This document shows, in pieces, positions 1 through 64,000 of a DNA stretch of 64,000 bases; the first letter of the stretch is position 1, and every line of letters begins with the position of its first letter. The position numbers and the translations under genes were made by a program. Origin of the DNA: Aliarcobacter butzleri. Its GTDB lineage: Bacteria > Campylobacterota > Campylobacteria > Campylobacterales > Arcobacteraceae. Where the stretch lies: assembly GCF_900187115.1 (NCBI RefSeq), contig NZ_LT906455.1, forward strand, positions 372,001 to 436,000, in the 5' to 3' direction. The notes beneath the pieces were generated by a model, which was given only the letters and a program-made list of their open reading frames with translations, was not told the DNA's origin and searched no databases.

Positions 1-887
1 TGCCAGAAAAACCATTTTCTTGGGTTCCAAGAGAAAATCTTTTGTCTTATGAAGATCTGTTTAAATTTATAAAAGCTTCTATTGATGAAGGAATAAAAAA
101 AGTAAGAATCACAGGAGGAGAACCTCTATTAAGAGAAGATTTGGATTTTTTTATAAAAATGGTTTTTGATTATAAAAAAGATATTGATTTAGCCTTAACA
201 ACAAATGGTTATTTATTATCAAAAATGGCAAAAAAATTAAAAGATGCAGGATTAAAAAGAGTAAATATCTCTTTAGACACTTTAAATAAAGAAACAGCTC
301 AAAAAATAGCACAAAAAGATGTTTTAGAAAAAGTTTTAGAAGGAATAGAAGAAGCATCTAAAGTTGGATTAAAAATTAAAATAAACTGCGTTCCATTAAA
401 AGGAGTAAGTGAAAAAGATGTACTAGAAGTTTTAGAATTTTGTAAAAGTAGAGGTTTTGTTGTAAGATTTATAGAATTTATGGAAAATTTTCATGCAAAA
501 GATGGAGCAAAAGGTTTAAACAGCGATGAAATAAAAGCTATTATTGCACAAAAGTATCCAAATTTTAAAACAGTTTTAAGAGATACAAGCTCTCCTGCAC
601 AATATTATGAATTAGAAGATGGATATCAATTTGGAATTATTGAACCACATAAAGATGATTTTTGTGCATCATGTAATAGAATTAGACTTACAGCAGAAGG
701 ATTTTTAATCCCCTGTTTATATTTTGAAGATGCAATGAGTATAAAAAATGCAGTTCAAAGTAATAAAATAGATGAAGCAGTAGAAATTTTAAAAAAAGTT
801 TTGAAAAATAAACCAGAAAAAAACAAATGGTCACAAAAAGATGATAATGAAGTTTCAACGAGAGCTTTTTATCAAACAGGCGGATAA
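1..887 (+). CDS. moaA: GTP 3',8-cyclase MoaA (5' end outside window)
   Basis: This is the C-terminal part of the radical-SAM enzyme that converts GTP to the first intermediate of molybdenum cofactor synthesis. The frame is open from base 3 and reads [15 protein letters not shown], so the gene starts before the window and the TTG at 42 is internal. Visible features are the [10 protein letters not shown] strand of the radical-SAM barrel, the C-terminal iron-sulfur motif [18 protein letters not shown], which binds the second 4Fe-4S cluster, and the conserved C-terminal double glycine (YQTGG). The N-terminal CxxxCxxC cluster lies upstream of the window. It is followed by rpsO, which has its own leader. 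Confidence 0.95.
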
Positions 888-921
888 TATCCTATTAAAC
901 AAAAGTAAAGTATTTTTTTTA

Positions 922-951
922 TAAAATCCCATTTCATTTTTATAAATGAAA
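922..951 (+). promoter_or_regulatory. Putative rpsO promoter -10 and leader hairpin
   Basis: A TAAAAT -10-like hexamer lies at 922-927. It is followed by a perfect 8-bp hairpin, TTTCATTT (932-939) and AAATGAAA (944-951) with a TTAT loop. A very strong ribosome binding site, TAGGAGGT at 972-979, precedes the rpsO ATG at 984. In other bacteria S15 represses its own leader mRNA; the hairpin could serve that purpose, but this is only inference. Confidence 0.4.
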
Positions 952-983
952 AAAAATTCACATATACCTATTAGGAGGTCAAG

Positions 984-1256
984 ATGGCTTTAGATCAGGA
1001 AGTAAAAGCAGCTATTATTGCAAAATACGGAAAAAAAGATGGTGATACAGGTTCATCAGAAGTTCAAATTGCTTTATTAAGTGAGCAAATTAAAATTTTA
1101 ACTGAGCATTTAAAAGTATTTAAAAAAGATCACTCTTCAAGATTAGGTCTTTTAAAAATGGTTGGAAAAAGAAAAAGATTATTAGCATATTTAAAAAGAA
1201 CAGATTATGCTAGATTTACTGATATTGTAAATTCTTTAGGAATCAGAGCTAAATAA
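984..1256 (+). CDS. rpsO: 30S ribosomal protein S15
   Basis: The 90-residue product has the standard length for S15 and the family landmarks [15 protein letters not shown] near residues 22-36, the [22 protein letters not shown] segment near residues 49-70 (contacts 16S rRNA), and the C-terminal helix. S15 is a primary binder of the 16S rRNA central domain. The ATG at 984 is fixed by TAGGAGGT five bases upstream. A strong rho-independent terminator follows directly, so it is probably a single-gene transcript. The pnp gene that often follows rpsO is not present here. Confidence 0.97.
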
Positions 1257-1278
1257 TTTTAGTTTTGTCTTAAAAAAA

Positions 1279-1313
1279 GGGATTGTAGTTTATTCTACAA
1301 TCCCTTTTTTTTT
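1279..1313 (+). terminator. Rho-independent terminator of rpsO
   Basis: GGGATTGTAG (1279-1288) pairs perfectly with CTACAATCCC (1295-1304) around a TTTATT loop. It is followed by nine T residues (1305-1313) and preceded by a matching A run, so the hairpin could also end transcripts arriving from the other side. Confidence 0.9.
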
Positions 1314-1384
1314 GCTCAATAAGTAATCTTAATAATAGTTCTTGTAAAATAGAAACAAAATAAAAATAGATTGGAATTTATAAT

Positions 1385-1782
1385 ATGTTATTAACAGAAA
1401 AAGTGAATATGCTTTACTTTCTTTGATTTCTATTGCAAAAAACAAAGAACCAAAGAATGTAGATGTTTTATCAAAAGAGTTAGATATATCAAAATCATTT
1501 TTAGCAAAAATTATGCAAAATTTGGCAAAACACGAGTTAGTAATATCTCATAGAGGAGTAAATGGTGGATTTGTACTAAAAAAACCTTTAGATGAGATTA
1601 CTATTTTAGAAATAGTTGAAGCAGCTGAAGAGAGAGTTCCTATGGTTTTTGAGTGTGCTCCATCTTTACAAAGTTGCCCAAATAATAAAGCTAAATCTTG
1701 TATTATATGGCCTTTATTGAATAATTTACAATTTAAAGTAAATGATTTTCTATCAAAATTAACTTTAAAAGATATTGCGTAA
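1385..1782 (+). pseudogene. Rrf2-family transcriptional regulator, frame broken near the 5' end
   Basis: The downstream frame (from TTG at 1423) encodes an Rrf2 winged-helix regulator: a helix-turn-helix around DVLSKELDISKSFLAKIMQNL, the wing motif RGVNGGFVLKKP, and a cysteine triad (FEC, QSC, KSC; spacing C-x6-C-x7-C) suited to binding an iron-sulfur cluster. The expected N-terminus is split. ATG at 1385 reads MLLTEK and then runs into a TGA, while the continuation SEYALLSLISIAKN is in the next frame. Inserting one A in the A run at 1398-1402 would restore MLLTEKSEYALLSLISIAKN. This is either a real one-base deletion, a sequencing error, or a truncated protein starting at TTG 1423. The stop overlaps the ATG of the next gene by one base, which suggests co-transcription with the DHH phosphoesterase. 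Confidence 0.65.
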
Positions 1783-2819
1783 TGAAATTATTTCATATTT
1801 CACATACGGATTTAGATGGATATGGTTGTCAATTAGTTACGAATGAATTTTTTAAAGATGCGATATTTTATAATGCAAATTATGGTTTAGAAGTAAAATT
1901 ATCTATAAAAAAAGTACTTGATGATATAAAAAACTATAAAGAGGAAAAAATACTTTTCATTATTAGTGACTTGAACTTGACTTTACAAGAGAGTGAAGAG
2001 TTAGATAATGAAATAAATATTTTAATAAATGATGGTTTTAATATAAAATTGCAGTTATTAGATCATCATATAACTGGAAAAAAAGGTGCTGAGAAATTTT
2101 CATGGTATTTTTTAGATGATAAAAGATGTGCAACACAAATAGTTTATGATTATTTGATTGAAGAATTTAATGCTCCAATTACATATCTTTCACCTTTAGT
2201 TAAAGCTATAAATGCAGTTGATATTTGGCTTGAGAATGAAACAAAAAACTTCGAGTTTGGAAAAGTTTTAATGTCAATGATAACTAAAGTAAAAGAGATA
2301 AATAATATTTTATTTGCAAATCTAAATAGAGAGTTTAAATTTTACTTACTTAAAAATGCTATAAAGTTTTTAGACGAAGAGAATGGTCATATAAAACTTG
2401 ATAATGAAGTACATTTTATGAAAAAAGAGTTTCTAAAACTTAATAATACAGATGATACTTTAGATAATTTAAGTGCTGTTTATCTTGTAAAATGTTTGGC
2501 TGATATAAAAGATGAATTAACAATTTTTTATAAAGGACAAAAAGGGCTTTTAACTTACTGTTTAGGTTCTATTTCAATTCCTGCAAATACTTTTTTAAGA
2601 GCAAATAGTGATTATGATTTTTTTATAGATATAAACAAAAAAGGTAATGCTTCATTTAGAGCTGATGGAAAACTTGATGTTTCACTTCTTGCTTCAAAAC
2701 TAGCAAATGGTGGTGGTCATATAAATGCAAGTGGTTGTAAATTTGAAGATTTTAAAGAAACGATAGATATTTTAGAAGTAAAAAAGTACATTCAAGAAAA
2801 GTTGGATAATTTATCATAA
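1782..2819 (+). CDS. DHH-family phosphoesterase (NrnA/NrnB-like)
   Basis: The 345-residue protein has the full DHH phosphoesterase signature. It carries HTDLDG (residues 8-13), D63 in ISDLN, the DHH triad at 94-96 (LLDHHITG) and D147 in VDIW, all metal ligands. The DHHA1 substrate-binding motif GGGHINASGC starts at 310. Related enzymes degrade short oligoribonucleotides (NrnA, NrnB/YngD) or cyclic dinucleotide breakdown products; the precise substrate cannot be read from sequence. The ATG overlaps the stop of the upstream Rrf2-type gene (TAATG), and the CoA-binding protein follows 10 bases downstream, so the three probably form one operon. Confidence 0.85.
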   Translation: MKLFHISHTDLDGYGCQLVTNEFFKDAIFYNANYGLEVKLSIKKVLDDIKNYKEEKILFIISDLNLTLQESEELDNEINILINDGFNIKLQLLDHHITGKKGAEKFSWYFLDDKRCATQIVYDYLIEEFNAPITYLSPLVKAINAVDIWLENETKNFEFGKVLMSMITKVKEINNILFANLNREFKFYLLKNAIKFLDEENGHIKLDNEVHFMKKEFLKLNNTDDTLDNLSAVYLVKCLADIKDELTIFYKGQKGLLTYCLGSISIPANTFLRANSDYDFFIDINKKGNASFRADGKLDVSLLASKLANGGGHINASGCKFEDFKETIDILEVKKYIQEKLDNLS

Positions 2820-2829
2820 AGGAGAGAAA

Positions 2830-3261
2830 ATGGAGTGTGAATTCCCAACAATTAATTCAAAAAGTGAAGAGATATTAGAAATTTTTAAAAATACAAAAAC
2901 AATAGCAATAGCAGGACTTTCACCAGATCCTACTAAAGCTTCAAATATTGTTGCAGCTTATTTACAAAATGCTGGATTTAAAATAGTACCTATATATCCA
3001 AAAGAAGAGACTATTTTAGGCGAAAAAGTTTATAGAAGTTTAAGTGAAATACCATTTAGTATTGATATGGTTGATATTTTTAGAAAACCTGATGCTATTG
3101 CTTTGATTGTTGATGAAGCAATAAAAAGAGGTGATATTAAAACTGTTTGGTTTCAATTAGGCTTAGCAAATAATGAAGCTGCAAAAAAAGCGAAAGAAGC
3201 AGGACTAAATGTAGTACAAAATAAATGTACTAAGATTGAGCATAACGCACTATTTAATTAA
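2830..3261 (+). CDS. CoA-binding domain protein (YccU type)
   Basis: The 143-residue product is a single Rossmann-like CoA-binding domain, as in the N-terminal domain of succinyl-CoA synthetase alpha. The nucleotide-binding segment is TIAIAGLSPDPTKASNIVAA near residues 24-43, followed by IVPIYPKEETILGEKVYRSL. Stand-alone members such as E. coli YccU have no settled role. A clear AAAGGAGAG site precedes the ATG. Its 3' end overlaps the convergent histidine kinase gene by four bases. Confidence 0.85.
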   Translation: MECEFPTINSKSEEILEIFKNTKTIAIAGLSPDPTKASNIVAAYLQNAGFKIVPIYPKEETILGEKVYRSLSEIPFSIDMVDIFRKPDAIALIVDEAIKRGDIKTVWFQLGLANNEAAKKAKEAGLNVVQNKCTKIEHNALFN

Positions 3262-4544
3262 TCATTTTTTGATGTGTTGTTTAATATAAGTTTTGCAACA
3301 CATCCTGATTTATCATCTTTTCTATTGTTTATAGAAATTCTAGCTTTTAAAGCTTCCGCTGCAATTTTTGCCAAATAAAGTCCTAGTCCTACACCACTTT
3401 GATTTCCTATTTTTTTAAATGGTGCAAAAAGATCAGTATTTCCATCTATTCCTATACCTTCATCTGTAACAGTTAGGATTATTTCATCACCTTTTTTTCT
3501 AAGTTTTATAGATATTGATTTATTATTTGGAGTAAATTTTATGGCATTTTGTATAAAGTTTTGTAAAATTTGATTAAATAAAGTTATTTGAATAGAAGTA
3601 TCAAGTTTATTTACATTTGAAAAAAACGAAATATCAATATTTTTTTGAGCACTTAACATTTTGTAGTCATTTGTTTTATTTTTAATATATTCTACTAAAT
3701 CTAAATCTGTGGCTTGTTCAAACTGTGCTCCTTCTGTTCTTCCTATATCTAAGATAGATGAAATCATAATATTCATATCATCAATCTCTTTTATTGTAAG
3801 TTTTAAAGCCTCTTCATATTGTTGTATTTCTCTTTTTTTCTTTAATAAAACTTCATTTTTTAATTTCATAACAGCAAGAGGAGTTTTTAATTCGTGAGCA
3901 ATCCCAATAAAGAGTTCTTTTTTGAATTTTACATAAGTTCCAATTCTATGAGTTAAAGAATTTATAGAATTTGCTAAAGAGTGAAATTCTACAGGTAAAT
4001 CTTTTTTATCAATTTTTGATAAAGAGTTTTCATCCATATTTGCTAATTTTTTATTAATTTGTATGATTGGTTTTAATAAAGTTCTTGAAACTACAAAAGA
4101 GTATAAAAGCATTAAAATAAATCCTGGAATAGCAAGAATAAAAAGGTTTTTAAATATTATTGAGTATATCAAATCTCTTTCTAAAGTTATATTTCTAGTT
4201 ATTTGTAAAAAATCTCCTTCTTTTAAATCAAAAGGATATAATAATTCTAGGTAGTATTTATTATTAGTGTTAAAGTTAGAAAAATTTATATCTTTTAATT
4301 TGTAATTTTTTACTAAATTAATAGTTTGAATATCTGTTTTAACTGGAGTAAATTTATCTGGTGAAATATAATTTTTTTCTATTTGTTGTGCTTGACGAAG
4401 TAAATTGTCTTGAATATCATTATAAAAAGAGTTTTTAGCGTATTCATAAAAAATAAAAGAAAGAACAATAATGAAAATAGAAGTTGCTATAATCAATTTA
4501 TTGTAAAATTGTTTATATATACTTTTATTTTCCATTATTTCCAT
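3258..4544 (-). CDS. Sensor histidine kinase, partner of the HsrA/CosR-like regulator
   Basis: The 428-residue membrane kinase has a first membrane segment near residues 17-37, a periplasmic region of about 90 residues, a second membrane segment near 131-153, a HAMP linker, then HisKA with H217 in GIAHELKTPLAV. The ATPase domain follows with an N box (QNFIQNAIKFTPN), a G1 box (TDEGIGID) and a G2 box (GVGLGLYLAK), so it should be catalytically intact. It lies 15 bases downstream of the response regulator at 4560-5240 in the same orientation, which marks the two as a cognate pair. The regulator's closest relatives in Helicobacter and Campylobacter have no such partner. The signal it senses is unknown. 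Confidence 0.9.
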   Translation of the reverse strand: MEIMENKSIYKQFYNKLIIATSIFIIVLSFIFYEYAKNSFYNDIQDNLLRQAQQIEKNYISPDKFTPVKTDIQTINLVKNYKLKDINFSNFNTNNKYYLELLYPFDLKEGDFLQITRNITLERDLIYSIIFKNLFILAIPGFILMLLYSFVVSRTLLKPIIQINKKLANMDENSLSKIDKKDLPVEFHSLANSINSLTHRIGTYVKFKKELFIGIAHELKTPLAVMKLKNEVLLKKKREIQQYEEALKLTIKEIDDMNIMISSILDIGRTEGAQFEQATDLDLVEYIKNKTNDYKMLSAQKNIDISFFSNVNKLDTSIQITLFNQILQNFIQNAIKFTPNNKSISIKLRKKGDEIILTVTDEGIGIDGNTDLFAPFKKIGNQSGVGLGLYLAKIAAEALKARISINNRKDDKSGCVAKLILNNTSKND

Positions 4545-4559
4545 AATTTAAATATAGAT

Positions 4560-5240
4560 TTATTTATCCTCTGCTACGTTTGGATAGCAAAATCTATATC
4601 CTCTTCTTCTAATAGTTTCAATTGTAGAAATATTTAATGGTTTATCCATTTTTTGTCTAATTTGGTTGATAGCAACTTCAATTACGTTTGGAGTAACAAG
4701 TTCTGGTTCTTCCCAAATAGCATCTAATAATTGTTCTTTTGAAACAATTTGGTCTCTGTGACGTGCTAGGTGAGTTAATACTTCAAAAGGTTTACCTTTT
4801 AATTCTATCTCTTCTCCAGCATACTCAATTTTTTCTTCATCAGGATTGATTACTAAATCATCAATCTCAATTACATTTGTTCCACCAAATCTTAATCTTG
4901 CCTCAATTCTTGCAAGTAAGATATCAAAATCAAATGGTTTTTTAATGAAATCATCTGCACCAGATTTTAGTGCTTCTATTTCAGATTCTTTATCATCTCT
5001 TGCAGAAATGATAACAACAGCCGTTCTTGAACTTCTATTTTTTACAATTTTACACAATTCAATACCATCACCATCAGGTAACATCCAGTCAGTTAATACT
5101 AAATCATAATTTCTAATATCAATAAAATATTCTGCATCTTTGTAATTTTCAGCAGTATCTACTTGATAACCGAAGTCTGTTAAACCTTCTTGTAGTGTTC
5201 TGTTTAATGTAATTTCATCTTCAATAATTAAAATTCTCAT
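4560..5240 (-). CDS. OmpR-family response regulator of the HsrA/CosR type
   Basis: The 226-residue protein is a receiver plus winged-helix regulator. The DNA-binding half carries KGKPFEVLTHLARHRDQIVS and VTPNVIEVAINQIRQKMDKP, which I recognise as nearly identical to HsrA (HP1043) of H. pylori and CosR of C. jejuni. Unlike those orphan regulators, this receiver keeps the acidic residues at 7-9, the phosphoacceptor D51 (LTDWMLPDGDG), S79 and K101 (IKKPF), so it should be phosphorylated. The histidine kinase follows 15 bases downstream. Repeats resembling the HP1043 binding site lie just upstream of its start. It probably controls redox or central metabolic genes as the orthologues do; that part is inference. 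Confidence 0.88.
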   Translation of the reverse strand: MRILIIEDEITLNRTLQEGLTDFGYQVDTAENYKDAEYFIDIRNYDLVLTDWMLPDGDGIELCKIVKNRSSRTAVVIISARDDKESEIEALKSGADDFIKKPFDFDILLARIEARLRFGGTNVIEIDDLVINPDEEKIEYAGEEIELKGKPFEVLTHLARHRDQIVSKEQLLDAIWEEPELVTPNVIEVAINQIRQKMDKPLNISTIETIRRRGYRFCYPNVAEDK

Positions 5241-5253
5241 AATTATCCTTAAA

Positions 5254-5270
5254 TTTAAGTTAAATTTAAT
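5254..5270. promoter_or_regulatory. Candidate HsrA-type tandem box next to the regulator's start
   Basis: TTTAAG (5254-5259), five bases, then TTTAAT (5265-5270) matches the tandem TTTAAG-N5-TTTAAG arrangement I recall for HP1043 operators. It lies 14 bases upstream of the start of the response regulator gene, where it could mediate autoregulation. The region is very AT-rich, so chance occurrence is possible. Confidence 0.4.
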
Positions 5271-5303
5271 TTTCGACGGAAGTATAACATAAAAAATGGA
5301 AAA

Positions 5304-5320
5304 TTTAAAGCCTTTTTAAG
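5304..5320. promoter_or_regulatory. Second candidate HsrA-type tandem box in the same divergent region
   Basis: TTTAAA (5304-5309), GCCTT, then TTTAAG (5315-5320) repeats the five-base spacing seen at 5254-5270. It sits in the 196-base divergent region between the regulator and the PpiC-type isomerase gene, where it could influence either promoter. Confidence 0.35.
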
Positions 5321-5436
5321 TTAAATATTAAAATTTATAAAATTATTCAATAAAAAATAATATTTACATATAAAAATCAACTATTTATTAACTATGAAAA
5401 GATAAAATATTGCAAAATTAATTTCTAAGGAATAAA

Positions 5437-6246
5437 ATGAAAAAAATAGTTTCAAGTTTGGTTGCATCTATTGCACTAGCAACAGCTTTAAATGCTGCTG
5501 ATGTATCTTATGCAACAGTAAATGGTGAAAATATCACTAAACAAGATATTGCAATGGCATTACAAGATCCAAGAGTAGATTTTGATAAATTACCTCAAGA
5601 AGCAAAAACACAAATTTTAGAGCAAATAGTAAACATGAAACTAATAGCACAACATGCTATTGATGATGGTGTTGAAAAAGATGCAAAATATGTAGAAGCT
5701 ATGAAAAAAATAAAAAGTAATTTAGCTCTAGAAGTTTGGCAAAAAAATGAAATTGATAAAATAAAAGTTACAGAAGCAGATAAAAAAGATTTCTATGAAA
5801 AAAATAAAGAAAAATTTGTTGAGCCTGAAACTTTTGAAGCAAGTCATATTTTAGTAAAAACAGAAGCTGAAGCAAAAGATATAATATCTCAATTAGATAA
5901 AGCACCAAATAAAGTAGAAAAATTCAAAGAATTATCAAAAAAATCTTTAGATACAGCTTCTGCTAAAAATGGAGGAGCATTAGGTAGATTTGCAGTTGAG
6001 CAAATGGTTCCAGAATTTGGAAGCGCAGTTAAAGCTTTAGCAAAAGGTACATATTCAAAAACTCCTGTAAAAACACAATTTGGTTATCATGTAATATATT
6101 TAAAAGATAAATTCCCTTCAAAAACTTTTGCATATACTGAAGTAGAAAAAAATATCAATCAAGTTTTAATCGGAAATGCACTTAACAAAAAAATCAAAGA
6201 GTTAGTTGAAGATTTAAGAAAAGATGCAAAAATCGTAATCAAATAA
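5437..6246 (+). CDS. Periplasmic PpiC/SurA-type peptidyl-prolyl isomerase (PEB4-like)
   Basis: The 269-residue protein begins with a clear signal peptide (MKKIVSSLVASIALATALNA, cleavage near residue 20). An N-terminal chaperone region with the SurA-like start VNGENITKQDIA follows, then a parvulin-type rotamase domain at about residues 130-225 (EASHILVKTEAEAKDII ... NGGALGRFAVEQMVPEF ... TPVKTQFGYHVIYL). Size and layout match PEB4/Cbf2 of Campylobacter, a periplasmic folding factor for outer membrane proteins. The ribosome binding site is TAAGGA. The fructose-bisphosphate aldolase gene follows after only 10 bases, as it does next to PEB4 in C. jejuni as far as I recall. Confidence 0.88.
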   Translation: MKKIVSSLVASIALATALNAADVSYATVNGENITKQDIAMALQDPRVDFDKLPQEAKTQILEQIVNMKLIAQHAIDDGVEKDAKYVEAMKKIKSNLALEVWQKNEIDKIKVTEADKKDFYEKNKEKFVEPETFEASHILVKTEAEAKDIISQLDKAPNKVEKFKELSKKSLDTASAKNGGALGRFAVEQMVPEFGSAVKALAKGTYSKTPVKTQFGYHVIYLKDKFPSKTFAYTEVEKNINQVLIGNALNKKIKELVEDLRKDAKIVIK

Positions 6247-6256
6247 GGAGATTAGT

Positions 6257-7324
6257 TTGGGTGTATTAGATATAGTAAAAGCTGGTGTTTTAACTGGTAG
6301 CGAAGCAAAAAAACTTTTTGCTTTTGCTAAAGAAAATAATTTTGCAATACCTGCTGTTAATGTTGTAGGAACCGATTCTGTAAATGCTGTACTTGAAGCA
6401 GCTCTTAAAGTTAACTCACCTGTAATTATCCAATTCTCAAATGGTGGAGCAGGATTTTACGCTGGTAAAGGTTTAAAATCTTCTGATGCTGCGGTTCTTG
6501 GAGCAATTAGTGGTGCTAACCATGTACATACTATGGCAAAAGCTTATGGAATTCCAGTTATTTTGCATACAGACCATGCAGCTAAAAAACTTTTACCTTG
6601 GATTGATGGATTAATTGAAGCTGGAGCTGAACACTTTTCAAAAACAGGACGACCTTTATTTACTTCTCATATGCTTGATTTAAGTGAAGAGAGTTTAGAA
6701 GAAAATATTGAAACATGTGTTGAGTATTTCAAAAAAATGAGTAAGCTTGATATGATGCTTGAAATTGAACTTGGAATTACTGGTGGTGAAGAAGATGGTG
6801 TTGATAACAGTGATGTTGATAACGCAAAACTATATACACAACCAGAAGAAGTTTGTTATGCTTATGAAAAATTAAAAGAAGTAAGTGATAACTTTACTAT
6901 TGCTGCAAGTTTTGGAAATGTTCATGGTGTTTATAAACCAGGAAATGTTATTTTAAGTCCAAAAATTTTAGATAATTCACAAAAATATATTCAAGATAAA
7001 TTAAAAACTTCTTCAAAACCAGTTGATTTTGTATTCCATGGAGGTTCAGGTTCTTTACTTGAAGAGATTAGAGAAGCTATCTCTTATGGTGTTATAAAAA
7101 TGAATATTGATACAGATACTCAATGGGCAACTTGGGATGGTGTTAGAGCTTATGAAGCAAAATATCATGGATATTTACAAGGACAAATTGGAAATCCTGA
7201 AGGTGAAGATAAACCTAATAAAAACTACTATGACCCAAGAAAATGGTTAAGAGCTGGACAAGAAACTATGATTGCTAGACTTGAAACTGCATTTTCTGAT
7301 TTATGTTCATTAAATAAAAACTAA
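6257..7324 (+). CDS. fbaA: Class II fructose-bisphosphate aldolase
   Basis: The 355-residue length and sequence fit the class IIA zinc aldolases such as E. coli FbaA. Visible features are the zinc-site motif HTDHA, ELGITGGEEDG in the middle of the barrel, ASFGNVHGVY, the phosphate-binding FHGGSGS, and INIDTDTQ-like MNIDTDTQWATWDG near the C-terminus. It interconverts fructose 1,6-bisphosphate with dihydroxyacetone phosphate and glyceraldehyde 3-phosphate; in Campylobacterota this mainly serves gluconeogenesis. The start is a TTG at 6257, supported by AAGGAG at 6245-6250. A hairpin terminator follows the stop. Confidence 0.95.
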   Translation: MGVLDIVKAGVLTGSEAKKLFAFAKENNFAIPAVNVVGTDSVNAVLEAALKVNSPVIIQFSNGGAGFYAGKGLKSSDAAVLGAISGANHVHTMAKAYGIPVILHTDHAAKKLLPWIDGLIEAGAEHFSKTGRPLFTSHMLDLSEESLEENIETCVEYFKKMSKLDMMLEIELGITGGEEDGVDNSDVDNAKLYTQPEEVCYAYEKLKEVSDNFTIAASFGNVHGVYKPGNVILSPKILDNSQKYIQDKLKTSSKPVDFVFHGGSGSLLEEIREAISYGVIKMNIDTDTQWATWDGVRAYEAKYHGYLQGQIGNPEGEDKPNKNYYDPRKWLRAGQETMIARLETAFSDLCSLNKN

Positions 7325-7326
7325 AT

Positions 7327-7367
7327 ATTTTAGGGAATAAACTCCCTAAAATAAACTTCTTTTTTAT
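7327..7367 (+). terminator. Terminator of the isomerase-aldolase operon
   Basis: ATTTTAGGGA (7327-7336) and TCCCTAAAAT (7343-7352) form a perfect 10-bp stem around ATAAAC. A T-rich stretch (TTCTTTTTTAT) follows after a few bases, so termination is plausible although the T run is slightly displaced. Confidence 0.65.
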
Positions 7368-7396
7368 AAAAATAAAAATCATTATTTATTTGTTAC

Positions 7397-7452
7397 TATA
7401 ATGCTATGAAATAAGAGTATAATTTTTGCATGAAGAAAAAGAAATTTTTCTT
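7397..7452 (+). promoter_or_regulatory. Promoter region and leader hairpin of the aldehyde dehydrogenase gene
   Basis: Two consensus -10 elements TATAAT lie at 7397-7402 and 7418-7423. The leader contains a hairpin, AAGAAAAA (7433-7440) with TTTTTCTT (7445-7452), ahead of the AAAGAGGAAG ribosome binding site for the ATG at 7476. Confidence 0.5.
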
Positions 7453-7475
7453 TAAATAAAAAAGAGGAAGAAAAG

Positions 7476-8972
7476 ATGATTTATGCAAGACCAACGTACA
7501 AAACGCAATATGAAAACTTTATCGGTGGAGAGTGGATCGCTCCTGTTAGTGGTGAATATTTTGATAATATTTCTCCTGTTGATGGAAAACTTCTTACTAA
7601 AATTCCTAGATCAAATGAAAAAGATGTTGAATTAGCAATACAAGCTGCTAAAAAGGCATTTGAATCTTATAAACATACATCAGTTGTACAAAGAAGTACA
7701 ATGTTAAACAAAGTAGCAGATTTAATTGAAAAAAATTTAGAAATGTTGGCTATTGCTGAAACATTAGATAACGGAAAAGCAGTTAGAGAAACTTTAAATG
7801 CTGATATTCCTTTAGTTGTTGACCATTTTAGATATTTTGCTTCTGTCATAAGAGCAGAATCTGGAACAGTTTCTGACTTAGATGAAAATACAATTTCTCA
7901 AGAAATTTATGAGCCATATGGTGTTGTAGCTCAAATTATTCCTTGGAATTTCCCACTTTTAATGGCCGCTTGGAAATTAGCTCCTGCATTAGCTGCAGGA
8001 AATTGCGTAGTTTTAAAACCTGCAAGTGCAACTCCAATGTCAATTTTACTTTTAATGGAAATTATTCAAGAAGCTTTACCAAAAGGTGTTATAAACATTA
8101 TTAATGGAGCAGGTGGAAAAATAGGTAAATATTTAGCTACTCATCCTGATATTAAAAAAGTTGCATTTACAGGTGAAACAACAACTGGACAACTAATTAT
8201 GCAATATGCAACAGAAAATATTATTCCTTCAACTTTAGAACTTGGTGGAAAATCACCAAATGTATTCTTTGAATCAATTATGGATGAAGATGATGAATTC
8301 TTTGATAAAGCAATAGAAGGGTTAGTTCTATTCGCATTTAACTCTGGTGAAGTGTGCACTTGCCCTTCAAGAGCATTAATTCAAGAATCAATATATGAAC
8401 CATTTATGAAAAGAGTTTTAGAGAGAGTAAAAGCAATTAAACTTGGAAATCCACTTGATACAGAGTGCATGATGGGTGCTCAATGCTCTTTAAATCAAAA
8501 AGAAAAAATATTAAGTTATTTAAAAGTTGGAAAAGAAGAAGGTGCTGAACTATTAGTTGGTGGAGATGCATATAATTCTTCTGTTAATCCAGATGGTTTT
8601 TATATTCAACCGACTTTATTTAAAGGTCATAATAAAATGAGAATTTTCCAAGAAGAGATTTTTGGACCGGTTCTTGCAGTTACAACTTTTAAAGATGAAA
8701 AAGAGGCTTTAGAAATAGCAAATGATACAATCTATGGTTTAGGTTCTGGTGTTTGGTCAAGAGATGCACATCAACTTCATAGAATGAGCAGAGGAATACA
8801 AGCAGGAAGAGTTTGGGTAAATTGTTATCATATGTATCCTTCTCATGCTTCATTTGGTGGATACAAAAAATCTGGAATTGGAAGAGAAACTCATATGATG
8901 ATGTTAAATAATTATAGACATACAAAAAATATTTTAACTTCATATAGTCCAAATGCTTTAGGATTTTTCTAA
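7476..8972 (+). CDS. NAD(P)-dependent aldehyde dehydrogenase (AldB/ExaC/AcoD type)
   Basis: The 498-residue protein is a complete ALDH-superfamily enzyme: IIPWNFPLLMAAWKLAPALA in the cofactor domain, FTGETTTGQLI, the catalytic glutamate in TLELGGKSPNVFF, and the catalytic cysteine in FNSGEVCTCPSRALI. The C-terminus YSPNALGFF is typical of the acetaldehyde dehydrogenase group (ExaC, AldB, AcoD). It oxidises an aldehyde, probably acetaldehyde, to the acid. The next gene encodes a DUF779 protein, which often accompanies this ALDH group. The double cysteine (VCTC) places an extra Cys two residues after the presumed nucleophile, as is common in the group. Confidence 0.92.
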   Translation: MIYARPTYKTQYENFIGGEWIAPVSGEYFDNISPVDGKLLTKIPRSNEKDVELAIQAAKKAFESYKHTSVVQRSTMLNKVADLIEKNLEMLAIAETLDNGKAVRETLNADIPLVVDHFRYFASVIRAESGTVSDLDENTISQEIYEPYGVVAQIIPWNFPLLMAAWKLAPALAAGNCVVLKPASATPMSILLLMEIIQEALPKGVINIINGAGGKIGKYLATHPDIKKVAFTGETTTGQLIMQYATENIIPSTLELGGKSPNVFFESIMDEDDEFFDKAIEGLVLFAFNSGEVCTCPSRALIQESIYEPFMKRVLERVKAIKLGNPLDTECMMGAQCSLNQKEKILSYLKVGKEEGAELLVGGDAYNSSVNPDGFYIQPTLFKGHNKMRIFQEEIFGPVLAVTTFKDEKEALEIANDTIYGLGSGVWSRDAHQLHRMSRGIQAGRVWVNCYHMYPSHASFGGYKKSGIGRETHMMMLNNYRHTKNILTSYSPNALGFF

Positions 8973-8981
8973 AATATAAAT

Positions 8982-9009
8982 TAAGCCCATAAGATAAGTT
9001 ATGGGCTTA
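8982..9009 (+). terminator. Perfect hairpin between ALDH and DUF779 genes
   Basis: TAAGCCCATAA (8982-8992) and TTATGGGCTTA (8999-9009) form an 11-bp stem with loop GATAAG. No T run follows; the AAAAAGGAG ribosome binding site of the next gene comes next. It may be a partial terminator or a 3'-end stabiliser that sets the ratio of the two products. Confidence 0.45.
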
Positions 9010-9025
9010 TAAAAAGGAGTCTAAA

Positions 9026-9415
9026 ATGGCTTTAAAAAGATTAGATGTTACACCAAAAGCTGCCCAAGTTATAGAAAAACTAAAAGAACTTCATGGAGAA
9101 TTAGTTTTTAATCAAAGTGGTGGTTGTTGTGATGGAACAGCTCCTATGTGTTATGAAAAAGCCGATTTTATAGTTCCAAGTCGTAATATAAAGTTGGGAG
9201 AAATTTGTGGTTGTGAGTTTTTTATAGACCATGAACAATATGAATATTTCAAACAAACTTTTATAACTATTGATGTAAAGGAAGAAAAATCAGCTTTTGG
9301 AAACTCATTTTCTTTAGAGATAGATTTAGGTTATCAGTTTATAACTCAATCTAGAATTTTTACAGATGACGAATATAGACAACTTTTAGAAGAAGAAAAA
9401 AAAGCTAGCAATTAG
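9026..9415 (+). CDS. DUF779 family protein
   Basis: This 129-residue cytosolic protein is recognised as DUF779 by its core NQSGGCCDGTAPMCY near residues 29-43, the RNIKLGEICGCEFFI segment, and a C-terminal DLGYQFITQSRIFTDDEY. It contains five cysteines in the two motifs, which suggests a metal or redox-active site. Members are usually next to an aldehyde dehydrogenase, as here, so a role as an ALDH accessory or activator is likely, but no biochemical function is established to my knowledge. The stop at 9415 directly abuts the stop of the convergent exbD-like gene at 9416. Confidence 0.88.
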   Translation: MALKRLDVTPKAAQVIEKLKELHGELVFNQSGGCCDGTAPMCYEKADFIVPSRNIKLGEICGCEFFIDHEQYEYFKQTFITIDVKEEKSAFGNSFSLEIDLGYQFITQSRIFTDDEYRQLLEEEKKASN

Positions 9416-9805
9416 CTACTTTTTTTCTTCATTTGTAACTAAAGCAAGATTTACTAAACTATATTTTTGAAGTAAATCTAATACTTTCACAACTCTTTCA
9501 TATTCTACTTTTTTATCTATTCTTACGATTACAGGATTATTTCTATTTTTTATAGCTTTTAAATTGTCTTCTAAAGAATCAAATGATACTTCTATTCCTT
9601 TAATTGCTAATTTGTCTTTTCCTAACTCTATAAAAATTTGTCCCTCTTTTACTTCCATTTCTTTTGCATTAGATGCAGGTAAATCAAGTAAAAGAGCAAG
9701 TTCCTCTTTTTTAAATACACTTGTTACTATAAAAAAGATTAAAAGAATAAAAACAACGTCAATAACAGGAGTTAAGTCTAAGCCTAAAGCTTCTCTTCTT
9801 TTCAT
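9416..9805 (-). CDS. exbD: ExbD/TolR-family biopolymer transport protein
   Basis: The 129-residue protein has one N-terminal membrane helix near residues 11-32 (LTPVIDVVFILLIFFIVTS) containing D16, the proton-path aspartate equivalent to ExbD D25. A periplasmic domain follows. With ExbB it uses proton motive force to energise TonB- or TolA-like partners. Its ATG overlaps the stop of the upstream exbB-like gene by one base (TAATG), so the pair is translationally coupled. No tonB, tolA or receptor gene is adjacent, so whether it serves TonB or Tol is undetermined. Confidence 0.88.
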   Translation of the reverse strand: MKRREALGLDLTPVIDVVFILLIFFIVTSVFKKEELALLLDLPASNAKEMEVKEGQIFIELGKDKLAIKGIEVSFDSLEDNLKAIKNRNNPVIVRIDKKVEYERVVKVLDLLQKYSLVNLALVTNEEKK

Positions 9806-10278
9806 TAGATGTGACCAACTAGCTCTTTTTTAGCTTTTACTTCAATAGTATCAATAGCTGAAATGAAGTGATTATAAGCTATTTGATGTGGAATAGATAC
9901 GATAATTCCTGCGACTGTTGTAATAAGTGCAATAGCAATTCCACCTGAGAATATCGTAGGATCACCTAATCCTTTTAAAGTAATTTGATCAAATAAAATA
10001 TATATCCCAACAACTGTTCCTAAAAGTCCAAGTAATGGTGAAATAATTGCAATATTTTTTATAACTGTAAGTCCAGATTCTAATTTTTTTGTTTCATATT
10101 CAATTTGAGCTTCAAGAGGTTTAGTTCTGTCAAGATTTTCTTTGATTTGAAGAATAAGTAAGTTCTTTTTAAAAAGTACAAGAAACTTCCAAATAATGAT
10201 AGTAAAACCTACAATATTTAAAAATATTAAAATATATACGATAACTCCACCTTTATCAACATACTCAAAAAAATTCAT
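9805..10278 (-). CDS. exbB: ExbB/TolQ/MotA-family proton channel protein
   Basis: The 157-residue protein has three predicted membrane segments: near 12-34 (VIVYILIFLNIVGFTIIIW), near 75-97 (containing ISPLLGLLGTVVGIYILF) and near 113-137 (GGIAIALITTVAGIIVSIP). This is the short ExbB layout. The conserved TM2 motif LLGLLGTVVG and TM3 threonines line the proton path. It forms the pentameric channel that houses ExbD helices. It is the first gene of a two-gene minus-strand operon. It runs divergently from the PLP-enzyme gene with 66 bases between starts. Confidence 0.88.
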   Translation of the reverse strand: MNFFEYVDKGGVIVYILIFLNIVGFTIIIWKFLVLFKKNLLILQIKENLDRTKPLEAQIEYETKKLESGLTVIKNIAIISPLLGLLGTVVGIYILFDQITLKGLGDPTIFSGGIAIALITTVAGIIVSIPHQIAYNHFISAIDTIEVKAKKELVGHI

Positions 10279-10331
10279 AAATAGCCTTTTTATTTTTTGG
10301 TGTATTGTACAGAAATTTTGTTAATAAATGG

Positions 10332-10337
10332 TACAAT
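10332..10337 (+). promoter_or_regulatory. -10 element giving an apparently leaderless mRNA
   Basis: TACAAT at 10332-10337 ends seven bases before the ATG at 10345. A start site at the usual distance would fall at or next to the ATG, and no Shine-Dalgarno sequence is visible. Confidence 0.45.
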
Positions 10338-10344
10338 TTTCGCT

Positions 10345-11205
10345 ATGAACTACACTAATTCGCCAATAGAAGAGATATCTTTTAATAATCAAAAATATTT
10401 TATAAAAAGAGATGATTTACTCCATGTTGATTTTTCAGGAAATAAAGCAAGAAAATTATACTATTTTTTAAAAAATGACTTAAAAGGAATAAATAAAATC
10501 ATATCTTATGGTTCAGCTCAATCAAATGCTATGTATTCACTATCAGTTCTTTGTAAAATAAAAAATCTAAAATTTGATTATTATGTTTCTCATATTTCTT
10601 CATTTTTAAAAGAGAATCCAAATGGTAATTATAAAGAAGCAGTTAAAAATGGTATGAATTTAATAGTTGGTGATTTGCCAAAAAGCTTTAATGATGATGA
10701 ACTTCTTATTTGTGAAGGTGGAGCTGTAAAAGAGGCTTCTTTGGGAATAGAACTTTTAGCAAATGAGATAAAAGATTGGGTAAAAAAAGAAAATATTGAG
10801 AATTTAAAGATTTTTTTACCAAGTGGTACAGGAACAACTGCTCTTTTTTTACAAAAATATATACCTTTTGACGTTTTAACATGCTCTTGTGTAGGAGATG
10901 ATGAATATTTAAAACAGCAATTTTTTGAACTTGAAAAAGAAAATTTTCCTAAAATTTTAGAAAAAGAAAAAAAATATCATTTTGGAAAACTATACAAAGA
11001 ATTTTATGAAATTCATAAAGAGATTTTAAAACAAACAAATATTGAATTTGATTTACTTTATGATAGTTTGGGTTGGATAGTTTTTGAAAATTATGTAAAA
11101 AATTTAAAAAATAAAGACAAATATACTTTTTTATATATTCATCAAGGTGGAGTTTTGGGAAATAAATCTATGATTGAAAGATATAAATTTAAATATAAAA
11201 TATAA
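10345..11205 (+). CDS. PLP-dependent enzyme of the ACC deaminase/D-cysteine desulfhydrase family
   Basis: The protein is 286 residues from the ATG at 10345. A longer reading to 10297 would cross the probable promoter and adds an unlikely N-terminus. The PLP lysine is probably K34 in VDFSGNKARKLYYF, the hallmark of this fold-type II group, followed by SYGSAQSNAMYSLS, which binds the cofactor and substrate carboxylate. LPSGTGTTALF is the phosphate-binding glycine loop. Relatives deaminate 1-aminocyclopropane-1-carboxylate or break down D-cysteine; the substrate here cannot be assigned. It appears to be a single-gene unit. Confidence 0.8.
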   Translation: MNYTNSPIEEISFNNQKYFIKRDDLLHVDFSGNKARKLYYFLKNDLKGINKIISYGSAQSNAMYSLSVLCKIKNLKFDYYVSHISSFLKENPNGNYKEAVKNGMNLIVGDLPKSFNDDELLICEGGAVKEASLGIELLANEIKDWVKKENIENLKIFLPSGTGTTALFLQKYIPFDVLTCSCVGDDEYLKQQFFELEKENFPKILEKEKKYHFGKLYKEFYEIHKEILKQTNIEFDLLYDSLGWIVFENYVKNLKNKDKYTFLYIHQGGVLGNKSMIERYKFKYKI

Positions 11206-11244
11206 CAATATTTTTACTTTATATAACTTTATTACAAACTTAGA

Positions 11245-11250
11245 TATAAT
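11245..11250 (+). promoter_or_regulatory. -10 element directly before aroK
   Basis: Consensus TATAAT at 11245-11250 ends eight bases before the aroK ATG at 11259, with CCTTCACT between and no Shine-Dalgarno sequence. The mRNA is therefore predicted to be leaderless or nearly so. Confidence 0.5.
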
Positions 11251-11258
11251 CCTTCACT

Positions 11259-11768
11259 ATGAAAAAGAAAAATATAATATTAATTGGTTTTATGGGTGTT
11301 GGTAAAGGTACAGTTGCAAGAGCTTTAGTAAAAAAAACTGATATGTTTGCAATAGATACTGATGATTTAATCGAAAGTATGGAAAACAGAAAAATCAAAA
11401 AGATTTTTGAAGATGAAGGTGAACCATATTTTAGAAATTTAGAGAAAAAAACTGCCTTATGGTTAGAAAAAAATGTCTCAAATACTATCATTTCAACTGG
11501 TGGCGGATTTTATAAACAAGAAAATTTAAATAAAATTGGAAAAGTCGTTTATCTAAAATCATCATTTCAAGGAATACTAGATAGAATAAATGAAGCACCA
11601 AATGCTCAAAATAAATTAAAAAAACGACCACTTTTACAAAATATTGAAGAAGCAATAAAACTTTATGATTCAAGAGTTAAAGAGTATGAAAAAGTTGCAA
11701 AAATAGTGGTTGATGTTGAAAAAAAAGATATAAAAGATATTATAAAAGAGATTTTAGGGAAAATATAA
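11259..11768 (+). CDS. aroK: Shikimate kinase
   Basis: The 169-residue protein has the shikimate kinase motif set: a P-loop GFMGVGKGT (residues 10-18), D33 and D35 in AIDTDDLIE, R59 in YFRNLE, GGG at 81-83 that binds shikimate, and the lid sequence KRPLL. It phosphorylates shikimate at O3 in aromatic amino acid and chorismate synthesis. The P-loop has Gly-Thr after the lysine, seen in some family members. Its ATG follows a TATAAT by eight bases. hisD starts two bases after the stop, so aroK leads a long operon. Confidence 0.94.
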   Translation: MKKKNIILIGFMGVGKGTVARALVKKTDMFAIDTDDLIESMENRKIKKIFEDEGEPYFRNLEKKTALWLEKNVSNTIISTGGGFYKQENLNKIGKVVYLKSSFQGILDRINEAPNAQNKLKKRPLLQNIEEAIKLYDSRVKEYEKVAKIVVDVEKKDIKDIIKEILGKI

Positions 11769-11769
11769 A

Positions 11770-13062
11770 ATGAAAATTATAAATACAAAAGATGCAAATT
11801 TTAAAGCTGAATTTGAATCGATTTTAGCAAGAGCAAAAAGCGATATAAAAGGTGTTTCTTCTATTGTTTCAAATATTATTGATGAAATTGTAAATGAAGG
11901 AAATGTTGCTTTAAAAAGACATATTGAAAAGTTTGATAAATGGGAAGTTAAAAGTGATGAAGAACTTCTTATTTCACAAGATGATATGGAAAAAGCATAT
12001 CTTAATATTGATGAAAAATTAAGACTTGCTTTACACACTGCTTTTAATAGAATAAAAGCTTATCATGAAAAGCAACTTCCAAAATCATGGATAGATTTTG
12101 AGTCAAATGGAACAATCTTAGGACAAAAAGTAACTCCAGTTGATAGAGCTGGACTTTATATTCCTGGTGGAAAAGCTGCTTATCCAAGTAGTTTACTTAT
12201 GAATGCAATTCCAGCATTAGTTGCAGGAGTAAAAGAGATAGTTGTATGTACTCCAACTCCAAATAATGAAGTAAATGAACTTTTACTTGCAGCTTGTCAC
12301 TTATGTAAAGTTTCAAAAGTTTATAAAGTTGGAGGAGCAAGTGCAATTGCTGCTATGGCTTATGGAACACAAACTATTTCAAAAGTTGATGTAATTACAG
12401 GACCTGGAAATATATTTGTTGCAACAGCTAAAAAACTTGTATTTGGTGAAGTAAATATTGATATGATTGCAGGTCCAAGTGAGATTGGAATACTTGCAGA
12501 TGAAACAGCGAAACCTCACTATTTAGCAATTGATTTATTATCTCAAGCAGAACACGATGAAATGGCTAGTTCTATTATGATTACAACTTGTGATGAAGTT
12601 GCTAATTTAACAAGTAATGAAGTTGAAGAGTATTTAAAAACTTTAAGTAGAGAAACAATTGCTAGAAAATCAATTGATGAAAGAGGAGCAATAATTGTTG
12701 CTTCAAATATGGAAGAAGCAATTGAACTTATGAATGAAATTGCTCCTGAGCACTTAGAAGTTATGACAAAAAATCCTTTTGAATTACTTCCATTTATTAA
12801 ACATGCAGGAGCAATTTTCTTAGGTGAAAATACTCCTGAACCAATTGGAGATTATATAGCAGGTCCTAATCATACACTTCCAACAGGAAGTACAGCTAAG
12901 TTTTATAGCCCATTAAATGTGGAAAATTTTATGAAAAAAAGTTCTATTATAAACTTTTCTAAAAATGCTATAAATGAGTTAGGAGAAGCTTGTGCTATTT
13001 TAGCCGACACAGAAGGTCTTACAGCTCACGCAAAATCTGTAAGAGTTAGATTAGAGAAATAA
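11770..13062 (+). CDS. hisD: Histidinol dehydrogenase
   Basis: The 430-residue length is standard for HisD, which catalyses the last two oxidations of histidine synthesis. Landmarks are VDRAGLYIPGGKAAYPSS, the NAD-binding VDVITGPGNIFVATAKKLVF, DMIAGPSEIGILAD, the zinc-site region LLSQAEHDEMASS, and AGPNHTLPTGSTAKFYSPL near the C-terminus with catalytic histidine. It lies one base after the aroK stop and has no other his genes nearby, so it is part of a mixed housekeeping operon. Confidence 0.96.
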   Translation: MKIINTKDANFKAEFESILARAKSDIKGVSSIVSNIIDEIVNEGNVALKRHIEKFDKWEVKSDEELLISQDDMEKAYLNIDEKLRLALHTAFNRIKAYHEKQLPKSWIDFESNGTILGQKVTPVDRAGLYIPGGKAAYPSSLLMNAIPALVAGVKEIVVCTPTPNNEVNELLLAACHLCKVSKVYKVGGASAIAAMAYGTQTISKVDVITGPGNIFVATAKKLVFGEVNIDMIAGPSEIGILADETAKPHYLAIDLLSQAEHDEMASSIMITTCDEVANLTSNEVEEYLKTLSRETIARKSIDERGAIIVASNMEEAIELMNEIAPEHLEVMTKNPFELLPFIKHAGAIFLGENTPEPIGDYIAGPNHTLPTGSTAKFYSPLNVENFMKKSSIINFSKNAINELGEACAILADTEGLTAHAKSVRVRLEK

Positions 13063-13071
13063 GGAAAAATT

Positions 13072-13374
13072 ATGTCGATATTTAAAGATTGGTTTACCGA
13101 AGATGAAGATGATATTTTTATGGGTAGCCCAAAATCTAAATTCTTTGATGTTGTAAACGAAGCTTCAAAAGATATAGTTGAAGAAGAGATAGATAAAATA
13201 ATAGAAAAATTAGCAGTTTTAGAAATGATGATGAGTGAAGACAAAGGTGAAGAATTTAATATAAACAATCATATTAAAGAGTATATATTAGAAAATGAAG
13301 ACAAAGTAAAAGCTATGAAAAAAGGTCTTTATGTTGAGTTTACTGGTGAGATTATTTGTAGATTAGATTCATAA
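13072..13374 (+). CDS. DUF2018 family protein (HP0242-like)
   Basis: The 100-residue, highly acidic, all-helical protein resembles HP0242 of H. pylori. The core MGSPKSKFFDVVNEASKD followed by KIIEKLAVLEMM aligns with the HP0242 segment that begins EGNP and ends LLALLE. HP0242 is known for a dimer fold in which the chains are knotted around each other; no cellular function is established. It sits between hisD and the polyprenyl synthase gene, with 9 and 10 bases of spacing, and so is co-transcribed with housekeeping genes. Confidence 0.75.
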   Translation: MSIFKDWFTEDEDDIFMGSPKSKFFDVVNEASKDIVEEEIDKIIEKLAVLEMMMSEDKGEEFNINNHIKEYILENEDKVKAMKKGLYVEFTGEIICRLDS

Positions 13375-13384
13375 AAGGCTATTT

Positions 13385-14284
13385 GTGGAAGAGTTAGAAT
13401 TAGTAAAAAATCAGATAAAAAAATTTGTAGAAGTTTGTAATTATGAAAAAAGTTTAGAACTTTTAGATAAATTGGCAACAGGAAAAATGTTGCGTTCAAA
13501 ACTTATACTTAAAATTGCTGGAATAAATGAAGAGAGCATTAAGTTGTGTGCAATTGTTGAGATGATTCATGCAGCATCACTTTTACATGATGATGTTATT
13601 GATGAAGCTGATACAAGAAGAGGACAACCTAGTGTAAATGCGCTTTATGATAATAAAACTTCAATTATGTTTGGAGATATTTTATACTCACGTGCATTTA
13701 CAGAACTTTCTCAAATGGATAAAAGAGTTGCTTATCATATTTCAAACGCAGTAACACTTTTAAGTATTGGTGAAATGATGGATGTTGATTTAACACAAAG
13801 TTTTAATACATCTTATACAAAATATCTTGATATGATTTATAAAAAAACAGCTTCTTTAATAGAAGCAAGTGCAAGAAGTGCAGCAATTTTAGTAAATCTT
13901 GATGAAGAAAAATATGCAACTTATGGTAAAAATCTTGGGCTTGCATTTCAAATGATAGATGATATTTTGGATATTACTCAGGATTCTAAAACGTTAGGAA
14001 AACCTGCAATGCTTGATTTTGTAGAAGGAAAAGTAACTATTCCATATTTGTATCTTTATGAAAGAGTTGAAGATAAAACTAAGCTAGAATCTTTATACAA
14101 AAAAGAGTTATCGGAAGATGAATCTCTTTGGATAAAAGAGCAATTAAAAATAACAAAAGCGTTAGAAGATTCAATTTTAGAAGCAAAATCGATTGGAAAT
14201 AGTGCTATTGAAGCAGTTAAAGATGAAGAAAATAGTCAAACTCTAGTACAAATAATGAAAGCAATGATAGAAAGAGAGTTTTAA
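13385..14284 (+). CDS. ispB: Trans-polyprenyl diphosphate synthase (octaprenyl type)
   Basis: The 299-residue protein carries both aspartate-rich motifs of E-type prenyltransferases: LLHDDVIDEADTRRG (first) and FQMIDDILDITQD (second). The residues before the first motif are small (MIHAASLLHDD), which favours long chains. It probably makes the side chain of menaquinone and is distinct from the short-chain IspA at 58417. The start is GTG at 13385, and the stop overlaps the hemA ATG (TAATG), so hemA is translationally coupled. Confidence 0.85.
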   Translation: MEELELVKNQIKKFVEVCNYEKSLELLDKLATGKMLRSKLILKIAGINEESIKLCAIVEMIHAASLLHDDVIDEADTRRGQPSVNALYDNKTSIMFGDILYSRAFTELSQMDKRVAYHISNAVTLLSIGEMMDVDLTQSFNTSYTKYLDMIYKKTASLIEASARSAAILVNLDEEKYATYGKNLGLAFQMIDDILDITQDSKTLGKPAMLDFVEGKVTIPYLYLYERVEDKTKLESLYKKELSEDESLWIKEQLKITKALEDSILEAKSIGNSAIEAVKDEENSQTLVQIMKAMIEREF

Positions 14285-15582
14285 TGAGTTATTTAGTAAT
14301 TAGTTTTTCTCATAAAAATACAGATATAAAGTTAAGAGAAAAACTAGCTTTTAATAGTGATGAAGATAAAGATAGATTTTTAAAATTAATTTTGGAAAAT
14401 GATATTACAAAAGAAGCTATTTTACTATCTACTTGTAATAGAGTTGAAATAATCACAAGAAGTTTAAATATAAAACAAAGTTCAAAAGATATTATTGAAA
14501 AATTGGCTACTTATTCGAAAGTTGATTTTGATGTTTTATATGATAGAGCAGATATTTATGATGCAGATGGTGCAGTTCATCACTTATTTTCAGTAGCTTC
14601 TGCACTTGATTCACTTGTTATTGGGGAAACTCAAATAGTTGGTCAACTAAAAGATGCTTTTAGATTTTCTCAAGCAAAAGGGTATTGTTCTTTAAACATA
14701 ACAAGAGTTATGCACTATGCTTTTAAATGTGCAGCACAGGTGCGAACAGCAACTAGTTTAGGAACGGGTTCAGTTTCTGTTGCTTCAACAGCAGTTTCAA
14801 AAGCAAAAGATATAATAGGAAATACAAAAGATGTAAAAGCTCTTGTTGTTGGTGCTGGTGAGATGAGTGAACTTACAGTTAAACATCTTATTGCTTCAGG
14901 ATTTGATGTAACAATAATAAGTAGAGATACAAAAAAAGCTCAAAATCTAGCTTCAACTTTTGAAGTTCATGTAAATGTTGAGCCTTATGATAAATTAACA
15001 CAATTATTAATAACAACACCTATTATGATAACAGCAACTTCTGCTCCATATCCAATAATTACTAAAGAAAATGCTCCAAGTTCAAATATAAATAGATATT
15101 GGTTTGATATTGCAGTTCCAAGAGATATAGATGAAAATATCTCAATGTCAAATTTAGAAATCTTTTCTGTTGATGATTTACAAGATATAGTAAATGAAAA
15201 TATGAGTTTAAGAGCAGAACAGGCAAAAACTGCTTATGGGATAGTAAGTCGTATGTCTTTAGAGTTTTTTGAATGGTTAAAATCTCTTGAAATTGAACCA
15301 ATAGTAAAAAATCTTTATTTAAAAGGTAATGAAATAATAGATAAAAAAGTAAAAAATGCTATTAAAAAAGGTTTTATAGATTCAAAAGATGAAGAAAATA
15401 TTAGAAAACTGTGTTTAACAGTAATTACTGAATATTTGCACAATCCAGCAAAACAATTAAAAGATATTTCAAAAAATATGGAGTGTGATTTAGTTGTAGG
15501 AACTGTTCAAAATATGTTTTCTTTAAATGAGAATTCAACTTCAAAAAATAGATATAAATGTGACCATTTATCAAAAAATTAA
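14284..15582 (+). CDS. hemA: Glutamyl-tRNA reductase
   Basis: The 432-residue protein has the HemA layout: the catalytic domain with C51 in LLSTCNRVEI and the SVASALDSLVIGETQIVGQ segment, the NADPH-binding domain VKALVVGAGEMSELTVKHL near residue 180, WFDIAVPRDID, and the C-terminal dimerisation helices. It reduces glutamyl-tRNA to glutamate-1-semialdehyde, the first step of C5 heme synthesis. It overlaps the stop of the polyprenyl synthase gene and is followed 16 bases later by proS. Confidence 0.95.
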   Translation: MSYLVISFSHKNTDIKLREKLAFNSDEDKDRFLKLILENDITKEAILLSTCNRVEIITRSLNIKQSSKDIIEKLATYSKVDFDVLYDRADIYDADGAVHHLFSVASALDSLVIGETQIVGQLKDAFRFSQAKGYCSLNITRVMHYAFKCAAQVRTATSLGTGSVSVASTAVSKAKDIIGNTKDVKALVVGAGEMSELTVKHLIASGFDVTIISRDTKKAQNLASTFEVHVNVEPYDKLTQLLITTPIMITATSAPYPIITKENAPSSNINRYWFDIAVPRDIDENISMSNLEIFSVDDLQDIVNENMSLRAEQAKTAYGIVSRMSLEFFEWLKSLEIEPIVKNLYLKGNEIIDKKVKNAIKKGFIDSKDEENIRKLCLTVITEYLHNPAKQLKDISKNMECDLVVGTVQNMFSLNENSTSKNRYKCDHLSKN

Positions 15583-15598
15583 TATAGGAAAATAGTAA

Positions 15599-17305
15599 AT
15601 GAAATTTAGTAAAATGTTTATTCCAACAACAAAAGAGACTCCAAATGATGCAACTCTTCCATCACATCAATATTTAGTAAGAGGTGGATTTATAGCTCAA
15701 ACTGGAGCTGGAATTTATGATTTTATGCCTTTAGGAAAAATTGTTTTAGAAAAAATTAGAGCTATTGTAAAAGAAGAGATGGATGAAGCAGGAGCAAATG
15801 AAGTTCAATTTGGTTTTGTTACACCACTTACTTTGTGGCAAGAATCAGGACGAGCTACAACTATGGGAGCAGAAATGCTTCGATTTAAAGATAGAAAAAA
15901 TGGTGAGTTTGTTTTAAGTCCAACAAATGAAGAAGCTGTTGTAAATATGGTAAAAAATAGAATTACTTCATACAAAGATTTACCACTTCATCTTTATCAA
16001 ATAAATACAAAGTTTAGAGATGAAGCAAGACCTAGATTTGGTCTTATGAGAGGAAGAGAATTTTTAATGAAAGATGGATATTCTTTTCATTCAAGCGAAG
16101 AGGATTTAGTAAGAGAATTCAATCTTATGGAAACAACTTATAAAAAAATCTATACAAAATTAGGTCTTGATTTTAGAGTTGTTGCAGCAGACTCAGGAGC
16201 AATTGGTGGAAGTGGTTCAAAAGAGTTTCACGTAATTGCTGATAGTGGAGAAGATACTTTAGTTGTTTGTGATTCTTGTGATTATGGAGCAAATATTGAA
16301 GCAGCGATAAGAAAACCTAAAACTTATAGTTTTGAAAGAAAATCAGATAGTAAAAAAATTCACACTCCTAATACTAAAACAATAGAAGAAGTTGCAAATT
16401 TTTTAAATATTTCAAAAGAACAAACAATAAAAGCTGTAATTAAAAAAGCTATTTATGAAGAAAAAACTCAGATTGTGATTTTCTTTGTAAGAGGAAGTGA
16501 TGAATTAGAAGAGACAAAAGCTTGTAATGCAGTTAATGCTTTAGAACTAATTGATGCAAGTGAAGATGATATCAAAGAAGCTGGATTAGTTGCTGGATAT
16601 TGTGGACTTTTTAATCTTCCTTCAAATATAAATTTTATTATTGATTTAGAACTTAAAGATGAAATAGGACTTGCTTGTGGCGCTAATGAAGAAGATTATC
16701 ATTTAGTAAACACTGATTTATCAACTTTAAAAGATGTAAAATATTATGATTTAATTGCTGTTCAAGAAGGTGATATTTGTGCTTGTTGTGGTGGAAAGTT
16801 ATCTTATACAAAAGGAATTGAAGCTGGACATATTTTCCAACTTGGAACTAAATATTCAAGTGCAATGAATGCAAACTTTTTAGATGAAAATGGAAAAGCA
16901 AAACCATTTATTATGGGATGTTATGGAATCGGAGTTTCAAGACTTGTTGCAGCTGTGATTGAGCAAAACCATGATGATAAAGGTTGTATTTGGACAAAAG
17001 CAACAGCTCCTTTTATGGTTGATATCATTGTTTCTAATTCTAAAAAAGAAGAAGAAGCAAAAGTTGGAGAAGAACTTTACTCTAAATTAAAACAAGCTGG
17101 AATTAGTACAATTTTAGATGATAGAATAAATGCTAGATTTGGTTTTAAAATGAGTGATTTTGAACTTTTAGGTTTTCCTTATGCAGTTGTAATTGGTAAA
17201 AAATTAGAAGATGGTTTAGTTGAAATTGTAGATAGAAAAACTTTAGAAAAAATTGATGTAAAAGTAGATGAAGTTATTTCTAAAATTTTAGAATTAGTTA
17301 AATAA
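15599..17305 (+). CDS. proS: Prolyl-tRNA synthetase
   Basis: The 568-residue protein is a bacterial-type ProRS with an inserted editing domain. Class II motif 1 lies in the [10 protein letters not shown] region, motif 2 in [23 protein letters not shown], the INS editing domain spans roughly residues 225-385 and contains a GYCGLFN segment, and motif 3 is [15 protein letters not shown]. The C-terminal anticodon-binding domain follows ([20 protein letters not shown]). It charges tRNA-Pro. It lies within the hemA-proS-mscS stretch of one operon. Confidence 0.96.
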
Positions 17306-17316
17306 AAGAGGCTTTT

Positions 17317-18207
17317 ATGGAAATAGAAAAAGAGATAAGCAAAACAATAGAAAAATCAATAGAAAAAAATGTTGATGTCATCACAAGAGATTTGAAATCT
17401 TATATTCCAAATAATATTGTAGAAGTTATAGCAAGTCATGTTTTTTCATTTATTGTTGCTTTATTAATATTTTTTATTGGAAAGTGGATTGTAAATAAAA
17501 TAGTTACTATTTTAGGAAAAGTTTTAAGAAAAATAAATGGAATCGATGAAACTTTAGTAAAATTTCTAGAAAATATCGTTTATTATGCTTTATTAACAGT
17601 TGTTATAATAGCAGCTTTAAATAAATTAGGAATTGCTACAACTTCATTTTTAGCAATACTTGGAGCGGCTGGTCTTGCTATTGGTTTAGCATTAAAAGAC
17701 TCTTTAGGAAACTTTGCTTCAGGAGTTATGATAGTTATATTTAAACCTTTTAAAGTTGGTGATAGTGTAGTTGCAGGTGGAGTTACTGGAATTGTTACTG
17801 AAGTTACTATTTTTAATACAGTTTTTTTAACAGCAGATAATCAAAAGATAATTGTTCCAAATAGTTCAATTACTGGTGGAAGTATTACAAATGTAAATGC
17901 AAATGATACAAGAAGAGTTGATATAATTGTTGGAATTTCTTATGAAGATAATATAAAACATGCAAAAGAAGTTTTAGCAAATATTATAAATGAAAATTCA
18001 AAAGTTTTAAAAGATAAAGCAGTTGGAATTAATGTAACAGAACTTGCTGATAGTTCTGTAAATCTTACAATAAATGTTTGGGTTAAATCTTCTGATTTTG
18101 CAAGTACTAAAGCTGAACTTTTAGAAAGTATTAAAACAACATTTGATGAGGTTGGAATAACTATTCCTTATCCAAAACAAGAGGTTTATCAATATAATAA
18201 AAATTAA
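17317..18207 (+). CDS. mscS: Small-conductance mechanosensitive channel (MscS family)
   Basis: The 296-residue protein has an N-terminal amphipathic segment, membrane helices near residues 38-60 and 85-107, and the pore helix TM3 with GAAGLAIGLALKDSLGNFASG near 115-136. The beta domain IFKPFKVGDSVVAGGVTG and the C-terminal alpha/beta domain complete the MscS cage. It releases solutes during hypo-osmotic shock. The ribosome binding site is AAGAGG. The cca frame is open through the end of this gene, and the apparent cca start lies just before the mscS stop. Confidence 0.92.
   Translation: MEIEKEISKTIEKSIEKNVDVITRDLKSYIPNNIVEVIASHVFSFIVALLIFFIGKWIVNKIVTILGKVLRKINGIDETLVKFLENIVYYALLTVVIIAALNKLGIATTSFLAILGAAGLAIGLALKDSLGNFASGVMIVIFKPFKVGDSVVAGGVTGIVTEVTIFNTVFLTADNQKIIVPNSSITGGSITNVNANDTRRVDIIVGISYEDNIKHAKEVLANIINENSKVLKDKAVGINVTELADSSVNLTINVWVKSSDFASTKAELLESIKTTFDEVGITIPYPKQEVYQYNKN
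18179..18205 (+). promoter_or_regulatory. Ribosome binding site and non-ATG start region of cca
   Basis: AAGAGG (18179-18184) is the only Shine-Dalgarno-like sequence before the conserved cca N-terminus. In frame behind it come ATA at 18194 (9 bases spacing), ATA at 18197 and ATT at 18203; no ATG, GTG or TTG is available before 18419, which is already inside the catalytic domain. Confidence 0.5.
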
Positions 18208-19393
18208 TTTACCAAAAATATTAATTAGAATTTTAAACGATTTACAAGAGTTAGGCTCAAAGCCTATTCTTGTTGGTGGTTGTGTACGAGATAGCTTTTT
18301 AAACAAAAAAATTAAAGATTATGATGTAGAGATTTTTAATTTTGACTCTTTAAAAATATTAGAAAAATCATTAAAAAAATTTGGAAATGTCAACCTTGTT
18401 GGAAAAAGTTTTGGAGTTTTGACTTTAAAAATTGATGAATATGATTTTGATTTTTCTCTTCCACGAATTGAAAAAAAAGTAGGAAGTTCTCATACTGATT
18501 TTGAAGTTTCTACAAATGCAAATCTATCTTTTAAAGAAGCAGCAATAAGACGAGATTTTACTATAAATGCAATAGGATATGACTATTTTAAAAATGAGAT
18601 TTTAGATCCTTTTGATGGAATGAACGATTTAAAAAATAAAATTATAAAACATATAGATGATAAAACGTTTGTAGAAGATAGTTTAAGAGTTTATAGAAGT
18701 GTACAATTTGCTTCAAGATTTGAATTTAAAATTGATGAAAATACAAAAATACTTTGTAAAAAAATAGTATCAAGTGGTGAATTAAAATTTTTACCAAAAG
18801 AGAGAGTTTTTGAAGAGTTAAAAAAACTTTTTCTAAAATCAAAAAAACCTTCTATAGGTTTGAGTCTTTTAAAAGAGTTTAATATTATGAATATTGAACA
18901 AAATTTAGAAGAAATTGATAATTTAGCTTTTATTTTAAAAGATAAAAATTATGATGATTTTAGAAAATTGTATTTATTTTTTAGTTGTTTATGCAAAGGT
19001 ATGAATGAAAATGAAACTTTTTCTTTTATAAAAAATTTAACTGATGATAAAAAGTTTATAAAAAATATTTTGATTTTAAATGAAACAAATTTAACAAATG
19101 ATATAAAAATATTAAAAAGACTCTCTTTAAAATTAAAACTTGAAGATTTAATAGTATTAAATCAAGCTCTTGGAAATACAATTTCATTAGAAGTTTTTGA
19201 AATATTAAAAAGTTTAGATATTTTAAATACTCCTATAAAATCTTTAATTTTGGGAAAAGATTTAATAAAATTAGGGTTTGTTCCTTCTGAAAAATTTAAA
19301 GAGATTTTAGATTTTGCTTTTGATTTACAAATTGAAGATGATTTATCAAAAAGTAACATAATAGAAAAAATTAGACAGCAGTATAAATTTTAA
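18194..19393 (+). CDS. cca: CCA tRNA nucleotidyltransferase (non-canonical start)
   Basis: The class II nucleotidyltransferase signature LVGGCVRDSFLNKKIKDYDVE lies upstream of the first TTG (18419), so the gene must begin earlier. The metal-binding acidic residues are in KDYDVE. RRDFTINAIGYD, LDPFDGMNDL, EDSLRVYRSVQFASRF and LPKERVFEEL follow in family order. The protein is about 399 residues if it starts at ATA 18194. It adds or repairs the 3' CCA end of tRNAs; a poly(A) polymerase role is less likely. It overlaps the 3' end of mscS, and reinitiation at the mscS stop may help its translation. Confidence 0.82.
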   Translation: MIKINLPKILIRILNDLQELGSKPILVGGCVRDSFLNKKIKDYDVEIFNFDSLKILEKSLKKFGNVNLVGKSFGVLTLKIDEYDFDFSLPRIEKKVGSSHTDFEVSTNANLSFKEAAIRRDFTINAIGYDYFKNEILDPFDGMNDLKNKIIKHIDDKTFVEDSLRVYRSVQFASRFEFKIDENTKILCKKIVSSGELKFLPKERVFEELKKLFLKSKKPSIGLSLLKEFNIMNIEQNLEEIDNLAFILKDKNYDDFRKLYLFFSCLCKGMNENETFSFIKNLTDDKKFIKNILILNETNLTNDIKILKRLSLKLKLEDLIVLNQALGNTISLEVFEILKSLDILNTPIKSLILGKDLIKLGFVPSEKFKEILDFAFDLQIEDDLSKSNIIEKIRQQYKF

Positions 19394-19449
19394 GCTAAAC
19401 AACAAATGAAATTGTATATCATTTATAACTTTCAAAAAAGGAGAAATTT

Positions 19450-19890
19450 ATGAAAAAACTTGTTACTTTAGTAGCAGCAGTTGGTCTTACGACTTCACTT
19501 TATGCAAATAATACAAATACAGGTTGTGGACTTGGTTCAATTGTTATCAAAAACCAAAACACTACAATATTACAAGCTTTAGCAGCAACTACAAATGGAA
19601 CTTCTGGAAATCAAACTTTTGGTATTTCAAGTGGTACTTCAAATTGTAATAAACCAAATAACTTTGTATCAAATGACAAATTAAATCAATTCGTAAATGA
19701 AAACATGGATGAATTAGCTATGGATATTTCAGCAGGAAAAGGTGAAACTTTAAGTACAGTTGCAAAACTTATGAATGTTGAAGATACAAATGCATTTTCA
19801 GCTAAATTACAAGCAAATTTCTCAGAAATTTACTCTAGTGAAAATGTAACTTCTGCAAATGTAATTGATTCAATTGCAAAATACATCTAA
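19450..19890 (+). CDS. DUF3015 family exported protein
   Basis: The 146-residue protein starts with a signal peptide (MKKLVTLVAAVGLTTSLYAN, cleavage near residue 19). The mature part begins TNTGCGLGSIVIKNQ, contains TNGTSGNQTFGISSGTSNC, and ends with a helical region, which together mark DUF3015. The two cysteines could form a disulfide in the periplasm. No function is established. An AAAAAAGGAG site precedes the ATG. The 3' end overlaps the start of a DUF4105 gene, so the two envelope proteins are likely co-expressed and may work together. Confidence 0.82.
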   Translation: MKKLVTLVAAVGLTTSLYANNTNTGCGLGSIVIKNQNTTILQALAATTNGTSGNQTFGISSGTSNCNKPNNFVSNDKLNQFVNENMDELAMDISAGKGETLSTVAKLMNVEDTNAFSAKLQANFSEIYSSENVTSANVIDSIAKYI

Positions 19891-21673
19891 TTTTATAGAA
19901 AGAGGAATTAAGTATTTTATACTTATTTCTCTTTTTTTCTCAGCTTCAAACTCTTTAGAACTAAAAAATTACATCGAAGAACATAAACTTTATGAAAATT
20001 CTTATTGGGCAAAATTATTGCACTATAGAGATGGTATTAGTGAAATAGATTCAACTAACTTTTTTATATCAAATAATGGAAAAGAAAATTTAAAAGAAGA
20101 GTTATTTGAAACTATAAATTCTTTGGAAACTGGAACAAATAATGTTTTATGTAGATTTCCTTTAAGAGTAGAGTGGTTAAAAGAAAATATTCCAACTTTA
20201 GAAGAAAAAATAGTTCCATATTCTTGTGAAGAGTTAGACAAGTTTTTAGAATTGACAAATGCAAAATATGTAACTATGGTTTTTCCTACAGCTCATATAA
20301 ATTCACCAGCTTCTATGTATGGACACACTTTTTTGAAAGTTGGCTCAGACAAAGAGACACCCCTTATTTCAAATGCTATAAATTATGCAGCAAAAACAGA
20401 TGAAAAAAATGGTTTGATTTTTGCTTATAATGGACTATTTGGTGGATATGAAGGAAGATATTCAATAATGCCATATTATGAAAAGATAAAAGAGTACAAC
20501 AACCTTGAACAAAGAGATGTTTGGGAGTATGATTTAAACTTATCTCAAGAAGAAATAAATAAACTTGTTCTTCATACTTGGGAGTTAAAAGATTCTTATG
20601 CAAATTACTATTTTTTCAAAGAAAATTGTTCATATAATGTTTTATGGTTATTGGAAATTGCAAGACCAAGTTTAGATTTAGTTAGTTATTTTGATTTTAA
20701 AGCAATTCCACTTGATACTATAAAAATATTAACAAAATATGATGGTTTAATAGTTGATTCAAGATATAGATACTCAAATTTGAAAAAGATGAAACATATT
20801 TTAAATGAAGAGATAGAAAATAAAGAGTTTTTAAAAGCTTATATAAATGATGAAATAGAACTACCAGATAGTTTAAGTCAAAGTGATAAAATCTCATATT
20901 TAGATTTTAAGATTGCTTATACTCAATATCAACGTTCAGAAGATGGAACTGAAAAAAAAGAGTATATAAAAAACTATTTAAAACTTTTAAAAGAGCGAAG
21001 TGCTTATAAACAAACAAGAACTTATAACATAAAATCACCTCTTGACCCACTTATTTCTCATGATTCAGCTAGAATTGGTTTATTTTATGATTCAAATGAT
21101 AGTTTTGAAGCAAGTATAAAACCAGCATACAATGATATGTATGATATTGTTGATGGATATTTGCAAGGTGCATATATTGATTTTTTTGAACTAAATTTCA
21201 AAAAACAAAAAGATAAAGATGCAAAACTTGATAGATTTACACTTATTAAAATAAAATCATATTCTTCTCAAGATATGATATTTAAACCAATTTCTTGGGG
21301 AATTGATGCTGGTTATGAACATTTTAAAGATAAAGATGATTATTTTAAAATAAAACCAGAAGTTGGAGTTAGTTTTGGAAATGATAAAGATTTTATCTAC
21401 TCAATGTTAGGTTCAAATATCTATTATAAAGGGAATGACCAACTATATTCAGCCGGAGTAAATATTGGATTTATTACAAATAGGATTGAAAACTTCAATA
21501 TTGGAGTAAATTACACTTACGATAAATATAATAAAAGCTTAGAAAACAATCAATTTGAAGCTTTTACTACTTATAAAATAGATAGAAATTTAGCTTTAAA
21601 TTTAAAATATATAAATGATGATTTATATGAAAAACAAGATAGAGTAAAAGTAGGAGTTATGTTCTACTTTTAA
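19865..21673 (+). CDS. DUF4105 (Lnb-like N-terminal domain) envelope protein
   Basis: The protein is about 600 residues. A hydrophobic export signal (YFILISLFFSASNS) follows a short N-terminal extension. The central DUF4105 region includes NAKYVTMVFPTAHINSPASMYGHTFLKV and FKENCSYNVLWLLE, with conserved H and C residues of a papain-like (NlpC-type) fold. The C-terminal third has alternating aromatic strands ending in VGVMFYF, as in an outer membrane barrel. The start is uncertain: TTG at 19865 or 19874 overlaps the DUF3015 gene, whereas the AAAGAGGA site at 19899-19906 would suit a start slightly downstream where no canonical codon exists. Confidence 0.75.
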   Translation: MIQLQNTSNFIERGIKYFILISLFFSASNSLELKNYIEEHKLYENSYWAKLLHYRDGISEIDSTNFFISNNGKENLKEELFETINSLETGTNNVLCRFPLRVEWLKENIPTLEEKIVPYSCEELDKFLELTNAKYVTMVFPTAHINSPASMYGHTFLKVGSDKETPLISNAINYAAKTDEKNGLIFAYNGLFGGYEGRYSIMPYYEKIKEYNNLEQRDVWEYDLNLSQEEINKLVLHTWELKDSYANYYFFKENCSYNVLWLLEIARPSLDLVSYFDFKAIPLDTIKILTKYDGLIVDSRYRYSNLKKMKHILNEEIENKEFLKAYINDEIELPDSLSQSDKISYLDFKIAYTQYQRSEDGTEKKEYIKNYLKLLKERSAYKQTRTYNIKSPLDPLISHDSARIGLFYDSNDSFEASIKPAYNDMYDIVDGYLQGAYIDFFELNFKKQKDKDAKLDRFTLIKIKSYSSQDMIFKPISWGIDAGYEHFKDKDDYFKIKPEVGVSFGNDKDFIYSMLGSNIYYKGNDQLYSAGVNIGFITNRIENFNIGVNYTYDKYNKSLENNQFEAFTTYKIDRNLALNLKYINDDLYEKQDRVKVGVMFYF

Positions 21674-21682
21674 ACTCAGTAC

Positions 21683-22915
21683 TTATGGACGATAGATTTT
21701 ATTAGGACTCCCATTTACTACATGAAAAACTGTAACTTGATATTTTTTTGAATAATATTTTAAAAGCAAATTTTGTAGTGTTGGCTCAATCGAAGGTGTA
21801 AACCAAGCATTATTTGAAGTCATTATTATATATCTTGTATCGCCCAAATTTTCATAAATTGTATCAGTTGTTCCTTCATAACAAATAGCATTTCTATATT
21901 TCTCACCTAAAACTACAAAATCAGTTGGTTCTGAAGCTTCCGTATAATCTTGCGCACCGTTATAAAAAGTTTTATTTATCAAATCAACAAAATATTTAGG
22001 AAGTGGAATTTTTTCACCAAAAGGAACAAGCACAACTTTTTGAGCGATTTTTACTTCACCATTACTTATATGATAAGTTGCATTAAATATTTGATTATTT
22101 TCAACATATAAAGCACCTGTAATTATATCGATACTAAAAGATAGATTTTTTAACTCATTTAGTAAAATAACATTTCTATTTAATGCAGTTGAAAAAGCAG
22201 TTTCAGGTAATATTACTAAATCTTTTTTTAAATCTATTGCTTTGTGTATTTCCTCAATATTTTTTGCATTTAGCTCTTTTTGGTACTCTTTTTGCCATTT
22301 TAAATCTTGATTTATATACATTTGTGGCATATAAATTTTTGCTTTTGGAGTATCTATATAAGTTCCTTTTCCAAAGTCAAAAATAAATAAAAGAGGAATA
22401 ATTCCTAAAAGTTTATGTTTTTTTAGTTTTATAATAAAATAAAAAGATATAAGTATCAAAGCAAAAGCTATTTTTGAAGTGCTTATATAAGAGTCTATAA
22501 ATAACAATTCAAATTTCATCCAATTAAAGCCAAAAGGAGCAAAAAAAGTAAATCCAAAAACCATCAATATTCTAATTGTAAGTTTATCTATAAAAGCAAA
22601 TAAATAAAAAATTATTCCATAAACTAAACCAATTCCAAGTATTAAAACAGGAGTTAAATATTTTAAATCGTAGTATTGTAAACTAACACTCATCCAATTA
22701 CACCATAAAATACCAGTAAAAAATCCTGCTATAAATAGAGCTTTTTTAGGAATTGTAAGTAAAAAGTATATACCTAAAAGACCAATTAATGTATTGATAA
22801 TCTTTATTTCAATATCAAAATAACTTAGGTAAATAAACAAACTCAATAAAATTGCAGTTAACAAGCCTTTTATTATAAAGTTTTGGATAAAATATTCCCG
22901 TTTTAGCAAAAACAT
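21683..22915 (-). CDS. lnt: Apolipoprotein N-acyltransferase
   Basis: The 410-residue protein has about six to eight N-terminal membrane helices (to about residue 180) and a C-terminal nitrilase-like domain. The catalytic triad is readable: the glutamate in LVILPETAFS, the lysine in VPFGEKIPLPKYF and the cysteine in AICYEGTTD. NAWFTPS matches the substrate-entry loop. It adds the third acyl chain to lipoproteins in the inner membrane. It ends 10 bases from the convergent DUF4105 gene. Its start is only 28 bases from the divergent yajC start, so their promoters must overlap or lie inside the neighbouring gene. Confidence 0.9.
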   Translation of the reverse strand: MFLLKREYFIQNFIIKGLLTAILLSLFIYLSYFDIEIKIINTLIGLLGIYFLLTIPKKALFIAGFFTGILWCNWMSVSLQYYDLKYLTPVLILGIGLVYGIIFYLFAFIDKLTIRILMVFGFTFFAPFGFNWMKFELLFIDSYISTSKIAFALILISFYFIIKLKKHKLLGIIPLLFIFDFGKGTYIDTPKAKIYMPQMYINQDLKWQKEYQKELNAKNIEEIHKAIDLKKDLVILPETAFSTALNRNVILLNELKNLSFSIDIITGALYVENNQIFNATYHISNGEVKIAQKVVLVPFGEKIPLPKYFVDLINKTFYNGAQDYTEASEPTDFVVLGEKYRNAICYEGTTDTIYENLGDTRYIIMTSNNAWFTPSIEPTLQNLLLKYYSKKYQVTVFHVVNGSPNKIYRP

Positions 22916-22943
22916 AATAAACCACTTTTAAAAAGGAAATTAG

Positions 22944-23207
22944 ATGAATGATTTAGTAAGTTCATTGTTACCTCTTGTTGCATTGTTTGCTATTTTTTAT
23001 TTTTTAATAATTAGACCACAACAAAAACAAGCGAAAGCTCATAGAGATATGGTTGCTAATTTAAAAAAAGGTGATAAGATTGTAACAAATGGTGGCTTAA
23101 TGGTAGAAGTTGTTAAAGTAGAAGAGACATATTTTCTAGTAAAAAATAACGATGGAAGTGAAATGAAGCTAGTAAAAGAGTTTGTTGCAAAACTTTTAGA
23201 AGACTAA
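22944..23207 (+). CDS. yajC: Preprotein translocase subunit YajC
   Basis: The 87-residue protein has one N-terminal membrane helix (LLPLVALFAIFYFLIIRPQQKQAK) followed by the YajC cytosolic domain with LKKGDKIVTNGGLMVEVVKV. It associates with SecDF in the inner membrane. The AAAAAGGAAATTAG leader precedes the ATG. secD follows after 66 bases that contain a hairpin. Confidence 0.95.
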   Translation: MNDLVSSLLPLVALFAIFYFLIIRPQQKQAKAHRDMVANLKKGDKIVTNGGLMVEVVKVEETYFLVKNNDGSEMKLVKEFVAKLLED

Positions 23208-23213
23208 ACTTTC

Positions 23214-23240
23214 TAAGATATGTATTCTTTACATATCTTA
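23214..23240 (+). terminator. Hairpin between yajC and secD
   Basis: TAAGATATGTA (23214-23224) and TACATATCTTA (23230-23240) form a perfect 11-bp stem around TTCTT. No T run follows, so it probably allows read-through into secD and may reduce or stabilise parts of the transcript. Confidence 0.4.
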
Positions 23241-23273
23241 AAGCACCTTTTTAACCTGATTTAAGGAAAAAAA

Positions 23274-24839
23274 TTGAAAAATTTTAATTATAAACTCGTA
23301 ATTTTTCTCATTAGCATTATTTTTGGTATTGCATTGTCAATTCCATCTTTATTTCAAACAGAACACGGTAAAAAAATATCTTTAGGATTAGACCTTCAAG
23401 GTGGTTTACATTTACTTTTAGGTGTAAATACTCATGAAGCAGTAACTTCAAAAATAAAATCAGTAGCAACATCAATAAAATATTTTTCAGATGATGAAGA
23501 ACTTTTAATTGATGGATTGACTATTTCAAATGATACTATTACTTTTTCTGTTTTAGATAAAGATGAAATACCTAAAATGGATACTATGCTAAAAGAGATA
23601 AAAGGATTGGATATTTCTATAACTGATTTAGAATATCGCATAAAACTAACTAAAGAAGATGAAATCAAAACAAAAGATTTTGCTGTTTCTCAAGCTGTTG
23701 AAACTATTAGAAATAGACTTGACCAATTTGGTTTGTCTGAACCAACAGTTTTAAGACAAGGTGAAACAGATATTGTTGTTCAACTTCCAGGAATAAAAAC
23801 TGCTGAAGAAGAAAAATCTGCACGTGAACTTATTTCAAAACCTGCAAATTTAGAATTAATGGCAGTTGATGAAGATAGAGCAAGCCAAGTAAATAGTATG
23901 ACATCTTCTCAAGCAGCAGCTTATGGTGATTTGATTTTAGAAGATACAAATGATTCAAATAAGAAATATCTTGTAAAAGAGATACCTATTTTAAATGGTA
24001 GTCAAATTGTTGATGCTCATGTTTCATTTAGTCAACAAAATCAACCTGTGATTGGATTTACACTAAATTCAGCTGGTGCAAGAATTTTTGGAGACTTTAC
24101 TGCAAAAAATGTAGGTAAAAGATTGGCTATTGTACTTGATGGAAAAGTTTATTCTGCTCCAAATATCAATGAAAGAATTGGTGGAGGAAATGGACAAATT
24201 TCTGGTGGATTTACAGTTGCTGAAGCTGGAAATGTTGCAATTGCTTTAAAAAGTGGAGCTCTTCCTGCAACTGTAACGCTACTAGAAAAAAGAAGTGTTG
24301 GACCATCTTTGGGAGCTGATTCAATAAAAGCTTCTATGTTAGCATTAGTTTCTGGTACAGTTTTGATTTTCCTATTTATGATAGCTTATTATAGAAGAGC
24401 AGGACTTATTGCAAATGTTGCTTTAGTTGCAAATATTTTCATTATTATTGGAGTAATTGCTCTATTTGGTGCAACTTTAACACTTCCTGGAATGGCTGGA
24501 ATTATTCTTACAATTGGTATGGCAATTGATGCAAATGTTATTATCAATGAAAGAATTAGAGAAGTTTTAAGAATGGGTGCAACAATACCAAAAGCAATTG
24601 AAGATGGATATTCAAATGCAATGAGAGCAATCGTTGATGCAAATATTACAACTTTATTAGTTGCTGTGGTTTTATACGCTTATGGAACAGGACCAATTAA
24701 AGGTTTTGCTGTAACTATTGCTATTGGTATTTTAACTTCAATGTTAACATCAATTTTAGGAACACAAGGTATTTATCAAGCAATATTACCAAAGATTGTA
24801 AAAGATAAAGACCATAAAAAATGGTTTGGAGTTAAATAA
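23274..24839 (+). CDS. secD: Protein translocase subunit SecD
   Basis: The 521-residue protein has an N-terminal membrane helix, the conserved LGLDLQGGLHLLLGV motif (D1 region), a large periplasmic P1 domain to about residue 340, and five C-terminal membrane helices with GIILTIGMAIDANVIINERIRE and KGFAVTIAIGILTSMLTSI. The aspartate and arginine of AIDANVIINERIRE are conserved for proton-coupled export. The start is TTG at 23274 after AAGGAAAAAAA. The stop overlaps the secF ATG (TAATG). Confidence 0.95.
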   Translation: MKNFNYKLVIFLISIIFGIALSIPSLFQTEHGKKISLGLDLQGGLHLLLGVNTHEAVTSKIKSVATSIKYFSDDEELLIDGLTISNDTITFSVLDKDEIPKMDTMLKEIKGLDISITDLEYRIKLTKEDEIKTKDFAVSQAVETIRNRLDQFGLSEPTVLRQGETDIVVQLPGIKTAEEEKSARELISKPANLELMAVDEDRASQVNSMTSSQAAAYGDLILEDTNDSNKKYLVKEIPILNGSQIVDAHVSFSQQNQPVIGFTLNSAGARIFGDFTAKNVGKRLAIVLDGKVYSAPNINERIGGGNGQISGGFTVAEAGNVAIALKSGALPATVTLLEKRSVGPSLGADSIKASMLALVSGTVLIFLFMIAYYRRAGLIANVALVANIFIIIGVIALFGATLTLPGMAGIILTIGMAIDANVIINERIREVLRMGATIPKAIEDGYSNAMRAIVDANITTLLVAVVLYAYGTGPIKGFAVTIAIGILTSMLTSILGTQGIYQAILPKIVKDKDHKKWFGVK

Positions 24840-25807
24840 TGGAAATTTTTAATCAGAAAAAAATCTATGATTTTATGGGTAAAAAGTGGCCTTTCTTGAT
24901 TTTTTCAACTATTTTGATGATTATTTCATTGGTATTAGTTTTTACAAGAGGTTTTAACTTTGGTATTGATTTTGTTGGTGGAACAATTGTTCAAGTAAAA
25001 TATGATCAAACTGCACCTATTGAAAAAATAAGAGAAGTTTTAAAAGATACTAAATATGCTAGTGCAGTTGTAACAGAGTTTGGTTCAACTGAAGAAGTAA
25101 CTATTAGAATTACAGGAAGCAGCTCAGATTTAACACATGATATTAGTGATGAAATGAATAAAATTTTAGTTCCAACTGGTAATTTTGAGATTAGAAAAAT
25201 TGATATGGTTGGTTCAAAAGTGGGTGCTGAACTTAGAGAAAAAGGTGTAATATCTTTAATTTTAGCTTTAGCTGCAATATTGATATATATTGGTTGGAGA
25301 TTTGAGTGGAGATTTGCTATTGCGTCTATTTTAGGTCTTATTCATGATATTATTATTACTTTAGGACTTTTAAGTCTATTTAAAGTTGATATTAACTTAG
25401 ATATGATTGCCGCTATTTTAACTCTAGTTGGATATACAATAAATGATACAATTATTGTTAATGATAGAATTAGAGAACAAGTTCAAATAACAAAAGAGAA
25501 AGATTTAGATAAGATTATTAATGAATCAGTTAGTAGAACTTTGTCAAGAACTGTTTTAACATCACTTTCAACTCTGTTCGTTGTAACAACGATGCTTATT
25601 TTTGGTGGTGAAATAATTTATTCATTCTCATTTACTTTATTTGTTGGAATTATAATTGGAACGTATTCATCTATTTATTTCGTTTCAAGTTTCTTAAAAT
25701 TCTTTGGCTTCTCTGTTGATGATTATAGAGATAAAGAAGCAGAAAAAATAAAAAGAAAAAAAGATAAAGAAAAACTTCGTTCAATGTATGAACAAGGAAC
25801 AATCTAA
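24839..25807 (+). CDS. secF: Protein translocase subunit SecF
   Basis: The 322-residue protein has six membrane helices, the SecF motif GFNFGIDFVGGTIVQV at residues 40-55, and LTLVGYTINDTIIVNDRIRE in TM4. SecDF draws exported proteins into the periplasm using the proton gradient. Translation is coupled to secD through TAATG. A long perfect hairpin and a small membrane-protein gene follow. Confidence 0.95.
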   Translation: MEIFNQKKIYDFMGKKWPFLIFSTILMIISLVLVFTRGFNFGIDFVGGTIVQVKYDQTAPIEKIREVLKDTKYASAVVTEFGSTEEVTIRITGSSSDLTHDISDEMNKILVPTGNFEIRKIDMVGSKVGAELREKGVISLILALAAILIYIGWRFEWRFAIASILGLIHDIIITLGLLSLFKVDINLDMIAAILTLVGYTINDTIIVNDRIREQVQITKEKDLDKIINESVSRTLSRTVLTSLSTLFVVTTMLIFGGEIIYSFSFTLFVGIIIGTYSSIYFVSSFLKFFGFSVDDYRDKEAEKIKRKKDKEKLRSMYEQGTI

Positions 25808-25824
25808 ACAAAACATATTGATTA

Positions 25825-25856
25825 AAATACTCAAAGATAAAAATCTTTGAGTATTT
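25825..25856 (+). terminator. 14-bp hairpin downstream of secF
   Basis: AAATACTCAAAGAT (25825-25838) and ATCTTTGAGTATTT (25843-25856) form a perfect stem with an AAAA loop. Only a short T run (TTT in the stem) is present, followed by AAATAAGG. It is probably the terminator of yajC-secD-secF, or a partial one if the next small gene is read from the same promoter. Confidence 0.55.
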
Positions 25857-25875
25857 AAATAAGGATTAAAAATAT

Positions 25876-26055
25876 ATGAAATCTAGTAAAGTATTATTAG
25901 GTATTGTAATTCTACTTTTAGCTATTTTAACTACAATTATTTTTAAAATAATTGATAGCAATAAAAAAGTTGAAGAAGAAATAGTAGAGAATAAAGAACC
26001 ACAACAAAGTTCTATTCAAGATAGAAGAAATGCTTTAAAGGAAGTTTTTAAATAG
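25876..26055 (+). CDS. Small single-pass membrane protein, 59 residues
   Basis: ATG at 25876 opens a 59-codon frame ending in TAG at 26055. The first 27 residues are MKSSK followed by a strongly hydrophobic helix (VLLGIVILLLAILTTIIFKI), then a charged tail with EEEIVENKEPQQSS and DRRNALKEVFK. TAAGGATTAAAAATAT provides a ribosome binding site. It follows secF in the same direction, so it may be a Sec- or membrane-associated accessory; no family was recognised. Its last eight bases overlap the convergent gene at 26048-26452. Confidence 0.65.
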   Translation: MKSSKVLLGIVILLLAILTTIIFKIIDSNKKVEEEIVENKEPQQSSIQDRRNALKEVFK

Positions 26056-26452
26056 ACTTTTTATAAAGCAGTAAAAAGAAAAAATATGCACCTAAAAAGC
26101 TTAATGGTGCATATACATAGTTTTGTATTAAATCGTTAGCAAATAAATAAGCGACAAAATTTAAAAGAAATATAAATATCATAATCTTTAATAAACTATC
26201 CAAATATTTTTCCAAAGAATCAATTTTAATAATCTCTAATTTTGTTAAAACTACAACTAGAAAAAATAGATTAATGATTATCGAAAAAAAAGATAATTCA
26301 AAGTTTTTATTTTCTACTATATTTAGTGATTGTATGGCTATTGAGCCAATAATAATAGCTATTGAACCGTACCTTGCAAGGAACTCTAAATCAAGAAACT
26401 TTTTTAAACAACATTTTGATTTTGGCCAGAGAATTCTTCTTTTTTCTTTCAT
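26048..26452 (-). CDS. Hypothetical membrane protein after motB
   Basis: The 134-residue protein has a basic, cysteine-containing N-terminus (MKEKRRILWPKSKCCLKKF) and four predicted membrane helices at about residues 27-46, 54-72, 88-106 and 112-130. It begins five bases after the motB stop, so it is the last gene of a motA-motB operon and might be a motor accessory, but no known motif supports that. I do not recognise the family. Confidence 0.7.
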   Translation of the reverse strand: MKEKRRILWPKSKCCLKKFLDLEFLARYGSIAIIIGSIAIQSLNIVENKNFELSFFSIIINLFFLVVVLTKLEIIKIDSLEKYLDSLLKIMIFIFLLNFVAYLFANDLIQNYVYAPLSFLGAYFFFLLLYKKSI

Positions 26453-26457
26453 GTTTA

Positions 26458-27213
26458 CTATTGTTGTCCATTATCTTTCATGTTGTTAAATATTGTTTCT
26501 AAATCAACATCGCCTTCTTCAACTTTTTGCATTGTTTGTAACTCAAATACAACAACTCTTTTGTCTTTTAAATTACCAGATTTATTTGAACCATAACCAC
26601 TTGAATACAATCTATTACTTGGAATATTATATTTTAGAAGTTCTCTAATAACGTTATTTGCACGTGCTGTTGATAAATCTAAAGCATCTTTGTATCTTGA
26701 TTTATTAACTTCGCTATCTTCTGCATATCCTTTTACATTTATTTCTGTGTCACTTGGCATTGCAGAAATAAGTTGTGCTAATTTTTTTAGAAAATCTGCT
26801 GAATCTGCACCAGATAATTCTGCTTTACCTGATTCAAAAATTAAATGAGCAGGAACACTCATAAAAGTTCCATCAGATAATTCTAGTAAGTTTCCACCTT
26901 TTGCATTTTTATTTTCTAATTCATTTTGTTTAGTAAGTGGTTGAACTACAGGTTTTCGTCCTTCATCAGGTTCATTTGTAGGATCAGTTGTCATTGATTT
27001 TTCTGTTTCTTCTTGCTCTTTTATAGTGTCTGAAGCTGCAAAATTATATATCTTCATAAACTCTTCTTTTAGAGCTTTTTGCTTTTCAACATTTATCGAA
27101 GCAAGTGCATAAAGCGCAATAAATAGTGCTAATAATAAGCTAAGAAAGTCTGCATAAGGAACTGCCCACTTTTCACCAGCTGGGCATTCACATTTACATT
27201 TCTTTTTTGCCAT
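26458..27213 (-). CDS. motB: Flagellar motor stator protein MotB
   Basis: The 251-residue protein has a short N-terminus rich in Lys and Cys, one membrane helix VPYADFLSLLLALFIALYAL with the proton-carrying D22, a linker, and a C-terminal OmpA-like peptidoglycan-binding domain (INVKGYAEDSEVNKSRYKDALDLSTARA ... YSSGYGSNK). With MotA it forms the proton-driven stator anchored to peptidoglycan. The gene begins three bases after the motA stop. It implies a flagellated organism, consistent with cheW at 56522. Confidence 0.95.
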   Translation of the reverse strand: MAKKKCKCECPAGEKWAVPYADFLSLLLALFIALYALASINVEKQKALKEEFMKIYNFAASDTIKEQEETEKSMTTDPTNEPDEGRKPVVQPLTKQNELENKNAKGGNLLELSDGTFMSVPAHLIFESGKAELSGADSADFLKKLAQLISAMPSDTEINVKGYAEDSEVNKSRYKDALDLSTARANNVIRELLKYNIPSNRLYSSGYGSNKSGNLKDKRVVVFELQTMQKVEEGDVDLETIFNNMKDNGQQ

Positions 27214-27216
27214 GTA

Positions 27217-27975
27217 TTAAACTTTTAATGGCATTGCTGTTACCATTTTTGTTAGTTTTAGTTTTAATTCTCCTGGTGCATCACCTCTAGCCATACCTTT
27301 TGCTGCAGCTAAAATTAGTTGTTGTTCTTTTACTATAACGTGACCTTTTGATTTCATTTTTAATCCCCAAGGACCTAAAAACATATACGAACCAGCAATC
27401 CCTGTAACAGTTGCTGTAAACGCTCCTGCAATACCTGCAGCCATTTCAGCTGGATTATCTAATTTTTGTAAAGCCAAAATAAGTCCTAAAACGGCTCCAA
27501 CAAGTCCCATTGTAGGACATGTTTCTCCAGCAAGCAACCAGTAATGAGATGCACTGTGATAATAGTGCTCTGTTTCTTCTATAACAGGTTCTAAAGATTC
27601 TTCGATTTGTTCTTCTTTTGAACCATCAATAACCATACTCAAAGCTTCTTTTAAAAATTCATGATTTATATTTTGTACATCTTTTTCTAAAGCAAGAACA
27701 CCTTGTTTCTTAACAGTAATTGCATATTCGACTAATTCATCAATTCTAGCTTCAAAATTTATAGGCAACTTTTTAAATATCATCTTAAATTCTTTAAAAG
27801 CAGCAGATATTGCATGTGACTCAGTCGCTGTTACAGCAGATAACATAGCTGTTGGAATAACAATAAGAAAAGATGAAAAATGAAGAACGTGAAGAGGATT
27901 TCCTCCCTCCATTAAGTCACCAATTGAAATAGAAGCAACCGCACCAATCATACCTATAAGTACTGATAAATCCAT
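27217..27975 (-). CDS. motA: Flagellar motor stator protein MotA
   Basis: The 252-residue protein matches MotA: four membrane helices, a cytosolic loop with charged residues between TM2 and TM3, and the TM3-TM4 block GETCPTMGLVGAVLGLILAL followed by MAAGIAGAFTATVTGIAGSYMF. Proline and glycine residues near the proton path are conserved. It is the first gene of the motA-motB operon. Its promoter region carries a 12-bp inverted repeat around a TATAAT. Confidence 0.95.
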   Translation of the reverse strand: MDLSVLIGMIGAVASISIGDLMEGGNPLHVLHFSSFLIVIPTAMLSAVTATESHAISAAFKEFKMIFKKLPINFEARIDELVEYAITVKKQGVLALEKDVQNINHEFLKEALSMVIDGSKEEQIEESLEPVIEETEHYYHSASHYWLLAGETCPTMGLVGAVLGLILALQKLDNPAEMAAGIAGAFTATVTGIAGSYMFLGPWGLKMKSKGHVIVKEQQLILAAAKGMARGDAPGELKLKLTKMVTAMPLKV

Positions 27976-27985
27976 ATATTATCCT

Positions 27986-28034
27986 GAGAATTTTTTATAT
28001 ATTATACTATCTAAATATTTATTAAAAAATTCTC
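27986..28034. repeat. Inverted repeat around the motA promoter
   Basis: GAGAATTTTTTA (27986-27997) and TAAAAAATTCTC (28023-28034) are perfect 12-base inverted arms separated by 25 bases. On the minus strand a TATAAT -10 for motA lies between them (28001-28006). It may be an operator or simply a long hairpin in the untranslated region. Confidence 0.5.
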
Positions 28035-28122
28035 ATAATATTTTGTTATTTATGTAAAAAGCACTTTTTTAACATTTTTTGGTTAATATCTTATCTTTAA
28101 TAAAAAATAAAAAAGGATAAAA

Positions 28123-28467
28123 ATGGACTGGGGTAAAGTAATATATATTTTCTTTTCGTTAATGTCTTTGACTACAACAGCAGGTTTTTTATATGAACCA
28201 AATGCAATAGCACTGTTTATTGCCGCGGGCGTAAATGTAATTTCTACAATATTAAAGTTAGGTGTTAAAAATTTACTTGCAGCAGAGTTATTAGCTAGTT
28301 CTTTAGTGGCTGATTTACATTTAATTCCATCATTTTTAGTACTAACGTTTACAAATAATTTACCTTTAGCTATATCTTTAGCAATTGGTGCAATAGTTGC
28401 AAACGCTTTCTCAATAGCTTTAGCTTTAATAGAGAGTGCAAAAAGTCAAGATAAGGAAGATTTTTAA
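28123..28467 (+). CDS. Small integral membrane protein (possibly DUF6394)
   Basis: The 114-residue protein consists mostly of four hydrophobic helices ([63 protein letters not shown], and [22 protein letters not shown]) with a short acidic C-terminal tail. I think it corresponds to a Campylobacterota family named DUF6394, but this is a weak recollection. AAAAAGGATAAAA precedes the ATG. The stop overlaps the leuS ATG, so it is co-translated with leuS. Confidence 0.7.
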
Positions 28468-30932
28468 TGGAATATATTTCAAAAGATATTGAAAAAAAAT
28501 GGCAAAATTTTTGGAGTGAAAATCAATCTTTTGAGCCAAGCAGTAGTAAAACAAAAGAGAAAAAATATATTTTAAGTATGTTTCCATATCCAAGTGGTAG
28601 AATTCATATGGGACATGTTAGAAACTACTGTATTGGTGATGCTTTTGCAAGACATTTTAGAAAATCAGATTTTAATGTTTTACACCCAATTGGTTGGGAT
28701 AGTTTTGGAATGCCAGCTGAAAATGCAGCAATAAAACATAAACTTCATCCTAAAAAATGGACTTATGAAAATATTGATTATATGAGAGATGAATTAAAAT
28801 CATTAGGTTTATCTTTTTCAAAAAACAGAGAGTTTGCAACTAGTGATGAACTTTATACAAAATGGGAACAAGAATTTATTATTAAAATGTATGAAGCTGG
28901 AATCATCTATAGAAAATCTGCAACTGTAAATTGGTGTCCACATGATCAAACAGTTTTAGCAAATGAACAACTTGAAGAAGGATGTTGTTGGAGATGCGGA
29001 ACTGAAGTTGTACAAAAAGAGATGCCAGGATATTATATTGGTATTACAAAATATGCACAAGAACTACTTGATGATTTAGAAAAATTAAAAGAAGATTGGC
29101 CTTCACAAGTTTTAACAATGCAAGAAAATTGGATTGGAAGAAGCGAAGGTTTAGAATTTAAATTTGATTTATCAAAAGAATCAAGAGCAAAATTAGAAAG
29201 AGCTTTTACAAAATATTTTGTATTTACAACAAGACCTGATACAATTTATGGAGTTTCTTATTCTGCACTTGCTCCTGAACATCCAATAGTTAAATATATA
29301 GTTGAAAAAAATCTTTTACCAGAGAAAAAAATTAAAGCTATAAAAGCTATGCAAAAAATTCCAGAAAGAGATAGAGCAACTCAAGAAAAAGAAGGAATTG
29401 ATTTAGAAATTGAAGTAATGCATCCATTAACAGGAAAAACTATTCCTGTTTGGGTTGCAAACTTTGTATTAAGTTCTTATGGTGGAGGTGCTGTTATGGC
29501 AGTTCCAGCACATGATCAAAGAGATTTTGAGTTTGCAAAAAAATATAATTTACCAATAAAACAAGTTATTGTTGGTCCTGATGGAATTATTGAAAATCAA
29601 ACAGAAGCTTATACAGCAGAAGGAAGATTAATAGAGAGTGAGAATTTCACTGGAGTTACAAATATAGAAGCTAAAAAAGCAATAATTTATCATTTTGAAC
29701 AAAATTCTTTTGGGATTAAAAAAGTAAATTATAAGTTAAGAGATTGGGGTGTTTCAAGACAAAGATATTGGGGAGCACCAATTCCATTTATTCATTGTGA
29801 AAAATGTGGTTTAGTTCCTGAAAAAATTGAGAATCTTCCAGTTGCATTACCTGAAGATGTTGAAATTACAGGAGAAGGAAATCCTTTAGATACTCATCCA
29901 ACTTGGAAACATTGCACTTGTCCAAAATGTGGAGAAAAAGCTACTAGAGAAACTGATACTTTAGATACATTTGTTCAATCATCTTGGTACTTTTTAAGAT
30001 ATGCAACGGATAATAAAAAATGGAATGAAGTTGGAATATCAAAAGAAGATAGTGATTATTGGATGGATGTTGATCAATATATTGGTGGAATTGAACATGC
30101 GATTTTACACCTTTTATATGCAAGATTTTTTACAAAAGTTTTAAGAGATTTAGGATATACAAATTCAAGCGAACCATTTAAAAAACTTCTTACTCAAGGA
30201 ATGGTTTTAAAAGATGGTGCAAAAATGTCAAAATCAAAAGGAAATGTAGTTGATCCTGATTTGATTATTGATAAATATGGTGCAGATACTGCAAGATTAT
30301 TTATTCTTTTTGCTGCTCCTCCAACAAAAGAGTTAGAGTGGAATGATAGTGCTGTTGAAGGTGCTTTTAGATTTATAAAAAAATTCTTTGAAAGAGCAGA
30401 AAATGTAAATCAAAATGGATTAGATAATTTTAAATCAATAGACCATTCAGCTTTAAGTAAAGAAGAAAAAGAAGCAAGAAAAAAAGTATATGAGGCACTG
30501 TTAAAATCAAATGAGGTATTTACAAAAACTTATACTTTCAATACTTTAATAGCTTCTTGTATGGAAGCTTTAAATGCGCTTCAAACTCAAAAAAATGATA
30601 GTATTTGGGCAGAAGGTTATTATATCTTAACAAATATTTTAGAACCAATTATTCCTCATGCTTGTTGGGAATTATCAAAAAAACTGTTTGATTTGAAAAA
30701 TTTTGATGGAAAAATTGAACTAAAAGAAGAAGTTTTTGCACTTGAATCAATAATTTTAGCAGTAACAGTAAATGGTAAAAAAAGATGCGAAATTGAAGTT
30801 GCTCCTGATACTTCAAAAGATGAAATTTTAGTAAAAGCAAAAATTGCTTCTGCTAAATGGTTAGAAAATAGTGAAATTTTAAAAGAGATTGTTGTTCCAA
30901 ATAAACTTGTGAACTTTGTAATAAAAGGATAG
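28467..30932 (+). CDS. leuS: Leucyl-tRNA synthetase
   Basis: The 821-residue class I synthetase carries the HIGH-type motif [15 protein letters not shown] near residue 41, zinc-type cysteines in [14 protein letters not shown] and CCWRCGTE, the CP1 editing domain with [13 protein letters not shown] and a [15 protein letters not shown] segment, and [13 protein letters not shown]. It charges tRNA-Leu. It overlaps the upstream membrane-protein gene by one base and is followed after two bases by lptE, the same order seen in many Gram-negative bacteria. Confidence 0.97.
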
Positions 30933-30934
30933 AT

Positions 30935-31459
30935 ATGTTTCATACAAAAAAAGTTTTATTAACTATTTTTTCTGTAAGTTTGGCTTTTTTATTTGTTGCT
31001 TGTGGATATAAACCATCAACTTATTATGCTAAAAAAGAGATGGAAGGAAATGTTTATGTAAAACTTGATGTTAGTTTAGTTGACCCTAGAAACTCTGTTT
31101 TAGTAAAAGACGCAGTTACAAAAATCTTGATTCAAAAACTAGATTCAAATTTAGTAGATAAAGAAAAAGATGCAGATGTTGTTATGAATTTAGGGATAAG
31201 TTCTGTTAATTTAAGCGCCTTACAATATGATGCTAAAGGGTATAACAAATTATATAAAGCACAAGTTTTTATAAGAGTTGACTATTATAGAAAAGAAAAT
31301 GGAATAAAAAAATCATTTACAGTTGATGGAGAATATGACTTTGCTGTTGATATAGGTGGAACAATCACTGATGCAAATAGATATGATGCTATTACTAAAG
31401 CTTCTGACCAAGCTGTAAGTGAAGTAGTATCAAGAATTGCAGTACAATCTTTTAAATAG
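30935..31459 (+). CDS. lptE: LPS-assembly lipoprotein LptE-like
   Basis: The 174-residue protein has a lipoprotein signal with lipobox FVAC and C23, directly followed by GYKPSTYYAK, the usual LptE beginning. The rest is compatible with the small alpha/beta LptE fold. Its position right after leuS is the classic context for LptE (RlpB). LptE plugs the LptD channel that inserts lipopolysaccharide into the outer membrane. Sequence conservation in this family is low, so the assignment relies partly on context. Confidence 0.75.
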   Translation: MFHTKKVLLTIFSVSLAFLFVACGYKPSTYYAKKEMEGNVYVKLDVSLVDPRNSVLVKDAVTKILIQKLDSNLVDKEKDADVVMNLGISSVNLSALQYDAKGYNKLYKAQVFIRVDYYRKENGIKKSFTVDGEYDFAVDIGGTITDANRYDAITKASDQAVSEVVSRIAVQSFK

Positions 31460-31461
31460 AT

Positions 31462-32634
31462 ATGAAACTTGATTTAAAAAAAGTAAATTTAGAAGAGTTT
31501 TTAAAATATAAAACTCTTTATTATGACAAGATAGATTTTACGATAGTAAGGTCTTCTTGGAATAAACTTTCAGCGAAAATAAAACTTCCTTTTGTAATTC
31601 ATATTGTTGGAACAAATGGAAAAGGAAGTACAGGAAGATTTTTAGCTCATTATTTACACAAAAAAGAGTTCAAAGTTTTACACTATAGTTCACCTCATAT
31701 TTTAAAATTCAATGAAAGAATTTGGATAAATGGAAGTGATGTTAGTGATGAAAATTTGGAAATTGCTCATAAATTTTTACAAGAGTTATTTGAAATAGAA
31801 CTTTTAGAAAAATTAACATATTTTGAATATACAACACTATTGGCTTTTTATTTATCAAAAGATTTTGATTATTTAGTTTTAGAAGCTGGACTTGGTGGAG
31901 AGTTTGATGCAACAAATGTTGTAGAAAACAATATTTCACTAATTACAACTATTGGACTTGACCATCAAAGTTTTTTAGGAAACACAGTTGAAGAAATAGC
32001 CTCAACTAAAATGCGCTCAGCTGATAACAAAATGCTTATTGGTTATCAAGTCTTTCCTGAAGTTTTAGAAACAGCATATAAAGTAAAAGAGCAAATAAAA
32101 CAGCAAAGAAACAAAGATATAAAAATCATTGAAGTTAAAGAGTTTGATAAATATGAATTAAATCCTAAATTTGCAACTTTTCTAAAAAGAAATTTACATT
32201 TAGTAATTGCTTGTTTAAATGAACTTAAAATTCCACTTGATTTAAAACTTTTTGATGATACGCCACTTTTTGGAAGATGCCAAAAAGTTTTAAAAAATGT
32301 AACTATTGATGTTGGACATAATCCACTTGCTGCATTAGTTTTAGCAAATGAGTTTAAAAATAAAAAAGTAAATCTTATTTATAACTCTTACAAAGATAAA
32401 GATTATGAAACAGTTTTAAAAATACTAAAACCTATAATTAAAGCTATTACAATAATAGAAGTTGAAGATAAAAGAATAGTAGAAAAAGAAGAGTTAGAAA
32501 AACTAATAAAACAATTAGAATTAGCAAATAATAAGACAATAAAAATAGAAGAAAATGAAGAGTATTTAGTATTTGGTTCATTTTTAGTTGTTGAAAAATT
32601 CTTAACTTTGATTGGTTATGATGCAAACTCTTGA
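31462..32634 (+). CDS. folC: Folylpolyglutamate/dihydrofolate synthase
   Basis: The 390-residue Mur-ligase-type enzyme has the ATP-binding loop HIVGTNGKGSTGRF near residue 48, the SSPHILKFNERIWING motif, EAGLGGEFDATNVV, the TTIGLDHQSFLG motif with the metal-binding histidine, and DVGHNPLAA in the C-terminal domain. It adds glutamate to folates. It starts two bases after lptE. Its 3' end overlaps the helicase gene by about 17 bases. Confidence 0.93.
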   Translation: MKLDLKKVNLEEFLKYKTLYYDKIDFTIVRSSWNKLSAKIKLPFVIHIVGTNGKGSTGRFLAHYLHKKEFKVLHYSSPHILKFNERIWINGSDVSDENLEIAHKFLQELFEIELLEKLTYFEYTTLLAFYLSKDFDYLVLEAGLGGEFDATNVVENNISLITTIGLDHQSFLGNTVEEIASTKMRSADNKMLIGYQVFPEVLETAYKVKEQIKQQRNKDIKIIEVKEFDKYELNPKFATFLKRNLHLVIACLNELKIPLDLKLFDDTPLFGRCQKVLKNVTIDVGHNPLAALVLANEFKNKKVNLIYNSYKDKDYETVLKILKPIIKAITIIEVEDKRIVEKEELEKLIKQLELANNKTIKIEENEEYLVFGSFLVVEKFLTLIGYDANS

Positions 32635-34741
32635 AAAAAGACTAGAAGAACTATATATTCAAAAAACTAAAATTGAAGAAGAGATAGTTTTTCTAACAAA
32701 TCAGATAAAAGAAAAAGCTACTTTAAATCAAAAAAAGAGTTTTTCTAAAAATGAAAAGATTGAACTTTTTAAATCATTATTTGTTGCAAGATTTGATATT
32801 TATGCAAAAAAATGGGTTAGTCGTGATGGTTCAAAACAAGGATTCTTTCCTGTAACAAAGACTTTTCAAGGAGAAGATTATACTCCTTTAACTAATTATG
32901 AAATAGAAGAGCATTTAAGAGGAAATCTTTTTTTAGCAAGTTATTGTATAAATCAAAAAAATATGTCTAAATTTGTAGTTTTCGAAATAGCTGATGAAGA
33001 TAAATTTAAACTGCAAATAGCTCTAAACTCTTTAAATATAAAAGCATATTATGAACTTAGTTCTTATAATTCACTTTTTGTTTGGGTATTTTTTGAAGAG
33101 GAAATCTCTTCAAAAATAGCTTTTAATTTTGCTTTATATCTTTTGAAAAAAGCAAATATTAGTGCAAAAACTTACCCAAATAAAGAGTTTGCAACAAAAG
33201 AGAATTTGGGAAATAGTATAGAACTGCCACTTCATTTAAAACATAGGGATAAAAATCGAACAGTTTTTATTGATATGAATACAAATAAAATTTATGAAGA
33301 CCAATGGAGTGTTTTAGCAAATGTTTCAAAGGTTTCAAAACAAACGATTTCTAATTTTGCTGATGTTCCAAATTCAACAAATGTACAAAAAGATTTAAAA
33401 AAGATTGAATTTCCACTACAAAAAATTGAGATAATTTTAGAAGATTATATTTATATACCAACTTTAAATTTATCAAAATCACTAATAAGTAAATTAAAAT
33501 CATTTGCAACTTTTGAAAATCCTCAAATAAAAGTTTTATTAAGTTTGCGAAAACCACTTTTTAACACTCCAAAATATATTAGGTCTTTTGAAGAGAATGA
33601 AAATTTTTTGATGCTTCCAAGAGGATTAAAAGAGACTTTAATAGATTTTTTTAATGTTAATGCAGTTTCATACTCTTTTGTTGATAAAAGAGTTTTAAAT
33701 AAAATCCAAACTAAAACAGTAACTTTTAACTTACGTCCAGAACAAAACGAAGCAATAAAAGAGATTAAAAAATCTGATTACTCTATTTGTGTTGCCCCTC
33801 CTGGATTTGGAAAAACTCTACTTGGTGCAAAAATATTTGAAATAAGAGCTTGTACAACATTAATCGTTGTAAATAAAAATATGCTTTTAAATCAGTGGGT
33901 TGAAAGATTTGTTGATTATTTTGGATACAACAAAAAAGATATAGGATATTTAGGAAAAGGATTTAATAAATTAAATGGTCAAATAGATGTTGCAACAATG
34001 CAAAGTTTGAAAAATGACCCAAAAATTATAGAAAACTACTCTTTTGTGATTGTTGATGAGTGCCATCATATTCCTGCACTTACTTTTGAACAAATTATCA
34101 AAAGTTTTAAAGGTAAATACATTTTAGGACTTAGTGCAACTCCAAATAGAAAAGATGAACTTCAACCAATTTTATTTCAACAGTTAGGTGAAATATCTTA
34201 TGAGTATAAAAAGAAAAAGACACATACAAATAAACTACAAATAATCAGAACGCAGTTTGTAAGTAATGCAGATAACTATGCAACTATTATAAATGAACTT
34301 TGTATTGATGAAGATAGAAATAATTTAATAGTTGACATAATAAAGAAAAATATAGATAGAAAGATTTTACTTTTAACAGATAGAATAGAACATATAAATG
34401 TTTTAGAAAATTTGTTACAAAAAGAGAATATTGATTATATAAGTGTTCATGGAAGTTTAAATAAAAAAGAGCAAGTTGAAAATATGAATTTAGTAAAAAC
34501 TAAATCTCTTATTCTTGCAACAACTTCTTATTTTGGAGAAGGAATAGATTTTCCACACTTAAATACTATTCTTTTTGCAACACCAATCTCTTATTATGGA
34601 CGATTGATTCAATATTTAGGAAGAATTGGAAGAGGAAATCAAGAGTGTTTGGCAATTGATTTTCTTGATTCAAAAAATGCGATGTTAAACTCTGCTTACA
34701 AAAAAAGGCTTGAAGGTTACAAACAAATGCATTATAGATAA
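32618..34741 (+). CDS. Superfamily 2 helicase with N-terminal primase-like (AEP, TOTE-type) domain
   Basis: The protein is about 707 residues. In order it has a coiled coil (residues 2-35), a region that aligns by eye with the archaeo-eukaryotic primase domain described in TOTE-type proteins (about 45-240), and an SF2 helicase. The helicase motifs are intact: VAPPGFGKTLLGA (Walker A), VDECHH, GLSATPNR and QYLGRIGRG. In the primase-like part the metal-binding D-x-D region reads FEIADED (the first position is E, the second A), and the usual histidine before the VWxFFEE strand is F (SLFVWVFFEEE), so nucleotidyl transfer is unlikely. GNSIELPL matches the GNLIALPLQ segment. ATG 32618 or 32621 is preferred to TTG 32612; all overlap folC. 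Confidence 0.78.
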   Translation: MMQTLEKRLEELYIQKTKIEEEIVFLTNQIKEKATLNQKKSFSKNEKIELFKSLFVARFDIYAKKWVSRDGSKQGFFPVTKTFQGEDYTPLTNYEIEEHLRGNLFLASYCINQKNMSKFVVFEIADEDKFKLQIALNSLNIKAYYELSSYNSLFVWVFFEEEISSKIAFNFALYLLKKANISAKTYPNKEFATKENLGNSIELPLHLKHRDKNRTVFIDMNTNKIYEDQWSVLANVSKVSKQTISNFADVPNSTNVQKDLKKIEFPLQKIEIILEDYIYIPTLNLSKSLISKLKSFATFENPQIKVLLSLRKPLFNTPKYIRSFEENENFLMLPRGLKETLIDFFNVNAVSYSFVDKRVLNKIQTKTVTFNLRPEQNEAIKEIKKSDYSICVAPPGFGKTLLGAKIFEIRACTTLIVVNKNMLLNQWVERFVDYFGYNKKDIGYLGKGFNKLNGQIDVATMQSLKNDPKIIENYSFVIVDECHHIPALTFEQIIKSFKGKYILGLSATPNRKDELQPILFQQLGEISYEYKKKKTHTNKLQIIRTQFVSNADNYATIINELCIDEDRNNLIVDIIKKNIDRKILLLTDRIEHINVLENLLQKENIDYISVHGSLNKKEQVENMNLVKTKSLILATTSYFGEGIDFPHLNTILFATPISYYGRLIQYLGRIGRGNQECLAIDFLDSKNAMLNSAYKKRLEGYKQMHYR

Positions 34742-36445
34742 TCACATATATCTTTGCTTCATACTATCTTTGATTTTATCAATTTCTACTAAAATAAAAC
34801 TATCAATACAATCACCAAAATTCTTATCAACATTAAAATCTAAAAATTTTACACCATCATCAAGTGTTAGTTCACTATATTGTTTGTATAAAGTTGGAAC
34901 ATTTACACCAATATTTGATAAAGCAATTTTTAGAGATTTAAAATCTCGTTTTTTATCTTCAAGAGTAAAAAACTCTTTTATATCATGGATATGACTTGAA
35001 TAAGAAAATGGAGTTCTAGCTTCAACCAAGTTTTTTTCACTTGAATAGTAATAGTTATAATAAAAAACTAACATATCTTTTGCAATTGCTGGAAAAGCAC
35101 CACTAATTGAAACTGGACCAAACATATATTTTATATTTGGATTTGCTTTTACATAAGCTCCAATTCCATACCAAAGATAATCTAAGGCTCTTGTTCCCCA
35201 ATATTTTGGTTGCACAAAACTTCGTCCAAGTTCAATAGAGTTTTGTAAATAGAACATAAATTCATCATTAAATTGGAATAAAGTATTAGAATAAAAACCT
35301 TTTGTTCCAAACTCTTTAAATATCATATCAGAGTTTCCAATTCTATAAGCTCCCACAATTTCCAACTCATTTTTATCGTATAAAATTATATGTTGATAAT
35401 AAACATCGTATTTATCAATATCTCTTTTTTTATTAACACCTTCTCCAACTTTTCTAAAAGATATCTCTCTTAATCTTCCAAGCTCTTTTAATACAATAGA
35501 ATCTTCTACATAATCATATAAATATATTTTTTTCCCATCATTTGTTTGTCCTAAAAGTGGAGACTTTTTTAGTTCATTGTATAAATCAATTTTACTAACT
35601 GGATGTGCTATTGCACTTTGTGTCTGGAAAAATGATTTTTTTCCTTTTTTTAGTGCATAAAGATGTTTTTTATATAAATTTACTAAAAAATCTTTATTTA
35701 AACCTTTTGGAGTTATGTTTTCACTTGGGATTATTTGTCCAATTTTTATATTTATATTTTTTGATTTTTTATTAAACATCTCATTTGATAATAAAAGTGT
35801 TGAAAAAGTTTTATTTATAAGTGAAATAGTATAAAAAGTTTTAGAGTTTTTTGCATCTAAAAATATTGGTAAAATCGCCGAATTGCTATTTTTTGCAAAA
35901 TTTAAAAAACCTTTATTCCAAGCTGGATCTTTTACTCCTTTTGGTGTTGCACGACTTACTTCTCCTGCTGGAAAAATGATGATAGCTTCTTCATTTTTTA
36001 AAGCTTCATATATTTTTTTTATACTCTCTTTTGATTGTCTATCTTTGAAATTATCAAGTGGAATCATAAGAGAGTGTAAAGCTTCAAATCCAACTAAAAA
36101 GTCATTTGCTAAAATCTTTACATCTTTTCTTATTTGACCAACAAGTTTTAATAAACATAAAGCATCAAGTCCACCTAATGGATGATTTGCAATTATTATA
36201 ACTTTTCCTGTTGATGGAATATTTTGTAAATCATTACTAGAAACTGTGTAATCAAAATCAAAATAATCTAAAACAGCATCTACAAAATCAAAACCTTTTA
36301 AGTGAGAGTTTTGTGATAAGAACTGATTTATAGAATCTTCATGAACTATTTTTTTTGCTATTTTTAATAACGATTTTTTTAGAACATTTTCTTTTTCTTT
36401 TATTTTTGGAAACTTTTTTTCTATCTCTTTTTGTATATCAATCAT
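34742..36445 (-). CDS. PlsC-type acyltransferase fused to GNAT-type N-acyltransferase (OlsF-like)
   Basis: The 567-residue protein has two acyltransferase domains. Residues about 70-260 carry the lysophospholipid acyltransferase motifs ANHPLGGLD (N87-D94, with the H-x4-D pair) and IFPAGEVSR. Residues about 310-560 resemble the OlsB/hemolysin GNAT family (IVGAYRIGNSD, ELGRSFVQPKYWGTRALDYLWYG, MFGPVSISGAFP). This domain order matches OlsF, a bifunctional enzyme that makes ornithine lipids by N- and then O-acylation. An alternative is a lysophospholipid acyltransferase with an unrelated second activity. It is a single minus-strand gene whose stop abuts the helicase stop. Confidence 0.7.
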   Translation of the reverse strand: MIDIQKEIEKKFPKIKEKENVLKKSLLKIAKKIVHEDSINQFLSQNSHLKGFDFVDAVLDYFDFDYTVSSNDLQNIPSTGKVIIIANHPLGGLDALCLLKLVGQIRKDVKILANDFLVGFEALHSLMIPLDNFKDRQSKESIKKIYEALKNEEAIIIFPAGEVSRATPKGVKDPAWNKGFLNFAKNSNSAILPIFLDAKNSKTFYTISLINKTFSTLLLSNEMFNKKSKNINIKIGQIIPSENITPKGLNKDFLVNLYKKHLYALKKGKKSFFQTQSAIAHPVSKIDLYNELKKSPLLGQTNDGKKIYLYDYVEDSIVLKELGRLREISFRKVGEGVNKKRDIDKYDVYYQHIILYDKNELEIVGAYRIGNSDMIFKEFGTKGFYSNTLFQFNDEFMFYLQNSIELGRSFVQPKYWGTRALDYLWYGIGAYVKANPNIKYMFGPVSISGAFPAIAKDMLVFYYNYYYSSEKNLVEARTPFSYSSHIHDIKEFFTLEDKKRDFKSLKIALSNIGVNVPTLYKQYSELTLDDGVKFLDFNVDKNFGDCIDSFILVEIDKIKDSMKQRYM

Positions 36446-36550
36446 TTATATCTCCTAAATTAGAGAATTTTAAGAAATTAAAGTTACAAAGTAGTTACAA
36501 AAATCTTTTAAAAAAAATATGATAAAATTGCCTTTTTACAGGGGGATATT

Positions 36551-37258
36551 ATGAATAAGGGTGATATTGCAAATTTAATTTCTGTTTTGATTATGGCTTA
36601 TGGTTATTCAAATGCAAATGAGCTTGTTTTTATGGTTGGACTTTTTGCTTTAAGTGGCGCAGTTACGAATTCACTTGCTATTTATATGTTATTTGAAAAA
36701 ATTCCTTTTTTATACGGAAGTGGTGTAATAGAAAGTAAATTTACAGCTTTTAAAATATCTATTCATGATTTGATAATGAATCAGTTTTTTACAAAAGAGA
36801 ACTTAGCAAAATTTTTTGAAGAGGAAGTTCAAAATAGCAAAAATAGTATTGACTTTGAAAAAATATTAAATCAAGTTGATTTTACTCCAGCATTTTACTC
36901 TTTAAAAGAATCTGTTGTTGAATCTCCTTTTGGTGGAATGTTAGCAATGTTTGGAGGTGCTAGTGCTCTTGAACCACTAAAAGAACCTTTTATAAATAAA
37001 CTACAAACTTCACTGATAGATATATCAAATTCACCATCATTTTTAACTATTGTAAATGAAGTAATAAAATCAAAAAACTTCAATGATGAAATATATGAAA
37101 AAATTAGCAAAATTGTAAATGCAAGACTAGAAGAGTTAACTCCTAAAATGGTAAAAGAGATAGTTCAAAATATGATAAAAGAACATTTAAGTTGGCTTGT
37201 ACTTTGGGGTGCAGTTTTTGGTGGATTATTTGGACTTATTGGTATGTTAATATCGTAA
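36551..37258 (+). CDS. DUF445 family membrane protein
   Basis: The 235-residue protein starts with a hydrophobic segment (LVFMVGLFALSGAVTNSLAIYMLFEKIPFLYGSGVI), in which GAVTNSLAIYMLF is the DUF445 hallmark. A helical cytosolic or periplasmic middle follows. A C-terminal helix (LSWLVLWGAVFGGLFGLIGMLI) returns to the membrane. Members (B. subtilis YheB, E. coli YjiN) have no settled function. A strong AGGGGGAT ribosome binding site precedes the ATG. It is divergent from the OlsF-like gene. Confidence 0.85.
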   Translation: MNKGDIANLISVLIMAYGYSNANELVFMVGLFALSGAVTNSLAIYMLFEKIPFLYGSGVIESKFTAFKISIHDLIMNQFFTKENLAKFFEEEVQNSKNSIDFEKILNQVDFTPAFYSLKESVVESPFGGMLAMFGGASALEPLKEPFINKLQTSLIDISNSPSFLTIVNEVIKSKNFNDEIYEKISKIVNARLEELTPKMVKEIVQNMIKEHLSWLVLWGAVFGGLFGLIGMLIS

Positions 37259-37275
37259 TAGATTTAAAAAATCTG

Positions 37276-37653
37276 TTACGAATAAAATTCAAAAGAAGTT
37301 TGTTTTTGTTGAATTTCTTCTTTTTTTCCTTTTTGAATCTCTTTTATATCTTCCATATTAGTAGTTTTTCTTAAAAAGTCTAAATCTCTTTTTAAAGATA
37401 TTATTTCTTTTTCTAAGCTATTTCTTTCTTCTATTAGAAGTAGTTTTTCAGCATTTAAAGTATTTTTTTCGTTTTTTAGATGGTTTCTTTCTTCTCTTAA
37501 TTCAGTTTTTTCTTTCTCAATTATTTCTATCATAGATTTTAAATTTGTGATTTCTAAGTTTAAAAGTTCGTCTCTTTTTTGTAAAATTGCAACTTCTTTT
37601 TTTAATGCATCTGATTCTTTCATAGCAATTTTACTTAGTAGTTCATAATTCAT
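37276..37653 (-). CDS. Coiled-coil protein of unknown function
   Basis: Residues about 15-110 of this 125-residue protein form one long heptad-rich coiled coil, rich in E, K, L and N, with repeated EKTELREERNHLKNEKNTL-type segments. It has no membrane segment or signal. The start is the ATG at 37653 behind a GAGGGATTTTTT leader. No family was recognised; it could be a scaffold or cell-shape protein, but this cannot be supported from sequence. Confidence 0.65.
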   Translation of the reverse strand: MNYELLSKIAMKESDALKKEVAILQKRDELLNLEITNLKSMIEIIEKEKTELREERNHLKNEKNTLNAEKLLLIEERNSLEKEIISLKRDLDFLRKTTNMEDIKEIQKGKKEEIQQKQTSFEFYS

Positions 37654-37702
37654 AAAAAATCCCTCTAAAAAAATTAGTAAAATATTATATTATAAAAATA
37701 GC

Positions 37703-37724
37703 AATAATATAGTAATAATATAGT
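37703..37724. repeat. Two tandem 11-base units in an intergenic region
   Basis: AATAATATAGT occurs twice in succession (37703-37713 and 37714-37724), followed by a partial third copy AATAA. It lies between the divergent coiled-coil gene and the gene at 37784, close to their promoters. In such AT-rich sequence it may have no role. Confidence 0.4.
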
Positions 37725-37783
37725 AATAAATGGATAAAAGTTTATATATGTTAGAATTTGCGAAAAATTTTTAGGCAATATTT

Positions 37784-38089
37784 ATGAATGGAATCGAAGT
37801 TTTAATTTTATTAGATGTAGTTGAGTTAGAAGATAAAGAGAAATTTGAAAAACACTTAAAAAAAGAGGGTTTTAAAAATGTAGAAGGAGAAGAGTTTGTT
37901 TATACAGGACACTCGACAACAACTACTTTTTCAACAAAAGCTTATATTTTAGAAGTATTTAAAAAAGGTCTTCAAAAAACAAATTTTAAAAGTGCAAATT
38001 TGATTTTTTTATTAAATGAAACGCCATATCCAGCATATTATTATGATAAAAATACAAATGAATTTGAGTTAGTAGAAGTAGAAAAATAG
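37784..38089 (+). CDS. Hypothetical protein upstream of mfd
   Basis: The 101-residue soluble protein begins MNGIEVLILLDVVELEDKEKFEKHL and contains a Thr-rich segment (YTGHSTTTTFSTKAYILEVF). The alternating pattern of strands and helices suggests a small ferredoxin-like alpha/beta fold. Its TAG stop overlaps the GTG start of mfd, so it is translationally coupled to the repair helicase, but no family is recognised. A role linked to Mfd is only suggested by position. Confidence 0.65.
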   Translation: MNGIEVLILLDVVELEDKEKFEKHLKKEGFKNVEGEEFVYTGHSTTTTFSTKAYILEVFKKGLQKTNFKSANLIFLLNETPYPAYYYDKNTNEFELVEVEK

Positions 38090-41076
38090 TGAAAAATATT
38101 TATGAATTTTTAAAAAATTTAAAAGATGAAAAAAGATTAAAAGAGTGTCAACTTTTAATCGTAAATGATGACAGACAAGCTCAAATAGCTTCTGATATAG
38201 TCTCTTACTTAGGATTTAAACCTTTTTTATTAGCTGATTTTAGAGCAAATTTTGGAGATGACTTACTTTCCTTTAGTGAAGAACTACATGAAATAACTAA
38301 AACTTTAGGTGATTTTTATTCATACAAAAAACAAGATAAAATCCTAATCTCTCCAATAAGAACAATCTCTTATCCTCTTCCAAAAGAAAAATGTTTTGAA
38401 AGTTTTACTATAAATTTTGCAGATAGATTAAATCTTGAAGAGTTAAAAAGTAAATTATACAATTGGGGATACTATTTTGTAGATATTGTTACAAGTGAAG
38501 GTGAAGTTTCACTTCGTGGTGATATTTTAGATATTTGTCCTTTAGGAAGTGATTTTGGATATAGAGTAAGTTTGTTTGATGATGAGGTTGAAAGTATCAG
38601 AAAGTTTGATATTGAAGACCAAAAATCTTCAAAAGAAGAGATAGAAAGCTTTTCGATTAATCCAGCTTTTCTTGCTCTTGATGAAGCAACTTTTGAAGAA
38701 ATAAATGAACAAATCCAAACTATTTCAAGTGATGCCTTTATCAAAGATATTCACTCTTTAGGATTTTGGTATTTAGGAGAACTTGGAGAGTATTTACCTC
38801 AAAAAATGAGTTCATTTATCACTCAAGATGCTTTAGATGAACTAGAAGAAGTTTATGTTTTTGAAGAAAAAAGAGTAAACAAAGATAAGTTTTTACTTAC
38901 TCCTCAAATTTACAATAGCAAAAATTATCAAGAGATAAATCCAGCAAATGTAAAAGAGTTTATCTCTTTTCATAATGATAAAAAAATCACAATAATAAGT
39001 GGAAGTGAAGCAAAAGTAAAAGGTTATGATTTAGATTTAAGTGACAAAAATATTAATTATGTTTTTGAAAACTATATTTTAAATTTAGTTTCAGATGACG
39101 AAGTAATAATCTCTTTAAATAAAGAGGTAAAAAAACGAAGAAAGAAAAAAGTAAAACTTGTTCTTGATGAGTTACAATATAATGATTTTGTGGTACATGA
39201 AAAATATGGAATTGGTCAATATAAAGGGATTGAACCAGTTACTGTGATGGGTGCAAAAAGAGATTTTGTAATTATCCAATATCAAGGAGAAGATAAACTT
39301 TTAGTTCCTGTTGAAAATCTTGATTTAATAGATAGATATGTTGCTGATGGAAACTCTTATGCTGTTGTTGATAAGCTTGGAAAAGGAAGTTTTGCAAAAC
39401 TAAAAGAGAAAGTAAAAGATAAACTTTTTGCTATTGCAAATGATATTATCAAACTAGCAGCTGCAAGGGAACTTGTAAATGGTATTAAAATCAATACAGA
39501 TAAAAAAGTTCTTGAAGATTTCCAAAAAAGTGCAGGTTTTGAATATACAAAAGACCAAAAAAGAAGTATCAAAGAGATTTTGGATGATTTAAGTAGCGGT
39601 CGAGTTATGGATAGACTTCTTTCAGGTGATGTTGGTTTTGGAAAAACAGAAGTTGCTATGAATGCCTTATTGGCAGTTATTTTAGACGGTTATCAAACTA
39701 TATTTGTATGTCCAACAACACTTTTGGCAACTCAACACTATCATAGTATTCAAAAAAGACTTGAAAGTTTTGGGATAAGAGTTGCTAAACTTGATGGAAA
39801 AACAACAGCAAAAGAGAAAACAAGTATCAAAAAAGGTTTAGAAAACGCAGATATAAAACTTGTTATTGGAACACACTCTTTACTTGATATAAAAACTTCT
39901 AATTTAGCTTTAGTTATCATCGATGAAGAGCATAAATTCGGTGTAAAACAAAAAGAGAAATTAAAACAATTAAGAGAAGATGTACATATTTTTTCTATGA
40001 GTGCAACTCCAATTCCAAGAACTTTAAACTTAGCCTTATCAAAACTAAAAGGTATGAGTTCACTTCTTACACCTCCAAGTGAAAGATTGGGAGTGCGAAC
40101 TTATGTAAAAGAGTACAGCGAAAAACTAATCAAAGAGATAATTTTAAGAGAAAAAAGAAGAGGTGGACAACTATTTTATGTTCACAATAACATAGCATCA
40201 ATCGAAGCAAAGAAAAAAGATATAGAAGCAATAGTTCCAAATATCAAAATAGATATTATTCATTCTCAAATAAAACCAGAACAGGCTGAAAAGATCATAG
40301 AAGCCTTTGAAAACAAAGAGTTTGATATTCTTCTTGCAACTTCTATTGTTGAATCAGGAATTCACTTGCCAAATGCAAACTCTATTATAATTGATGGTGC
40401 AGATAGATTTGGAATTGCTGATTTACATCAACTTCGAGGACGAGTTGGACGAAGTAATAAAGAGGGATATTGTTATTATGTAGTTGAAGATAAAAAATCA
40501 ATAACTGATGATGCAGTAAAAAGACTTGTAGCTTTAGAGTCAAACTCATATTTAGGAAGTGGAACTGCTTTAGCTCATCAAGATTTGGAAATCAGAGGTG
40601 GTGGAAATATCATAGGTGAAGCACAAAGTGGACATATCAAACAAATAGGATATGGTTTATATCTTAAAATGTTAGAAGATACTCTTGCAACTTTAAGTGG
40701 TGATGAAAAAAATGAGAAAAAAACAGTTGATATAAAACTAGCTATTTCAGCATATATTAGTGATGAATACATTAGTGAAGATAGAGTTAGACTTGAACTT
40801 TATAGAAGGTTAAGTAAGGCTAGTGATATTCAAGAAGTTTATTCTATTGAAGAAGAGATGGAAGATAGATTTGGAAAACCTGATATTGTTACAAAACAGT
40901 TTATTGAGTTGATTATCATAAAAATTTTAGCTTTAAAACTAGGTATTCAAACTATTAGTTCTTATGAGATGAATATTACATTTACAAAAGCTGATGATAC
41001 AAAAGAGAGTATAAAATCACCATCAAAAGATGATGATGACATAATAAATACAACTTTAAGATATTTAAGAAAATAA
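38089..41076 (+). CDS. mfd: Transcription-repair coupling factor
   Basis: The 995-residue protein has the full Mfd series: an N-terminal UvrB-like part (SEGEVSLRGDILDICPLGSD), the RNA polymerase interaction domain (ELQYNDFVVHEKYGIGQYKGIEPV near 365-390), RecG-type SF2 motifs LLSGDVGFGKTEVAMNA and IIDEEHKFGVKQKEKLK, SATPIPRTLN, HQLRGRVGRSNKEG, and a C-terminal TRCF domain. It removes stalled RNA polymerase and recruits UvrA. The start is GTG at 38089, overlapping the upstream stop. A GNAT gene follows after 11 bases. Confidence 0.96.
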   Translation: MKNIYEFLKNLKDEKRLKECQLLIVNDDRQAQIASDIVSYLGFKPFLLADFRANFGDDLLSFSEELHEITKTLGDFYSYKKQDKILISPIRTISYPLPKEKCFESFTINFADRLNLEELKSKLYNWGYYFVDIVTSEGEVSLRGDILDICPLGSDFGYRVSLFDDEVESIRKFDIEDQKSSKEEIESFSINPAFLALDEATFEEINEQIQTISSDAFIKDIHSLGFWYLGELGEYLPQKMSSFITQDALDELEEVYVFEEKRVNKDKFLLTPQIYNSKNYQEINPANVKEFISFHNDKKITIISGSEAKVKGYDLDLSDKNINYVFENYILNLVSDDEVIISLNKEVKKRRKKKVKLVLDELQYNDFVVHEKYGIGQYKGIEPVTVMGAKRDFVIIQYQGEDKLLVPVENLDLIDRYVADGNSYAVVDKLGKGSFAKLKEKVKDKLFAIANDIIKLAAARELVNGIKINTDKKVLEDFQKSAGFEYTKDQKRSIKEILDDLSSGRVMDRLLSGDVGFGKTEVAMNALLAVILDGYQTIFVCPTTLLATQHYHSIQKRLESFGIRVAKLDGKTTAKEKTSIKKGLENADIKLVIGTHSLLDIKTSNLALVIIDEEHKFGVKQKEKLKQLREDVHIFSMSATPIPRTLNLALSKLKGMSSLLTPPSERLGVRTYVKEYSEKLIKEIILREKRRGGQLFYVHNNIASIEAKKKDIEAIVPNIKIDIIHSQIKPEQAEKIIEAFENKEFDILLATSIVESGIHLPNANSIIIDGADRFGIADLHQLRGRVGRSNKEGYCYYVVEDKKSITDDAVKRLVALESNSYLGSGTALAHQDLEIRGGGNIIGEAQSGHIKQIGYGLYLKMLEDTLATLSGDEKNEKKTVDIKLAISAYISDEYISEDRVRLELYRRLSKASDIQEVYSIEEEMEDRFGKPDIVTKQFIELIIIKILALKLGIQTISSYEMNITFTKADDTKESIKSPSKDDDDIINTTLRYLRK

Positions 41077-41087
41077 AAGAAGAAACG

Positions 41088-41606
41088 ATGAACTTACAAT
41101 TTAAAGAACTACAAAAAGAAGATATAAAAGAAGTTATTCTTTTGATAAATGAAGCTTATCGAGGAGAAAAAAAAGATAAAGCTTGGACAACTGAATCTCA
41201 TATATTAGATGGAATTAGAGTAAATGAAGATATGATGAAAGAGATTTTAGAAGAAAAAGAGACTAAAACATATATTGCAAAAGTTGATAATAAAATAGTT
41301 GGAACTATTCAGGTTAAACTTCAAGGAGAGAGTATTCACGTAGGGCTTTTTGCTGTTGATACAAAATCACAAGCAAGTGGAATAGGAAAAAAACTTTTAG
41401 AATTTGCAGAAAATAGTTCATCAAAACTTTGGCAAAAATCTACTTTTCTAATAGAGGTGATATCTACAAGAACAGAATTAATGCAATATTATATTAGAAG
41501 AGGATACCAAAATACAAATAGTTTTATAGAGTTTCCAAAGTCAGAACATTGGACACCAAATACAAATGAAGAACTTAAACTTTTAGTATTGAAAAAAACT
41601 ATCTAA
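41088..41606 (+). CDS. GNAT-family N-acetyltransferase
   Basis: The 172-residue protein has a single GNAT fold. Motif A, the acetyl-CoA pyrophosphate loop, is VDTKSQASGIGKKLLEFAE. The strand IVGTIQVKLQG precedes it, and YYIRRGYQNTNSFIEFP is the typical C-terminal motif B. The substrate is unknown. It starts 11 bases after mfd and may be co-transcribed. Its stop overlaps the convergent EEP-family gene by four bases. Confidence 0.85.
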   Translation: MNLQFKELQKEDIKEVILLINEAYRGEKKDKAWTTESHILDGIRVNEDMMKEILEEKETKTYIAKVDNKIVGTIQVKLQGESIHVGLFAVDTKSQASGIGKKLLEFAENSSSKLWQKSTFLIEVISTRTELMQYYIRRGYQNTNSFIEFPKSEHWTPNTNEELKLLVLKKTI

Positions 41607-42544
41607 ATTTCTATTTCACAAACAACTTGAGCATGATCACTTTGTTTTAAACTTCCATTGTGATTTTTTTGTAAATGTTTGTCAAAAACTTCATAAGAGC
41701 TGATTTTTTGAAGTTCTTTTGATACAAAAATATAATCCAAAATATTTCCTTTTCCAGCAAAATAGCTTGTAGGAGTTCGTTTTATTCCCTTAAATTCTGG
41801 ATGAGGATTATAAATCTTTGGTTTATGTAAATAGTAAGCATCAAAGAGTAAATAGTCATCTTTTTTTAGATTTTTATTATAAAATCGTTTATTTGTAAGA
41901 GCATCAATTGTTATAGAAAACTCTTTGTCATTTAAGTCGCACATTAAAATCGTAGGAGTTTTATTTGATTTTATATCATAAAAAAGTATTTTGGCTTCAT
42001 TAATTCTTTGTTTTAAAGATAAAGAATAGTTGTCTTTTAAAGCAACTTCAACTTTTTTTAGTTTATCTTCTAAAGTATCATTTTTTGTAAAAATATATTC
42101 AAATTCATTTTCTCTGTTTGATTTTAGATGTGTTATATAAACTGTTATATTTTTTTCATTTGGTAGAGAAATTATGGCTTTTATTGGGATTCTTGCAAAC
42201 TTAAAACTTTTTGTATCTATTTTTTCTATATTTATTATTGGGAATTTTGAAGCAATTGCAACTGTTGTACTTATATAAACTTTTTCATTTTTTTTATCAA
42301 CTTTTGCAAAATCCACAACTTCAAAGTATTTAAATCCAACTTCTAAACACAAATTTTTTAGTTCATCATTAGAGAAAACTTCTTGAAATCCTACAATATC
42401 ACAATTCATAAGATTTAGTTGATTTTTACACCAAGCTATTTTTTCATTCCATTCTTCAGGTGTGAATTTTTCTTTTTTTGTATAAAAAGAGAATGGTGGA
42501 GAGCAAAATTGAAAAAGGTTAAATGTTCCGACTCTTAGTTTCAT
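41603..42544 (-). CDS. Endonuclease/exonuclease/phosphatase family protein
   Basis: The 313-residue protein follows the EEP fold: RVGTFNLFQF at the start (metal-binding N), VGFQEVFS with the catalytic glutamate near residue 57, ITVYITHLKSNREN, ILMCDLNDKEF with the D-x-N pair, and QSDHAQVVCEI at the end. No signal peptide is evident. Members hydrolyse phosphodiesters in DNA, RNA, lipids or small molecules; the substrate cannot be chosen here. It is a single minus-strand gene. Confidence 0.85.
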   Translation of the reverse strand: MKLRVGTFNLFQFCSPPFSFYTKKEKFTPEEWNEKIAWCKNQLNLMNCDIVGFQEVFSNDELKNLCLEVGFKYFEVVDFAKVDKKNEKVYISTTVAIASKFPIINIEKIDTKSFKFARIPIKAIISLPNEKNITVYITHLKSNRENEFEYIFTKNDTLEDKLKKVEVALKDNYSLSLKQRINEAKILFYDIKSNKTPTILMCDLNDKEFSITIDALTNKRFYNKNLKKDDYLLFDAYYLHKPKIYNPHPEFKGIKRTPTSYFAGKGNILDYIFVSKELQKISSYEVFDKHLQKNHNGSLKQSDHAQVVCEIEI

Positions 42545-42648
42545 CTTGATATGTTAGCCAAACATTGTTAAGTTTTGATTAATATAAAATTTAAAAATCA
42601 TTAAAAGCAAGATGCAATAATTTCATAATTAAAAAAAAGGAGTACAAA

Positions 42649-43095
42649 ATGAAAAAAATAGTTTCAAGTTTAGTTATAACAAGTTTAGTTGCAGGAGCAC
42701 TTTTTGCTGCAAATGGTGAAATGAAAAAAGATGATAAAAGATTTGATGCACCAAATTGTATGTATCAAAAAGATTTTAAAGGTCATATGCCTTTTTTTGG
42801 AAATGATGGTATTTTAGGATTAATCCATGAGTTAAATTTAACTTCTAAACAAAAAGAAGATATTAGAAAAATTATAGATGAAAGTAGAAAAGCTCAAAAA
42901 TCTCCACTTGATGCATTCTCAAAAGATGGATTTGATAAAGAAAAATTTATTCAAATTGAGAATGAAAAAAGAGATTCTATGATAAAATCAAAAGCTGAAG
43001 TTATCGAAAAAACTTATGCTATCTTAGATGCTAAACAAAAAGAGCAACTAAAAGTTCTAATTGATTTAAGAAAAGAAAAAAGAGATAAAAAATAG
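42649..43095 (+). CDS. Spy/CpxP-like periplasmic protein
   Basis: The 148-residue protein has a signal peptide (MKKIVSSLVITSLVAGALFA, cleavage near residue 20), then an all-helical charged mature part with two LTxxQ-type motifs: LNLTSKQKEDIRKII near residue 63 and ILDAKQKEQLK near residue 125. Spy and CpxP are periplasmic chaperones or sensors that restrain envelope-stress kinases. Here it lies 33 bases upstream of an ArsR/ArsS-type two-component system, so it may be a sensor-repressor or target of that system. AAAAAAAGGAG precedes the ATG. Confidence 0.75.
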   Translation: MKKIVSSLVITSLVAGALFAANGEMKKDDKRFDAPNCMYQKDFKGHMPFFGNDGILGLIHELNLTSKQKEDIRKIIDESRKAQKSPLDAFSKDGFDKEKFIQIENEKRDSMIKSKAEVIEKTYAILDAKQKEQLKVLIDLRKEKRDKK

Positions 43096-43128
43096 GTTTT
43101 TTATAGATACTATTTAAAAGGATAAATT

Positions 43129-43809
43129 TTGATAAAAATTGCAATGATAGAAGATGATTTAGAGTTAGCAGAAGTTCTATGTCAATACTTAAAGCAATTC
43201 AATATTGAAGTTACAAATTACGAAGAGCCATATTTGGCTCTTAGTGCTTTAAAAATGAATAAGTATGATTTGATAATTTTAGATTTAACACTACCTGGAA
43301 TGGATGGATTAGATGTTTGTAAAGAGATAGTTAAAAGTTTTAATATTCCTATTATTATTTCAAGTGCAAGAAGTGATATTACAGATAAAGTAACAGCACT
43401 TAAATTAGGAGCTGATGATTATTTGCCAAAACCTTATGACCCAAGAGAACTTGAAGTACGAATTAAAACAATTTTACGAAGATTTAATAACTCTCAAAGT
43501 AGTGAAGAAGATACAAAAAGTAAAATCTTTGTTTTAAATGAAGAAAAAAGAGAGATAACAAAAAACGGAAAATTTATAAAACTAACTGCTGCTGAATTTG
43601 AAGTTTTATCTTTATTGATAAAAAGAGAAGGTTTTGTAATAAGTAGAGAAGATATTTTTGAAAATTCTGATCTTTTAAATCAGGATTATGAAAGTTCAGG
43701 TTCTTTGGCTGTTATTATAAATAGAATTAGACACAAAATAGAAGATAATTCAAAAGAATCAAAATATCTTCATACAATTAGAGGAATGGGATACAAATTT
43801 ATACAATGA
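43129..43809 (+). CDS. OmpR-family response regulator, ArsR (HP0166) type
   Basis: The 226-residue protein has an intact receiver with acidic residues E8, D9 and D10, phosphoacceptor D52 (ILDLTLPGMDGLDVCKEI), ISSARSD and the lysine in YLPKPYDP. The C-terminal winged helix follows (LTAAEFEVLSLLIKREGFVISRE ... IRGMGYKF). The receiver, particularly IIISSARSD and GADDYLPKPYDP, closely resembles ArsR of H. pylori, the acid-response regulator. The start is TTG at 43129 after AAAAGGA. It overlaps the kinase gene by four bases (ATGA). Confidence 0.88.
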   Translation: MIKIAMIEDDLELAEVLCQYLKQFNIEVTNYEEPYLALSALKMNKYDLIILDLTLPGMDGLDVCKEIVKSFNIPIIISSARSDITDKVTALKLGADDYLPKPYDPRELEVRIKTILRRFNNSQSSEEDTKSKIFVLNEEKREITKNGKFIKLTAAEFEVLSLLIKREGFVISREDIFENSDLLNQDYESSGSLAVIINRIRHKIEDNSKESKYLHTIRGMGYKFIQ

Positions 43810-45041
43810 TAAATAGACAATCGATTTTTTTTACTATTTTAATAAGCTTTCTTATCTCTATTTTATTGGTAATAATTAGCTTTATAATTATTTTAGCAAA
43901 TAGCTACAAAGCACAAGAAGAACAAATCTATGATAGATATATTCCTATTTCAAAAATGATAAATAGAATTGAGTTTGATTTTAGTGAAGAGATTATAAAA
44001 AATTTTGAAGAGATGAATTATAAACTTTATATTGAAAAAAAAGAGATAAACAAAATAACAAATGATAAAAATATGAAAATATTTTCAGAAAGAATTCACC
44101 CTAAACATGGAGATATTTTTAGAATTCTAAAAAACAACACTGACTATTATTTGTATATGAAAGTTAGAGATAATGAAGTTTTAGTAAAAGACCAAAATGG
44201 TTTTAGTAACAGTAGACAAATATATATTATTTTAGTTTTTTCTATTTTACTTATTACAATTACAATTTTATATTTTATGTCTTTAAAAAAGTTGATGCCT
44301 TTAAAAGTTTTAAAAGATAAAGTAAAAAGTTTGGGTGATGAAAATTTTGATTTTGAATATAAAAATATTGAAGCTAAAGATGAGGTTTCTTCGCTTGCTA
44401 TGGAGTTTAAAAAAACAAGTTTAAAACTAAAAAATCTAAAAGAAGCTAGAAATGTTTTTATTAGAAATATTATGCATGAACTAAAAACTCCTATAACAAA
44501 AGGTAAATTCTTAACTCAATTAGAACAAAATGAAGAGAATAATGAAAAATTAAAATCAGTATTTGATAGATTAGAATCTTTAATAAATGAGTTTGCAACA
44601 ATAGAAGAACTTATATCTTCAACAAAAAATATAGAGAAAAAAGTATATTTTTTAGATGATATTATCGATAATGCAAAAGATATTTTGATGATAGAAGATG
44701 AAAAAGTTATTCAAAATTATGAAAATAAAAAAATAGAAGTAAATTTTAAACTTTTTTCTATTGCAATAAAAAACTTAATAGATAATGCAGTTAAATACTC
44801 TCCAAATAAAGAAGTAACAATAAAAGTAGAAAATGAAAATATAATTTTTGAGAATATGGGAAAAAAATTAGAGGCTCCTTTTGAAAAATACTTTGAACCA
44901 TTTTTTTCAAGTGAAGATAAATCAAAAAACTCTTTTGGTTTAGGATTATATATTGTTTACAATATTTTTAAAGCAAATGGTTATATTTTAGAATATGAAC
45001 ATATTAATGGTTTAAATAGATTTATTTGTAAAAAAGGATAA
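43806..45041 (+). CDS. ArsS-family sensor histidine kinase
   Basis: The 411-residue kinase has membrane helices at about residues 9-31 and 138-158, a periplasmic sensor of about 105 residues with HPKHGD histidines, a HAMP region, and H224 in RNIMHELKTPI. The N box is KNLIDNAVKYSPN and the G2 box is FGLGLYIVYNI. The G1 region reads ENIIFENMGKK instead of the usual DxGxG, a feature I associate with the ArsS group. It is the cognate partner of the overlapping regulator gene. The signal may be envelope stress or pH, judging by the Spy-like gene and the ArsS family. Confidence 0.88.
   Translation: MINRQSIFFTILISFLISILLVIISFIIILANSYKAQEEQIYDRYIPISKMINRIEFDFSEEIIKNFEEMNYKLYIEKKEINKITNDKNMKIFSERIHPKHGDIFRILKNNTDYYLYMKVRDNEVLVKDQNGFSNSRQIYIILVFSILLITITILYFMSLKKLMPLKVLKDKVKSLGDENFDFEYKNIEAKDEVSSLAMEFKKTSLKLKNLKEARNVFIRNIMHELKTPITKGKFLTQLEQNEENNEKLKSVFDRLESLINEFATIEELISSTKNIEKKVYFLDDIIDNAKDILMIEDEKVIQNYENKKIEVNFKLFSIAIKNLIDNAVKYSPNKEVTIKVENENIIFENMGKKLEAPFEKYFEPFFSSEDKSKNSFGLGLYIVYNIFKANGYILEYEHINGLNRFICKKG
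45031..45038 (+). promoter_or_regulatory. Ribosome binding site that fixes a non-ATG start
   Basis: AAAAAGGA at 45031-45038 ends six bases before the ATT at 45045. The frame is closed by the TAA at 45039-45041, so the flavoprotein must start between 45042 and its first ATG at 45087, which is already beyond the dinucleotide-binding loop. Confidence 0.55.
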
Positions 45042-45044
45042 AAG

Positions 45045-46193
45045 ATTTACGATATAGCAATTATTGGAGCAGGAGCTAGTGGTTTAATGCTAGCTTCTAA
45101 TTTAGATAAAAAAAAATATAAAAATATATGTTTGATTGAGAGTTCGAAAACTTTAGCACCAAAAGTTAAAGTTTCAGGTGGAGCAAAATGTAATATCACA
45201 AATGATTTTGTAACTTATAAAAATTATTTAGGTGATGAAAATTTTATAAAAACTATTTTAGAAAGATTTTCAAAAGATGATTTATTGACTTTTTTAAATA
45301 AAAATCAACTTTTTCCAAAAATTAATCCAAAAATTGTAAAAGGAACATATTTTTGTAACTCTAGTCAAGATGTTATTGATATGTTTTCAAAACTTACAAC
45401 TCATGTAAAAAAGTATCTTGAAACAAAAGTTTTAGATGTAAGTTTTGATGAATATTATAAGATAAAAACTGATTCAAAAACTATTGAAGCAAAAAAACTT
45501 GTAGTTGCAAGTGGAGGATTGTCTTTTCCTCTTTTAGGTGCAAGTTCAATTGCTTTTGATATTGCGCAAAAATTTGGACATACGATTAAAAAGTTAGAGC
45601 CAGCCCTTGTAGGATTTACTGTACAAAAAGAACAATTTTGGTTTAAAAATTTATCAGGAGTTTCACTTCCTGCTAAAGCTTTTGTGGAAGATAAAACTTT
45701 TGAAGGTTCGCTTTTATTTGCACATAAAGGATGTTCAGGTCCCCTTATTTTAACTACATCTTTATATTGGAAAAAAGGAAAAATTGTACTTGATTTTTTA
45801 CCAAATAAAAAAATTGAAAAGTTTTTAACTGGAAATAAAAACATCTCATCATCTTTACCATTAGCCAAAAGATTTATACAAGAGTTTTTAGTTTCACAAG
45901 ATTTGGAAGATAAAGCTGTTTCAAAATTAACACAAGAAGAGCTAGAAAAATTAAAATTATTGAAAAATTATGAGTTTTCACCTGCAGGAAATTTTGGTTT
46001 TACAAAAGCTGAAGTTACAAAAGGTGGAATTAATACAGATGAGATAAATCATCTTTCTTTTGAGAGTTTAAAACAAAAAAATCTTTTTTTTATAGGAGAA
46101 TGTTTAGATATAACAGGAGAACTTGGAGGGTTTAATTTTCAAATAGTATTTAGCCAAGCCTATATTTGCTCTTTGTACCTAAATAACATATAA
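45045..46193 (+). CDS. HI0933-like (BaiN/RdsA) NAD(P)/FAD-dependent oxidoreductase, apparent ATT start
   Basis: From ATT 45045 the product is 382 residues and begins (M)YDIAIIGAGASGLMLAS, the essential FAD-binding GxGxxG loop. ATG 45087 would delete that loop. Other family landmarks are SGGAKCNITND, FPLLGASSIAFDIAQKFGH, the LLFAHKGCSGP motif, and FFIGECLDITGELGGFNFQ at the C-terminus, which closes the FAD site. Substrates are unknown. It follows the ArsS-type kinase by three bases. A single T-for-A change at 45043 would create ATG (MIYDIAIIGAG), so a sequence error or a recent start-codon mutation is an alternative to ATT initiation. Confidence 0.82.
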   Translation: MYDIAIIGAGASGLMLASNLDKKKYKNICLIESSKTLAPKVKVSGGAKCNITNDFVTYKNYLGDENFIKTILERFSKDDLLTFLNKNQLFPKINPKIVKGTYFCNSSQDVIDMFSKLTTHVKKYLETKVLDVSFDEYYKIKTDSKTIEAKKLVVASGGLSFPLLGASSIAFDIAQKFGHTIKKLEPALVGFTVQKEQFWFKNLSGVSLPAKAFVEDKTFEGSLLFAHKGCSGPLILTTSLYWKKGKIVLDFLPNKKIEKFLTGNKNISSSLPLAKRFIQEFLVSQDLEDKAVSKLTQEELEKLKLLKNYEFSPAGNFGFTKAEVTKGGINTDEINHLSFESLKQKNLFFIGECLDITGELGGFNFQIVFSQAYICSLYLNNI

Positions 46194-46243
46194 GATTATC
46201 TTTGATATGATATATTAATAAATGATATCAATAAAGGCGTTTT

Positions 46244-47656
46244 ATGTTTTTTGGAAATAAGAATTTAGAAGAGAAAGTCAGTTATTTAGAAAGAGAAATT
46301 GAGGATTTAAAAAATCAATTAGTTCAAAAAGATAAAAAAATTGAAGAGATTGAAAAAGATTACTCATTTAAACTTGAAAATGTTTTAGAAAAAAATTCTA
46401 AAGATATCGAATTATATAAAGAAATAGCATCGTTTTCGCAAGAAGAGGGATTAGTTGTTTTTGATGAAAATAATCAGTTGTTTTTTGCAAACAGTTTGTC
46501 AAAATCAAATATAAAAGATTTTTCTACTGTTTTAGATGCAGTTTTAAATGAAAAACCTAGTTTAGTTTTAGAAGATTGTGAAGCTCACATAGAAGTAAAA
46601 AATTACGAAAATAAAAAAATAGTTTCACTTAGAAAAACTTCAATTCACGATAACAAAGATGGTGGATTACTATCAAGACACAATATAAATATGACAAACT
46701 CTTTAAATGGAACACAACAAACATATTTAACTTTGTTAGATGAATTACAAGATATGTCTAAAGAGTCTAAAGAGACAGCAAATGGCTCAACTCAAGGATT
46801 AAATTTAATAAATGAAATAGTTTATGATACAGACAATTTGCATAAAGAAATAGAGCTTGAAAATGAAGTTGTAGCGTCTTTAGTATCAAAAAGTAAAGAT
46901 ATTGCACAAGTTATAAATATAATCCAAGAAATAGCATTTCAAACAAATATTCTTTCTTTAAATGCAGCTGTTGAAGCTGCAACTGCTGGTGAAGCTGGAA
47001 AAGGATTTTCTGTTGTTGCACAAGAAGTAAGAAATCTAGCTACAAGAAGTGCTGATGCTGCAAAACAGATAAAAGATGTTGTAAATCTAATTCAAAATGA
47101 AACAGAAAAAATCAAACAAAGTTCAGAAACAGTATCAAGTGTAGTAAATGAGACTAAATCAAGAATTGGTGTTTTAAGTAAATTGATGAATACTTTCCAA
47201 AAAAATTCTAATAGAGGAGTTTATGAAGTTGAAAGTATTTCAAATAGAATTTTTATAAATCTTGCAAAACTTGACCACGTTATTTACAAAAATAACCTTT
47301 ATCAACTAATCTTTGGAGGAGAACATAACTTTAAACCAGTAGATCATCATAATTGTAGATTAGGAAAATGGTATGATACAGGTTTAGGAAGAGAACAATT
47401 TAGTATTGTTCCATCTTATAAAAGTTTAGAAAAACATCACCATATTGTACATCACGAAGCAAATTTATTAGCAAATGAGTGTTCTGGAAGTAAAGTTTCT
47501 TGCTCAAAACAATTAATAGAAGATAAAATTGAGTTAGTAGAAAAAGCAAGTGAACAAGTATTTATATATTTAGATAAAATTTTAGATGAAAAAAGTGATT
47601 TGATTATGAAAGAAGCAGCTAAAAAATTATTCGACGGAGAAAAAGTAGATGGATAA
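46244..47656 (+). CDS. Soluble methyl-accepting chemotaxis protein with CZB domain (TlpD-like)
   Basis: The 470-residue protein has no membrane segment. It has an N-terminal coiled coil (about residues 5-50), a short globular region (about 65-130), and a chemoreceptor signalling hairpin with the conserved tip [21 protein letters not shown]. The C-terminal CZB zinc-binding domain contains the ligands H in [20 protein letters not shown] and [11 protein letters not shown]. This is the architecture of TlpD of H. pylori, a cytosolic sensor of oxidative stress and metal state. Its end overlaps the receiver gene by eight bases, making it the first gene of a signalling operon. Confidence 0.9.
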
Positions 47657-48026
47657 AAAATATTCAATAGCTATCATTGATGATGAAGTAGAAATTTTAA
47701 ATCTTTTAAGTAGATTTTTATCAAGAAATCCAAAATTCTCAGTAGCAAATTATGCAAATCCTCTTGCTGCATTAGAATCTTTGAATATGAGCAGTTATGA
47801 CATTATTTTATTAGATATTATGATGCCACAAATGAATGGATTAGAAGTTCTTGAAAAAATAAAAGAAAAGAATGAAAATCAAAAAGTTATTATGATGACT
47901 GCATACTCGACTTTGGATAAAGTTTTAAAATCTCACAAAGAGGGTGCTACAAATTATGTTATGAAACCTTTTGATTCTTTACAACATCTAGAAAAAAAGA
48001 TAATAGATATTTTAGAGAAACACTAA
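47649..48026 (+). CDS. Stand-alone receiver domain (CheY-like)
   Basis: The 125-residue protein is a single receiver with D11 and D12, phosphoacceptor D56 ([15 protein letters not shown]), T84 (IMMTAYST) and K106 (VMKPF), all intact. It has no output domain. It lies between a chemoreceptor gene and two histidine kinase genes and overlaps the former by eight bases, so it is probably the phosphate acceptor of that local pathway and not the general flagellar CheY. The kinase gene starts on the base after its stop codon. Confidence 0.88.
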
Positions 48027-50069
48027 ATGAGCCATAAAAACCTATTTTTTAGGTATTTTTTCTATTTTTTAATCTCTTTTTTTTTAATAATTCTATTTTT
48101 AGATTTTTTTAAAGAAAAAGAGTTTGAAACTTCTTTAAAAAATTATAAACAAAATACTTATAAAGAGTACTCTAACTATTATAATATTTATTCAAATAAT
48201 TCTGAACTTATCTATTTTAATGAATTTATAAAAAATAAACAGATTATAAAAATACTAAAAAGCAGTGTAAATTTGCCTTTATTAAAAAAAGAACTTTATG
48301 ATGAACTTGAACTTAGTTTGTCTTTTTATTCCACTTTAAATTTAGATGAAATGACTATTTATAGTCCTAAAAAAGATTTGCTTTTTAGTTTTAAAGAGAG
48401 TTCAAAAGATAACTTTACTTCAAAAATAGTTGAACAAGTTATTTCAAATAAAAAAGAGGAAGTTAATTTTAGGATTGTTGAAAAAAATATCTATATTTTA
48501 TTTTCAAAACCAATTTTTGATGAAAAACTAAACTTTTTAGGCGTTGTAAATTTAGAGTTTAAACTAGAAAATCTAATAAAAAATATGAAAAAAGATAATT
48601 CTATCGAATATAAAGAGATTATCTCAAACAATTTTGATTTTGGAAATGCTTTTAAAATATCAGAACAACAAAAAAAAGAGTTAATAAATAATTTTGGCAA
48701 TAAAAAAGAAGTAAGTTTTGTTAGTCAAGATAGATACTTAAATATTCCAGTAGTTTTTATACCAATTTTTTATTCAGAATTTTATAAAAATAGTATTTAT
48801 TTAATGAGTTATGATTTAAGTAAGAAGAATGAAATACAGATGATTGATTCTTTTTATAATAAATTATTATTAGTTTTAAATTTAATATCATTTTTTATCA
48901 TTTTTCTTATTTATAAGATGGTAAATATTAAATCACAAAGAGATTTAATAAATAAAAAGTATGAAAATATTTTTAATGAAATTGATAACTATATTATAAA
49001 AGTTGATTTAGATTTACAAGGAAATATTGTATTTGCAACAAAAAGTTTTTATAAAATTTCAGGATATTCACAAGAAGAGATTATAGGAAAAAATATAAAT
49101 CTTTTAAGACATCCTGATATGTCAAATATATTTTTTAAAAATCTTTGGCAAACTATAAAAACAGAGGGCTCTTGGCAAGGAGAGATAAAAAATAGAGATA
49201 AATTTGGAAATACTTATTGGATAAAATCTATAATATTTCCAAGATATAACTTTAAAAATCAAATTGAAGGTTATAGTTCAATTAGAACGGATATAACAGA
49301 TACAAAGCAGTTTGAAAAAATAAATAAGTTATTAAAAGAAGATTTATCAAATAAGTTAAATGATATAAAAGTAAAAGACAAAAACTTGGTTGAAAGTGCA
49401 AAAGTTGCTTTAATGTCAAAAATCTTAGACTCTTTAGGACATCAATGGAAAGTTCCAATCTCAAGAATATTTTTTGAAATACTAAGATTAAAAAATCTTA
49501 AAAAAGATGATATTTCAGAAAGAAATTTAAGAGAGATTGAAAAAAATATTGAACTTGAACTAAAAAATTTATCTGATATTTTAAATGAAATCAAAAATAT
49601 TTTTAATCCAAGAAAAAGCGAAAATTCAAACCTTTTAACAGTTGTTATTGAAGCAATTACTTATTTAGAAAGTGAGTTGAAGAAATATAATATAGAAGTA
49701 AAATTTGATATTGATAAAGAGATTTATATAAATATTTTATCAGCTGAGTTAAAAACTATCATAATAAATATATTAAAAAATTGTATTGAACAAGTAGAGT
49801 TAAATAGAATTGAAAGTACAAAAATATATATAACTGCAATCTATGAAAATATGAATAATGATATTCTTATTAAAATAGAAGATGATATAAAAAGTAAAAA
49901 TAAAAAAATTATTCTTGATGAAATATTAACCTCTTCTGAAGAGAAATATTTTGATACATCTATATATTTATCAAAGTTACTTATTGAAAAAAATAGTGGT
50001 TTATTTTGGTGTAAAAATAGTGAAGATGAAACTAAATATTATATAAAACTTACAAAAGAGATAAAATGA
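48027..50069 (+). CDS. Membrane PAS histidine kinase with degenerate ATP-binding domain
   Basis: The 680-residue protein has membrane helices near residues 9-27 and 276-297, a periplasmic sensor of about 245 residues, a PAS domain near 315-425 (ISGYSQEEIIGKNINLLRHPDM) and a dimerisation helix with H472 in LGHQWKVPISR. The N box asparagine remains (IINILKNCIEQVE). The G1 region reads IKIEDDIKSKNKK with no DxGxG, and the G2 position reads FDTSIYLSKLLIE in place of GxGLGL. It may therefore not bind ATP normally and could act as a sensor that pairs with the intact kinase encoded next. The stop overlaps that gene by four bases. Confidence 0.8.
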   Translation: MSHKNLFFRYFFYFLISFFLIILFLDFFKEKEFETSLKNYKQNTYKEYSNYYNIYSNNSELIYFNEFIKNKQIIKILKSSVNLPLLKKELYDELELSLSFYSTLNLDEMTIYSPKKDLLFSFKESSKDNFTSKIVEQVISNKKEEVNFRIVEKNIYILFSKPIFDEKLNFLGVVNLEFKLENLIKNMKKDNSIEYKEIISNNFDFGNAFKISEQQKKELINNFGNKKEVSFVSQDRYLNIPVVFIPIFYSEFYKNSIYLMSYDLSKKNEIQMIDSFYNKLLLVLNLISFFIIFLIYKMVNIKSQRDLINKKYENIFNEIDNYIIKVDLDLQGNIVFATKSFYKISGYSQEEIIGKNINLLRHPDMSNIFFKNLWQTIKTEGSWQGEIKNRDKFGNTYWIKSIIFPRYNFKNQIEGYSSIRTDITDTKQFEKINKLLKEDLSNKLNDIKVKDKNLVESAKVALMSKILDSLGHQWKVPISRIFFEILRLKNLKKDDISERNLREIEKNIELELKNLSDILNEIKNIFNPRKSENSNLLTVVIEAITYLESELKKYNIEVKFDIDKEIYINILSAELKTIIINILKNCIEQVELNRIESTKIYITAIYENMNNDILIKIEDDIKSKNKKIILDEILTSSEEKYFDTSIYLSKLLIEKNSGLFWCKNSEDETKYYIKLTKEIK

Positions 50070-52489
50070 AAGTATCGTTTTATGTAAAACTTTTTTTAGC
50101 ATTTATTATATTTTCTATTTTAATATTAGGTTTTGTAAGTTATTTATTTGATAATTTTTATACTTTTTATGATGATAAACAAGATAAACAACTCAGTGAA
50201 AATGTTTTAAAACAGCAAGAAGATAAGTTTTTATCATATTTGAAAAAATATGATGAAAAACTATTACTTATTCAATCTATAATTCCAGAGTTTAAAAACG
50301 AAAATGAAATTATAAATTTTATTGAAAATACACTCTTTGAAGATAAAAATATCTTAGTTTTTAAAATAGTTTCTTTAGATTCTAAAGAGATATTGAAGTT
50401 ATATAATGAAAAAAATACAAAACTATCAAGAGATTATAGGTTAAAAAATTTATTTTCAAAAGTTTATTTTAAAGAGATGCGTACTTTAAAATACAAAGAA
50501 GTTCTATATCATTGTGATGAAGATAATTCAAAAACTATTAATTTTATTATTAGAAATAAAGATGATTTTTATATTTTAAAAATTGATTTAGAAAACCTAA
50601 TTCAAGGTTTATCTAGTGATTTTTCTAAAAAAGTGTTAATTCTTGATCCAAAAGGAATATTTCTAAATGATTCTAATCTAACTTCATTTGATGAAGAAGA
50701 GTTTTTATCAAAAAAAGTTTATATAAATGAGAATAAATATTTTACTTTTTTTATAAAGAAAAAAGATAAATTAAAAAAAGATTTTATTGAAGAGTATCAT
50801 AAATCAATCATAATTTCAGGATTTTTAATAGCCTTTTTTATTGCTATAATTTTTTCAGTAATAATTTCAAGACTAAATAAAAGTATTGAAGAAGATAATA
50901 AAAAATTAGATTTAAATATTAAAGAAAAATATTTAAAATTGAGTGAAAATCAAGAGATTATGGATAATCATATTATGTTTATTCGAATAGATAAAAATGG
51001 ATTTATTACAAAAGTAAGTAGAGCATTTTGCTATTTTCTAGGTTTTTCTGAAGCTGAATTAATAGGACATCATTATAAGATTTTGATTCATAAAGATATA
51101 AAAAATCTAGGAAGAATGGTACGAAAACGATTAAATGAAAAAATCTTTCATCTAAACGAAATAAAAGGAGCTAAAAAAGATGGTGAAGTTTTTTGGCTTG
51201 ATTTACTTATTGAAGTAATTATTGAAAATGAACAAATTGATTGTTATAATATAATTTGTACAGATAGAACAAATAAGAAAAAAATAGAAAATTTATATAA
51301 TAATCTAAATAATCAAATTGATGAATATGATGCTATTTTTGAAAATGTTCATAGTGGAATTGCTTTGATTGATTTAGATGGAAAATTTGTAAAACTAAAT
51401 AGCAAAATGAGTGAACTTCTAGGCTTTAGAAGTGATGAACTTTTAACAATGACTTGTTTAGATGTTATAGCAGATGATTCAAAAACAATTTTAAATAAAA
51501 TTTTAAAAGAAATAGATGAAATAGGTAATATTTCAAAATTAGAAAAAATATTTATAAAAAAAGATAAAACACCAATTCATTTAGAACTATCTTTAAGTCT
51601 TTTAGGTGATAAACAAAGAGTAGTTTTTGTGATAAATTCTTTAGAAGATAAAAGAAAATTACAAGAGTTAAATTTAGATTTGGCAGAAAAAATTAAACAA
51701 GAAGTTGAAAAAAATATTCAAAAAGATAAGTTCCATCAACAAGAACAACTAAAAAATGCAAAACTAACTTATATTGGCTCACTAGCCGCTGGAATTACAC
51801 ATGAAATAAATACTCCACTTACTTATATAAAAGGTAATCTTGAAATGATGTCTTACGATATTTCAGATTTACCAGATGGAGATATAAAAGATAGAATGTT
51901 ATTTGATAGTGAAAAAATGAAAGAGGGAATAAATAGAATTGCAAATATTGTTGAATCAATGAGAGAAATGGCTCAAAGTAGCAAAGAAGTAAAAGAAAAA
52001 ACAAATATTTATAGCACTTTAATAACTTCTTTAACAATGGTACATAATCGTTCAAAACAAATAAGTAGAATTTACTTAAATAATGAGCAGTTTGATATAA
52101 ACAACATAGATAAAAATCAGTTTTCATTTTTTAGTAAAGTGCAAAAACAAAGAATAGAACAAGTTTGGGTTATAGTTATAAATAATGCTCTTGATGAGTT
52201 AATAAAAATTGAAAATTATGAAAATAGAATTTTAAATATCTTATTATATGAAGAAGAAAATGAAATAATTGTAAAATTTAAAGATAATGCAGGAGGCATA
52301 AAAGAAGATATAATAAATGATATTTTTGAACCATTTGTATCATCAAAAGATCATAGTGGAATGGGAGTTGGTTTAAATATAGCTAAAAAAATTATAGAAG
52401 AGCAAAATGGAGATATATTGGCATATAATCAAGATGCTGGTGCAGTTTTTGAAATAAAATTAAAAAAATATATAGATGAAAGTAGATAA
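50066..52489 (+). CDS. Membrane sensor histidine kinase with two PAS domains
   Basis: The 807-residue protein has membrane helices near residues 7-29 and 248-270, a periplasmic region of about 220 residues, PAS domains near 300-410 (FLGFSEAELIGHHYKILIHKD) and 425-545 (FENVHSGIALIDLDGKFV), and a kinase core with H579 in GITHEINTPLTYIKG. The N box (VIVINNALDEL), G1 box (FKDNAGGIKED) and G2 box (GMGVGLNIAKK) are intact. It overlaps the degenerate kinase gene by four bases (ATGA) and is directly followed by ymdB. Together with the receiver at 47649 it could form a complete relay. Confidence 0.9.
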   Translation: MKVSFYVKLFLAFIIFSILILGFVSYLFDNFYTFYDDKQDKQLSENVLKQQEDKFLSYLKKYDEKLLLIQSIIPEFKNENEIINFIENTLFEDKNILVFKIVSLDSKEILKLYNEKNTKLSRDYRLKNLFSKVYFKEMRTLKYKEVLYHCDEDNSKTINFIIRNKDDFYILKIDLENLIQGLSSDFSKKVLILDPKGIFLNDSNLTSFDEEEFLSKKVYINENKYFTFFIKKKDKLKKDFIEEYHKSIIISGFLIAFFIAIIFSVIISRLNKSIEEDNKKLDLNIKEKYLKLSENQEIMDNHIMFIRIDKNGFITKVSRAFCYFLGFSEAELIGHHYKILIHKDIKNLGRMVRKRLNEKIFHLNEIKGAKKDGEVFWLDLLIEVIIENEQIDCYNIICTDRTNKKKIENLYNNLNNQIDEYDAIFENVHSGIALIDLDGKFVKLNSKMSELLGFRSDELLTMTCLDVIADDSKTILNKILKEIDEIGNISKLEKIFIKKDKTPIHLELSLSLLGDKQRVVFVINSLEDKRKLQELNLDLAEKIKQEVEKNIQKDKFHQQEQLKNAKLTYIGSLAAGITHEINTPLTYIKGNLEMMSYDISDLPDGDIKDRMLFDSEKMKEGINRIANIVESMREMAQSSKEVKEKTNIYSTLITSLTMVHNRSKQISRIYLNNEQFDINNIDKNQFSFFSKVQKQRIEQVWVIVINNALDELIKIENYENRILNILLYEEENEIIVKFKDNAGGIKEDIINDIFEPFVSSKDHSGMGVGLNIAKKIIEEQNGDILAYNQDAGAVFEIKLKKYIDESR

Positions 52490-53302
52490 ATGAGAATAGG
52501 ATTTATAGGCGATATTGTTGGACGACCTGGACGAAAAATTATAAAAGAAAATTTGATAAAAATAAAAGCTGAGTTTAATATAGATTTTATAATAGCAAAT
52601 GGAGAAAATGCAAGTCATGGTTTTGGACTAACTGTTGAGAGTTCTAAAGAGCTTTTTAAAAGTGGAATAGATTTGATAACAGGTGGAAATCATAGCTTTG
52701 ATAAGAAAAAAGATATGTTAGCTTTGCTTGAAACTTCGAATGTTTTAAGACCAGATAATTATCCGCAAGGTTTAGTTGGAAGTGGAGTAAAAATTTGTGA
52801 AATAAAAGATGAAAAACTTGCAGTTATAAATTTAATGGGACAATATGGTATGCCAATTGTTGAAAACCCTTTTAACTGGGCAAAAAATTTGATTTTAAAA
52901 CTTCAAGAAGAAAATATCAAAAATATTTTTGTAGATTTTCATGCAGAAGCAACGAGTGAAAAACGAGTTTTATTAATGCTTTTAAAAAATCAAGTTAGTG
53001 CTATTTGTGGAACTCACACTCATGTTGGAACAGATGATTTACAAATTTTTGAAAATACAGCATATTTAACAGATATTGGATTAACAGGTTGTTATGATAA
53101 TGTTATTGGAATGGATGCTAAAATTCCTATACAAAAAGCAACAACTGGAATAAGCGGACATTTTGAAGTTCCTAACTCATGTAAATCGATTTTACAAATG
53201 ATGGTTGTTGATATTGAAGATGGAATTGCAAAAGATAGTTTTAAAATAAAAAAATATTGTAATAATGCAAATTTAATCATTACTCAAGCAATTATTATTT
53301 AA
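52490..53302 (+). CDS. YmdB-family metallophosphoesterase
   Basis: The 270-residue protein begins MRIGFIGDIVGRPGRKI, the first metal-binding motif of the YmdB family, followed by IIANGENASHGFGLT, TGGNHSFD, FVDFHAEATSEK and CGTHTHVGTDDLQI, which supply the remaining ligands. YmdB of Bacillus is a cyclic-nucleotide phosphodiesterase affecting biofilm and motility decisions. It starts on the base after the kinase stop, so it is the last gene of the chemoreceptor-kinase operon; a role in the same signalling process is possible. Confidence 0.9.
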   Translation: MRIGFIGDIVGRPGRKIIKENLIKIKAEFNIDFIIANGENASHGFGLTVESSKELFKSGIDLITGGNHSFDKKKDMLALLETSNVLRPDNYPQGLVGSGVKICEIKDEKLAVINLMGQYGMPIVENPFNWAKNLILKLQEENIKNIFVDFHAEATSEKRVLLMLLKNQVSAICGTHTHVGTDDLQIFENTAYLTDIGLTGCYDNVIGMDAKIPIQKATTGISGHFEVPNSCKSILQMMVVDIEDGIAKDSFKIKKYCNNANLIITQAIII

Positions 53303-53348
53303 TAATATTTACGATAAAATCAATACATTATTGCTAAAAAAGGTTTAA

Positions 53349-54143
53349 TTGATGATAATAATTCCTCAAACAAAAGGTGGCGTTGGAAAATCGACAGTTG
53401 CTATGCAAGTAATCGCACCTTATTTATATAAAAAGCACGGTAAAAAGATAACTTACATAGAAATTGATGATGAAAATAATGATTCAAGGTCTTTTACAAG
53501 AACAGAAATTGTTGATAAAAGAATGCTTGGAACAAACAAAATAACAGATTTAGATGAACTAATCTTAATGGATGATAAACATGAAGTTATAGTTGATGTT
53601 GGTGGAAATAAAACATCTTCTTTAGTTCTTGATGAGATAAAAAAAGTTGGTTCATTTGGAAATGTAAAATGGATTATTCCTTTAGGTGATGGTGAACTTG
53701 ATGGGAAAAATGCTATTGCAACTATGAAAAAAATCAAAAAAATTGAAAAAAATCCAGAAGATAATCTAATCTTTGCATTAACAAGAGCTATTTCTATGGA
53801 CGAAGATTATTATAATGAGCAATTTATTAATTTTTTTGGACATAAATATCTTGATTCAAACTCTGTAATTTGTGATTTTGTAAAAGAACCAAAATATTTT
53901 CCAGTTAAAAATGACAAGATTATAACAATGAGTAGATATTTAGGAAGTACTGTTTGGGAAATGGCTTATAATAATACTGATTTTGCAGCAAAAGCTATGA
54001 GTGCGAAAGAAATGGGAGATATAGAAAGTGCAAGAAAATATCTCTTTTTTAGAAGAATACAAACAGAAGCAAAAGATTATGTATTAAATACTTTAAATAG
54101 AATTTTTTGTGATTTAGATAAATGGATAGAAATTAAAAAATGA
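53349..54143 (+). CDS. ParA/MinD-like ATPase
   Basis: The 264-residue protein has the deviant Walker A motif QTKGGVGKSTVAMQVI with signature K9 and K14, as in ParA-type ATPases. EVIVDVGGN takes the place of the Walker B strand, and a downstream region lacks the usual ParA conservation. TTG 53349 and ATG 53352 are both possible starts behind AAAAAGG. No parB-like gene or centromere repeat is nearby. The stop overlaps the start of an 82-residue membrane-anchored protein, so the two probably work as a pair. Plasmid stability or mobilisation ATPases (StbB, VirC1 or MobB types) are alternative relatives. Confidence 0.72.
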   Translation: MMIIIPQTKGGVGKSTVAMQVIAPYLYKKHGKKITYIEIDDENNDSRSFTRTEIVDKRMLGTNKITDLDELILMDDKHEVIVDVGGNKTSSLVLDEIKKVGSFGNVKWIIPLGDGELDGKNAIATMKKIKKIEKNPEDNLIFALTRAISMDEDYYNEQFINFFGHKYLDSNSVICDFVKEPKYFPVKNDKIITMSRYLGSTVWEMAYNNTDFAAKAMSAKEMGDIESARKYLFFRRIQTEAKDYVLNTLNRIFCDLDKWIEIKK

Positions 54144-54388
54144 GTGATATGAGTTTCAAACAAGCCAAAGAGCTAGTTGAAAGAATGGAATTTTCTGAAA
54201 TTGCTATAAATAAAGCAATGGAAAATTTAGAAAAATCATCACAAAACTTTGAAGAGACTTTAAAACACCAAGAAGATATTATAAATAGACTTCCTTATGC
54301 TGATAAAAAGTTATCAATTATGGCAATTTTAGTTGCTGGAAATATTGGTTTGATTATTGGTTTATTAATTGGAAAATTTCTTTTATAA
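54140..54388 (+). CDS. Small tail-anchored partner of the ParA-like ATPase
   Basis: The 82-residue protein has an amphipathic helical part (residues about 5-50, ELVERMEFSEIAINKAMENL and following) and one C-terminal membrane helix (MAILVAGNIGLIIGLLIGKFLL). It overlaps the ATPase gene by four bases (ATGA). A membrane-tethered helical partner could position or stimulate the ATPase. No family was recognised. Confidence 0.68.
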   Translation: MSDMSFKQAKELVERMEFSEIAINKAMENLEKSSQNFEETLKHQEDIINRLPYADKKLSIMAILVAGNIGLIIGLLIGKFLL

Positions 54389-54403
54389 AAAATTAAGAAT
54401 TTA

Positions 54404-54421
54404 GACTTTGTTCTCAAAGTC
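54404..54421 (+). other. Short hairpin after the ParA-like operon
   Basis: GACTTTG (54404-54410) and CAAAGTC (54415-54421) form a 7-bp stem with loop TTCT, 16 bases after the stop. It may be a weak terminator. The rest of the gap to 54525 holds the probable ubiE promoter and the site AAAAGGAAAATT. Confidence 0.35.
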
Positions 54422-54525
54422 ATTTAGCTTTTGCTACTTTTAGAAACTTTTTATAAGTTTTCGTTAAAAAGTAGTTATTAAATAAAACGGTTCCTTTTTA
54501 ATGGGAATCATTTAAAAGGAAAATT

Positions 54526-55236
54526 ATGGAAAAACAAGAAAAAATTGTATCGATGTTTAATAATATAGCAGGAACTTATGATATAGCAAATAGAGTTCTA
54601 TCAATGGGAATTGATAAATCTTGGAGAAATAAAGCTTGTAATAAAACTTTTGAATTATATGGAAAAAAAGATATAGAAAAGATAGTTGATGTTGCTTGTG
54701 GAACAGGTGATATGATACTTTTTTGGCAACAAGTTGCAAATGAAAATAGTGTTAATCTAAAAAATATTATTGGTGTTGATCCAAGCATTGGTATGATGGA
54801 AGTTGGTAAGAAAAAACTTCCTGATGTTGAGTTTATTGAAGCTTATGCTACACAAATGCCTTTGATTGATAAAAGTGCAGATATTATCTCTATTTCTTAT
54901 GGTATTAGAAATGTTGTTCAAAGACAAGAAGCTTTTGATGAATTTGCAAGAGTTTTGAAAAAAGATGGTTTAGTTGTAATAAATGAATTTACTAAAAATA
55001 AAAAAGAAAATTTACTTGATCATTTAACTGATTTTTATTTAAATAAAGTTCTTCCAGTTTTAGGTGGATTAATCTCTAAAAATAAAGAAGCTTACAGATA
55101 TTTACCTGATTCAATTGATGAGTTTTTAACAACTGAAAATTTATGTAAAGAGTTAAAACAATCAGGTTTAGAGCCAGTTTATGTGAAAGCTTTTTCTATG
55201 AATATTTCAACTTTAATTATTGCAAAAAAAATATAG
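54526..55236 (+). CDS. ubiE: Demethylmenaquinone methyltransferase
   Basis: The 236-residue SAM-dependent methyltransferase has MFNNIAGTYDIANRVLSMGID at the N-terminus, the SAM loop IVDVACGTGDMILFW near residue 50, ISISYGIRNVVQRQEAFDEF and VINEFTK, all typical of UbiE/MenG. It methylates demethylmenaquinone in the last step of menaquinone synthesis. The lipid side chain is presumably provided by the synthase at 13385. xseA follows 24 bases downstream. Confidence 0.93.
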   Translation: MEKQEKIVSMFNNIAGTYDIANRVLSMGIDKSWRNKACNKTFELYGKKDIEKIVDVACGTGDMILFWQQVANENSVNLKNIIGVDPSIGMMEVGKKKLPDVEFIEAYATQMPLIDKSADIISISYGIRNVVQRQEAFDEFARVLKKDGLVVINEFTKNKKENLLDHLTDFYLNKVLPVLGGLISKNKEAYRYLPDSIDEFLTTENLCKELKQSGLEPVYVKAFSMNISTLIIAKKI

Positions 55237-55260
55237 TTTTTGCAATAATAAAGGTAAATC

Positions 55261-56448
55261 TTGAACTCACCAATTTCTGTATCAACTTTAAATCTTCAAA
55301 TTAAATCTTTACTTGAAACTACATTTATTCAAGTTTATGTAGAAGGTGAGATTTCAAATCTTACTTATCATAACTCAGGACATATATATTTTTCAATAAA
55401 AGATGAAAATTCTACGCTTTCTTGTGTAATGTTTAAAGGGAATACAAAATATCTAAAATTTCAACTTGAAAATGGTCTAAAAATAGTAATTACAGGAAGT
55501 TTAACTGTTTATGCTCCAAGAGGAAATTATCAACTTTTATGTAATAAAATAGAACCTTCTGGAATAGGAAGTTTATCTTTAGCTTTTGAACAATTAAAAA
55601 CTAAACTTGAAGCAAAAGGTTACTTTGAAAGAAGCAGAAAAAAAACTTTACCAAGATATCCTAAAAAAATAGCAATAGTAACTTCTCCAACAGGTGCTGC
55701 AATAGAAGATATGAAAAAAGTGGCAACTCATCGTTGGTCTTTAGTTGAATTTATATTAATCCCAACTTTAGTTCAAGGTGAGGGTGCAAGTTTAGACATA
55801 GCAAATTCTATAAAATATGCAGATAAATTAAACTGTGATATTATGATTGTTGGACGAGGTGGAGGAAGTATAGAAGACTTGTGGGCTTTTAATGAAGAGA
55901 TTGTTGCAAATGCAATTTATGAAGCAAAAACTCCAATTATTTCAGCAGTTGGACATGAAGTTGATTATTTAATTTCAGATTTTGTTGCTGATATTCGAGC
56001 TGCAACTCCATCAAATGCAATTGAAATAGCACTTCCAGATATAAATGAACATAGAATTTATCTTGATTCTTTAGAAAATGAAATTACAAATAGATTTAAA
56101 AATATTTTATTCAATAAAGAGCAAGAGCTAAAAAATATGAAAAAATTATTTGAACAAAACTCTATTGAAACAAAATTCAATTTCATACAAACTCAAATTA
56201 ATTTTATAAAGTCATCATTGAAAATAAATTTGAACCAAAAATTTTTAAGTTATCAAAATCAAATAGATTTACTAAAATCAAATTATTTATCAAATCATCC
56301 AGATAAAAAAGAGAAAAATGGTTTTGTACAAATTAGTAAAAGTAATAAAGTTATAAATTTAGCAGATTTAAAAATTGGAGATGAAATAGAGTTACAAACT
56401 CCAAAGTATATTGCAAGTTGTACTTTAAATAAATTAGTAAAACAATAG
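55261..56448 (+). CDS. xseA: Exodeoxyribonuclease VII large subunit
   Basis: The 395-residue protein has an N-terminal OB-fold (EGEISNLTYHNSGHIYFSIKDE), then the nuclease core with VTSPTGAAIEDM, the conserved IVGRGGGSIEDLWAFNEE, SAVGHEVDYLISDFVADIRAATPSNA, and a C-terminal coiled coil. With XseB it degrades single-stranded DNA from both ends. The start is TTG at 55261 after AAAGGTAAA. The protein is slightly shorter than the E. coli version (456), as is usual in this phylum. No xseB is adjacent. Confidence 0.93.
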   Translation: MNSPISVSTLNLQIKSLLETTFIQVYVEGEISNLTYHNSGHIYFSIKDENSTLSCVMFKGNTKYLKFQLENGLKIVITGSLTVYAPRGNYQLLCNKIEPSGIGSLSLAFEQLKTKLEAKGYFERSRKKTLPRYPKKIAIVTSPTGAAIEDMKKVATHRWSLVEFILIPTLVQGEGASLDIANSIKYADKLNCDIMIVGRGGGSIEDLWAFNEEIVANAIYEAKTPIISAVGHEVDYLISDFVADIRAATPSNAIEIALPDINEHRIYLDSLENEITNRFKNILFNKEQELKNMKKLFEQNSIETKFNFIQTQINFIKSSLKINLNQKFLSYQNQIDLLKSNYLSNHPDKKEKNGFVQISKSNKVINLADLKIGDEIELQTPKYIASCTLNKLVKQ

Positions 56449-56521
56449 AATTTAAGTTTAGTATAGATAGAATAATGAAAATTCGTTTAATTTATACATA
56501 TCTAATAGAGAGGGAATATTA

Positions 56522-57001
56522 ATGGAAAATAATCGTGATAAAGCTGTAAGTTCTTCAAAGATTACTGAGTTTATGACATTTGAGTTAGGGGCAATGAAGT
56601 ATGCAATTGAGTTGCCAAAGATTAAAGAAATTTTAACTTATCCAGATAATATTACAACTTTACCAAATACTTCGAAATGGGTAAAGGGTTTAATTAATTC
56701 AAGAGGAGAAGTTGTTCCTATTTTAGATATTAGAATAAAGTTCAACACAGGACCTGCTGTTTATGATGAAAATACTTCTATTATTACAGTTATTACTGAA
56801 GATAAAAGAATGATAGGAATAGTTGTAGATTTAGTTGATGATGTTCAAAAACTTGATACTAGTATGTTAGCACAAGTTGCGGAAATGGGTTCAGCAATTC
56901 CACCTAAATATTTAAAAGGTTATGTTAGACTTGATAATAACCAAATGCTTGTAATTATGGATATCGAAAGAGTTGTTGATAAAGAAGAGTTACAAGACTG
57001 A
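56522..57001 (+). CDS. cheW: Chemotaxis coupling protein CheW
   Basis: The 159-residue protein is a single CheW domain: FMTFELGAMKYAIELPKIKEIL at residues 18-39, the LPNTSKWVKGLINSRGEVVPILDIR motif, and IGIVVDLVDDVQKL. CheW links chemoreceptors to the kinase CheA. AGAGAGGGAATATTA provides the ribosome binding site. A terminator follows the stop. Confidence 0.95.
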   Translation: MENNRDKAVSSSKITEFMTFELGAMKYAIELPKIKEILTYPDNITTLPNTSKWVKGLINSRGEVVPILDIRIKFNTGPAVYDENTSIITVITEDKRMIGIVVDLVDDVQKLDTSMLAQVAEMGSAIPPKYLKGYVRLDNNQMLVIMDIERVVDKEELQD

Positions 57002-57006
57002 TTTTA

Positions 57007-57038
57007 AGTAAATCAAGAATTTCTTGATTTACTCTTTT
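57007..57038 (+). terminator. Terminator between cheW and the cyclophilin gene
   Basis: AGTAAATCAAG (57007-57017) and CTTGATTTACT (57023-57033) form a perfect 11-bp stem with loop AATTT, followed by CTTTT. The right arm overlaps the last codons of the convergent cyclophilin gene (stop at 57029). Confidence 0.75.
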
Positions 57039-57562
57039 ATAGATATAGAGATAATTTTTACATCTTCTAAAGGTTTATCTCCATTATATTTTCCATTTGT
57101 TCTTACGTTTTCTATTGCTTTTACTACATCAAATCCATTTATAACATATCCAAAAATAGTGTGATAACCATTTAACCAATAAGTTGGAACAGTTGTTATG
57201 AAAAATTGACTATTATTTGTATTTGGACCTTTATTTGCCATAGCTAAAATTCCAGGTTTATCAAAAACAGCATTTTTTGCAAATTCATCTGCAAAATCTT
57301 CTTTCCAAATAGATTCTCCACCAGCTCCAGTTCCTGTTGGATCACCACCTTGAATCATAAAGTTTTTAATAACTCTATGAAAAATTTGACCATTATAATA
57401 TCCATTTTTTGCATGAGTTACAAAATTTTCAACAGCTTTTGGAGCTAAGTCTGGTCTTAATTCAACTTCAATATCACCTTTTGAAGTTTTAAATGTAGCT
57501 ACTGGATTAGCAGCATTTAAAAATAGTGTAAAACAACAAAGAATAAATAAAATTCTTTTCAT
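57029..57562 (-). CDS. Periplasmic cyclophilin-type peptidyl-prolyl isomerase
   Basis: The 177-residue protein has a signal peptide ([16 protein letters not shown]) and a compact cyclophilin domain: [26 protein letters not shown] with the catalytic arginine, [24 protein letters not shown], and [19 protein letters not shown]. It catalyses proline isomerisation in the periplasm. The gene is divergent from panD. Its 3' end lies in the cheW terminator hairpin. Confidence 0.92.
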
Positions 57563-57715
57563 AAAATTGCCTTTTTTGTAGATTTTTTAGTAAATTAGTA
57601 TAGTGTATTAGATTTAAAAAAAGATAAAAAAGATATTTTATAATACTTTAAAAAAAAAGTGTTAAAATGCACGAAATTATTAACTATTAAATATAAAAAA
57701 ATAAAAGGCTTATAA

Positions 57716-58099
57716 ATGACATTTGAAATGTTATACAGCAAAATTCATAGAGCAACTGTAAGTGACGCAAATCTGAATTATGTTGGTTCGATTACAATAG
57801 ATGAAGATTTGATGAAAGCAGCTAATTTAAGAGTTGGTCAAAAAGTTGATATTGTAAATATTAATAATGGTGAAAGATTTCAAACTTATATTATAAAAGG
57901 GAAAGCAGGCTCTAAAGATATGTGCTTAAATGGAGCAGCGGCTAGAAAAGTAGAAATTGGCGATAAAATTATCGTTATTGCTTATGCAACTTTTAGTGAA
58001 GCAGAACTTGAAAACTATAAACCAACAGTTGTTTTAGTTGATGATAAAAATAATATTGAATTAATAACTCATGAATTAGAAGGAGGTAAATATGTTTGA
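57716..58099 (+). CDS. panD: Aspartate 1-decarboxylase (pyruvoyl enzyme)
   Basis: The 127-residue proenzyme has the self-cleavage site [10 protein letters not shown] with G24-S25, which generates the pyruvoyl group. [22 protein letters not shown] and [15 protein letters not shown] complete the active site. It makes beta-alanine for pantothenate. AAAAGGCTTATAA precedes the ATG. It overlaps the next gene, ybaB, by eight bases, a compact arrangement with ispA downstream. Confidence 0.96.
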
Positions 58100-58412
58100 T
58101 GGACTTGATTTAAAAAATTTGAATTTAGGTGATATGTTAAACCAATTTCAAGATATGGCAAAAAATGCACAAAATGAAAATGCTTCAAGAATTTTTACTT
58201 CAAAAGCTGGTGGAGGAATGGTAGAAATATCAATCAATGGAAATTCAGAAGTTGTTGATTTAAAAATTGATGATTCTCTTTTAGAAGATAAAGACTCTTT
58301 ACAAATTTTACTTATCTCTTGTATGAATGATGTAATTAAACAAAGCGATGAAAATAAAAAAATGATGGCTATGAACTTAATGGGTGGTTTAGGCTCATTT
58401 GGACAAAAGTGA
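58092..58412 (+). CDS. ybaB: YbaB/EbfC nucleoid-associated protein
   Basis: The 106-residue protein fits the YbaB/EbfC family: an N-terminal helix ([20 protein letters not shown]), the strand block [26 protein letters not shown], and a C-terminal helix with [19 protein letters not shown]. These small dimeric proteins bind DNA. The usual dnaX-ybaB-recR linkage is absent. It overlaps panD and ends just before the ispA start. Confidence 0.9.
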
Positions 58413-58416
58413 TTTG

Positions 58417-59277
58417 ATGAAAGATTTATTAAATTCTTTTGAAGATTATTTACTAAAAAATCTTCCTATCTCAAAAACATTTCATCCTCACTTTGAAGAT
58501 GCTTTAGCTGATATGTTAAAAGCAGGTGGAAAAAGATTTCGTCCGATGCTTTTATTATCTGTTGTAAAATCAAATAAATCTTTATTAGTTCCAAATGCAA
58601 TGAGTGTAGCATTAGGAGTTGAATTTTTACATACGTATTCTTTGATTCATGATGATTTACCAGCGATGGATAACTCTGATTTAAGAAGAGGATTTCAAAC
58701 TTTACATAAAAAATATGATGAAGTAACAGCTATTTTAGTTGGAGATGCTTTAAACACTGAAGCATTTAACCTAATAGCAAATGCTTCTTTACATAATGAT
58801 ATAAAAGTTGAACTTATCAAATGTTTGGCACATAATGGTGGAATAAATGGTATGATTATAGGTCAAGCAATAGATTGTCATTTTGAAAAACAAAAAATAC
58901 AGTTAAATCAATTAGAGTTTTTACATATTCATAAAACGGCAAGACTAATTGCAGCTAGCCTTAAAATGGGTGCAATTATAAGTGAATATGATTTGCAAAC
59001 ACAAGAAAAACTTTATAATTTTGGAATAGATTTAGGACTGTTATTTCAAATTCAAGATGATATTATTGATGAAACTTGTACTGAAGAAGAAGCTGGTAAA
59101 ACTACACAAAATGATGGATTTAAAAACTCTTTTGTAAATTTATTAGGACTTGATGGTGCAAAAAAAAGTGCTGATGATTTAGCTTTAAAATGTATAGATT
59201 CTCTTAATACTTTTGAAGAAAATTTAAAAAAATCTTTAGAAGAGTTACTTCTAAAATATATAAATAGACACAAATAA
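58417..59277 (+). CDS. ispA: Geranyl/farnesyl diphosphate synthase
   Basis: The protein is 286 residues from ATG 58417 (TTG 58414 or 58399 are alternatives). It has the first aspartate-rich motif LIHDDLPAMDNSDLRRG, with the two-residue insertion of type II FPP synthases, and the second motif FQIQDDIIDETCTEEEAGKTT. The residues before the first motif (FLHTYSLIHDD) fit short-chain products. It supplies isoprenoid precursors. It is the last gene of panD-ybaB-ispA and is followed by the groES promoter region. Confidence 0.92.
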   Translation: MKDLLNSFEDYLLKNLPISKTFHPHFEDALADMLKAGGKRFRPMLLLSVVKSNKSLLVPNAMSVALGVEFLHTYSLIHDDLPAMDNSDLRRGFQTLHKKYDEVTAILVGDALNTEAFNLIANASLHNDIKVELIKCLAHNGGINGMIIGQAIDCHFEKQKIQLNQLEFLHIHKTARLIAASLKMGAIISEYDLQTQEKLYNFGIDLGLLFQIQDDIIDETCTEEEAGKTTQNDGFKNSFVNLLGLDGAKKSADDLALKCIDSLNTFEENLKKSLEELLLKYINRHK

Positions 59278-59310
59278 TTTTAAACTCTTAGTTAATTTGA
59301 CTCAAATATA

Positions 59311-59339
59311 TTGACAAATAATTTAAAATTTATTAAAAT
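59311..59339 (+). promoter_or_regulatory. Sigma-70 promoter of groES-groEL
   Basis: TTGACA (59311-59316), exactly 17 bases, then TAAAAT (59334-59339) is a near-consensus vegetative promoter. The CIRCE operator starts on the next base, so bound HrcA would cover the start site. Confidence 0.85.
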
Positions 59340-59366
59340 TTAGCACTTATAAAATTAGAGTGCTAA
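59340..59366. promoter_or_regulatory. CIRCE operator (HrcA binding site)
   Basis: TTAGCACTT (59340-59348), nine bases, GAGTGCTAA (59358-59366) is the CIRCE inverted repeat with a single mismatch at the inner end of the left arm. It predicts HrcA repression of groESL and a heat-shock response of that kind; hrcA itself is not in the window. Confidence 0.92.
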
Positions 59367-59413
59367 TTTATAAGTTCAAAAATATAAAATTAATTTAATA
59401 ATAAGGAAATAGT

Positions 59414-61305
<1,892 letters not shown>

Positions 61306-61333
61306 CAATTATCTAAAATTGTTAATTTTTCTT

Positions 61334-61363
61334 AACCGTACCTTTTTTAAGGTGCGGTTTTTT
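61334..61363 (+). terminator. Terminator of groES-groEL
   Basis: AACCGTACCTT (61334-61344) pairs with AAGGTGCGGTT (61349-61359) with one G-U wobble, around a TTTT loop, followed by a T run. This is the strongest GC-containing hairpin of the region. Confidence 0.88.
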
Positions 61364-61440
61364 AATTTATAATTAATAAAAATCTAAATGGTTATGAAAT
61401 TAATAGGAAAATTATAAACGAAATAGATATTATTTTAAAT

Positions 61441-61470
61441 AAAAAAAGAGCTCCGCGAAAGAGCTCTTTT
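61441..61470 (-). terminator. Rho-independent terminator on the minus strand
   Basis: AAAAGAGCTC (61444-61453) and GAGCTCTTTT (61461-61470) form a perfect 10-bp stem with loop CGCGAAA on the plus strand. Read on the minus strand the hairpin is followed by seven T residues (61441-61447), so it ends minus-strand transcripts: the small RNA and any read-through from the kinase operon. Confidence 0.85.
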
Positions 61471-61539
61471 AAAAATTATTTTTCGATAAATAAGACTTTT
61501 ATTTATCAAGTTTACTTTGAAATAAACTTATAGTTTAAA

Positions 61540-61578
61540 TTAAAAGTTAACAGTTATAAAAGGTGAAGTTTTCGTCAA
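61540..61578 (-). CDS. Tiny open reading frame, 12 residues (MTKTSPFITVNF)
   Basis: On the minus strand TTG at 61578-61576 starts 12 codons ending in TAA at 61540. A perfect AGGAGG (61584-61589) lies five bases upstream, stronger than the site of most genes in the window. The frame is not followed by any gene that it could lead, so it is not an ordinary leader peptide. It is too short for family assignment. Confidence 0.5.
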   Translation of the reverse strand: MTKTSPFITVNF

Positions 61579-61609
61579 TTGAACCTCCTATAATCTTAAA
61601 GATAATGTA

Positions 61610-61637
61610 ATTATAACATCTTTTTAAATTAAAACAA
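61610..61637 (-). promoter_or_regulatory. Predicted promoter of the small minus-strand transcript
   Basis: On the minus strand, TTGTTT (61637-61632) and TATAAT (61615-61610) are separated by 16 bases. The predicted start is near 61603, giving a leader of about 25 bases before the TTG codon. The promoter lies in the space just after the kinase stop at 61655. Confidence 0.55.
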
Positions 61638-61654
61638 ACTGAAATTTTATAAAA

Positions 61655-63031
61655 TTATTTAATAGAAAAAGAGAGAGTTATTTTTGTTCCAATATTTTCT
61701 TGGCTTATTAAAGAAATTTTTCCTTTGTGAATATCTACAATTTTCTTCATAATCGACATTCCAAGACCAGTTCCTCCACTATTTTTATTTCTACTTTTAT
61801 CTGTTCTATAAAACTTTTCATAAATTTTTTCTTGTTCATTTGTAGGAATTCCAATCCCAAAATCTTCAATAGAGATATTTAATAAATCATTTTCTTTAAA
61901 TATTTTTACTATAACTTCTTTATTTTCATAACTAAATTGAATAGCATTTTTCAAAATATTTTTTATTGCAATTTTTAATAAACTTGCAAATCCTTTCATC
62001 TCTAAGCTATCTTCTATTATCAAAGATATTTTTATTTTATGAAGTTTTGCAAAATTTTTAAGTTCATTTATTGCTTCATCTGCAAGTTCATCTAAATAAA
62101 ACTCTTCTTGTTTATCTACAATTAACTCTTGTTCATTTTTAGCTAAAAATAGTAAATCATTTATTGTTTGTTCAATCCCTGATATCTCTTCTAAAGATGT
62201 TTTTAAAGCTTCTTTATATTCGTTTATCGTTCTATCTTTTCTTAAGGTTACTTCCATTTCACCTTTTATAATTGTAAGAGGAGTTTTTAGTTCGTGAGAA
62301 GCATCTGAACTAAATTGTGACATTCTTTCAAAAGAGTTTTCAAGTCTTGATAATAAAGAATTAATTTCATTTATTAGTTGGTTTATTTCATCTTTTGATT
62401 TTGTTGTTTTTAATCTTGCTGATAAATCATTTGCATTTATCTGTTTTAATTCAACTAAGATATTTTCAATTGGTAAAAACGATTTATAAATTACAAAATT
62501 TCCACCAATAACAGCAAAGATAAGAATTATTGGGAGAATAAATCCTAAAATATAAAGAAGATTTTCCAAAGTTGAAGTTAAAATATCTTTTGTTGTAACT
62601 GCTTCAATAATGATACTTTGTTCACCATGAAAATCTATTTTTATTCTACTTACAAAATAGCTGTATTGTTCTTCAAAAGTTATTACATTCTCTTTTAATT
62701 TATCTAAATAATCATCGTTATGATCAATGTTATTTGGGAAATTATCTGTTTTGATTATTTCTTTGTGAGTTTTAGTATCTAAAATTCTAATATAAAGAGG
62801 TTCAAAATTGTACTCTTTTTCTTCATCTAAAATATTATCTGTGATTTTATTTTTTTCTAAAATATCATCAGTAATATCAAGAACTATTACTTTTAGCGTT
62901 GCTTCAAGTTTGTCAATAGTTGAAATTTCCAATGCTTTATATAAAGAAAAAGAAAAAATTACTAAAATAATAGTTTGAATAAAAAAACTATAAAATAGAA
63001 GTTTCTTTTTGATTGATAGATTAATCTTCAC
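61655..63031 (-). CDS. Sensor histidine kinase (heavy-metal/CusS-like layout)
   Basis: The 458-residue kinase has membrane helices at about residues 12-32 and 158-182, a periplasmic domain of about 125 residues, a HAMP region, H246 in SSDASHELKTPLTIIKGEME, an N box (IKNILKNAIQFS), a G1 box (EDFGIGIP) and a G2 box (GGTGLGMSIMKK). All catalytic elements are intact. It overlaps the response regulator gene by 11 bases, so they are partners. Layout and sequence resemble metal-sensing kinases such as CusS, but no metal-binding motif is evident in the periplasmic part. Confidence 0.9.
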   Translation of the reverse strand: MKINLSIKKKLLFYSFFIQTIILVIFSFSLYKALEISTIDKLEATLKVIVLDITDDILEKNKITDNILDEEKEYNFEPLYIRILDTKTHKEIIKTDNFPNNIDHNDDYLDKLKENVITFEEQYSYFVSRIKIDFHGEQSIIIEAVTTKDILTSTLENLLYILGFILPIILIFAVIGGNFVIYKSFLPIENILVELKQINANDLSARLKTTKSKDEINQLINEINSLLSRLENSFERMSQFSSDASHELKTPLTIIKGEMEVTLRKDRTINEYKEALKTSLEEISGIEQTINDLLFLAKNEQELIVDKQEEFYLDELADEAINELKNFAKLHKIKISLIIEDSLEMKGFASLLKIAIKNILKNAIQFSYENKEVIVKIFKENDLLNISIEDFGIGIPTNEQEKIYEKFYRTDKSRNKNSGGTGLGMSIMKKIVDIHKGKISLISQENIGTKITLSFSIK

Positions 63032-63698
63032 TGATTTTAAATCCTATTCCTCTTACTGTTTTTATTAGTTTATTTTCAAAATTTTTATCGATTTTATTTC
63101 TTAATCTATAAATATAAACATTTACAATATTACTGATATTTGAATCTTCAAATGATGAAAGTGCTTCATTTATTGTTGTTTCACTTAAAACTCTATTTTT
63201 ATTTTTTATTAGATACTCTAAAAGTGAAAACTCTTTGGCTGTTAAAACTATATTTTGATTTGATCTTGAAGCTGTTTTATTGAGTAAATCAAGCTCTAAA
63301 TCTGCAATAGATAGTTTTGTTTGAGTAGTAGTTGTGATTCTTAATTGAACTCTAATTCTGGCAAGTAATTCTGCAAAAGAAAAAGGTTTTGCTAAATAAT
63401 CATTTGCTCCAATATCTAAACCTTTGATTTTATCTTCAATAGAATCTTTAGCTGTTAGCATAATAATAGGAGTTTGAATATTTGAGCTTCTTAAACTTTT
63501 ACATACTTCAATTCCATTTTTAACTGGAAGCATGATATCAAGTAAGATTAGATCATAAGTGTTAATACTAGCTAAGTATAATCCTTCATCACCATTTGTT
63601 GAGAAGTCAACTATATAACACTCTTCTTCTAAACCTTTTTTTAAAAAGTTTATGATTTTTAAATCATCTTCAATTATTAGTATCTTCATAGAAATCAT
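63021..63698 (-). CDS. OmpR-family response regulator
   Basis: The 225-residue protein has an intact receiver with D11 and D12, phosphoacceptor D54 (LLDIMLPVKNGIEVC), T in IMLTAKDS and K in YLAKPFSFAELLAR, and a winged-helix output domain ending in TVRGIGFKI. The start ATG at 63698 overlaps the stop of the upstream metallophosphoesterase gene (ATGA), while an in-frame ATG at 63689 matches the usual MKILIIEDD start. It is the partner of the overlapping kinase. Regulated genes are unknown; PcoR/CusR-type metal regulators are the nearest general class. Confidence 0.9.
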   Translation of the reverse strand: MISMKILIIEDDLKIINFLKKGLEEECYIVDFSTNGDEGLYLASINTYDLILLDIMLPVKNGIEVCKSLRSSNIQTPIIMLTAKDSIEDKIKGLDIGANDYLAKPFSFAELLARIRVQLRITTTTQTKLSIADLELDLLNKTASRSNQNIVLTAKEFSLLEYLIKNKNRVLSETTINEALSSFEDSNISNIVNVYIYRLRNKIDKNFENKLIKTVRGIGFKISED

Positions 63699-64000
63699 TT
63701 TACACTTTTTGTTATTAATTTTAATATTGTAACTTCTGCATCTGCTTTAAATCTAAAATCAACTCCCCAAGTTCCCAAGCCTTTATTTACATAAATTGCT
63801 GTTTTATTTTTATAAAAAAGTCCAGCCAAAAAGGGTTGAACTAATTTTACTAAATAGTGAAAAGGATAGATTTGACCACCATGTGTATGACCACACAAAA
63901 ATAGATTTGAGTTTGAATTTAACGCAATTTTATAATCTTTTGGTTGATGAGAAATAAATATTGATGGAGAGTTTTGTAAAAAATCTTCTACTACTTTTTC
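63695..64000 (-). CDS. Metallophosphoesterase (5' end outside window)
   Basis: The minus-strand frame is open to the window edge, so the gene begins beyond 64000. The visible C-terminal part carries SIFISHQPKDY and FLCGHTHGGQIYPFHY, the last two metal-binding motifs of calcineurin-like phosphoesterases of the YaeI/YkuE type, then GLGTWGVDFRFKADAEVTIL. Such enzymes hydrolyse phosphates, for example UDP-diacylglucosamine or other lipids, at the membrane; the exact role is not readable. Its stop overlaps the response regulator start. Confidence 0.85.
   Translation of the reverse strand, partial: EKVVEDFLQNSPSIFISHQPKDYKIALNSNSNLFLCGHTHGGQIYPFHYLVKLVQPFLAGLFYKNKTAIYVNKGLGTWGVDFRFKADAEVTILKLITKSVK

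Follow-up and report, generated by a model that had tools for sequence, protein, structure and literature searches.

A degenerate primase domain fused to an intact UvsW/XPB-like helicase in the Arcobacteraceae

Why does a housekeeping locus of Aliarcobacter butzleri encode a helicase fused to a primase domain that lacks the residues of its active site? The question is raised by one gene in the 64,000-nucleotide stretch of DNA that was analysed (the window). Its reading frame can start at a TTG or at an ATG and overlaps the 3' end of folC (31462-32634) by 17-23 bases, as seen directly in the sequence. Residue numbers count from the TTG (709 aa) unless the ATG form (707 aa) is stated. All features are summarized in Table 1. 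A sequence-only reading had described the gene as standing alone inside a housekeeping operon, and this setting was borne out: no partner gene accompanies it, and leuS-lptE-folC lies upstream in most orthologous loci where the region is visible. In several other genera, M23 peptidase and bactofilin genes, absent in the window, are found between folC and the helicase gene; those at L071:4556-5850 (+) and L077:5488-6803 (+) overlap the latter. On the other side, the convergent neighbour (34742-36445, minus strand) resembles, by eye, an acyltransferase fused to a second N-acyltransferase-like domain.

Table 1. Features of the primase-helicase locus, in coordinates of the window
Feature	Coordinates	Strand	Basis
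AEP(pseudo)-helicase gene	32612..34741	+	ORF list; TTG start, 709 aa
Alternative ATG start, 707 aa	32618, stop at 34741	+	ORF list
N-terminal coiled coil, residues ~1-38	32612..32725	+	Model shows residues 2-36 of the ATG form as a single long helix
Degenerate archaeo-eukaryotic primase (AEP-TOTE) domain, residues ~43-256	32738..33379	+	PF22548 and model
Motif I position, E125-I-A127 replacing the catalytic D-x-D	32984..32992	+	Alignment with intact homologues
Motif II position, F156 replacing the active-site His	33077..33079	+	Alignment with intact homologues
Motif III Asp, D221, retained	33272..33274	+	Orthologue alignment
XPB damage-recognition / T4 UvsW N-terminal-like domain, residues ~270-362	33419..33697	+	Full-length model
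SF2 helicase core (ResIII and Helicase_C), motifs intact	33713..34738	+	Pfam and orthologue motifs
Upstream operon genes leuS, lptE, folC	28467..32634	+	Names by sequence reading; upstream in most orthologous loci

A primase fold without its active site

The N-terminal region had been aligned by eye with TOTE-type primases. The HMM search agrees: residues 48-248 match the Pfam AEP-TOTE profile PF22548 (1.2e-53, 182.6 bits against a cut-off of 27), ResIII and Helicase_C are also detected in the protein, and the two segments on which the alignment had been based are present as LGNSIELPLHL and VWVFFEE. The predicted model of the domain (pLDDT 90.8) superposes on the Prim-Pol domain of Marinitoga CAPP (7nqd; Z 23.5, 2.3 Å, 193 residues), its closest solved fold, followed by Helicobacter pylori HP0184 (2atz, Z 12.9) and then by the LigD and Prim-PolC polymerases; the Foldseek match is at 4.8e-14. 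CAPP (7nqd/7nqf) is catalytically active and CRISPR-linked, whereas the window protein scores 73.2 bits against a cut-off of 200 with the CRISPR-associated Prim-Pol profile NF040561. Membership in that group was rejected on this score and on the neighbourhood, in which no CRISPR genes were recognised.

Where the window protein has FEIAD and SYNSLFVW, intact homologues from its family and order have IDLDK and SGNGIHIW. Neither the D-x-D pair nor the motif II histidine is thus found in the window protein, at exactly the substitutions (E and A, and F) that had been proposed, and the motif III aspartate is present. Two short segments around the active site are deleted: the first follows motif I, the second contains a conserved Asp-Arg. 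Of the 71 AEP positions that do not vary among 10 intact homologues, the dead domain keeps 28 and has lost 30; the losses take in motif I and the greater part of motif II. The fold-core residues HLxG, W158, LG, PL, D221 and Q231 are kept.

The loss extends to every close orthologue surveyed, since D-x-D is found in 0 of 73 full-length chromosomal orthologues. The motif II histidine is retained in only three, all of them early-branching (G034, G333 and G243). The domain could still be active if its metal ligands had been relocated to E125 together with D128 and D221, and residue 125 is indeed E in 64 of the 73 (K in 5, Q in 4), residue 128 is D in 34 and residue 221 is D in 59. Yet position 128 is variable (besides D, it is S, K, Q, P and others), in no orthologue are the two D-x-D positions both acidic, the histidine is absent in 70 of the 73, the conserved Asp-Arg loop is deleted or changed, and mutation of the corresponding pair in CAPP (AxA) abolishes activity (PMC8211822). 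A shift of the catalytic residues, which the sequence-only reading had named as a possible refutation of its own claim, was therefore rejected on conservation, and a still active primase is scarcely credible. Judged from these alignments, it is near certain that the primase domain is catalytically inactivated.

Degenerate AEPs are known elsewhere. PriX of the archaeal primase is a non-catalytic, AEP-derived subunit; unlike the window protein, it is a separate subunit of a replicative primase and has no helicase fusion. Closer at hand is DUF1882, the family of HP0184 (2ATZ) and the second-best fold family, which is likewise degenerate and likewise lies in a housekeeping operon of Campylobacterota but is a stand-alone protein of 180 aa that keeps the first Asp and the His and lacks a helicase. 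Its AEP kinship has already been published, and HP0184 appears in a list of nucleotide-bound AEP structures (PMC8065100), so that lost motif residues need not abolish ligand binding. The recognition of DNA or nucleotide that the sequence-only reading had suggested would be a plausible role for the dead domain.

DUF1882 can be linked to AEP-TOTE by sequence (6.6e-7; 96.6% in profile-profile comparison). It lies between glyA and a SPOR-like gene (L079-L084, e.g. L079:3656-4198, +) and was detected in 241 of 298 Campylobacterota genomes, whereas all the family-f1 genomes listed lack it. The distributions of DUF1882 and of the helicase gene look complementary, yet at least one family-f1 genome (G257) has neither, which gives no support to a replacement of one by the other. 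The genome of the window contains two glyA copies with nearly identical products (L145:5022-6284, -; L146:1830-3092, +), the first of them in a lysS-glyA-SPOR-trpE/pabB-like operon from which DUF1882 is missing.

The helicase half and the absence of RecG

The helicase motifs, called intact from the sequence, are all present (PPGFGKT at 396-402, DECH at 482-485, SAT and QYLGRIGR), and Walker A and DExH are retained in 88 of 88 orthologues, barring one undetermined residue. From residue 268 to 707 of the ATG form, the full-length model aligns to XPB (Z 25.6) and to T4 UvsW (Z 22.6). The alignment takes in the DNA-recognition domain preceding the helicase, and the protein thus combines this domain with an SF2 core carrying all motifs, as UvsW/XPB-like helicases do. 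T4 UvsW, XPB and the D10 helicases of T5-like phages share both parts but, unlike the window protein, have no primase domain. No full-length relative was found in phages: phage records match the helicase half only, none of them covering 80% of the query.

RecG was searched for because UvsW is its functional counterpart, both enzymes catalysing the same rewinding and fork regression (PMC3778716). In the genome of the window, the sole strong match to TIGR00643 is Mfd. Similarly, RecG was detected in 0 of 30 Arcobacteraceae genomes tested, in which Mfd was the only match (frames of about 1000 aa, with one shorter frame of 410 aa from a fragmented assembly). All four controls outside the family have a RecG of ~570-610 aa besides Mfd, and across the phylum RecG is present in at least 162 of 249 genomes at E <= 1e-118. 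Since Arcobacteraceae lack RecG, the helicase gene, which is present in 92 of 104 genomes of the family, may do its fork-repair work. RecG shares this proposed function (fork regression, branch migration) with the window protein but has a different SF2 architecture, with a wedge domain. The four Arcobacteraceae genera without the helicase (g32, g35, g4 and g79) also lack RecG, showing that RecG loss does not require the helicase gene. Moreover, RecG seems to have been lost once, in a single clade, so that the association of this loss with the helicase carries little statistical weight; the link between the two is suggestive.

Mobile relatives and the chromosomal clade

Relatives of the protein are found on plasmids of Aliarcobacter, Arcobacter, Acinetobacter, Escherichia, rhizobia and others, and those examined retain D-x-D and the histidine. 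The copies of Arcobacter cloacae (pACLO, WP_129014233) and Aliarcobacter cryaerophilus (WP_263515113) have the same domain order and are ~43-45% identical to the window protein over the full length; in contrast to it, the Arcobacteraceae plasmid copies that were examined have DLD and SGNGIHIW, are mobile and lie in an operon with AbiEi/AbiEii-like genes. Intact copies also occur at other loci within the same family and order, and a scan of the genome contigs with intact homologues matched only Campylobacterota and one unclassified MAG. The Campylobacterota intact relatives lie in operons with either an AbiEi/AbiEii-like pair or an ATPase, where AbiEi-like and ATPase are names from sequence reading and AbiEii is the record annotation. 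The operon with the pair (~212 aa and ~295 aa) recurs at L034, L032, L088, L089 and L090, and L085-L087 have in its place an ATPase of ~396-426 aa. The Escherichia albertii copy adjoins a Tn3 transposase. On pAFAEC of Aliarcobacter faecis, a copy of the intact type (L232:4955-7152, -) is split into two annotated genes and is therefore probably broken. None of the mobile or conflict genes that accompany TOTE conflict systems as partners was found at the window locus, and the contrast between this housekeeping setting and the mobile, intact ancestor type fits the reuse of a conflict-system-type enzyme that had been suspected.

In trees built from the recognition domain and the helicase, all chromosomal copies form one clade apart from the intact copies (SH-aLRT 100). 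One row outside the clade of interest (L119) was read through a frameshift, with 40 stops as X, and the positions of L031 (G034), L036 and other long branches are uncertain. A clean deletion of the primase domain is observed in 11 genomes of three genera; the coiled coil (loci L147-L149), the recognition domain and the helicase are kept, and the nine of these genomes that are in the tree form one clade (99). In primase-less G036, the gene is located elsewhere, downstream of a der-like GTPase gene. In genus g2 the primase domain is eroded. Because one sub-clade deleted the domain and retained the helicase, the primase domain is an accessory and not the core of the function.

A possible history and function

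We consider it somewhat probable that a mobile primase-helicase was domesticated and serves as a fork-remodelling helicase of the UvsW/RecG kind, its pseudo-primase being dispensable yet under selection. A plasmid or mobile-island enzyme, AEP-TOTE primase joined to a UvsW/XPB-like helicase, would have reached the chromosome of an early ancestor of the Arcobacteraceae, at or close to the leuS-lptE-folC operon, and would have been domesticated. The helicase and its DNA-recognition domain would have been kept as a duplex-translocating motor of the UvsW/RecG type, remodelling forks and branches in a family without RecG; we infer this functional class (fork regression, branch migration) from the fold and from the absence of RecG. 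The primase domain would have lost its metal-binding and nucleotide-transfer residues early, becoming a pseudo-enzyme. In most species it is still under selection, probably because it serves as a clamp that binds DNA (or nucleotide) and helps to place the helicase on branched DNA; one sub-clade manages without it.

Several observations could be read differently. The dead primase might be a vestige, a passive spacer that is being lost from a protein in which the helicase alone matters. The deletion in one clade and the erosion in another genus are in line with this view, as is the faster divergence of the domain: over all pairs it is 1.82 times that of the helicase, compared with 1.06 in intact homologues. 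However, its dN/dS is 0.015-0.10 in eight close pairs, in most of them near the helicase-domain values, and its length and fold-core residues are constant across the 73 full-length orthologues. The low close-pair dN/dS together with the 1.82-fold divergence show that the domain is relaxed yet under purifying selection. A purely vestigial domain thus appears unlikely, but part of its retention could be passive, given a divergence about 1.8 times that of the helicase and two cases of loss or erosion.

The nature of the motor can also be questioned. The highest Z-score among solved folds is that of XPB-Bax1 (25.6), ahead of UvsW (22.6) and RadD (near 20), which would fit a repair or transcription-coupled helicase of the XPB/RadD kind instead of a fork remodeller. 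A UvsW-like fold alone is no proof of fork remodelling, as XPB, RadD and the phage D10 helicases share it. The protein nevertheless falls far below the curated cut-offs of both families (60.3 against 610 bits for the XPB equivalog profile NF045503; 52 against 720 bits for RadD), and we regard this alternative as very improbable. Finally, the protein might still be engaged in conflict with mobile DNA, either as a chromosomal guardian recognising plasmid or phage replication intermediates or as a competitor of its intact plasmid relatives. Its relatives are mobile and stand beside AbiE-like pairs, and intact copies are carried on plasmids of the same genus. Against this stand the near-universal vertical presence of the gene in the family, its housekeeping operon without a partner toxin or nuclease gene, and a strong purifying selection that contrasts with patchy defence genes; such a role is improbable.

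The domesticated, fork-remodelling helicase that we favour can be extended, more tentatively, to a replacement. Arcobacteraceae might have substituted a helicase captured from a mobile primase-helicase module for RecG; its primase would have become a domain that recognises forks, a primase fold now acting as the wedge of a bacterial motor for fork remodelling. We hold this to be possible but doubtful. The family presents one fused enzyme in an ordered series, intact and mobile, inactivated with the histidine still present, dead but selected, eroded, and deleted, with the same helicase throughout, and with this series one can study the role of a primase fold that has lost its catalytic activity. 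If RecG was indeed replaced in this way, a mobile-element enzyme would have turned into a core replication-repair factor, which would account for the survival of a bacterial family that has no RecG.

Follow-up and report, generated by a model that had tools for sequence, protein, structure and literature searches.

The intergenic region that follows groEL in Aliarcobacter butzleri contains an apparently undescribed small RNA gene, which we read, tentatively, as belonging to a new family of small RNAs of the Arcobacteraceae, structured and stand-alone, that would be activated by CosR and in which the occupancy of a very short open reading frame (mini-ORF) by the ribosome, and not the peptide encoded, would be what matters. 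The parts of this reading differ in strength. Sequence comparison supports the RNA family itself, its structure, terminator and promoter box, the conservation of the Shine-Dalgarno sequence, start codon and ORF length, and the absence of peptide conservation; that the RNA is switched on by CosR is probable, as judged from its promoter.

A small RNA gene downstream of groEL

The window, that is, the whole stretch of 64,000 nt analysed here (contig NZ_LT906455.1, positions 372,001 to 436,000), had been given a first-pass annotation that placed on the minus strand of this region a TATAAT, an AGGAGG, a TTG, a 12-codon frame, two hairpins and a terminator, and all of these elements were found where they had been placed (Table 1). 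Of the promoter, only the TATAAT had been recognized: the extended -10 element of which it is a part and an activator-type repeat (61644-61628) had been missed. The start at 61603 was predicted by placing the beginning of transcription 7 nt past the -10 element. The 175-nt strand has a folding energy of -36.8 kcal/mol, compared with -21.9 +/- 3.2 for shuffled sequences (z -4.7; 0/200 as good), and the terminator of the small RNA is one of three terminators in 5 kb, where 0.9 would be expected. Just past it, also on the minus strand (61439-61411), there is a second sigma-70-like site (TTTAAA-17-TATAAT) aimed at the groEL 3' end, which is probably a chance occurrence in AT-rich sequence.

Table 1 Predicted features of the small RNA locus and of its candidate activator (positions in the window)
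Feature	Coordinates	Strand	Remarks
Small RNA transcript, predicted	61441..61603	-	Covariance models R1 and R2 match 60 loci; both ends predicted
CosR/HP1043-type box TTTCAG-TTTGT-TTTAAT	61628..61644	-	Two hexamers with a 5-bp spacer; replaces the -35
Extended -10 element TGTTATAAT	61610..61618	-	Includes TATAAT at 61615-61610
Hairpin P1	61552..61596	-	Shine-Dalgarno within the 5' arm; start codon close to the loop
Shine-Dalgarno AGGAGG	61584..61589	-	Five bases ahead of TTG at 61578-61576
Mini-ORF, 12 codons, TTG start, TAA stop	61540..61578	-	Putatively translated
Hairpin P2	61508..61529	-	Family covariation
Hairpin P3	61485..61507	-	Family covariation
Intrinsic terminator with U-run	61441..61470	-	Stem 61470-61444
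cosR (HP1043/HsrA orthologue), candidate activator	4560..5240	-	PDB matches; putative link to the RNA

Within its genus, the window copy is among the most divergent members of the family, scoring 68.9 bits compared with 88-116 for most of the genus. TTG replaces ATG as its start codon, and the outer stem of P1 is altered yet still folds; the mini-ORF itself reads TTG ACG AAA ACT TCA CCT TTT ATA ACT GTT AAC TTT TAA. No Rfam 15 family matched the window at the gathering score, and the best hit of a permissive scan of the region (STnc370, E 0.00057, 37.6 bits vs a cut-off of 54) sits on the opposite strand, over the terminator palindrome.

Distribution in the Arcobacteraceae

A DNA search over 60 relatives returned homologues with E values of 8e-9 or lower: 14 further genomes of the genus held one, as did two genomes outside it. 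The first covariance model, trained on 15 homologues, enlarged the family to 60 loci, spread over 53 of 104 genomes and over 11 of the 20 genera of Arcobacteraceae, figures to be read with the reservations that loci of one genus are not independent, so that locus counts overstate the number of events, and that the share of genomes with the RNA depends on the sampling of the genome collection; weighting by genus was applied to the promoter and position profiles only. Spread as it is through the genus and into other genera, the unit singled out by the earlier annotation is beyond chance. Seven genomes (G032, G084, G085, G092, G115, G120 and G123) hold two copies each. The paired copies, for example L074 and L079, have diverged, and several carry in one copy a -10 element GTGATACAAT or GTGCTACAAT instead of GATGTTATAAT. 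A search of the window's own genome found no second copy elsewhere.

The second covariance model, built from the 60 loci, was run on 399 genomes of the order with strict filters, which could miss weak members, and found none outside the Arcobacteraceae. A laxer search of 29 genomes with a weak match or none added one clear and two weak candidates, and a pattern scan of named genomes gave 20 stretches, whose labels were all either Arcobacter-group or uncultured Campylobacterales, Campylobacteraceae or Epsilonproteobacteria. In roughly half of the genus no copy was detected (G002, G003, G006 and G008 among others), for which reason the RNA is dispensable; among 15 members of the genus without the RNA, the five readable regions downstream of groEL contained no GGAGG unit on that strand.

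Conserved structure

Changes on both sides were seen at all eight pairs of P2 and at seven of the eight pairs of P3 (15 of 16 together in the 60 aligned sequences), with 97% and 94% of cells paired, respectively, counts that lean towards the structure because the alignment was fitted to it. In the same 60 sequences, whichever measure was used, few or none of 500 shuffles matched the whole structure, and sliding the pair partners by 1-3 columns cost about half of the pairing. A terminator-like hairpin stands at the 3' side of every one of the 60 loci, compared with 3.0 of 60 after shuffling. The most conserved part of the RNA is P1, in which the pairs of the Shine-Dalgarno sequence are mostly G-U wobbles: at four of them the G is retained in at least 45 of 60 sequences opposite U, although A would pair equally, which points to a constraint from ribosome binding and to a weak occlusion by P1. 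An RNA thermometer was considered and rejected, given that the probability of the Shine-Dalgarno being unpaired rises from 0.04 at 10 C to only 0.17 at 42 C, which is no switch.

A promoter of the CosR/HP1043 type

CosR/HP1043 is an essential regulator of the OmpR type, and in Campylobacter jejuni CosR is described chiefly as a regulator of oxidative stress and efflux, which weighs against the explanation favoured below. In front of the RNA, the extended -10 element GATGTTATAAT is invariant in 17 aligned homologues and kept in most of the 60 loci. When the -10 elements of these loci are brought into register, a single conserved block stands out upstream, made of TTTAAG and TTTAA, which occupy positions -29 to -24 and -18 to -14, respectively, relative to the first base of TATAAT, and the columns from -30 to -70 hold little information. 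Counted from the assumed start 7 nt past the -10, the block lies at about -41 to -25, so that in both sequence and position it agrees with the box of HP1043 (HsrA), whose consensus in Helicobacter pylori is ttTAAG-5bp-tTTAAg (PMC8345958) and which covers -42 to -26 in Php1227 (PMC5253667, PMC8345958); from this agreement we infer that CosR binds there. A matrix made from other genera only gave the window site a score of 14.8, the first rank among 127,966 17-mers, and the next extended -10 site a score of 3.0. Away from this site, the whole-genome pattern scan returned nothing with fewer than two mismatches; as the pattern was derived from the family, its own match was expected. Promoters of this phylum have AT-rich upstream sequence, and the CosR-type box is itself AT-rich; its ranking by the matrix from other genera argues against a generic upstream feature.

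The best PDB matches of the cosR product of the window were 8uvx (C. jejuni CosR, E 8e-116) and 2hqr (HP1043, E 3e-84), and an Asp is present in the DLVLTDW of its receiver domain, where C. jejuni CosR reads DLVLASW. Both sequence features of a CosR/HP1043-activated promoter, two spaced hexamers and an orthologue of the regulator in the genome, are therefore present. HP1043 binds its own promoter; a TTAAG-N5-TTTAA box (5255-5269) lies between the -10-like sequence TGTTATACT of cosR and its start codon and was given no weight as a cosR signal, 6.7 such boxes being expected by chance in the window. A Fur-like palindrome across the -10 of the RNA gene (AGAT...ATCT) was dropped, being found mainly in this genus and absent from most others.

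Genomic context

The earlier annotation held that the transcript is self-contained, leads no gene and is not explained by attenuation, and this view is borne out by the 60 loci, in which the downstream gene differs and is often convergent: the conserved co-directional downstream gene that would mark a leader peptide or attenuator was not seen in them. Most copies lie near groEL, and nearly all g6 copies and one g3 copy lie elsewhere. The view that the RNA serves a downstream gene as its leader or attenuator, or else is processed out of the 3' UTR of the kinase operon, an origin in this 3' UTR having also been proposed by the annotation, draws on two observations: throughout most of the genus the RNA starts about 50 nt past the kinase gene, and in g6 a co-directional gene usually follows it. 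As no other terminator was seen between the kinase gene and the RNA, read-through from that gene into the RNA terminator is possible. However, the RNA has its own conserved promoter, the kinase gene is not adjacent to the copies in G018, G028 or most other genera and is missing upstream of L014 and L015, some copies stand ahead of convergent genes, and the gene that follows most g6 copies sits upstream of the RNA in G116 and G119. With neighbours that vary and copies free of the kinase gene, the family finds no explanation in the attenuation of a neighbour or in a kinase 3' UTR; we regard this view as highly improbable, and the 3' UTR is not supported as the main form of the RNA. An own promoter, a conserved fold, an intrinsic terminator and no gene that is led are what is found here, as in stand-alone small RNA genes.

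A mini-ORF of constant length and free sequence

Short ORFs in small RNAs are usually read as peptide genes. In this family the Shine-Dalgarno core is GGAGG in 59 of the 60 loci and GGGGG in the remaining one, and all 60 copies have an ATG or TTG at initiation spacing. Of the 45 loci outside the genus of the window, 38 have an ORF of 7 codons and five have one of 12, the remaining two having 15 and 6 codons; within the genus, 12 of the 15 copies share a length of 12 codons, a form that looks like the outcome of a one-base frame-shifting deletion and that also occurs in g33. The lengths in frame 2 of the same sequences are scattered from 1 to 38, and frame 1 meets a stop trivially, in the TGA of ATGA. 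An in-frame deletion of three bases leaves six codons in G084, a large loop insertion in G063 leaves the ORF at seven, and exactly seven codons are also present in two candidates that took no part in training, G109 and the weak G060. The P1 loops of L102:4973-5116 (G063) and L139 (G060) contain an inserted small hairpin, with the ORFs MTGILHW and MIGLLQW.

The peptides themselves vary (MTKVSHF, MIEVIHS, MMRISHI, MTGILHW, MTKTSPFITVNF), an N-terminal MTK being common among them, and the synonymous share of single-base codon differences is 0.147 in frame, compared with 0.19 and 0.35 in the other frames. This bears on the idea, raised in the first-pass annotation, of a small mRNA whose active product is a regulatory or toxic micro-peptide of 7-12 residues. 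Such a product would account for the strong Shine-Dalgarno, the start codon, the fixed length of the ORF, the single in-frame three-base deletion and the recurrent MTK, but synonymous change is not in excess in frame, length stays constant while sequence varies, the one-base deletion swapped the C-terminal half in the window's genus, and structure and covariation extend over the 3' two thirds of the RNA, all of which makes the micro-peptide quite unlikely. A toxic one has further against it that type I toxins are small hydrophobic membrane peptides, and those encoded here have 7-12 residues and are polar in most members. In the comparison of genomes that the annotation had suggested, the hairpins are kept and the peptide codons are not. 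Of the dual-function RNA that it had put forward, the regulatory RNA remains a candidate, close to our best explanation, and the functional, conserved peptide is not supported: the Shine-Dalgarno, start codon and ORF length are conserved, and the peptide is not.

The strongest rival, ahead of the micro-peptide, is a plain antisense small RNA acting in trans, which would use P1 or the A-rich linkers to pair with mRNAs; its Shine-Dalgarno-like stretch would belong to the pairing region or to the fold, and its translation would serve no purpose. The RNA is indeed structured, terminator-ended and stand-alone, with its own promoter and with P1 as its best conserved part, and the same regulator governs an RNA of this kind in H. 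pylori, CncR1 (PMC11821409). Plain antisense pairing, however, leaves unexplained the start codon at initiation spacing and an ORF of fixed length and free sequence, and we consider it possible, if on the unlikely side. Conservation of length without conservation of peptide suggests, instead, that translation itself is the function.

Discussion

According to the ribosome-occupancy explanation that we favour, CosR would bind TTTAAG-N5-TTTAA in place of a -35 and activate the extended -10 promoter, yielding a product of about 165-175 nt composed of P1, P2, P3 and the terminator. P1 would offer a strong, weakly occluded Shine-Dalgarno and a start codon to the ribosome, with the ORF of 7 or 12 codons ending within or just past P1, and a ribosome on the mini-ORF would cover and unfold this hairpin. 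The ORF being about as long as one ribosome footprint, P1 would be either folded and free or open beneath the ribosome. We conjecture that ribosome occupancy might set the stability of the RNA or its pairing activity, in which case the output would report the state of translation. Among the targets of HP1043 in H. pylori are genes for ribosomal proteins and tRNAs as well as the small RNA CncR1, and blocking translation makes these targets rise (PMC5253667, PMC11821409). It is on this induction of the HP1043 regulon that the translation-state reading draws, by analogy, the link between HP1043 and translation arrest coming from another species; that the RNA is a stand-alone translation sensor, in which a 7-codon ORF of fixed length and free sequence would switch P1 under an activator responsive to translation block, is offered as a doubtful extension of our proposal.

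Three known systems resemble the Arcobacteraceae RNA in part. CncR1, with 213 nt, is likewise a stand-alone small RNA of the Campylobacterota under the same regulator family (PMC5253667, PMC11821409), but it arises from the cagP promoter and acts on motility and adhesion genes, and the passages of these reports that deal with it describe no mini-ORF; the two RNAs are likened by description, the covariance model having found no member outside the Arcobacteraceae. Spot 42 of Escherichia coli also contains a very short ORF, of 15 codons (PMC11955535), whose peptide SpfP acts on CRP, unlike the unconserved peptide of the 7- or 12-codon ORF. Leader peptides and attenuators, such as the short CJsORFs upstream of C. 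jejuni genes (PMC11955535), share with our RNA the tiny ORF, the strong ribosome-binding site, a translation that would count more than its product, and the hairpins and terminator that follow, but the Arcobacteraceae RNA has no conserved downstream gene and its neighbours are often convergent. A survey that covered Arcobacter sp. L left genus-confined intergenic candidates unnamed, and our RNA may be among these, although the main text of that survey neither names nor describes it (Stav et al. 2019; PMC6429828). Our search of the literature found no useful RNA-seq data on Aliarcobacter.

The family described here adds a structured RNA to bacteria for which we found no described small RNAs in the literature consulted, and it ties that RNA, by sequence, to the essential and poorly understood regulator CosR/HP1043. 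For experiments, a relative with the canonical form would be a cleaner subject than the divergent copy of the window, with its TTG and its low score. The family also provides a natural test of a general question, since an ORF whose length is kept and whose sequence is free points to translation as the function, and not to a peptide gene.
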